Of a stretch of DNA of 28,961 nt, positions 1 through 28,961 are shown in pieces (position 1 is the first letter of the stretch; each line of letters starts with the position of its first letter). The stretch comes from a virus: positions 1 through 28,961 of the IMG/VR virus record IMGVR_UViG_3300030380_000325, one strand, 5' to 3'. The position numbers were made by a program, and so were the translations under genes. The notes beneath the pieces are model-generated. The model was not told the DNA's origin. It did no database searches and was given only the letters and a program-made list of their open reading frames with translations.

Positions 1-364
1 GACCAAAGGAAACAGTGATTTCATTCTTAATCAAATCACCCAAGTCGTTATTTCGAAGCCAGTTAAATGCGCCTTCCCTTTTATCTACGGGTATTGTAGC
101 GCCATAAATTTCTTTTACCTCTATTGCAGAACCATCTTTTAGTTTCATGGTTTTTAATTTCATAGAGTCCATAATTTCAGGTATTACTTGTTGTGAAAGT
201 TTATCTGCTTGTTGTTTTTTTCTAGATAATCTTTCTTCTTCAATTTTAATTTCATCTTCTAGCTTTTGTAATTCTAAAACATGGCTAGATAATGACTCAA
301 CATTATTTAATTCATTTACTTGTTGAGGTGCATCCTCAATAAACATTTTTTCTAAGTTACTCAT
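1..364 (-). CDS. Hypothetical phage protein, coiled-coil N-terminal half (partial, C-terminus cut by window edge)
   Basis: An open frame runs from an ATG at 364 to the window edge without a stop, giving 121 residues that begin MSNLEKMFIEDAPQQV. Residues about 25-60 are rich in Lys, Glu and Gln with a heptad-like pattern, suggesting a coiled coil. The second part reads KLKDGSAIEVKEIYGATIP and then GAFNWLRNNDLGDLIKNEI. From memory, similar proteins with an xAFxWLRxNGxxDIIKNE segment are common in marine phages, without a known function. The ATG lies inside the end of the upstream 118-residue gene, overlapping it by 8 nt, so the two are probably translated together. It lies outside the virion block, and a replication or early function is possible but not shown. 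Confidence 0.8.
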   Translation of the reverse strand, partial: MSNLEKMFIEDAPQQVNELNNVESLSSHVLELQKLEDEIKIEEERLSRKKQQADKLSQQVIPEIMDSMKLKTMKLKDGSAIEVKEIYGATIPVDKREGAFNWLRNNDLGDLIKNEITVSFG

Positions 365-713
365 CTATCTTTCCTCTTTCATATAAGTTTATCTCTATTG
401 GATAATATTGTCTTTCTTGTTTGTCCCACTTTAATAAATTGTATTTACCGTTTGTCATGTCAGAAACAATCGAACATGTAACTCCAATAATTGCAGGATC
501 ACCTGTTAATAACAAATAATCATCTGATGTAAAATCTTTTAATAGAGTTCTTAATTTATAAATTAATGGACCAGGAGAAAAAATAATTTGCGATAACTCA
601 GGAAGTAAAAATTTAAACTTACCATATTTACCTGCACCAATAATATTTATTTTTGGACTGCCTGTTTTTGTACCTGGTATTTCCTGTATTACGTAAACTA
701 TATTTTCTTTCAT
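357..713 (-). CDS. Hypothetical phage protein, 118 aa
   Basis: A complete 118-residue protein starting MKENIVYVIQEIPGT. It contains the stretches PKINIIGAGKYGKFKFLLPE and LLTGDPAIIGVTCSIVSD, and ends with a basic/aromatic region LLKWDKQERQYYPIEIN. I recall close relatives in marine phage contigs, always as a conserved hypothetical next to the gene that follows here. I know no function. There is no signal peptide or membrane segment; the composition is that of a small cytosolic alpha/beta protein. It is the first gene of a minus-strand unit reading left, diverging from the helicase gene at 771, and its 3' end overlaps the next start by 8 nt. Confidence 0.8.
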   Translation of the reverse strand: MKENIVYVIQEIPGTKTGSPKINIIGAGKYGKFKFLLPELSQIIFSPGPLIYKLRTLLKDFTSDDYLLLTGDPAIIGVTCSIVSDMTNGKYNLLKWDKQERQYYPIEINLYERGKIDE

Positions 714-716
714 GGC

Positions 717-749
717 TTGACTTCTATTTTATATTTGATATCTTGTCAA
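717..749. promoter_or_regulatory. Divergent intergenic region with TTGAC inverted repeat and promoter-like boxes
   Basis: The 57-bp space between two divergent genes has TTGAC at 717-721 and its reverse complement GTCAA at 745-749, separated by 23 AT-rich bases. On the plus strand TTGACT (717-722) is followed after 16 bases by TATCTT (739-744), an acceptable sigma70-like pair for the helicase gene. On the minus strand a perfect TTGACA box (749 down to 744) faces the hypothetical genes, but the best element at proper spacing is poor (TAGAAG). The symmetry could mean overlapping divergent promoters or a binding site for a dimeric regulator. This is inference from sequence only. Confidence 0.4.
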
Positions 750-770
750 CTAGAAAGAAGAAAATAAATT

Positions 771-2201
771 ATGAACTACAAATTTAAAACAAAACCATAC
801 GCACATCAACTTAAAGCCTTAGAAATGTCTTGGGAGAAAAAAGCTTTTGCGTATTTTATGGAAATGGGTACAGGTAAATCTAAAGTATTGATAGACAATG
901 TTGCAATGCTTTATGACAAAGGTAAAATTAATGGTGTATTAATTATTGCACCAAAAGGTGTATATAAAAACTGGTATAGTTCTGAAATACCTACACACTT
1001 ACCAGATCATATAGAAAAAGTGTCTGTATTGTGGCAAGCAAATATTACAAAACAACAACAACAAAATTTAGACACATTGTTTAAAACAGGAACTGATTTA
1101 CATATTTTATGTATGAATGTTGAAGCTTTATCTAGTAAAAAAGGTGTTGATTTTGCAGCTAAATTTATAAACTCACATAACACTATGATGGCAATAGATG
1201 AGTCTACTACTATAAAAAATCCAGAAGCTAAACGTACAAAAAATATTGTAAAACTTGGTATAAATGCAAAATATAAAAGAATACTTACAGGATCTCCTGT
1301 AACTAAATCACCATTAGATTTATACAAACAATGCGAGTTCCTTGACCCTTGGCTCTTGGATCATGCTTCTTATTACTCGTTCAGAACTAGATACGCTATT
1401 ATGAAGACAGCAAATTTTGGCGGACGGTCTGTACAAATTGTAGTTGGGTATCGTAACCTTGGTGAGTTGTCAGATAAATTAAAGAATTTTTCTTACCGTG
1501 TATTAAAAGATGATTGTTTAGATCTACCTAAAAAAACTTTTATGAAACGTATTATACAACTTACACCGGATCAGTTTAAAGTTTACACACAGATGAAAAA
1601 AGAAGCACTTGCAATATTAAACGGCAAGATGATTACCACTGCAAATGCATTGACACAGTTAATGAGACTACAACAAATAACTTGTGGTCATTTTAAATCT
1701 GATGACGGTGTTATACAGGAACTAAAAAGCAATAGACTCGATGAATTAATAAATGTTCTTAATGAAATAGAAGGTAAGGTTGTTATCTGGGCCCATTGGC
1801 AAAGTGATGTAAGACAGATTATAAAAGCAATTGTTGAAGAGTTTGGTCAAGATTCTTTTGTAGATTATTATGGTCTAACCCCATCAGACGAAAGACAACA
1901 AAACATAAAACGTTTTCAAGATGATGACAAATGTAGATTTTTTATAGGTACACCTCAAACAGGTGGATATGGTATTACACTAACCGCAGCAAGTAATATG
2001 GTTTACTATTCTAATGGTTATGATTTAGAGAAACGTCAACAATCAGAAGCTAGAATAGATCGTATTGGTCAAACTAAACCTATGACTTACATTGATATTA
2101 TGTGTGAAGATACAGTCGATGAAAGAATTGTAAAAGCTTTACGTAAGAAAGTAAATATTGCAAGTCAAGTTATGGGAGAAGAATTAAAAGCTTGGATATA
2201 G
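771..2201 (+). CDS. SNF2-family DNA helicase/translocase (DEAD-like superfamily 2)
   Basis: A 476-residue superfamily 2 ATPase with all motifs in order: Q-like AHQLKAL (11-17), Walker A EMGTGKS (31-37), Ia IIAPKGVYKNW (58-68), Walker B AIDEST (141-146), III LTGSP (172-176), IV VVIWAHW (337-343), V GTPQTGGYGITLTAA (393-407) and VI QSEARIDRIGQ (424-434). DEST in place of DEAH, and the ARIDRIGQ motif VI, fit the SNF2/Rad54 branch. These are ATP-driven double-stranded DNA translocases rather than strand-separating helicases. There is no additional DNA-binding or nuclease domain, so this is a minimal catalytic core, as in other phage versions. A purine-rich GAAAGAAG lies before the ATG. It is the only plus-strand gene here, and its end is 26 bp from the convergent late block. 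A role in phage DNA replication or recombination is likely but unproven. Confidence 0.93.
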   Translation: MNYKFKTKPYAHQLKALEMSWEKKAFAYFMEMGTGKSKVLIDNVAMLYDKGKINGVLIIAPKGVYKNWYSSEIPTHLPDHIEKVSVLWQANITKQQQQNLDTLFKTGTDLHILCMNVEALSSKKGVDFAAKFINSHNTMMAIDESTTIKNPEAKRTKNIVKLGINAKYKRILTGSPVTKSPLDLYKQCEFLDPWLLDHASYYSFRTRYAIMKTANFGGRSVQIVVGYRNLGELSDKLKNFSYRVLKDDCLDLPKKTFMKRIIQLTPDQFKVYTQMKKEALAILNGKMITTANALTQLMRLQQITCGHFKSDDGVIQELKSNRLDELINVLNEIEGKVVIWAHWQSDVRQIIKAIVEEFGQDSFVDYYGLTPSDERQQNIKRFQDDDKCRFFIGTPQTGGYGITLTAASNMVYYSNGYDLEKRQQSEARIDRIGQTKPMTYIDIMCEDTVDERIVKALRKKVNIASQVMGEELKAWI

Positions 2202-2227
2202 GAAAAAGTAGGACTTACGTATGAGCG

Positions 2228-2422
2228 CTACAATTTTTGTAACAGAACTACAATCACACCACCCATACCTGTCATAACAGCACCCATAGAAACTAAAAGT
2301 ATTCTTTCAATTCTAGTTATGTGATTTTGTAGTTGGTTCATTCTATCGTAGGTTTGTTTCTGCATGATACGGCACAGTTTTTCGTGTGATTCTATTTTTT
2401 GTAATGCGCTATCTCTTGGCAT
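2228..2422 (-). CDS. Small membrane protein, coiled coil plus one transmembrane helix (possible holin, XhlA-like)
   Basis: A 64-residue protein. Residues about 8-40 are polar and heptad-like (KIESHEKLCRIMQKQTYDRM and on), followed by a single hydrophobic helix at 41-61 (ILLVSMGAVMTGMGGVIVVLL) and a short basic tail QKL. This coiled-coil-then-helix layout resembles XhlA-type holin-like proteins, known by layout rather than residue identity. It is the last gene of the late block; its ATG follows the stop of the 646-aa gene in a TAATG overlap arrangement, with AAAGGA about 11 nt upstream. A holin or a membrane anchor for lysis is plausible from size, topology and place, but no endolysin is seen beside it, so the function is inferred. 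Confidence 0.7.
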   Translation of the reverse strand: MPRDSALQKIESHEKLCRIMQKQTYDRMNQLQNHITRIERILLVSMGAVMTGMGGVIVVLLQKL

Positions 2423-4362
2423 TATAGTATTAATCCTTTTAAAAAAAATTGAACTGTTCTATATACAAAAGTCCAACCTGTTTTTAATGTTCTTTTTTTA
2501 CCAGTTCCAAATGCAACGTAGTCTTTAAATTCTTGATAATGATTTTTAGCATTACCTTGTTCAATAGCTTTTTGACCGTAGTATCTGTAACCTTTTCTTA
2601 CAGCCTCACCCCACCATGTTCTGTGTAAATTTTTAACACACCAACGAACAGCTTCTCTTTTTGTATTTTTTGTAAAGGCACCAGAGTTAACAGCATGAGT
2701 TGCAATAACACAGCCGCCACCGCCGCCTCTATCGCCACCGCCGCCTCCTTGACTTGGAGGTCCAGATGGTCCTGTGGTAGCTGTGCCTCCTTGACTTGGA
2801 GGTCCACTAATTCCAGTTGGTGATCCACCTACATTTTCATTGCCAAAATCTGCTGTTCCTGCATCTGCTCCTCCAGGTTTGTCTGTTGGACCAGTTGATT
2901 GAGGACTACCTTGACCAGCAGGGCCACCTACTCCTGCATCTCCATAATTACCAGTGGGGCCACTAGGTCCAGAGCTAGTCCCAGGGCCATCACCACCAGG
3001 TTGATTTTCTTCTGCATCTACACCTGGATCTGCATAACCAGGGTCGTTAAATTGTGGACCTACTGGACCTATATCTACACTTGGACCATCAGAGTCATCA
3101 TCAATTGGATCTTCATATCCGAAAGGATTATTTATATTTGTTGGAGCATCAGTTATTGGGTCACCACCTGTTAATGCAACTTCATTTTCATAATCTGGTG
3201 CATCTATTGGAGTGCCTCCTAATGTTTCAGCTAACTCATTTAATTTATCTGTGGTATCATCAAATATTCCATTTGAAGTTCTTTCCTCTAATCTGTCTTG
3301 AACCGTTTCTAATGCACCTTTACCAAATGCGGATACCGCATTGTATCCATCCATAACTCCACCTGGGCCATAAGCTTCATCTATTGCAGATTTTTGATCA
3401 TCAGTGTATCCTTCGTATTCTAATTGTGAGACTGATGGTTTTGATGTTATTGCATCAAATATTAAACTTACAGGTCCACCTGCAATTGCATTTATTGCTA
3501 AAGATCCTAAAGTTTTACCAACATTTAATTTTTTACCAAATACATCTACAGTTTTGTTTGTTGCATCTACAATAGCTCCTGGTATCTTGCCAAGTTCTGT
3601 CAATGCTCCTTCAACAGTTTGACCTGCTTTGTTTAAAACATTTTGAACGGTGCTTTCTTGTTCTGGTGTTTCAAATGATGGTGTGTAACTAGCTAATCTT
3701 TCTTCATCAATTTTAGCTTGTGTAAGATCTGCTTGAGTTATTCCTGGAATAGATGGTTGTTGTAAATAATCAAAAGGTCCTGCTACCATAGGTTGATCTC
3801 CTACATTTATAGAACCTGGATTCTGTGATGGGTCACCTGCTTCATTTATATCAAAAACATCGACTGGTCCTCCAATAGTTCCTGGAGTATTTGGCTGTAA
3901 TATATTTTCTATACTAGCAGCTGGATTATCAAAATCCATAGGTTCGTCATATGGGTTTTCGTAAGTCATAATATTTTCCATTTCAATTGGATCACTGGTT
4001 ATGCCGCCTGTATCGGTAGGCATAGCAAACTCATCAATTTGATCAGATGTAATATCTGTTGTTATTGGTGTACTAGGTGTAATAGTTGCCGGAGTCTCGA
4101 CTCCACCGCCACCTCCTCCATTTGCAGGTGATCCAACGGCTGGTGTTGTTGCTGTTGGTGTCATAGGTAGTTGACCGCTGTATAAAGCATATAGGTCATC
4201 TAAATAACTTGTTCGTGTTGGATCAAATTGTATACCTGCATAATCTGGAACATCTGATAATAATTCTTCTCTTGTATCTGTAGTTGTTCTCAGATTAGAT
4301 GTATCTATACTAGGATCTAGTAAACTTGGATCTACAATAAATGATTCAAAATCTGTTGCCAT
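2422..4362 (-). CDS. Gly/Pro-rich virion-associated protein with CFI-box-like C-terminal domain
   Basis: A 646-residue acidic protein. Residues 1-235 are low-complexity, rich in Asp, Thr and Pro. About 240-330 hold an Ala/Gly-rich helical stretch (QTVEGALTELGKIPGAIVDA, then GKTLGSLAINAIAGGP). About 390-550 form a collagen-like Gly-Pro-Ser region with repeated SGPSGPTG and SGPPSQGG units, ending in a glycine run. From C551 a compact cysteine-containing domain begins CVIATHAVNSGAFT and continues with REAVRWCVKNLHRTWWGEAV. The CVIAT start resembles the CFIATA 'CFI-box' C-terminal domain found on many secreted or surface proteins. Its start shares one base with the stop of the 1288-aa gene (TAATG) and has AAAGGGG upstream. 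It is likely a virion or injected protein; the exact job is unknown. Confidence 0.75.
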   Translation of the reverse strand: MATDFESFIVDPSLLDPSIDTSNLRTTTDTREELLSDVPDYAGIQFDPTRTSYLDDLYALYSGQLPMTPTATTPAVGSPANGGGGGGVETPATITPSTPITTDITSDQIDEFAMPTDTGGITSDPIEMENIMTYENPYDEPMDFDNPAASIENILQPNTPGTIGGPVDVFDINEAGDPSQNPGSINVGDQPMVAGPFDYLQQPSIPGITQADLTQAKIDEERLASYTPSFETPEQESTVQNVLNKAGQTVEGALTELGKIPGAIVDATNKTVDVFGKKLNVGKTLGSLAINAIAGGPVSLIFDAITSKPSVSQLEYEGYTDDQKSAIDEAYGPGGVMDGYNAVSAFGKGALETVQDRLEERTSNGIFDDTTDKLNELAETLGGTPIDAPDYENEVALTGGDPITDAPTNINNPFGYEDPIDDDSDGPSVDIGPVGPQFNDPGYADPGVDAEENQPGGDGPGTSSGPSGPTGNYGDAGVGGPAGQGSPQSTGPTDKPGGADAGTADFGNENVGGSPTGISGPPSQGGTATTGPSGPPSQGGGGGDRGGGGGCVIATHAVNSGAFTKNTKREAVRWCVKNLHRTWWGEAVRKGYRYYGQKAIEQGNAKNHYQEFKDYVAFGTGKKRTLKTGWTFVYRTVQFFLKGLIL

Positions 4363-7300
4363 TACGCCATTCCCCTTTGTCTTAACCTTATAGCTTGTTC
4401 TTCAGGACTTAGCAATGCTTGTTCTGATGGTGTCAGGCCTGTCTGTGTTACCGTTGCCTGTTGCACCGGTTGTATCATTGCTGGATCTACGTCTGGTGTT
4501 GGTGGCAATGGTGCTTGTGACATGTCATCTACAGGTGGTAAATACTCATCTATATTAATATCAAATTCATCATCAAAAGATAAGTCTCTTAATTCATCTT
4601 GTATCTCTAACAATACATCTCTTACTTCTTCAAATGGATTGTCTACACCAATACGTTCTTCAATTTGTCTAAACTCTCTTTGTATGTTTTCTGATGGAAA
4701 GAATGGTGTGTATATATCATTGTCTAATCTATTGTATAAATTAATTAGTTGTCTTTCTCTAAACTCAGTTCTAATATTATCCATGTCTGTACCTAAAATA
4801 TCTGCAGCTTGAATGTTTGAACGCATTTTTTTATCATTATTAAATTTAGCTTTGTTAGCTACAATAAATCTTTCAATAACATCTCTTCCTGTTTTAGGTC
4901 CACCTTTTAATAGTGATTCAGACCCTCCAGTAAATAATGCTCTTGCTTCTCTGTTACCTCTTTGATAGTCAGAAATTTTAAAACCCATAGATCTTACAGG
5001 ATCTATCTTAACTTGTCTGTATCCTAAAAATCCTGTCAACTCATCTGGTAATTCAAAGAATTCACCACGCTCTGATGGTTTGTCAGCTGCTGCTTGATAT
5101 AATCTTGTAAGTTGTGGATAAGAAAACGGTAACATAGATTTTCCTAAATGTTCAATCATGTTTTTGATTGCAGTTCCTGGTTCATTTTGCATTTGTGCTT
5201 CAGTATAAATTTGTCTGCCTTCTCTAGTTTTACCACCTCTTGCAATTAAATCTAATATTGCTTCAGTATAAATTGCTTCTGATATAAATGGTGATGCAAG
5301 TTCACCAGCAGCTTCTGCCATACCAGTCATAATACCTTTCATTAATACATCTTCATTTGTTATACCTTGTTGAATATTATTAAGTAAAGTTTGAAAAGGT
5401 CTAATAGCTGTATCGTATGCATTACCATGACTAAAATCTATATATTTTAATTCACCTGTTTCTTCGTCTCTAATAGGTATAATTGTAGAATTTTTAGACC
5501 ATTCAGGTAAAAATTGTTTTAATGCACGTAACTCTTCATTAGTTACATTATATAAACCTTGTGCTCCTTTTTGTATTCCATATGGAGCTGCAGCTAATAC
5601 AGTTGTCATACCTGCTAATCTTTTTAAACCAATAGATCTTAGTGCAGGATCCTTGATTTCTTTAATAGATCTTTTTGCGATGTTAGTTGTTGTTCTTAAT
5701 ATTTCAGATGGAAACGACATAAACGTTCCAAGTGGTAGACGTCTTAAAGCTCTTACAGTATCTGATACATAAGCATAATTTGGTACAGTGTTTCTTACAA
5801 TACCAGCTGCTTCTTCTTTTAATTGTCTTTCAGTAAATTCTTTACCTACTTTAGTATATGCACCTCTAAGCCTTTGCATCTCTACAGCATAGTTTGCTAT
5901 TTTAAATAAGTCATCTTCTGCTGTATATAAATCTTCTGCAAACTTCATACCTGATTTTAATTTTCTACCTGTTCCTGATGTTAATTTTTTCATCATAGAC
6001 TCTAATGGTTTTCCAATATTTAAATTTTCACCCATACGAGTATCCGTTAATAGATTTTTTATATCTCCTAATTGTACTTGTGAATTTACAACACCAAGTT
6101 CTAGTAATTCTCTATATGCTTCGTTAGCTTCAGCTGATTTTTTTCCTACTTGTAATTGACCAAATGCGTCTCTAAATGCTCTGCCCACAACTGCAGGATT
6201 TTCAAATAAAATACCATTACCAGCAGAAAAAGCAGTAGCAGAAAATAAATTTCTAAAGTGTGTTTGTGGTGATAAAATTGTTTTTGCAACTTGTGATGCT
6301 GCTTTTGGAAATAATACTAAATTTCTGTATCCCCATGTCAATCCTTTTTCAATACCAGTTGCACCTTCTCTAGGTTCAAATAAAAATTTTAAAGTTTTAG
6401 TGCTATCCCCTAATCCTTCAGCAATAGCTTTAGTAGTAAACTTACCTGCTAGTGGGTTAATAGTAAACTCATCTTTAAAATATGGTGTCATGTATCTATC
6501 TAATTCTACTATTTCTTGATTAGGTAATGCTTCTGCTGCTTCTAATGCGTCATCAAAAAAGAAACCTCTTGATCCACCTGGTGTGGTTGCAGTAGCTGCT
6601 TTTTTAATTGCATCATCTTGTTTTGCAATTCGTTCAAACAATTCATTTTTTCTAGCAATGTTAGATAACTTTGTCATGCTGTTATATATAGAAAATCTAG
6701 GGTCTTCTATTTCACCAAACAATTTTTTTATAACTGCTCTATCTTTACCAGGTGTTTCAGCTAATAAACGTTCTGGTTTTATGTCATCTGTTACTACTCT
6801 TTTAAAAAATTTATCTATCTGTGGTCCTTCTTCTGCTAAAGTTCCTTTTGCAAATTTTATAGGTAAGCCTGGAGGTGCTTTTTGATTTTTTGCAGATTTT
6901 ATTACAGAATCAACCATGCTTTGTGCTTGAAAGTCTGTTAGGTTTTTACCATTTTCTTTTGCATATCTTTTAAAATATTCTTTCGTGCCTTTAATTGCTT
7001 CTTCTGTTGGTGTGTAAGCTAAAAAAGGTAACATAGATTTATCTTCAAATATTCTATAAGTGCTACCTAAATAATCTTTTACTCTTTGACCCATTAATGT
7101 TTTTAAAGTTTGTACATCTTTAGGTGCGTTTGATGATGCATTAATTAAATCTACAAATTTTTCTCTTGCACCACCTATTGCTTCAAATATATTTTCTATA
7201 GATTCATCTGTTGCACCATTATCTTTTAAAAATTTATGTGTTCTAGCTGCTGCACTGCTTGGAATAGCTTTACTTAATTCACCTTCAAATAAAATATCAT

Positions 7301-8228
7301 TTAATTGTTTATATACATCTGCTTTTCTTTTGTCGGATGATTTATCTAATACAGATTTTACCGTTGGAAACATACTGTCTACTTCAGAATCAATTGTTTT
7401 AACCAACTCCATGGCTCTGTTAGTATCAGCCATAGTAGCACCTTTTTCTGCCATCTTAGCTTCAAATATTGATTGTGGTTTTGCACCTCTAGCTCTTAAT
7501 GCAGAAAATGTTTTATTAAAAAATTTATCTAATTTAGAATTACTAAACTCTATGTTTTTACCACGTGTGGCTGCAGCTTTTATTCCTTTACCAACACCAT
7601 ACACAACTGGTGTTATTAATAAAGATTCTGCACCAAATTTTGTTCTGTTCATTAACTTTTTAAATGCATCTTCTCTACCACCTTCATCAGTTACTTCTTC
7701 TAAATCTGTTGGCCCAGCTTCAAACACATCACCAAAAGTTCCAAGTTCTTCTACATCAGCAACAAATGCTTCACCTGCTGCCCCTCCTGCAACCCCTGCT
7801 ACAAATCTTCTTTTACCAATTGTTTTATTAAAATCGTCTGCTTTTTTTGCAGCTTTCTGTAAGTTAGTGTTTCTAAGATTCATGTAGTTACCAGCTTTTT
7901 TAGCTTTAATTGCTTTGCTAGCTAGTTTAAAACCTATACCACCTGGTACACCTATTTGAACTAATCCTTCTGTAAGTCTACCTATTGCTGTATCATTTGC
8001 AATGTCTTCAAACACATTAACTTTATCAAACAATTGTTCAACATCTGCTGCAAGATCTGTATCAAAACCTAAATCAATTAATTCTGCACCAAGAGATATA
8101 ACACCTTCAGGTACTTTTATTGCACCTGAAACTACTCCTGCTAAAGCAGAAGTTATAGCACTTCTTTCACTATTGATTTCTTCGTCTCGTAGGGAGGTAA
8201 AGCCTTCTGGATCAATAAGCTCAATCAT
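4362..8228 (-). CDS. Very large virion protein, candidate internal/DNA-ejection protein
   Basis: A 1288-residue protein, the largest of the window. The first 220 residues are Ala/Gly-rich with amphipathic segments such as SALAGVVSGAIKVPEGVISL, FVAGVAGGAAGEAFVAD and TPVVYGVGKGIKAAA, which could associate with membranes. The middle is long, mostly helical and charged. The end turns acidic (FDDEFDINIDEYLPPVDDMS) and Pro/Gln-rich. I see no lytic transglycosylase or peptidase motif. Size, composition and a place downstream of tail genes and before a holin-like gene recall the ejected internal core proteins of T7- and P22-like podoviruses, but there is no recognisable homology. An AGGAGGA ribosome site overlaps the TAG stop of the previous gene and sits well spaced from the ATG. 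Confidence 0.75.
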   Translation of the reverse strand: MIELIDPEGFTSLRDEEINSERSAITSALAGVVSGAIKVPEGVISLGAELIDLGFDTDLAADVEQLFDKVNVFEDIANDTAIGRLTEGLVQIGVPGGIGFKLASKAIKAKKAGNYMNLRNTNLQKAAKKADDFNKTIGKRRFVAGVAGGAAGEAFVADVEELGTFGDVFEAGPTDLEEVTDEGGREDAFKKLMNRTKFGAESLLITPVVYGVGKGIKAAATRGKNIEFSNSKLDKFFNKTFSALRARGAKPQSIFEAKMAEKGATMADTNRAMELVKTIDSEVDSMFPTVKSVLDKSSDKRKADVYKQLNDILFEGELSKAIPSSAAARTHKFLKDNGATDESIENIFEAIGGAREKFVDLINASSNAPKDVQTLKTLMGQRVKDYLGSTYRIFEDKSMLPFLAYTPTEEAIKGTKEYFKRYAKENGKNLTDFQAQSMVDSVIKSAKNQKAPPGLPIKFAKGTLAEEGPQIDKFFKRVVTDDIKPERLLAETPGKDRAVIKKLFGEIEDPRFSIYNSMTKLSNIARKNELFERIAKQDDAIKKAATATTPGGSRGFFFDDALEAAEALPNQEIVELDRYMTPYFKDEFTINPLAGKFTTKAIAEGLGDSTKTLKFLFEPREGATGIEKGLTWGYRNLVLFPKAASQVAKTILSPQTHFRNLFSATAFSAGNGILFENPAVVGRAFRDAFGQLQVGKKSAEANEAYRELLELGVVNSQVQLGDIKNLLTDTRMGENLNIGKPLESMMKKLTSGTGRKLKSGMKFAEDLYTAEDDLFKIANYAVEMQRLRGAYTKVGKEFTERQLKEEAAGIVRNTVPNYAYVSDTVRALRRLPLGTFMSFPSEILRTTTNIAKRSIKEIKDPALRSIGLKRLAGMTTVLAAAPYGIQKGAQGLYNVTNEELRALKQFLPEWSKNSTIIPIRDEETGELKYIDFSHGNAYDTAIRPFQTLLNNIQQGITNEDVLMKGIMTGMAEAAGELASPFISEAIYTEAILDLIARGGKTREGRQIYTEAQMQNEPGTAIKNMIEHLGKSMLPFSYPQLTRLYQAAADKPSERGEFFELPDELTGFLGYRQVKIDPVRSMGFKISDYQRGNREARALFTGGSESLLKGGPKTGRDVIERFIVANKAKFNNDKKMRSNIQAADILGTDMDNIRTEFRERQLINLYNRLDNDIYTPFFPSENIQREFRQIEERIGVDNPFEEVRDVLLEIQDELRDLSFDDEFDINIDEYLPPVDDMSQAPLPPTPDVDPAMIQPVQQATVTQTGLTPSEQALLSPEEQAIRLRQRGMA

Positions 8229-8236
8229 GTATCCTC

Positions 8237-9022
8237 CTATTTAAGTAATGCTGTAAATTCTGGTAATTCTACTGCTACGTTGCCATCAAATTCAATTACT
8301 TTTGCGTTGTCTACGTCAATATAAACTCCAGGTGTTTTACCTTTTGTTTTATATTTACCATCTTTAAATTTAATGTTTGATCTTGGATTTTTTCCTGCTT
8401 GTCTTAACGCTGGTGCAACTTTTACATCAAATGAAGCATGATTAAATGCTTTACTACCATCACCGTATTGACTTCTATAAGAATTTATTGCTCTTTCTAA
8501 ATTAGCCTCTGCTCCATAAGTTTTTCCTTTCATTTCTGATTGAATAATCTCAGCAGTTTTAGCTCTAATTTGATCTGCTGTAGCGTCAGGTGGTAATAAA
8601 AATTTTGCTTTTTTTTCTGCTGCTAACACGCTTTGTTGTTTATCTTTTTTTAATTGCATACCAAGTGCTGTAGAAACTGCACCTTGTTTTCTTTTAGCTA
8701 GTGCCATGTTTCTAGCATCATCAGCTTTTACAAATTGTGAGTATGGCCCTTGAGCAGAACCAATAAGATTTTGTAATTTACCATCACCTGCAAATTTACC
8801 TGATGCTAAATTTAAACCAAACTGACCTAATGGTAATCTTGTTTTTGGTATTGGTGCATATTTTGCCATAGCGTCTAAAATAGATTGAGTGTCTTTTCCT
8901 AATCTTTCATCATCAACCATCATGCCATTAGCTAGTTGTTTTCTATCAGTAAGCCCAGTCATGATACCATCATTAACTGTGCCACCTCTTCTAAACATAG
9001 GTCTCTTTAAACTTCTAGACAT
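8237..9022 (-). CDS. Conserved virion protein with N-terminal RRGGTVNDGIM motif
   Basis: A 261-residue basic protein. It opens with MFRRGGTVNDGIMTGL followed by DRK at residues 9-27, a segment I remember at the N-terminus of a frequent marine-phage structural family. Residues 60-110 are Gly/Gln-rich and helical, 110-165 are strongly Lys/Ala-rich, and the last 60 residues look beta-rich (NIKFKDGKYKTKGKTPGVYI, then NAKVIEFDGNVAVELPEF). There are no membrane helices or catalytic motifs. The start overlaps the stop of the previous gene, with AAAGGA just upstream. Together with its neighbours (439 and 746 aa) it shares arginine-glycine turns near the N-terminus, suggesting joint assembly. Role inferred as internal or tail protein. 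Confidence 0.75.
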   Translation of the reverse strand: MSRSLKRPMFRRGGTVNDGIMTGLTDRKQLANGMMVDDERLGKDTQSILDAMAKYAPIPKTRLPLGQFGLNLASGKFAGDGKLQNLIGSAQGPYSQFVKADDARNMALAKRKQGAVSTALGMQLKKDKQQSVLAAEKKAKFLLPPDATADQIRAKTAEIIQSEMKGKTYGAEANLERAINSYRSQYGDGSKAFNHASFDVKVAPALRQAGKNPRSNIKFKDGKYKTKGKTPGVYIDVDNAKVIEFDGNVAVELPEFTALLK

Positions 9023-10341
9023 TATCCTTTGTTCCCAAATAGTCTTCCGTAGATATCTGCTCCTGCTAACCCAACTCCTAATGCTGACATTAATGGACTT
9101 GATTCAGATTGTGCTGGTGCTTCACCTATTTCTGTTCTACCTGCACCCATGCCACCCATTAGTCCCATGACGCCTGATCCTAGCATATTTAATCTTCTTT
9201 GTGGATCTTGAACAGCCATCTGTGCTGCTTGTCTTTGTGCATCAAGTACCGCTTGTGATTGTGCTTGTTGTGCTGAACCTAATGTACCAAGGCCAGATAT
9301 TTGTGCTCTACTAAAATCTTGTGCTGCTCCACCAAGACCTTGTTGTAAATTTGCAATACCCATTTGGTTTGCTAAATCTTGTTGTCTTCTTTGTGATGCT
9401 TGTTGAAACCCTGATTGTCTTAGACCTGCTAGTTGACTAGCTCTTCCTCTGTTACTCAACGCATCAAATTCTGCTTCTGCAATACCGTGACGGCCACTAC
9501 CAAACGCTCCACCTGATACTGCTTGTGCTCCTAAACCTAATCTAGATTTAGCTGCTTGTGCATCGTAGTCTGCCATCGTTGTGTCAATGACTTGTTGTTG
9601 ATATGGTGACATGTAAGATTGAATTGATCCTGCACCGGTTCCAGCTCCTGTTCCAGTTAGAGCTGTTGCCCCTGTTGCAGCTTGACCTGCTGCGGTTAAA
9701 AATGGTTGGTATGATCCTAAACCTTTTGTTGGATCTATTGCTTGTGCATATGCTGCTGCTTGTAATGGATCTTGTGCTGCTACTTGCGGTGCAAGTTCGG
9801 CCATACCAGCTTGAGTAATACCAAACTGTTGAGCTTGCGCTTGTCTTTGTGCAAATTGTTGAGCAGTTTCACCTGGTTGTTGTGCTGTTGCATTTGTAAC
9901 CGTTGGCATTCCAGCTTGTCTTGTAAGATCAGCTGCATAAGTTTTACCTAAAGCTTCTACGTATTCCGGTGGAAGTGTTCTTGATTCTGTAACACCACCT
10001 GTTTGATAACCTACTCTACCACCTGTTGCCATAAATTTAGTACGTTGTCTTTCAATTTCGTCTTTAGCTGCTTCAATTGCTTCTTGTTGACTAAAACCAT
10101 TCATCATAAACTCTTCTACAAGTTTCATAAATTCTTGTTCATAATCGTCATCCATAGACGCCATTTTTTTTGGTTGATCTTTTCTTTTAGCCATTTCGTC
10201 TATCATCATTTCTATTTGAATTATTTCATCATCACTTAATTGGTTTAAAGGTTTACCAAATTCTTGCATGGCAATATTTTCCATAACCTGGTTTCTTTCA
10301 TCCATTGGATCTGGCGCTGAAGCCATCATCATATCTTGCAT
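9022..10341 (-). CDS. Gln/Ala-rich virion protein with GGRVGYQTGG motif
   Basis: A 439-residue protein. Residues 1-105 are Met- and acid-rich and helical; GGRVGYQTGG lies at 107-116; about 145-230 are Gln/Ala-rich. A conserved block begins at about residue 240, SYMSPYQQQVIDTTMADYDA, and continues through SGGAFGSGRHGIAEAEFDAL. From memory, this SPYxQxVIDxT...GAFGxxRxGxAEAE block is typical of a structural protein widespread in marine phages, with no defined function. The C-terminus is Met/Gly-rich. The ATG overlaps the stop of the 746-aa gene, with AGAAGG about 9 nt upstream. Likely a component of the ejected core or tail tube. Confidence 0.8.
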   Translation of the reverse strand: MQDMMMASAPDPMDERNQVMENIAMQEFGKPLNQLSDDEIIQIEMMIDEMAKRKDQPKKMASMDDDYEQEFMKLVEEFMMNGFSQQEAIEAAKDEIERQRTKFMATGGRVGYQTGGVTESRTLPPEYVEALGKTYAADLTRQAGMPTVTNATAQQPGETAQQFAQRQAQAQQFGITQAGMAELAPQVAAQDPLQAAAYAQAIDPTKGLGSYQPFLTAAGQAATGATALTGTGAGTGAGSIQSYMSPYQQQVIDTTMADYDAQAAKSRLGLGAQAVSGGAFGSGRHGIAEAEFDALSNRGRASQLAGLRQSGFQQASQRRQQDLANQMGIANLQQGLGGAAQDFSRAQISGLGTLGSAQQAQSQAVLDAQRQAAQMAVQDPQRRLNMLGSGVMGLMGGMGAGRTEIGEAPAQSESSPLMSALGVGLAGADIYGRLFGNKG

Positions 10342-12581
10342 TATGTAACCCTTCTCTCTAAATTTTTCATTGTATCATACATCTTTTGTGCTCCCTTTTC
10401 AATGCTACCATTGCCTGCTCCTCTTACAGCATCTGCTGTAAATACAAATTCATTCTTTGATAACATCGCTGGAACGTCATCTGCTTTTTCTTTTATACCA
10501 ACTGGTACAAAACCACCTTTAGCTCTGTAATCTAATTCTGTAACACCACCTTGATTAACTCTAGGTTGACCCATAGGCATGCTCATAATACCACCACCAG
10601 CATTTTTCTTTCTACCGGTTTCATATGGATCTGAGTTTTCATTATTATACTCTCTAGAAAGTTTACTATATTGATCCATATCTAACTCTTTTACTTCTAG
10701 TCCATAGTTAGCTTTTAACCATTTCATAAAATTAGTACCACCCTCTTCAAAACCTACTCTGCCGCCTGTTTTATAAAAAAAATTAGGTTCATATCCACTT
10801 GAAGTTTGTGGAATACTATAACCTGTAGTTCTGTCTAAATAAGTGCCGGTTGCAGAAGGTTCTGCCGCGTCAAGCATTATAAAGTTGTTCATTGGATCAA
10901 ATTCTTCTTTTACTGTTCCATCTGCATTATAATAAGGATTAACTTCTGGTTGATAAGGTTTACCAGAAAGTGAACTTGGATTAAATTCTTGATTATACTG
11001 ATCATCAGTCATGTAGCTTCCATCAGGGTTAAAATATTCAGGATAAATTATTTTTTGTAACTCTGTAAAAGTTTCGTTTCCAGTTAATTTTATATCAGGA
11101 CGTGTAGCTTTAAGTCCTTCTACCGCATCTACATACATTCCCATATTTCCTGCACTGCCATCAGGCTGTCTGTATTTAATCTCATCCGCTTTTTCTTTAG
11201 AAAGAAATTGTTGTGCTTGTTTATCCATACTTGTTGTTATAAACTTATCAATATTATCTTTTTCAGATTGAGGTAAAGCGTCAAATCTTTTTTCTAAAGC
11301 TAAAAAATCTTGTTCAGGCAATTCACCTAATTGTTGTTGGTTTAACCCAGAAAATACTTGTAAAGGATCTGCCATCATCGGACCCATCGGACCCATACCC
11401 GGACCAGATTGCTCAGGAATTGTATATTGTTTTAAAGGTTGTGTTGTTTGTTGTGCAGGTGAAACCATTGATGATGCTGTTGGTGAAGCCATTGGATTAC
11501 CACCTGATAACATTGCAGAACTTATTTGTTGCATAGTTGGAGCTTGAGTTTGTGTAGGTGTTGAGCTTGGTGTTGTAATAGAAGGTGCAGGCGCTGATGC
11601 TTGTGCAGGCGCTGACGTTTGTGCAGGTGTAGATAACGAACTAATTCCGGATTGCGTTGTTCTTTGTGGCGCTTGTACCGTTGGAAGACCTGCTTTTGTT
11701 CTTGCTGCATTTAACATAGCCTGGATCCCTGCCGCCTGTTGCCTGTTACTTGCTATGTTTTGTTGTAATGTGCTACCCATAGTAACACCACCAGTTTGGT
11801 AACCTATACGACCACCATCTCGAACATTGTATCTAGCAACAAACGCATCTCTACCAGCATCATCAAGTTGCATATACTCAGGTTCATTTGCAAAATAATT
11901 ATCCATATACGTTCTCATTTTTCTACCAACATTTTCTTTTCTTCTTGCCATGTATTGTTCGTAAGTTTCACCTTCATCTTGTGGTGGTTCCTCTGCTAAA
12001 AATTTTTCATATAAATATGTTGCACCGCTTGTTACTCCACCAACCAATAATTTTTCTTGTACGATTTGTGGTAGTGATTTTACTCCAGGAATTTTACCTG
12101 TAGTTTGACCTATAATGTCATCCATAAATCTATTGCCTGATGCTTTTTTCTTTGCTTCGTTTTTTATTTGATCTTTTGTTAAAACTGTATTTTTTTCTGC
12201 AAATAAATTTCTTAATGAACTATCTTGACCAATTGGATTTGTAAAACCACCTTTAAGTCCACCACCCATAATATTTTCAGCGCCACCTAGATATCTTGCA
12301 CCAGCTCCAAATGCAGTTGTGGCTAAACCTTGTTTGAGTGCATCACTGATGCTACCTCTTTGATCAAATCTACCAATACCTCTCATCAATCCTGCAATAC
12401 CAGGATTGAATGGTGCAACAAACGGTGCAGCTTTGACTGCTACATCTGCTAATTCATTTGGTATAAGTTTTCTAAATCGTTCTTTTAATTTACTGCCAAG
12501 TCCAAACTTTTTTCTAGGTGCTACATTCATAATGCCACCTTGTGCACGTAGTTGTCTTCGCATTTGAGATCTTGTAATCAT
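10341..12581 (-). CDS. Large virion protein with three-part layout and PAMLSKNEFV motif near the C-terminus
   Basis: A 746-residue protein. The N-terminus MITRSQMRRQLRAQGGIMNV is basic; residues 50-110 are Ala/Gly-rich and hydrophobic; GGRIGYQTGG is at 256-265; 305-410 are a Pro/Thr/Gln linker; 480-600 are acidic; GGRVGFEEGG is at 606-615; and the end has DDVPAMLSKNEFVFTADAVR (701-720) followed by GAxxMYDxMKNLE. The VPAMLxxxEFV pattern recurs in many phage tail proteins, including tape-measure-like ones. No good ribosome site precedes this ATG. An internal ATG at residue 18 has AAGGTGG before it, but the longer N-terminus matches the family as I recall it, so I keep it. A weak terminator-like hairpin lies between it and the previous gene. 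Confidence 0.78.
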   Translation of the reverse strand: MITRSQMRRQLRAQGGIMNVAPRKKFGLGSKLKERFRKLIPNELADVAVKAAPFVAPFNPGIAGLMRGIGRFDQRGSISDALKQGLATTAFGAGARYLGGAENIMGGGLKGGFTNPIGQDSSLRNLFAEKNTVLTKDQIKNEAKKKASGNRFMDDIIGQTTGKIPGVKSLPQIVQEKLLVGGVTSGATYLYEKFLAEEPPQDEGETYEQYMARRKENVGRKMRTYMDNYFANEPEYMQLDDAGRDAFVARYNVRDGGRIGYQTGGVTMGSTLQQNIASNRQQAAGIQAMLNAARTKAGLPTVQAPQRTTQSGISSLSTPAQTSAPAQASAPAPSITTPSSTPTQTQAPTMQQISSAMLSGGNPMASPTASSMVSPAQQTTQPLKQYTIPEQSGPGMGPMGPMMADPLQVFSGLNQQQLGELPEQDFLALEKRFDALPQSEKDNIDKFITTSMDKQAQQFLSKEKADEIKYRQPDGSAGNMGMYVDAVEGLKATRPDIKLTGNETFTELQKIIYPEYFNPDGSYMTDDQYNQEFNPSSLSGKPYQPEVNPYYNADGTVKEEFDPMNNFIMLDAAEPSATGTYLDRTTGYSIPQTSSGYEPNFFYKTGGRVGFEEGGTNFMKWLKANYGLEVKELDMDQYSKLSREYNNENSDPYETGRKKNAGGGIMSMPMGQPRVNQGGVTELDYRAKGGFVPVGIKEKADDVPAMLSKNEFVFTADAVRGAGNGSIEKGAQKMYDTMKNLERRVT

Positions 12582-12604
12582 ATATATTAAATTTTGTTTA
12601 TATT

Positions 12605-12626
12605 AAAAAGGCAGGATTTTCACCTG
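12605..12626 (-). terminator. Weak terminator-like hairpin with T-run
   Basis: Read on the minus strand, CAGG (12626-12623) and CCTG (12615-12612) form a 4-bp stem with a 7-nt loop, followed by CC and five T residues (12609-12605). The stem is short, so it would end or pause transcription only partly. It lies in the 84-bp gap between the 120-aa gene and the 746-aa gene, one of the larger gaps of the late block, and could lower expression of the large virion proteins relative to the tail genes. In the same gap TTGATT and TAGATT at 17-bp spacing form a poor promoter candidate. Confidence 0.35.
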
Positions 12627-12665
12627 AATTCTTTAATCTACTAGATTTTATCTAATAAATCAAGA

Positions 12666-13028
12666 TTATGTTGTAACTGTTCTAGGCAGTACTTCCATAG
12701 CAGATAGGATCACATGAAGCCTGTTTGCTGCAGATGCTGATACTTTTATAATGTCTCCAGTTTCAGCCACTAAAGTTTTACTTAATACTTCTATTGGGTC
12801 TCCGGCTTGTCCCTGTGCCCCTTCAATTACTTTTTGAAAAGCAATACTAAAAACAGCGTCACTTGAATTAGTTAGGGTTATGTTTAATTGAGCCGATTGT
12901 CCTGATGCATCATCATTACTTACTAATATAGACTTTATTATAGCCGTTGTTGCAGCGGGTACTGTATATAAAGTAAATGTTGCATCTGACGTAATATCTA
13001 CTTTTTTACTTATAAAACTATTGGACAT
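12666..13028 (-). CDS. Small beta-rich structural protein, paralogue of the 121-aa protein at 22093-22458
   Basis: A 120-residue protein rich in alternating hydrophobic and Ser/Thr residues, probably a beta sandwich. It shares the pattern LYTVPAATTAIIKSILVSN (20-38) and the ending ETGDIIKVSASAANRLHVIL followed by SAMEV with the gene at 22093, which reads MYTVASSTTTVILGLVLTN and then ETTDILRVDCSVADKLSGTL and SIMEI. The two are therefore paralogues at the two ends of the tail-fibre region. Such small beta proteins act as decoration, neck or fibre-attachment proteins in other phages; which applies here is not known. The ATG overlaps the stop of the 55-aa gene (TAATG). Confidence 0.78.
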   Translation of the reverse strand: MSNSFISKKVDITSDATFTLYTVPAATTAIIKSILVSNDDASGQSAQLNITLTNSSDAVFSIAFQKVIEGAQGQAGDPIEVLSKTLVAETGDIIKVSASAANRLHVILSAMEVLPRTVTT

Positions 13029-13195
13029 TATTCACCTAAAAAGAAAACAATGGCATCATTGTCTTCTGTTTTCTCCTCTTGAAAAGTTGTATTTAATTTT
13101 TCAATTAAACCATTTAAATCTCTTACTAAAGATAAAAATGTTAATTGATCATATTCTCTTGGTGGCTGTGTTAATGATTGTACTATTTTTGCCAT
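13028..13195 (-). CDS. 55-aa conserved phage protein, between tail hub and 120-aa gene
   Basis: A 55-residue frame starting MAKIVQSLTQPPREYDQLTF and ending DAIVFFLGE, too short for ordinary ORF cut-offs. It is supported by exact TAATG overlaps at both ends: its ATG shares a base with the stop of the 715-aa gene, and its TAA shares a base with the ATG of the 120-aa gene. A GGAAGAAG ribosome site lies within the end of the upstream gene. The middle (LSLVRDLNGLIEKLNTTFQE) is a likely amphipathic helix. From memory, small proteins with PPxxYD...LNTTFQE...FLG recur next to tail proteins in marine phages. Role unknown. Confidence 0.85.
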   Translation of the reverse strand: MAKIVQSLTQPPREYDQLTFLSLVRDLNGLIEKLNTTFQEEKTEDNDAIVFFLGE

Positions 13196-15342
13196 TATCT
13201 TCTTCCATCTGGTTGATAATCAATTCTAAATGTACCTAGTTTCCAAAATTGACTTGTGCTTGTATTATCTATCTTTAATGATATTGATCTAGCTCTTGCA
13301 CGTGTATCTATTTTTTTTGTACTATTGTTTACAGTAAATGGCCCAAGTGAAGAACTAGCTTGTGTATCATTTGGAAAATCTCTTAAATTTAATGTAACTC
13401 TTGCATCACCTGTTTGTGATAAAAAATCTGGTAACACTCTTCTAATTTTCATCATAAACTCACCATCACCAGCAAGCCCTTGTTGACCTATATCAAAATC
13501 TCCAGATTCAATTGATGCAATAATTGATGTAGTTGCACCTTCTCGTATTTGATCTAACCCTTTTTCGTGTTCATAGTAATAACTAACACCATCAACATTA
13601 CCTTGAACAAATGTAGAAGAACCCGATGTACCATTAGAACTTGTATCATATTCTGTTGCATGAGGTCTACCAAATACAGCTGAGTCTTGCCACGCAGTCC
13701 TTGCTAATGTACCTGTAGTCCATACTGGTCGCTCGGCGCTTGAATCTAGATAATTGTATGTGACCATTCTATTTACAGTTCCTGATCCAGAATTGGGATA
13801 GAACCAAATAACTTCACCAAATAAATTATTTAATCCTGCATTGATATGTTGTTTTGGTATTGTGTTAATATCATCAAATACATGATCTTCAACTAAACAC
13901 GGTAAAGATTCTAATCTACCTGTATATCTAAAGAAACCATTTTCTGACATCCAGTATGCTGTACCATCAACTTCAACAGCTGCGTTCTGTCCAATCAATC
14001 CACAGTTTGTACCTACTTGTTGGAATGAAAAAGTAAAAGGTGGACCAACAAATCTCATAGTAAATAATGCTGTATCAGTCCAAACATAAATAGCGTCTCG
14101 TCCTCTAATAGCTCCTACAACTTTAGATCCGTCTGCAAGTCTTTGTGTACCTGCAGTATTAGTAGCTGATGGTGCGTAAGTGTTGATATCTTCTTGAGAA
14201 GAAAATCTTACAAACATAGGATCTTGTGTGGACTTTGTTCCAATAGTTGTTTCTGTTCCAAAAAATATTAAGTGTCTATCAGGAGTTGATACTAAACTAA
14301 ATGCAGATGAAGTTGGTGCACCAGATATAATTGTTGCTCTGGTAGCATTTGCTGTTGTTGGATTTGAATCCCATTCAAAACTTTCACCACCATTTATTGT
14401 TGCAATAAGTTTATTACCAAAATTATCTAATGACCATAAACCTGGTGATGTTACGATATCTCCTGATGCTGCAGAGTTCCATCCAAAATAATTTGATGCA
14501 TCTGTAACGGTTGCACCTGATGAATGTATAGCTGCTGTTGTACCATTAGCACCTCTTGTTAAACCTGATAATGTACCACCACTATTTCCTGTATAGGTAA
14601 TTAATTCTGTTCCTATTTGCACGGTACCTGTTGATGCAAAAGAAGATGAACTAGCCATTGTTAAAGATGTAACTGATGCGTTTATTCCTGATGATAGTGT
14701 TGATGTAAATTGACCTTGTTGTTGTCCACCCCATGATCCAAGACCCCAACCTGTTGTTGCAGTTTCAACCGCTGGTCCAACTGGATAATAGTGTTTTACA
14801 CGTATACCACCCGATGTTGATGCACCAGATCCTGATTCGTTAGATGCCATAGTTATAGTTAAAGTAGTGGTAGTTGGTATTGATGCTACCATAAATTTTA
14901 TATCTGTAAAATCACCTGATGTAAAATTAGAATTTGTAATTGAAGTAAAATTATCTAATAAGATAATATCTCCCTTATTCATACTATGAGCAGATGAAAA
15001 AGTTAAGGTAACTGTTGCAGATCCATTAGTTGTAGTAAAAGCTGATGTTAAAGTTGTAGTAGATTTAATTGGGTGTATGTCATAAAATATACCACCAGAG
15101 TATGCATATAAAATACTACTTGTGCCTAGTGCAGCATATTTAATACCAGATGTATTAACAAAATGATGTATGGCTGTATTACGACCTGTCATTTCAACAG
15201 ACCCTAGTTGAGCCCAACCGCCTATTTTTTCTGGATAGCCATATCTAAAACGAACATTATCACCGTTAACCCATTGGCCTTCACCACCTGTTGAGGTAAC
15301 TTGTTTGTTAAACCCTGAAGCAAATTTTAATTTTTGTAACAT
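13195..15342 (-). CDS. Tail hub/neck protein, P22 gp10-like (packaged DNA stabilization type), tentative
   Basis: A 715-residue protein rich in Gly, Ser and Thr. The N-terminus FASGFNKQVTSTGGEGQWVN, with DNVRFRYGYPEKIGGW just after, resembles the start of phage stabilisation proteins related to P22 gp10, the plug of the podovirus tail hub. Repeated blade-like strands follow, for example AIHHFVNTSGIKYAALGTSS, GNKLIATINGGESFEW and GRDAIYVWTDTALFTMRF. Such strands fit a beta-propeller hub. An insert at about 90-290 is Ser/Thr-rich (TLTSAFTTTNGSATVTL, GTVQIGTELITYTGNSGG). Its upstream neighbour is a tail chaperone-like gene and its 3' end is coupled to the 55-aa gene. The hub role is inferred from weak resemblance plus synteny. 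Confidence 0.65.
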   Translation of the reverse strand: MLQKLKFASGFNKQVTSTGGEGQWVNGDNVRFRYGYPEKIGGWAQLGSVEMTGRNTAIHHFVNTSGIKYAALGTSSILYAYSGGIFYDIHPIKSTTTLTSAFTTTNGSATVTLTFSSAHSMNKGDIILLDNFTSITNSNFTSGDFTDIKFMVASIPTTTTLTITMASNESGSGASTSGGIRVKHYYPVGPAVETATTGWGLGSWGGQQQGQFTSTLSSGINASVTSLTMASSSSFASTGTVQIGTELITYTGNSGGTLSGLTRGANGTTAAIHSSGATVTDASNYFGWNSAASGDIVTSPGLWSLDNFGNKLIATINGGESFEWDSNPTTANATRATIISGAPTSSAFSLVSTPDRHLIFFGTETTIGTKSTQDPMFVRFSSQEDINTYAPSATNTAGTQRLADGSKVVGAIRGRDAIYVWTDTALFTMRFVGPPFTFSFQQVGTNCGLIGQNAAVEVDGTAYWMSENGFFRYTGRLESLPCLVEDHVFDDINTIPKQHINAGLNNLFGEVIWFYPNSGSGTVNRMVTYNYLDSSAERPVWTTGTLARTAWQDSAVFGRPHATEYDTSSNGTSGSSTFVQGNVDGVSYYYEHEKGLDQIREGATTSIIASIESGDFDIGQQGLAGDGEFMMKIRRVLPDFLSQTGDARVTLNLRDFPNDTQASSSLGPFTVNNSTKKIDTRARARSISLKIDNTSTSQFWKLGTFRIDYQPDGRR

Positions 15343-15361
15343 AGTGTAATCCTATGCTTTA

Positions 15362-15661
15362 CTACGGTTTAGTTGGCCACGTAGCGTTTGTACATTTAGC
15401 AACAGTGTCTTTACCATCAGGTAAATCTCTAAGAGCTTGTCTGTAAGTTTTCATATCAGATGATATAGCATTACCTTTTTCAAGTTCCGATGTAATTTCC
15501 CAATCAGATGCTGCTAAAAGACGATCTCTTTTAGATCTTAGATCCGCTAAAGCTCTAGCAGGAGCTGCATTAGCCCAAGCCGCTTCTTCATTGTCTCTAG
15601 CTGTCTCTTCAGCTGCTGTAAATTGTACTCTGTTACCATTTATATTATGATATCTTGGCAT
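15362..15661 (-). CDS. Phage tail assembly chaperone-like protein, copy 1
   Basis: A 99-residue charged protein. Its core, DLRSKRDRLLAASDWEITSE (40-59) and YRQALRDLPDGKD followed by WPTKP at the end, matches the pattern of the phage tail assembly chaperone family (LRxxRdxLLxxsDW...YRqaLRdlP...WPxkP). These proteins usually sit beside tail-fibre genes and help fibres fold or attach. A second copy lies at 17589-17885 with the same pattern. AAGGAG precedes the ATG at a good distance. It ends the tail-fibre cassette and lies just before the tail hub gene. Confidence 0.8.
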   Translation of the reverse strand: MPRYHNINGNRVQFTAAEETARDNEEAAWANAAPARALADLRSKRDRLLAASDWEITSELEKGNAISSDMKTYRQALRDLPDGKDTVAKCTNATWPTKP

Positions 15662-15691
15662 AGTTTTCTCCTTTGGTGTTATGTATCATTA

Positions 15692-16327
15692 TTATAGAAT
15701 TCCGTAAAGGCAAATATCTCCAGCATCTATGTTGCCACTATCCATTTTAAATTGAACAGCATCTATAGCTGCAGTTACATTACAATATCCTGCTACATAC
15801 CAATTTGAAGTATAGTTATTATATCTATATCCTTGAAAGTTAGAGATAAAATGCTTAACAAAAGTTGTTGATGATGGATTGAATAAATGTAAATACCCAC
15901 TGCAAGATTGATCGTTGTCAGCACCTAATCCTTCAAATAGATATTGATCTCCTGTTCCATTTGCTAAATCATAATCTCCAACATAACCTAATTGAGTATT
16001 ACTACCTCCTTCATTATAACCACTCCTAAAAGCTGTGGTAGTTTTAGGTGCATCATAATCTGTTCCACCATCTCTAAAATTTACCATTAAACTTTTATTA
16101 TCTGTAGATGGATGAATATTTTTAAAAGTAAATAAGTATTCCTTGTAGGTATTATCCAAGACAACTGAACTTGCACCATCAACAAAAGATAAGGTAGAAG
16201 AAGATGATGCTGTTAGCTTTTTAATAAACACCATGTTACCACCAACAGCTGCAACAGATCCAAAAGTCGTAGCTGCTCTAGCTCCTCGGTCATTTACTGT
16301 AATTAATCCTGAAGTAGGTAATGTCAT
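15692..16327 (-). CDS. Tail-fibre tip domain protein, array member A
   Basis: A 211-residue member of the six-copy array. It shares TASSSSTLSFVDGASSVVL, KNIHPST, DLANGTGDQ, SGYLHLFNPSSTTFVKHF and the end AIDAVQFKMDSGNIDAGDI followed by CLYGIL. It resembles member E (18910) most in SGYLHLFNPSS and AGYCNxTxAIDAVQFKM. The N-terminal 30 residues differ from all others, as expected if they attach to different partners or bases. The start codon sits in AAAGGACTCATAATG: the ribosome site is formed by the codons of the last residues (KDS) of member B. Likely part of a receptor-recognition or fibre-tip complex. Confidence 0.7.
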   Translation of the reverse strand: MTLPTSGLITVNDRGARAATTFGSVAAVGGNMVFIKKLTASSSSTLSFVDGASSVVLDNTYKEYLFTFKNIHPSTDNKSLMVNFRDGGTDYDAPKTTTAFRSGYNEGGSNTQLGYVGDYDLANGTGDQYLFEGLGADNDQSCSGYLHLFNPSSTTFVKHFISNFQGYRYNNYTSNWYVAGYCNVTAAIDAVQFKMDSGNIDAGDICLYGIL

Positions 16328-16965
16328 TATGAGTCCTTTATTCCATACATTTTAAAAGTGCCAGCGTCTATGTTACCGCTATCCATTTTAAATTGTACTC
16401 TGGTAAGAGCTGTTGTTGTGTTAAAGTATCCAGCACTATATCTAACTTCTGAATATGGTGGAGATCCATTTGTCATACCTTGAACAGTTGCTAAAAAATG
16501 CTTAACAAAAGTTGATGACGATGGCGAAAAAAGCCAAAGTTCACCACTAGCAGATGAATCATTATCATTTATTAAATCAGTTCCTAAATTTTGAAAAGCT
16601 GTACCTTGAGCTTGGTCGTATGATCCATCATAGGAAAGAGCATTGTCATCATCTTCTTGTTGATATGCTTTAAATTTAGAACTGGTAACTGTTATATTAT
16701 AACTTGTGTTAGTTCCTGTATCTACTTGAAAAGCTAATCTAGCACCATTTGTTCCTGGATGAATATTAATAAACTCAAACTTATAAATAGGATAAGTATT
16801 ATCTAACACAACACTAGATGCCCCATTTACAAAAGACAAAGTACCTGAACTAGAAGCTGTTAAAGTTTTAATATGTACCAGTGCACCTGGATTATTTCCT
16901 GTTACTGCTGCAGGAACCGTGGTTAGATTTCTAAGAGATCTATCATTATATTTAACTAATGCCAT
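16327..16965 (-). CDS. Tail-fibre tip domain protein, array member B
   Basis: A 212-residue member of the array. It carries TASSSGTLSFVNGASSVVL, INIHPGTNG, YDQAQGTAFQ, SGELWLFSPSSSTFVKHF and RVQFKMDSGNIDAGTFKMYG ending IKDS. Its first half and its KDS ending resemble member F, but TDTGTNTSYN-type and TTTALTRVQFKM segments are closer to member G, so it looks mosaic. The ATG overlaps the TAA of member C. Its final codons AAG GAC TCA also provide the ribosome site for member A. Confidence 0.7.
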   Translation of the reverse strand: MALVKYNDRSLRNLTTVPAAVTGNNPGALVHIKTLTASSSGTLSFVNGASSVVLDNTYPIYKFEFINIHPGTNGARLAFQVDTGTNTSYNITVTSSKFKAYQQEDDDNALSYDGSYDQAQGTAFQNLGTDLINDNDSSASGELWLFSPSSSTFVKHFLATVQGMTNGSPPYSEVRYSAGYFNTTTALTRVQFKMDSGNIDAGTFKMYGIKDS

Positions 16966-17585
16966 TATGATTGTTTCGGCCCCACTCCGTACATTTTAAT
17001 TGTTCCTGATTGTATAGTTCCAGTATCTTGACTAAATTGAATAGCATTAATTGCTGATGTTGTATTAGCATAACCACCTAAAAATAATTCTTGAGAATAA
17101 GCAGTAGATACTTGTTGAGTTGTAGCAATAAAATGTTTTACAAATGTTGTTGAAGATGGATTAAATAAAGTTAAAGTGCCTGACATAGCTGTATCATTAT
17201 CTGCATCTGTATCTCCACCTAATCTTTGAACCCCAGTTCCTTGTGCTAAATCTCCACCAGTGCTATATCCTAGTCCACCTGTACTACCACCACTTTCAGC
17301 ATGATAACTAGCAAAAAATGTTGTTGTTTTTGCAACATTATAATTAGAGCCACCATCTGCACTTAAATTAAATTGTGGTCTTGATGCTTCAGATGGATGT
17401 ATATTTATAAACTTAAATAAATAACTATTATAAGTAGAGTTTATACTTGATGTAAAAGATAATGTAGCAGAACTTGATGCTGTTGCTGTTGTAAGCAAAG
17501 TCAAATTACCATCAGTCAAGGCTGCCGCTGTAGGCAACGCTGTGATTGCTGTTAGTGCTCTGTTGACTGCAGTTCGGATAGCCAT
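16965..17585 (-). CDS. Tail-fibre tip domain protein, array member C
   Basis: A 206-residue member of the array with TASSSATLSFTSSINSTY, INIHPSEAS, GDLAQGTGVQRLG, SGTLTLFNPSSTTFVKHF and a more divergent end IQFSQDTGTIQSGTIKMYGV followed by GPKQS. The SSSATL...TSxIxSTY segment is closest to member G. It starts 3 bp from the end of the 98-aa chaperone-like gene. Low-complexity Thr/Ala sequence fills the first 30 residues. Confidence 0.7.
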   Translation of the reverse strand: MAIRTAVNRALTAITALPTAAALTDGNLTLLTTATASSSATLSFTSSINSTYNSYLFKFINIHPSEASRPQFNLSADGGSNYNVAKTTTFFASYHAESGGSTGGLGYSTGGDLAQGTGVQRLGGDTDADNDTAMSGTLTLFNPSSTTFVKHFIATTQQVSTAYSQELFLGGYANTTSAINAIQFSQDTGTIQSGTIKMYGVGPKQS

Positions 17586-17588
17586 AGG

Positions 17589-17885
17589 TTACTCCGATGG
17601 TTTAGTTGGAAACTCTTTTGCGTTTACTTTTTCTACTGTATCTAACCCAGATGGTAAATCTCTTAATGCTTGTCTATAAGTTTTCCAATCATCGCTCATA
17701 GTTACATCTGAGTTAGCCATCCAATCTGTTTCATGTAACAAACTGTTTCTTTTATTTCTTAAATTTTCCAATGCTCTATCTAAAGCACCATTATTCCATT
17801 GAGTATCTATATTTTCTAAAGCAGTAATTTCATCTGCCGTTAAATCTATTTTAACTCCATCTATTAATTTGTGTGTATGTGCCAT
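17589..17885 (-). CDS. Phage tail assembly chaperone-like protein, copy 2
   Basis: A 98-residue protein with the same family pattern as copy 1: ALENLRNKRNSLLHETDWMA (38-57), YRQALRDLPSGLDTVE and the end FPTKPSE. It lies directly after a two-domain fibre gene, with whose stop its ATG overlaps (TAATG), and directly before array members C, B and A. In the other half of the duplicated cassette the same place is taken by the 101-aa gene at 20867, of different sequence. It probably helps assembly of the fibre encoded before it. Confidence 0.8.
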   Translation of the reverse strand: MAHTHKLIDGVKIDLTADEITALENIDTQWNNGALDRALENLRNKRNSLLHETDWMANSDVTMSDDWKTYRQALRDLPSGLDTVEKVNAKEFPTKPSE

Positions 17886-18877
17886 TATGCTACTCCGTAT
17901 AAAGTAAAAGTTCCACTAAATGTTCCACTAGCTGGTATTATTTTAAAATTGTTAACAGCCGCAGATTGATCTAATGCAAAAGTATGATCTTGTTGAACAA
18001 GTTTATTATTTTCGTCAAAATGACAACCATAACATTTAAAAAATTTACCTTTTCCTGTTCCTAATGGATCAAAAATAGTAATTATACTCATACCACCTTC
18101 ATTATTATTAGTACCTACTCCATAGCCTGTTCCAACTATTCTAACTCTATCATCTCCTGTACCATGACCAGATTTTATTGCATCGGATGATGTATCATCT
18201 CTACTATGTTGTCTAATATTTTTATAATTACTTCCTGTTTCATAAGAACTTCCATTATCTGTTGAGGTTTGTATTCCTAAATTTCCACCATCACTTGACA
18301 AATCAATAGCTGTACAATGAAGTTGGTAAACTTTATAAGTGGTTGTTAAATATGTACTTGTAAATGTAACAGCTGATGCACTAGATGCTGTTTGACTTTG
18401 AAGTTTAACCATAGAACCACTAGCTTTAATTAAACTATAATCAATTCTTTTTAATACTCCTGCATCTGATACTAAAAATTCGTCCGTGTCTGCAGGCTCG
18501 TCTGTCAAAGCCGTTTGAGCTGAAATAACATCTGTGTTTAATTTTGCACCTGTAACTGCATTAGCTTGTAAACTTGCAGTTTTTACAGTATCGTCCGACG
18601 GATGGCCGAGATCGAGCGTATCACCCAAAATAGTGATGAAGTCGATAGAGTCAGACGATGTTAATGCCGAGGCGAATACAATCGTACTGCCTGAAATAGT
18701 ATAGGATGATATAGGAGCCTGTAGGATACCATTTAGTGACACTAAGCAGTGTTGGGCTGTTTGTGGAAATATAGCTACACCTCCAACTAATAAGTTGAAT
18801 GTATCTGTAGCACTTGTCGATATTGCATCACAAGCTTGAAAATTCCCAAGTCTAGGTTGAGCGCCAATGTAGGCCAT
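17885..18877 (-). CDS. Two-domain tail fibre D: MAYIG-type N-terminal anchor fused to an array-type tip
   Basis: A 330-residue protein. Residues 1-150 are the tail-fibre base also present at 21174: MAYIGxQP, a beta domain, then VTGAKLNTDVISAQTAL and PADTDEFLVSDAGVLKRIDY. From about 155 a different tip begins, SMVKLQSQTASSASAVTFTS, ending NNFKIIPASGTFSGTFTLYG. This ending matches the final strand pattern of the six single-domain array members, so the tip is a divergent copy of that fold. The fusion links the stand-alone proteins to true tail fibres. The tip carries three or more cysteines (HCTAI, KCYGCHF), unusual among its neighbours. AAAGGAG precedes the ATG. Confidence 0.8.
   Translation of the reverse strand: MAYIGAQPRLGNFQACDAISTSATDTFNLLVGGVAIFPQTAQHCLVSLNGILQAPISSYTISGSTIVFASALTSSDSIDFITILGDTLDLGHPSDDTVKTASLQANAVTGAKLNTDVISAQTALTDEPADTDEFLVSDAGVLKRIDYSLIKASGSMVKLQSQTASSASAVTFTSTYLTTTYKVYQLHCTAIDLSSDGGNLGIQTSTDNGSSYETGSNYKNIRQHSRDDTSSDAIKSGHGTGDDRVRIVGTGYGVGTNNNEGGMSIITIFDPLGTGKGKFFKCYGCHFDENNKLVQQDHTFALDQSAAVNNFKIIPASGTFSGTFTLYGVA
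18424..18463. repeat. 40-bp direct repeat at fibre domain junction, copy 1
   Basis: These 40 bases (starting CTTTAATTAAACTATAATCA) are identical to 21647-21686. In both fibre genes they encode the end of the base module (AGVLKRIDYSLIK) immediately before unrelated tips. Upstream of the repeat on the coding strand, identity drops to scattered third-position differences while the protein stays alike; downstream, the proteins are unrelated. The abrupt edge suggests a recombination junction for exchanging tips. Confidence 0.8.
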
Positions 18878-18909
18878 GTTATATTACTCCTTTTAAATTG
18901 TTTATCATA

Positions 18910-19551
18910 TTAATTAATTCCGTACAAGGTTATAGTTCCAGCATCTATGTCGCCAGAGTTCATCTTAAATTGAACTGCATCAATAGCACTTGTTGTATTG
19001 CAATATCCAGCACAAAAATTATGTAAGCTATAAGTGCTAATATAATTTTCACTTGTTTGTGCTGTAAAATGTTTGACGAATGTTGTAGAACTAGGATTAA
19101 AAAGATGTAAATAGCCAGAACCACTTGCATCATTTGCATTTCCTATTCCTAAACATAAGCGTTGAAAATCAGTTGATTGAGCAAGATCACCATCATAATA
19201 AGTAACTGAAGCAGCATCATCAGCTTCTGCATGATATGCTCTAAAAAATGAAGTTGTTTTGGTTACATTATAATTAGAGCCACTATCTGTACTCATATTA
19301 ATTTGCAATTGTGTTTCATTTGTTTCTGGATGAATATTATTAAAAATAAATAGATACTCTTTATAAGTAGAATCTATTCCAGATGTAAAACTTATGGTAG
19401 ATGAAGATGATGCTGTTGATTTTGAAATAAATACCATAGCACCACCACTAAAACTTGCTTCAAGATCATCGGCTCCTGAATCAAAACCAATACCTTTACC
19501 TGCGACTGGTGTTAAATTTAAACTGTTGAAATTTAATTTTGATAATGCCAC
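18910..19551 (-). CDS. Tail-fibre tip domain protein, array member E
   Basis: A 213-residue array member starting MALSKLNFNSLNLTPVAGKG, an N-terminus shared with members F and G. It carries STASSSSTISFTSGIDSTY, NNIHPETNE, GDLAQSTDFQRL, SGYLHLFNPSSTTFVKHF and AIDAVQFKMNSGDIDAGTIT followed by LYGIN. It resembles member A most. The start overlaps the TAA of member F, whose KDS codons carry the AAAGGA ribosome site. A 32-bp gap with AAAGGAG separates it from the fibre gene downstream. Confidence 0.7.
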   Translation of the reverse strand: MALSKLNFNSLNLTPVAGKGIGFDSGADDLEASFSGGAMVFISKSTASSSSTISFTSGIDSTYKEYLFIFNNIHPETNETQLQINMSTDSGSNYNVTKTTSFFRAYHAEADDAASVTYYDGDLAQSTDFQRLCLGIGNANDASGSGYLHLFNPSSTTFVKHFTAQTSENYISTYSLHNFCAGYCNTTSAIDAVQFKMNSGDIDAGTITLYGIN

Positions 19552-20219
19552 TATGAGTCCTTTATTCCGTAAAGTTTTATTGTACCAGAAGCCATATTAT
19601 TTCCTGAAAGTTTAAACTGAACAGCATCTACAGCACTAGTCGTATTTCCATAACCAGCAGAATAATTATCAAAAGCACGATCAGAATACTCATAAACTGC
19701 TGTTCTACTTATAAAATGTTTTACAAAAGTGGTAGAACTAGGATTAAATAAATAAAGTTCACCAGATGTACCTTCATCACTACCACCACCTACATTTATA
19801 GATATATCTTTAAAACCTGTTCCTTGTGCTAAATCATGACCAGGCTCATATGTTAATGAAGTATTGCCATCACTTTCTTCATGATAAGCTACAAAAGATG
19901 TAGTTGTTTTTGCAACATTGTAATTAGAACCAGTATCTACACTCATATTAAATTGAAATTTATTAGCACCAGCATTTGAAGATGGGTGAATATTATAAAA
20001 CTTAAATACATAAACAGGATATGTGCTATCTAAAACTACGTCTGAACTTCCATCTACGAATGACAATGTAGAATCCGAACTAGCAGTTAAAGTTTTAATA
20101 AGCGTCATGGAACTTGCACCTGCTGTAGAAAACCCATCTCCATCTGAATTAAATGATAACGCTTTACCTGCAACAGGTGTTACATTAAAACTGTTATAAT
20201 TAAATTTAGATATAGCCAT
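19551..20219 (-). CDS. Tail-fibre tip domain protein, array member F
   Basis: A 222-residue array member, the longest of the six. It starts MAISKFNYNSFNVTPVAGKA and has TASSDSTLSFVDGSSDVVL, YNIHPSSNA, HDLAQGTGFKD, SGELYLFNPSSTTFVKHF and VQFKLSGNNMASGTIKLYGI ending KDS. The SGEL, SAGY and KDS features pair it with member B. It is coupled to G by a TAATG overlap. Confidence 0.7.
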   Translation of the reverse strand: MAISKFNYNSFNVTPVAGKALSFNSDGDGFSTAGASSMTLIKTLTASSDSTLSFVDGSSDVVLDSTYPVYVFKFYNIHPSSNAGANKFQFNMSVDTGSNYNVAKTTTSFVAYHEESDGNTSLTYEPGHDLAQGTGFKDISINVGGGSDEGTSGELYLFNPSSTTFVKHFISRTAVYEYSDRAFDNYSAGYGNTTSAVDAVQFKLSGNNMASGTIKLYGIKDS

Positions 20220-20863
20220 TATAATATTCCATATAGTTTAAATGTTCCTGCATCTATATTACCAGATGCCATTTTAAATCTAACTCTAGTTATAGCTGTT
20301 GTTGTGTTAAAATATCCAGCAGTAAAATCATTATAAGTAGCATCGCCATGTTGATATGTATTAAAAGTTGCCAAAAAATGTTTTACAAAAGTTGTATTTG
20401 ATGGTTCAAAAATATGTAATGTTCCAGCTAAACTTTCATCATTACCATTTCCAACATTTTGAGTAAGAACTTGAAATGAAGTTCCTTGTGCTTGGTCAGA
20501 ACCTGTTTCATATCCTAAAACAGTGTAATTACCAGCTTCATTTTGACCAGCTTTAAATCTAGTAGTAGTCATCGTTTGATTATAACTCGTATTAGTTCCA
20601 GTATCTGTTTGAAACGTAAGAGCTGTATCATTTGTAGCTGGATGAATATCTATGCATTTAATAATATACTCTTTGTAAGTAGAATCTATTCCACTTGTTA
20701 TATCAATAGTTGCTGAACTAGATGCTGTAGTTGTAGACAATAAAACCATATTACCACCAAGATCCCCTGTCTCAAAACCATTGGCACTAGAATTCCATTT
20801 AAGAGCTTTACTAGCTGCGGGTGTAACGTTTATGTTATTAAAGTCGACCTTAGAGAGTGCCAT
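20219..20863 (-). CDS. Tail-fibre tip domain protein, array member G (first in transcription order)
   Basis: A 214-residue array member starting MALSKVDFNNINVTPAASKA. It has TASSSATIDITSGIDSTY, IDIHPATND, SDQAQGTSFQ, AGTLHIFEPSNTTFVKHF and ITRVRFKMASGNIDAGTFKL followed by YGIL. The SSSATx and ITS/FTS-IxSTY segments pair it with member C, while TDTGTNTSYN is shared with B. It starts 3 bp from the stop of the 101-aa gene. No strong ribosome site is visible at the F start that follows it, so coupling is probably needed there. Confidence 0.7.
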   Translation of the reverse strand: MALSKVDFNNINVTPAASKALKWNSSANGFETGDLGGNMVLLSTTTASSSATIDITSGIDSTYKEYIIKCIDIHPATNDTALTFQTDTGTNTSYNQTMTTTRFKAGQNEAGNYTVLGYETGSDQAQGTSFQVLTQNVGNGNDESLAGTLHIFEPSNTTFVKHFLATFNTYQHGDATYNDFTAGYFNTTTAITRVRFKMASGNIDAGTFKLYGIL

Positions 20864-20866
20864 GGG

Positions 20867-21172
20867 TTAGGCTCCAAATAATGCTGCTATTTCAGCATCT
20901 GTTAATGCTTCCCCTGCTTTTAATTTAGCTTTACCTGATGTTTTTGCATTTGCTCTAGCTGTGTCAGCATCTTTTAATTCTTGTATCTTTGCATTAACAT
21001 CAGCCTCACTTGGCATAGTAGCACCATCTTTAATAATCTTAATGTGTTGATATTGCATACGATCTTCGTTAGGAATTTTATCTCCATTGCTGTCATGTGT
21101 TTTCCAACCCCACCAACTGCCACCATTAAATGTCATCAATGCTTTTTGAAAATAATCTTTAGTTTTTTTCAT
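20867..21172 (-). CDS. Small fibre-associated protein, 101 aa, possible assembly helper
   Basis: A 101-residue Lys/Ala-rich protein. The N-terminal half has aromatic residues (FNGGSWWGWKTHDSNGD, MQYQHIKIIKDG). The second half is helical and charged (NAKIQELKDADTARANAKTS) and ends LTDAEIAALFGA. It sits between a two-domain fibre and three array members, the same place as the chaperone-like gene at 17589 in the other cassette half. By size, charge and place it may be an assembly helper, but it lacks the chaperone family's LRDLP motif, so this is inference. GGAGA precedes the ATG. Confidence 0.65.
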   Translation of the reverse strand: MKKTKDYFQKALMTFNGGSWWGWKTHDSNGDKIPNEDRMQYQHIKIIKDGATMPSEADVNAKIQELKDADTARANAKTSGKAKLKAGEALTDAEIAALFGA

Positions 21173-21173
21173 C

Positions 21174-22091
21174 TTATGTATCTCCTAATCTTATAAAAGT
21201 TAACGCTGTGTAATTAACATTTGTATTACCACCATATGTTGCATCTGTTGTTGATGTTCCACTATGGTCAAGATTTAATCTAATATTATTATTAGATGTA
21301 TTAGTTACATCATATATAGTAGAACAATATAATGACATATGACGATTTTGAGCACCTGAGCTATCATAAGTTTGTGAGAGTGATGATATAGAACTTCCAT
21401 TAGTCGAACCCATAATTTGAATACCACAATATGCAAGAGCACCATCATAAGTTTCATCTACATAACTTTGTGCAGAAACAAAATATATTCCTGTACTTGG
21501 AAATGTAAATACTCCTGAAGATTCAGACATACCTGAGCCAATGTATGATGAAATCTTATCATTCCTTTCCCAATTTGCAGTTACTGTACCTGTATCAGCA
21601 ATATCAGCAGTTATTCTCCAGTTATCTGCCATTGTAATTCCACCACCTTTAATTAAACTATAATCAATTCTTTTTAATACTCCTGCGTCAGAAACTAAAA
21701 ACTCATCTGTGTCTGCTGGTTCAGCAGCTAATGCAGTTTGTGCGGATATAACATCCGTATTTAATTTTGCACCAGTTACTGCGTTTGCAGAAACCATGGC
21801 AGCTGTAATACTATTAGTTGCAGGTACAGTTGATTGAATAGCTCTACCTAAAAAAATACAGTACATCACATCTGTCGAAGCTGTGTTTGCTGATAGCGTT
21901 AGGGCAGTACCCGATGCAGTATATGCTTTACCAGATCCAGGATGTTGTCTAACGTTATTTATAAATAATGCAATTTCGTTTTCATTACTAACTGCATGAG
22001 ACAGAGTATAAGAAGACGTTGCTGACGTAGAAAAATTCTGTGTAGCGAATGTAACAAAGTTGTCTGTAGGTTGATTCCCGATATAGGCCAT
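21174..22091 (-). CDS. Two-domain tail fibre I: MAYIG-type anchor with C1q/TNF-like tip
   Basis: A 305-residue protein. Residues 1-150 are the MAYIG base module shared with the 330-aa fibre at 17885 (MAYIGNQPTD, ALFINNVRQH, TGAKLNTDVISAQTAL, DEFLVSDAGVLKRIDYSLIK). Residues about 155-305 resemble a C1q/TNF-like jelly roll: NWRITADIADTGTVTANW, FTFPSTGIYFVSAQSYV, YCGIQIMGS, and the closing VNYTALTFIRLGD. Such domains form trimeric tips that bind surface ligands. The base module presumably joins the tip to the tail. Its start follows the 121-aa beta protein by 1 bp, and it heads the duplicated cassette in transcription order. Confidence 0.8.
   Translation of the reverse strand: MAYIGNQPTDNFVTFATQNFSTSATSSYTLSHAVSNENEIALFINNVRQHPGSGKAYTASGTALTLSANTASTDVMYCIFLGRAIQSTVPATNSITAAMVSANAVTGAKLNTDVISAQTALAAEPADTDEFLVSDAGVLKRIDYSLIKGGGITMADNWRITADIADTGTVTANWERNDKISSYIGSGMSESSGVFTFPSTGIYFVSAQSYVDETYDGALAYCGIQIMGSTNGSSISSLSQTYDSSGAQNRHMSLYCSTIYDVTNTSNNNIRLNLDHSGTSTTDATYGGNTNVNYTALTFIRLGDT
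21647..21686. repeat. 40-bp direct repeat at fibre domain junction, copy 2
   Basis: Identical to 18424-18463 over 40 bases. It lies at the end of the base module of the C1q-tipped fibre, next to the GGG linker. The pair is about 3.2 kb apart in direct orientation, so recombination between the copies would delete the 101-aa gene and array members G, F and E while joining the base of one fibre to the tip of the other in frame. Confidence 0.8.
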
Positions 22092-22092
22092 C

Positions 22093-22458
22093 TTACGTTA
22101 TCTCCATAATGCTCAACGTGCCAGAAAGTTTATCTGCAACGGAACAGTCTACTCGCAATATGTCTGTAGTTTCCATAACAACCTTACCACCCGTTAAGAC
22201 CTCCAAACTCGAACCCGCGGGAATGTTTACGTCCTTCACTAGAAATGAAGTTCCATTCGCAACGTTGTTAGTTCCATTACGGTTTGCTGTATCACTAACA
22301 AGTTCTACTTCTGCTGTAACTGAAGTTGTGTTTAAGTTAGTAAGAACTAAACCAAGTATTACTGTAGTAGTACTTGATGCTACCGTGTACATGACATAAG
22401 GCGTACCTGCTGATGCGGGTTCTGCTGCGAAAGTCACACATTTGAACGTATTTGCCAT
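22093..22458 (-). CDS. Small beta-rich structural protein, paralogue of the 120-aa protein at 12666-13028
   Basis: A 121-residue protein starting MANTFKCVTFAAEPASAGTP. It shares the order and many residues of the 12666 gene: MYTVASSTTTVILGLVLTN, a beta middle, SLEVLTGGKVVMETTDILRV and the ending SGTLSIMEIT. The predicted fold is a small beta sandwich. A good AGGAGA site precedes the start. It sits between the long 1062-aa fibre and the two-domain fibre and may join fibres to the tail, but no direct evidence supports this. Confidence 0.78.
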   Translation of the reverse strand: MANTFKCVTFAAEPASAGTPYVMYTVASSTTTVILGLVLTNLNTTSVTAEVELVSDTANRNGTNNVANGTSFLVKDVNIPAGSSLEVLTGGKVVMETTDILRVDCSVADKLSGTLSIMEIT

Positions 22459-22487
22459 TTTTTATCTCCTATTTTTTATTTTATATA

Positions 22488-25400
22488 TTATCCTAAAGCA
22501 ATTGCAAGAGCTGTTGGGTCATCTGTTACAAACGCTGCTCCAGCACTATTTACGGGTGTTTGACTAAATGTTACCACACCATTACTATCACCTGATATCC
22601 AAGTTGTAGTTGTTGTGCCATCATAACCAGCAATTTTTAATTGTCTGTCGCCTGTTGCACTATCAGCGTTAACGCTACCGATGATTACATTACCAGCACC
22701 AGAAGTTATATTATCACCCGATTGGTAACCTAAAACAAGGTTATTGTGGGAATCTTGTCCAACCATTCCTTCTCCAGCAGATACCCCTACAGCAGTATTA
22801 AAACCTGCCAAAGCTGTTTTTAAAGCTTGAGAACCAATTGCCGTGCTTGAATTACCACCTGCCGAAGCCTCCATTGCTTGATAACCTACAGCAGTATTAC
22901 TTGAACCAACAGAATTATTTTTTAAAGTATTAGACCCGAATCCAGTATTGTTAACACCAATAGTTAAACCTGCTAATGAGTCAACACCGGCCCCTGTATT
23001 GTTATCTCCAGAAGTTAAACTTTCAAAAACACCATGACCAATTCCAACATTATTATTAGCAGCATTTAAAGTTCCTGTTGTTGAATGACCTATTATTAAA
23101 CCATTTGTAAAATTTGTTCCTTCAAATTTACCTAAAATAACATCTTGGCTGTTTGCTGTTATTGTACTTGAAACTGTTAACACACCAGCAGAAGATAATG
23201 ACATCTTCTCAGCTGCTGCTTCACTAGCTGCAGTTTTAAAACTTAATTTTGTAGCATTGTTTGATGAACTAAAGTCACCTTCAGAAACGGCTTCGATACC
23301 TGCTGCAACAAGTATAGCATCTGTTCCTGTACCTTCGTCAGGAGCTTGAAAATTAATTGAACCTAATATATCACTAGCTGCGATGTCTGTCTCACCAGTT
23401 TGTAAAGTAAGTACATAAGGATTATCATCGCCTGTATCAATTCTTTTAAAAGTTAAATTTCCAGAACTATCACCTGATATCCAAGTTGTAGTTGTTGAAC
23501 CATCATTACCAGCAATTATTAATTGTCTGTCGCCAGTTCTACTCGCTGGGTCAACAGTTCCAATAATTACATTTCCAGATCCAGTAGTAATACCAGCAGT
23601 GCTATCATTAGCTCCAGCGTTATATCCTAAAAAAATATTATAATCTCCAGTTGAAACTTCTCTACCAGCATCTCTACCTAAAGCTGTGTTAAATGTAGCA
23701 CCTGAGGCAACATTCATAGCATTTTGACCTACAACAGTATTATAACCAGAATTAGCATCAGTAGCGGATCCAACAAAAGCATTAACACCTATGATAGTAT
23801 TACCTGGAGCTCCAGTAATTCCTGATCCAGCATTGTAACCAATTCCAATGTTGTCGTTTCCAGTAGTCACTGCTGTTAAAGCAGCTCCTCCTAAAGCAGT
23901 GTTTTGATCTCCAGAAGTTAAGGCATCTAAAGCTGTTATTCCAACACCTGTATTATGTTGAGCAGCATTTAAAGTTCCTGATGTTGTATGACCAACTAAT
24001 AATGATCCTGTAAAGTTTGTTCCTTCAATTTTACCTGGCATTAATTCACCAGTTACATTAGGTAGAGTGTGAACAGCACTACTTCCTACAGAATGTGGTT
24101 GTGGTTTTAGTTGCTGACCATGAGAGTTATTTTCACAGTTAAATTGAATAGTACCTGGGTTAGTATTACCTTTTATAGTTACATGACCTGTACCATTTGG
24201 TGCTAATTCTAAATCTGCGTTAGAAGTAGTAACAATATCACTACCATTTAAATCAAGATTACCACCTAATTGTGGTGTAGTATCTTCTGATACATTTGAT
24301 AATGCAGCGGATGTAGCTAGTCCTGATACAACAGTTGATCTTGCAACTTTTTTAAGACCACCACCAGAAGTATCTACTGCTAAAAATACATCATCATTAG
24401 CTATTGTAGATATTTCAGATAAATCACCTGCGGCTATTGAATTAAAGTTTGTACCATCTGCAACTAAAATATTACCTGCAGTGTTTGTACCCATAGTAAT
24501 ATCGTCACCAGATACTGTAAGATCTCCAGTTACAATTACATTACCACCAAATGTAGCTTTACCAGCATCAGACATGTCAAAAGTTAAAGCTGTTACTGTG
24601 CTTCCACCATCATTACCTTTAATAAATAAATCTTTATCTGAAACTTTAGTTTCTATGGTAACATCGCTAGATGAATTAGATATTTGCAATATTTCTGTGG
24701 CGTCATCTTTAATTTTAATACCATTACCACCACTACCAGCATCTAAATTTATACCACCATCAACATCTACTGTTAGACTACTACCAGATTCAATATTTAT
24801 ACTGCCACTGTCAGAAATAGTGCTTCCGTTTATAGTAATATCGTCAACTGTTAAAGTTGTAAGAGTGCCAACCGATGTAAGGTTTGGCATTGCTGTAATC
24901 TCATCATCAAAGTACGCAGCTAAATCTGTAACTGCAACTTGTACCATTGTACCATTATCATTTAGTACAACTCTGTCTGCATCTGCAACTGTTGTAGATG
25001 TAGCTGATGTGCCACCATCCATTATGTTTAACTCTGCTGCTGTTGCAGCTATAGCTGTACTTCCAAAAGTAAGCCCACCATCTGGAACAACAATACTACT
25101 ACCTGATTGTGCTGTAAAAGTATTTGCAGTAAATTGAAAATCATCAGCTCCTGCAATTTTAATATCTATTTGATCATCTGTATCTGCTGTAATAGTTGTA
25201 TCACCATCAGCATCTAAAACTAGTTCTCTTCCTTCAATGTCAAGTGCTCCACCAAAACCTGCATCAACAAGATTTGTTCCGTCTGAATAAACTAGTTTTG
25301 TAGTTTTTTCTGATACACCAAAAGTAATACCTGTTCCTGATGCTGTTTTAAATTGTACAGTATAAGCACCTGATGTACCATTAGTTATAATATAAACTTT

Positions 25401-25676
25401 TTCTATAGAGTCTGGAACAGTTACAATTTGATTTCCTGTAATTGATCCTGTTAATTTTATAACAGCGTGACGAGCTATTGAATCTGATTCTGTTGTTGTC
25501 CCATCCGTGATAGATAATGCAGTTGTCTGAGCACCGCCAGCTATAGATTTTTCCACATAACCAGCAATTGCTTTTTCTACGATTTGTAAGTTAGTATTAG
25601 TTTTATCTCCCCAAGTCCCGGCATTCTCGCCAGTGGACATTAGTTCTATACCAAGATCTGAAAATGTTGATGCCAT
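22488..25676 (-). CDS. Long tail fibre with two YadA-head-like repeat modules
   Basis: A 1062-residue fibre. The N-terminus MASTFSDLGIELMSTGENAG followed by TWGDKTNTNLQIVEKA is a base found on many marine phage fibres. Residues 150-545 are Asp/Thr/Ser-rich beta-helical sequence with repeats such as GSINIESGSSLTVDVDGG. Two homologous modules follow, at about 547-745 and 849-1040. Each begins EGTNFTxxLxxGHxTxGTLNA, has several NTALG/NTAVG units (DQNTALGGAAL, SSNTAVGYQAM, NNTGFGSNTL) like the left-handed coil of YadA heads, and ends GDRQLxIAGxDGxTTTTWIS. The YadA resemblance is from motif, not a search. The last residues DDPTALAIALG are short, and no chaperone or protease domain is seen. It is probably the main lateral fibre or a side appendage. 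Confidence 0.82.
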   Translation of the reverse strand: MASTFSDLGIELMSTGENAGTWGDKTNTNLQIVEKAIAGYVEKSIAGGAQTTALSITDGTTTESDSIARHAVIKLTGSITGNQIVTVPDSIEKVYIITNGTSGAYTVQFKTASGTGITFGVSEKTTKLVYSDGTNLVDAGFGGALDIEGRELVLDADGDTTITADTDDQIDIKIAGADDFQFTANTFTAQSGSSIVVPDGGLTFGSTAIAATAAELNIMDGGTSATSTTVADADRVVLNDNGTMVQVAVTDLAAYFDDEITAMPNLTSVGTLTTLTVDDITINGSTISDSGSINIESGSSLTVDVDGGINLDAGSGGNGIKIKDDATEILQISNSSSDVTIETKVSDKDLFIKGNDGGSTVTALTFDMSDAGKATFGGNVIVTGDLTVSGDDITMGTNTAGNILVADGTNFNSIAAGDLSEISTIANDDVFLAVDTSGGGLKKVARSTVVSGLATSAALSNVSEDTTPQLGGNLDLNGSDIVTTSNADLELAPNGTGHVTIKGNTNPGTIQFNCENNSHGQQLKPQPHSVGSSAVHTLPNVTGELMPGKIEGTNFTGSLLVGHTTSGTLNAAQHNTGVGITALDALTSGDQNTALGGAALTAVTTGNDNIGIGYNAGSGITGAPGNTIIGVNAFVGSATDANSGYNTVVGQNAMNVASGATFNTALGRDAGREVSTGDYNIFLGYNAGANDSTAGITTGSGNVIIGTVDPASRTGDRQLIIAGNDGSTTTTWISGDSSGNLTFKRIDTGDDNPYVLTLQTGETDIAASDILGSINFQAPDEGTGTDAILVAAGIEAVSEGDFSSSNNATKLSFKTAASEAAAEKMSLSSAGVLTVSSTITANSQDVILGKFEGTNFTNGLIIGHSTTGTLNAANNNVGIGHGVFESLTSGDNNTGAGVDSLAGLTIGVNNTGFGSNTLKNNSVGSSNTAVGYQAMEASAGGNSSTAIGSQALKTALAGFNTAVGVSAGEGMVGQDSHNNLVLGYQSGDNITSGAGNVIIGSVNADSATGDRQLKIAGYDGTTTTTWISGDSNGVVTFSQTPVNSAGAAFVTDDPTALAIALG
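22584..22653. repeat. Internal repeat of the long fibre gene, copy 2 (3' part)
   Basis: This stretch, which encodes GDRQLKIAGYDGTTTTTWIS, matches 23466-23535 with only a few differences. The first 32 bases (22584-22615 versus 23466-23497) are identical. The near identity at DNA level shows that the second fibre module arose by recent duplication or is kept alike by gene conversion at its end, while the more upstream parts of the modules have diverged. Confidence 0.75.
23466..23535. repeat. Internal repeat of the long fibre gene, copy 1
   Basis: The partner of 22584-22653, encoding GDRQLIIAGNDGSTTTTWIS. The first 32 bases are identical between copies. The copies are 882 bp apart, a multiple of three, so recombination would remove or add one module in frame. 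Confidence 0.75.
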
Positions 25677-25687
25677 AATTTAATTCC

Positions 25688-26392
25688 TTAAGGTGTTGGA
25701 GAGTTAACAGGTATTCTAGCAGTTCCATCTGCATAGTCATCTCTTTTTCTACTACCTAATTGTTCTCCTCCTAACCGTTCAATTTCTTGTTTATATTTTT
25801 GTTCATAAAGTTGTAGCATATCAGCCGGACCTTTTAAATAGCCATATGTTTCTGCAAGACAACAGTATAGCAGACCATTTGGAAAATTCAAACTAATGAA
25901 ACTAGTTTCATTGCTGCTTGCTTCTAATTTATCTGGTATACGATTGTAATGAATTTGATATTCGTAAGTGCTGTCAGGCACAGGTGATAATAAAATAGCA
26001 CCTGATGTTGTGGCTCCATTACCGGTTGCTCCACCTTTCATAGCGTAATATTTTGGTTTTGCTGTGCTTGTATTTGCTGAACTATACTCTTCTAAAAATG
26101 TTAAATCTTTTTTTTCTAACCAAATATTAGTTCCAGTTGTAACAGAAGTTGAATCATAAACTTGTACACCTCTAACAACTAATGCTCCTGCTGGAACATT
26201 TACAAAATCTTGGTTAGTTACTAAATTACCAGTTGTTGATGCTCTGTATGCATCAAGAGGTAAATCTCTATAAATTCTATATTCTGCATTTAAAACTATA
26301 TTTTCAATAATACTATCTGATAAAACAGTAGAACTAACTTCTGTGTAATTTCTTATTTGTGTTTTTAAATCTGAAAAACTTATTCCTGACAT
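25688..26392 (-). CDS. Head-tail adaptor/tail tube protein, SU10 adaptor-like
   Basis: A 234-residue protein beginning MSGISFSDLKTQIRNYTEVS, with IIENIVLNAEYRIYRDLPLD (28-47), a beta middle (NLVTNQDFVNVPAGALVVRG), ILLSPVPDSTYEYQIHYNRI and FPNGLLYCCLAETYGYLKGP followed by LYEQKYKQEIERL. This helix-strand-helix layout matches the podovirus adaptor family (P22 gp4-like, SU10 adaptor) that joins the portal ring to the tail. It is paired with another adaptor-type gene at 26963, separated only by the 189-aa gene. The C-terminus is basic and disordered (RKRDDYADGTARIP). No ribosome site stands out at its start, which lies 1 bp from the previous stop. Confidence 0.72.
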   Translation of the reverse strand: MSGISFSDLKTQIRNYTEVSSTVLSDSIIENIVLNAEYRIYRDLPLDAYRASTTGNLVTNQDFVNVPAGALVVRGVQVYDSTSVTTGTNIWLEKKDLTFLEEYSSANTSTAKPKYYAMKGGATGNGATTSGAILLSPVPDSTYEYQIHYNRIPDKLEASSNETSFISLNFPNGLLYCCLAETYGYLKGPADMLQLYEQKYKQEIERLGGEQLGSRKRDDYADGTARIPVNSPTP

Positions 26393-26393
26393 A

Positions 26394-26963
26394 TTATGCG
26401 CTCAATGTTGCTGGACCAGCCGAACAACTATTGCCTCCTCCTGATATACCACCTGTTGTAGCAGTGTTTGTGTCTACAGTAAAGTGATAGAAATTTTCTG
26501 TGTTAGTTATATTTCCGCTTGAATCTCTTTTACCAACTGTAATAGAATATCCTGCGGCTTTTGCTAAATTAGCTCCTGTGACACCGTCAAAACCAACTGG
26601 GTTTTGAAAAGCATCTGGATCTGATGTTGTATAAATAGGTCCTCTAAATCTTACCGTGTCACTTGTTGATCTACCATGAGATTTTTCAAATACATTTATA
26701 ATACCTGATGATGCTGCAATCGTTTCAAAAGGATCAGGTCCCAAGAGTCTAGCTACTTCGTTTTCTTCTCTAGCAGGTCTTGCATCATATAAACTTTGTG
26801 CATCTCCTGATCTTGATCTTAATTCTAATTGAGGATGTTTGGTTTCAAATTCAGATTGATGTACTAAATGACCGTTCCATTCTTTAACCATTTCTCTGTA
26901 TGGAAACTCCATTCCTGATCTATCTGATATTGCTTTTGCGTATTTTCCTCTTGCTTGTGCCAT
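26394..26963 (-). CDS. Conserved phage protein with degenerate zinc-ribbon-like N-terminus
   Basis: A 189-residue protein. Residues 7-47, KYAKAISDRSGMEFPYREMV then KEWNGHLVHQSEF and KHPQL, follow the pattern of a phage protein family that I remember as a small zinc ribbon (CDRCGxxxPYxELxxEWxGxxVCxxCYExKHPQ). Here the expected cysteines are S13, S16, H35 and E38, so a four-cysteine zinc site is gone. The remaining 140 residues (FRGPIYTTSDPDAF, NFYHFTVDTNTATTGG) are mixed and end in a Gly/Ser-rich tail. Its ATG overlaps the stop of the adaptor-type gene before it. Located between two connector-type genes, it may belong to the neck. Function unknown. Confidence 0.7.
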   Translation of the reverse strand: MAQARGKYAKAISDRSGMEFPYREMVKEWNGHLVHQSEFETKHPQLELRSRSGDAQSLYDARPAREENEVARLLGPDPFETIAASSGIINVFEKSHGRSTSDTVRFRGPIYTTSDPDAFQNPVGFDGVTGANLAKAAGYSITVGKRDSSGNITNTENFYHFTVDTNTATTGGISGGGNSCSAGPATLSA

Positions 26964-27718
26964 TAAGTTCCTGGGTAATAAGTTTTAGGGGTTATAAAAG
27001 TACTAGAAGAAGAACCATCTTCAGCTAATGCTCTTGCTAATTCATCTTCGTAATATAATTTTAATTGTTGTGTTGCTTGTGGATTAAATTTTTGTGCTAA
27101 ATAAAAAGCCAAACCTGAAACCATACAAGGTACAAATCTATAAGGTACATCTGTTGCGTCCGTATAAGTTGAGTCTGCATCTTGTATTCTTTTTACATAA
27201 TAAATATGCATATCTTTTGATGCAGCTGTTGAGTCAGGACATGGATAAACTGTAATAGTTGTTTTATCAATTAATCTTTGAACAAAATATTGTGATGGAG
27301 TTCCTTTAGATAATTTTGCAGATAAACTAGAATAAGTTGATCTATCAATTTTAGTCATTGCTGAATCTGATTGTGATGTTGAAGTTCTGTTTTGTCTAAA
27401 CGTTGCTTCTAAAACATCTGCAACTCCATAAACATCTGAGGTTGCATTTGTACTAGAACTTGTTCCATCTCCACTTGATCTGTAGAAAGTGTATTCAGCT
27501 TGGCCTTCAATTAAATCAATATTAGTTTCACCTACTTCCCAGTAGTGCAAACCTCTATTACCCCATTCTTGAAATAATATATTTAAAGATCTTCTTGCTG
27601 ATTTTAATTGGTATCCAGAAGTTACTTGTGAACCTATACGCTCATATGCTTCTGCTATTAGATCATCTACAGCAAAAGTTTTATCGAAAGTAACTGTGCC
27701 GGAAGTTGTATTGGCCAT
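26963..27718 (-). CDS. Head-to-tail connector/adaptor protein, P22 gp4-like
   Basis: A 251-residue protein starting MANTTSGTVTFDKTFAVDDL. Its features are IAEAYERIGSQVTSGYQLKS (21-40), ARRSLNILFQEWGNRGLHYW (41-60), the beta turn NIDLIEGQAEYTFY, a Ser-rich loop, YFVQRLIDKTTITVYPCPDS, and FVPCMVSGLAFYLAQKFNPQ followed by LKLYYEDELARAL. The N-terminal helix pair with a Trp at the end and the C-terminal helix fit the adaptor family that stabilises packaged DNA at the portal. The gene is translated from an ATG preceded by AGGAGG and lies just after the 139-aa gene. A second adaptor-type gene nearby (25688) suggests a two-ring neck. Confidence 0.75.
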   Translation of the reverse strand: MANTTSGTVTFDKTFAVDDLIAEAYERIGSQVTSGYQLKSARRSLNILFQEWGNRGLHYWEVGETNIDLIEGQAEYTFYRSSGDGTSSSTNATSDVYGVADVLEATFRQNRTSTSQSDSAMTKIDRSTYSSLSAKLSKGTPSQYFVQRLIDKTTITVYPCPDSTAASKDMHIYYVKRIQDADSTYTDATDVPYRFVPCMVSGLAFYLAQKFNPQATQQLKLYYEDELARALAEDGSSSSTFITPKTYYPGT

Positions 27719-27730
27719 TAGTTACCCTCC

Positions 27731-28150
27731 TTAATAAATTTTCTGAAACTCTGCTATAATCGTATACATGTTACCAGAATCAGCTGCGCCTGGTACAACA
27801 AGATTAACATCGCTTTGATTACTGTTACTAGATTTATCTGCTGGTATTCCACCAAATTCTCTAAAGTCCCAATATCCTGCACCAGTTAATCCAATGATAG
27901 GAATATCTCCATCAGAGTCTTCTTCATCTAATCTAGCGTAAGAGTCTCCTCCATCGCCACCTTGACATGAATACCAAACTCTAAGTAATCCTAGATGAGC
28001 TACTGCAGTTCCGTCTTCTCTAGCGTCTAATGCTGATACGTCTCCAAAAACTGTAGTTCCACCTGATCCGTCTGATTGGTTTACTATTTTAATAACAACT
28101 CGTTTGTCGTTTTGTTGTAGGATAGTTGGTCCTGTTACTGTGTCTGCCAT
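27731..28150 (-). CDS. Conserved phage structural protein, 139 aa, probably head- or neck-associated
   Basis: A 139-residue beta-rich protein starting MADTVTGPTILQQNDKRVVI. It contains LLRVWYSCQGGDGGDSYARL, GYWDFREFGGIPADKSS and the ending NMYTIIAEFQKIY. The W..S...G.....GYxDFRxFGGIP...YTIIxE pattern recurs in marine phages as a small virion protein in this gene order, but I know no function. An AAGGAGGG ribosome site lies just upstream, downstream of the UUCG-loop hairpin. Distance from the capsid-side genes suggests expression lower than theirs. Confidence 0.72.
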   Translation of the reverse strand: MADTVTGPTILQQNDKRVVIKIVNQSDGSGGTTVFGDVSALDAREDGTAVAHLGLLRVWYSCQGGDGGDSYARLDEEDSDGDIPIIGLTGAGYWDFREFGGIPADKSSNSNQSDVNLVVPGAADSGNMYTIIAEFQKIY

Positions 28151-28175
28151 TTGTTTCCCTCCTTAATTAAGAAAC

Positions 28176-28195
28176 TGTGGGGCCGAAGCCCCACA
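28176..28195 (-). terminator. Strong hairpin with UUCG tetraloop (terminator or attenuator)
   Basis: On the minus strand an 8-bp perfect stem TGTGGGGC / GCCCCACA closes the loop TTCG, giving the very stable C(UUCG)G tetraloop. It is followed after CAG... by the T-rich TTTCTTAATT rather than a long T-run. It lies in the 55-bp gap between the 168-aa and 139-aa genes, and is by far the most GC-rich spot of the neighbourhood. A partial terminator after capsid-linked genes would keep them more abundant than the neck and tail genes, the same logic as T7's terminator after gene 10. An mRNA-protecting role is also possible. Confidence 0.8.
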
Positions 28196-28205
28196 TAATT
28201 ATTTA

Positions 28206-28712
28206 TTATTGATCTGCAAATGCAGGTACGTCTGCACCTTCTGCTGTACCCCAAATGTAATAGTTTGTGCTATCTTTAGCCAAAATATTTATCTCAAATA
28301 AACCAAAGTCTGTAAGAGTTAATTTTGAGTTAGAGTTTCCATCAGAATAAACAGATAAGTTATCAGCATTAGAATCTAAATGCACAACACCACCAATAAA
28401 AAAATTAGTATTTCCTGGTGTTATAATAATTAAATTTTCTGCTTCTTCCGCAGCGCCACCATAAATAAATTTAAAGTGCGCACCAGCAACTGGTGCTGGT
28501 AATGTAATTGTTCTGTTTGATGCAAGTGCAGGAACTACAAGAGTTCTTCCACTGTGTGTTGCGTTATCAAGAGTTTTATCTTCATCTCCTAATGCAACAG
28601 GTGCATCACCCATAGTAATTACTTCAGTAATCGCTCCAGTAGTAGAGTTCTTACTTATTGTTTTAAGTGTGCTTTCAGATCGTACCGGACCTGTAAAAGT
28701 TGTATTTGCCAT
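28206..28712 (-). CDS. Virion protein encoded next to the presumed capsid gene, possible head decoration protein
   Basis: A 168-residue protein starting MANTTFTGPVRSESTLKTIS. Its beta-rich body includes HSGRTLVVPALASNRTITLP, AGAHFKFIYGGAAEEAENLI, FFIGGVVHLDS and the end FEINILAKDSTNYYIWGTAE followed by GADVPAFADQ. Similar proteins appear right after the capsid gene in marine phages as I recall. The repeated beta strands and single-domain size fit a decoration or fibre-like coat protein, but this is inference. It has the best ribosome site of the window, AGGAGG, with a 9-base spacing region ending in ATTAAT, and is preceded by a 169-bp leader with a promoter candidate. Confidence 0.72.
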   Translation of the reverse strand: MANTTFTGPVRSESTLKTISKNSTTGAITEVITMGDAPVALGDEDKTLDNATHSGRTLVVPALASNRTITLPAPVAGAHFKFIYGGAAEEAENLIIITPGNTNFFIGGVVHLDSNADNLSVYSDGNSNSKLTLTDFGLFEINILAKDSTNYYIWGTAEGADVPAFADQ

Positions 28713-28733
28713 ATTAATATCCTCCTAGATATT

Positions 28734-28779
28734 TTAAATGTAGTCCCTAGGGATGTCGACTATACGCGTCTACATTTAA
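28734..28779. repeat. Inverted repeat enclosing three short palindromes, in the 5' leader of the 168-aa gene
   Basis: Outer arms TTAAATGTAG (28734-28743) and CTACATTTAA (28770-28779) are perfect over 10 bp. Between them lie the palindromes TCCCTAGGGA (28744-28753), GTCGAC (28755-28760) and ACGCGT (28764-28769). Alternative pairing TAGTC/GACTA is also possible. The element is downstream of the promoter candidate and 20-some bases before the ribosome site, so it would be in the transcript. No T-run follows, which argues against a terminator. It could be an RNase processing site, an mRNA stabiliser or a protein-binding site. Confidence 0.7.
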
Positions 28780-28805
28780 CTTATTTTAATTTGTATAGTG
28801 TGATT

Positions 28806-28834
28806 TTTATACAACAGTTTTTAGTAGAGTGCAA
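28806..28834 (-). promoter_or_regulatory. Sigma70-like promoter candidate for the late block
   Basis: On the minus strand TTGCAC (28834-28829) is followed by a 17-base spacer and TATAAA (28811-28806). The downstream box matches 5 of 6 consensus positions, the upstream one only 3 of 6. It is in the largest gap of the late block (28713-28881) and faces the 168-aa gene and everything downstream. The rest of that gap holds the nested palindromes and nothing else I can identify. Confidence 0.45.
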
Positions 28835-28881
28835 GAGAGCCTGTAATGTGGATTGGATTTTTCCAACGATGTAGCTTTTGA

Positions 28882-28961
28882 TTAAGTAGCTACAGAAACT
28901 TGCGGAGCTGCATCTTCGACAGTGTTCTGTCTGTGAGCAATAGCTGCTTCTTCCAGCTTAA
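28882..28961 (-). CDS. C-terminal fragment of a protein entering from the right edge (candidate major capsid protein)
   Basis: The minus strand is open from the window edge to a TAA at 28884-28882, encoding the last 25 residues: KLEEAAIAHRQNTVEDAAPQ then VSVAT. The more even base composition than the gap beside it supports coding. In podoviruses of this type the gene directly upstream of the 168-aa-type protein is often the major capsid protein, so that is the leading guess, but 25 residues cannot show it. Confidence 0.6.
   Translation of the reverse strand, partial: KLEEAAIAHRQNTVEDAAPQVSVAT

Follow-up and report, generated by a model that had tools for sequence, protein, structure and literature searches.

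The window analysed here, that is, the whole stretch of viral DNA of 28,961 bases (35% GC), carries a cassette of tail genes on its minus strand. In transcription order the cassette begins with a MAYIG fibre of 305 aa (21174..22091) and a small gene of 101 aa (20867..21172), followed by three genes for proteins of ~210 aa: G (20219..20863), F (19551..20219) and E (18910..19551). A second MAYIG fibre of 330 aa (17885..18877) and a 98-aa gene (17589..17885) come next, then three further ~210-aa genes, C (16965..17585), B (16327..16965) and A (15692..16327), and lastly a 99-aa gene (15362..15661), beyond which lies a gene for a 715-aa structural protein. The coordinates, order and lengths given for the cassette genes in a preliminary description of this DNA were all correct.

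The six ~210-aa proteins are homologous to one another (BLAST, pairwise E 1e-37 to 1e-69). All six match phrog_14820, a family without assigned function, across the greater part of the protein (E 1e-64 to 1e-85), as do 100 of 100 aligned relatives, so that the description of them as six tip paralogues holds. No Pfam family scores above its cut-off in the six or in the 100 relatives; C1q gives no Pfam match in the six, and PF07484 none in either the six or the 100 relatives. The motifs said to unite them are looser than was claimed: LFNPSSTTFVKHF is exact in A, C, E and F but occurs as variants in B and G, and GNIDAGTxKLYGI is only approximate in most.

An AlphaFold2 model of A, computed from an alignment that left out the loci of annotated records (seven rows), is a β-sandwich with a mean pLDDT of 87.8, and from residue 31 onward most values exceed 90. 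Its matches in BFVD, a collection of viral models, are phage proteins with E-values down to 8e-22, and tail fibre and collagen-repeat proteins appear lower in the same list. Comparison with the PDB by VIA-align gives a C-terminal module of GH32 (Z 8.2, 3.6 Å over 119 residues) and galectin-9 (Z 7.2), both in the range that the tool itself calls common. Foldseek returned nothing from the PDB at E ≤ 0.001, the RANKL/TNF chains in its list being weak rows with low TM-scores, and the sequence searches gave no convincing solved homologue. The PDB fold searches thus yielded middling lectin-like matches only, and no trimeric structure good enough to serve as a template for locating an interface. On the model, the phrog_14820 domain is predicted to be a phage fibre-tip fold of the lectin-like sandwich class.

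The two MAYIG fibres have their N-terminal half in common (49% over 163 aa), as had been noted, but their tips are of different types. The phrog_14820 domain is found at the end of the 330-aa fibre only (E 1e-11 over the C-terminal 180 residues), where it forms a divergent tip from about residue 152 to 330 whose list of structural matches is much like that of A. The tip of the 305-aa fibre lacks this domain and has no Pfam C1q match. For the MAYIG domain of the 330-aa fibre (residues 12-87), a portion of the cyanophage A4 tail is a structural match (9k09_U, Z 8.0, 3.0 Å, 73 residues). Because the modelled fold matches the C-termini of phage fibres and the same domain tips the neighbouring fibre, the proposed relation of the ~210-aa proteins to fibre tips is upheld, and the contrary case, that they are unrelated to them, does not apply.

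The small genes following the two fibres had been treated as equivalents, which they are not. The 98-aa protein is a tail fibre assembly chaperone of the Phage_tail_APC family (PF16778, E 7e-12) and a paralogue of the 99-aa protein (48% over 93 aa); the two score 45.5 and 50.7 bits, respectively, against a gathering cut-off of 26.6. The 99-aa gene had been called chaperone-like on first reading, and it closes the C-B-A set just as its counterparts do in other pelagiphages. The 101-aa protein, in contrast, is unrelated: neither Pfam, PF16778 included, nor PHROG gives a match up to E 1. It directly follows a fibre of the 305 type in 28 of 29 cases, identifying it as the partner of that fibre's tip. 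The locus is therefore better parsed as the 305-aa fibre with its 101-aa partner, the triplet G-F-E, the 330-aa fibre with its 98-aa chaperone, and the triplet C-B-A with its 99-aa chaperone.

Loci were gathered with three separate protein queries (the 715-aa gene, A and G) and with the family alignment; genes were then called and runs of the family listed. Most contigs were fetched by similarity to the copies in the window and are phylogenetically related rather than independent, and the shuffling tests given below correct for kinship only in part. Among 104 non-redundant complete runs from viral contigs and isolates, 88 consist of three genes, 12 of six, 2 of two and 2 of one. Runs are thus exact multiples of three in 100 of 104 cases, and lengths of two, four or five are nearly absent. 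Three of the four odd runs can be explained: one (L027) has two genes plus a first copy fused to the upstream small protein, and another two are halves of a single triplet cut by an apparent frameshift (L231), which were counted separately. The fourth, in Lederberg EXVC029P, is truly a single copy. Loci retrieved through the 715-aa gene, which were not picked for the family, also carry threes, except at contig ends and in L027. The triplet as a whole is dispensable: of the 40 contigs in which the 715-aa gene is present with 2.5 kb or more of upstream sequence, 28 lack it.

The genes within a triplet are also joined more tightly than their surroundings. Internal junctions of three-gene runs overlap in 166 of 176 cases, usually by one base, whereas junctions after the third gene overlap in 0 of 86. 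All four internal junctions in the window overlap; F overlaps G, B overlaps C and A overlaps B by one base in the sequence TAATG, and E begins with a GTG start codon within a TAGTG overlap with F. Single natural chains joining two or three head domains would have supported a trio directly, but none occurs among the collected copies, the only fusion being that of the first copy in L027 to the small upstream protein.

The preliminary description had paired the six proteins by position, G with C, F with B and E with A. From the six alone this pairing is invisible, as BLAST is ambiguous (E-F, E-G and F-B pair best), and for this reason 342 copies were used. The position, or slot, of each gene in the triplet was put to a vote of its five closest relatives from other contigs. 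Positions 1, 2 and 3 were kept in 83, 84 and 87 of 88 triplets, respectively (254 of 264 in total), with the votes nearly unchanged when voters were limited to those of less than 70% identity. In an IQ-TREE phylogeny of 100 diverse rows the positions require 11, 9 and 6 changes, compared with about 22 when shuffled. The votes are cleaner than a rapid tree of the full 342 copies, in which slot 1 falls into two groups, a pattern to be expected of recombining heads. Once relatives are included the pairing is clear, and all six proteins of the window are called in accordance with it: G and C are slot 1, F and B slot 2, and E and A slot 3.

Not only the positions but also the composition of the set is maintained. 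Complete sets with one of each slot are found in 84 of 88 triplets, and five triplets have a changed order yet are complete, against 0.35 expected from independent positions. In L193 the anchors, the first ~45 residues, are in the usual order, but positions 1 and 2 have swapped their head codes. A naive classifier using 14 head columns assigns 244 of 258 slots correctly in a leave-one-contig-out test; its columns were selected on three-gene runs, making the six-gene runs the only independent test. Of these, 10 of 12 read 3-2-1-1-2-3, meaning that the set is kept complete twice even though the order differs. The related six-gene contigs L052 and L060 have an atypical code and do not follow the slot rule. 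The conserved unit is thus a triplet of three different subunits, and copies of this family come in obligatory, position-specific threes, a rule that is valid in about a hundred related viruses and was absent from the preliminary description. The two sets of three sister genes in the window almost certainly act as matched trios.

Triplets are of two kinds, depending on whether they are followed by a fibre (upstream, U) or by a chaperone (downstream, D). Neighbour votes separate the two perfectly (23 of 23 and 63 of 63), and the preceding fibres differ accordingly in their N-termini, mostly of the 'FATQxFSxSA' kind before U triplets and of the 'GNFQ' kind before D triplets. G-F-E in the window belongs to the U type, and C-B-A to the D type. 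C ranks only 233rd of about 240 among the relatives of G, placing the two among each other's most distant. Duplication of a triplet in situ is ruled out by this rank and by the U/D separation. Each triplet of the window is instead an old lineage that is present in other phages, and two-triplet phages represent an old arrangement, since U and D separate across contigs and G and C are distant. The claim of a duplicated five-gene cassette has to be abandoned, because the small genes are unrelated and the unit is the triplet, present here as two with separate histories.

Set and slot identity are written in different parts of the protein. The anchor carries both, with 88-99% of near neighbours in agreement. 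Over residues ~43-84, slot identity stays near 0.9 while set identity is largely lost, and in the remaining residues slot identity falls to 0.33-0.57, where 0.33 is expected by chance. Accordingly, when the head is considered alone with the anchor removed, U/D identity vanishes and slot identity is recovered in 231 of 258 cases. Pairs of proteins with high local but low overall identity are all of the same slot when the shared segment lies in the anchor, and near chance when it lies in residues 79-107 or 174-203. Since most of the head has little or no slot signal, exchange is widespread. The exchange between B and G noticed earlier is real but is a general phenomenon across slots and phages; the motifs TNTSYN and RV[QR]FKM are found in all three positions.

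The slot information that does reside in the head is concentrated at residues 34-38, 49-50, 57, 62-69, 145/147 and 202-211, where it falls on alternate residues. Positions 63, 65, 67 and 69 each hold 0.35-0.78 bits, whereas 64, 66 and 68 hold 0.00-0.05. The same alternation is seen at 145/147 and 202/204/206, with the opposite face near zero. A comparison of the two faces gives p of about 1e-4, for faces defined after the pattern had been seen. Within-slot coevolution pairs 32-43 with 200-211, 200-211 with 61-73, and 61-73 with 142-149, each time in antiparallel orientation, so that the four strands lie in a single sheet. The face of this sheet that bears the slot code is polar on average, and the opposite one is mostly hydrophobic, as expected for the core of a sandwich. 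The U and D sets use mostly the same slot residues. Within the head, then, only the outward face of a single four-strand sheet carries slot identity, and the rest is slot-neutral and swapped between slots. A slot-specific sheet face of this kind is the signature of a subunit interface.

The window phage is likely to infect a SAR11-type bacterium, judging from its relatives: its helicase DNA is nearest to pelagiphage HTVC027P, and its 715-aa structural protein to phage 023Pt_psg01 and pelagiphages HTVC027P and HTVC023P. The cassette is not an assembly artefact, as near-identical copies are present in other metagenome assemblies (L083-L085). It also moves between otherwise unrelated pelagiphages. 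HTVC010P, HTVC034P and HTVC019P, the last a member of the Autographiviridae, have a host strain in common, and each carries exactly one triplet closed by a Phage_tail_APC chaperone.

A slot-specific face, a complete set, a composition kept despite changes in order, and coupled translation are what a 1:1:1 heterotrimer predicts. We therefore propose, with a probability of roughly 0.6, that each triplet encodes a heterotrimeric receptor-binding head in which slots 1, 2 and 3 are three non-identical subunits. In the proposed arrangement, the short N-terminal anchor of about 45 residues would assign each subunit to its set and slot, and the outward face of the sheet 32-43/200-211/61-73/142-149 in the lectin-like head would hold together one subunit of each kind. 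The gene overlaps would couple the synthesis of the three, and the Phage_tail_APC protein encoded after the triplet probably aids the folding or attachment of the downstream head. The other sheet and the loops would constitute the receptor-binding surface, exchanged between slots, sets and phages; free exchange of this half fits a surface under putative diversifying pressure. Most likely, the two triplets of the window give rise to a pair of distinct three-part heads with which the phage holds on to the host surface.

Alternatively, the three genes could encode three different obligatory homotrimers, for example stacked or placed at three successive sites on a fibre, each with its own anchor and an interface that does not mix. 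Phage fibre tips are mostly homotrimers, and diverged homotrimer interfaces would also yield slot-specific anchors and faces. The single copy in EXVC029P points the same way, as it implies that the fold can work without partners. However, reciprocal swaps of head codes (the five order-changed sets, in L193 with unchanged anchors) are hard to explain if heads meet only themselves, and the near-absence of runs of two, four and five would require all three sites to be obligatory. Taken together, we regard homotrimers as a serious but unlikely alternative. Three independent proteins directed at three receptors, kept by multivalency or host-range selection without joint assembly, are improbable. 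Freely varying and recombining loops and second sheet would suit such proteins, as would a cassette common to unrelated phages of one host, but single losses and gains would then be expected rather than multiples of three, and the slot signal sits on one sheet face rather than in the variable part. Recent duplication of a five-gene cassette within the genome, with the number three having no special meaning, would explain the general order of fibre, small gene and three copies in both halves, but is refuted by the unrelated small genes, the low rank of C for G and the perfect U/D separation.

If the heterotrimeric head is correct, a compact phage genome could carry several binding surfaces and reshuffle them without breaking assembly. 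The window phage, with two sets and two fibres bearing other tips, would display several different binding surfaces. More tentatively, and with rather less than even odds, the locus may be a combinatorial system, with slot-coded heterotrimeric heads in two orthogonal, anchor-distinguished sets per virion and a binding half that circulates among slots, sets and phages. The interface code would then let natural recombination put any binding surface in any slot. The earlier suggestion of multivalent host recognition, by one receptor-type domain present many times over, agrees well with the fibre-tip fold, the presence of the same domain on the adjacent fibre and the movement of the cassette between unrelated pelagiphages. 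The suggestion that recognition is switchable found no support: the analyses described above, made for other ends, gave no sign of inversion, phase variation or a DGR mechanism.

Among known phages, HTVC010P (gp30-32), HTVC034P (gp37-35) and HTVC019P (gp45-47) have the same phrog_14820 three-gene block with the same closing Phage_tail_APC gene. Theirs is a single D-type triplet, to which the window adds a U-type triplet with its own fibre. Their triplet genes are annotated as hypothetical, and the triplet rule offers a concrete, testable answer for genes so labelled. Pelagiphage host-recognition islands contain tail fibre and C1q-domain genes (PMC3909814) and, in HTVC010P-like phages, appear to be the same kind of region of variable recognition genes; triplets or slots do not feature in the parts of that description consulted. 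Our literature search found no published account of SAR11 cell recognition by these phages and nothing useful on pelagiphage cryo-EM or on virion proteomics of the triplet genes.

The globular head of human C1q provides a structural analogy. It is assembled from three paralogous chains, one of each, whose genes lie side by side, and the sheet through which these chains make contact in the trimer contains the first and last strands. C1q is a eukaryotic immune protein, and we claim no sequence relation to it.

A direct precedent is the virophage DSLV2, whose three consecutive tail proteins fall into position clades. They assemble into a heterotrimer, shown by co-purification, native PAGE and electron microscopy, and this complex binds Synechococcus cells (PMC12724248). 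Both systems have three consecutive co-directional genes of ~200 aa, position-specific clades and fibre-tip-like proteins (PMC12724248). However, the DSLV2 proteins consist of a PF07484 collar and a T4 gp37-type tip, whereas those of the window are predicted lectin-like sandwiches that have neither, and each virophage carries one set of three where the window has two (PMC12724248). The window would therefore work like DSLV2 without being a member of that system. DSLV2 is moreover a virophage and the window a tailed phage, probably of SAR11-type bacteria, whose heterotrimer is predicted from the genes. If our proposal is correct, it would be a second, independent heterotrimeric tail tip after DSLV2, with a different fold and in tailed phages.

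Several related loci carry six consecutive genes of the phrog_14820 family of ~210-residue proteins, and in those of L013, L061, L086, L136, L137, L158, L213, L214, L226 and L007 the position-specific member types follow the slot order 3-2-1-1-2-3. A simple DNA inversion does not account for this order, because all genes of these runs lie on the same strand. Where the upstream gene is visible (e.g., L013, L061, L086, L136, L158 and L007), the run is preceded by a short fibre ending ...YVDSTQGWLLKEK. A short fibre also precedes the six-gene runs of L052 and L060, which have an atypical slot code in which every gene is called slot 1, several at low margins; this is possibly a third, separate code.

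In the window and its relatives, the tip of the 305-residue fibre type is followed by a 101-residue gene (window 20867-21172) in 28 of 29 cases, and its product is probably a tip-specific assembly partner. The fibre region is flanked by a paralogue pair, as the ~120-residue products of 22093-22458 and 12666-13028 both match phrog_1276 (E = 2e-9 and 2e-7, respectively). Elsewhere, 2422-8228 encodes two large proteins of 646 and 1288 residues, neither of which had a PHROG match at E 0.01; they are probably virion or ejection proteins.

The isolate Pelagibacter phage Lederberg EXVC029P (L163) has a lone phrog_14820 family member (5872-6468), very divergent and adjoining the chaperone gene. This single copy provides a natural control on the fold working without partners.
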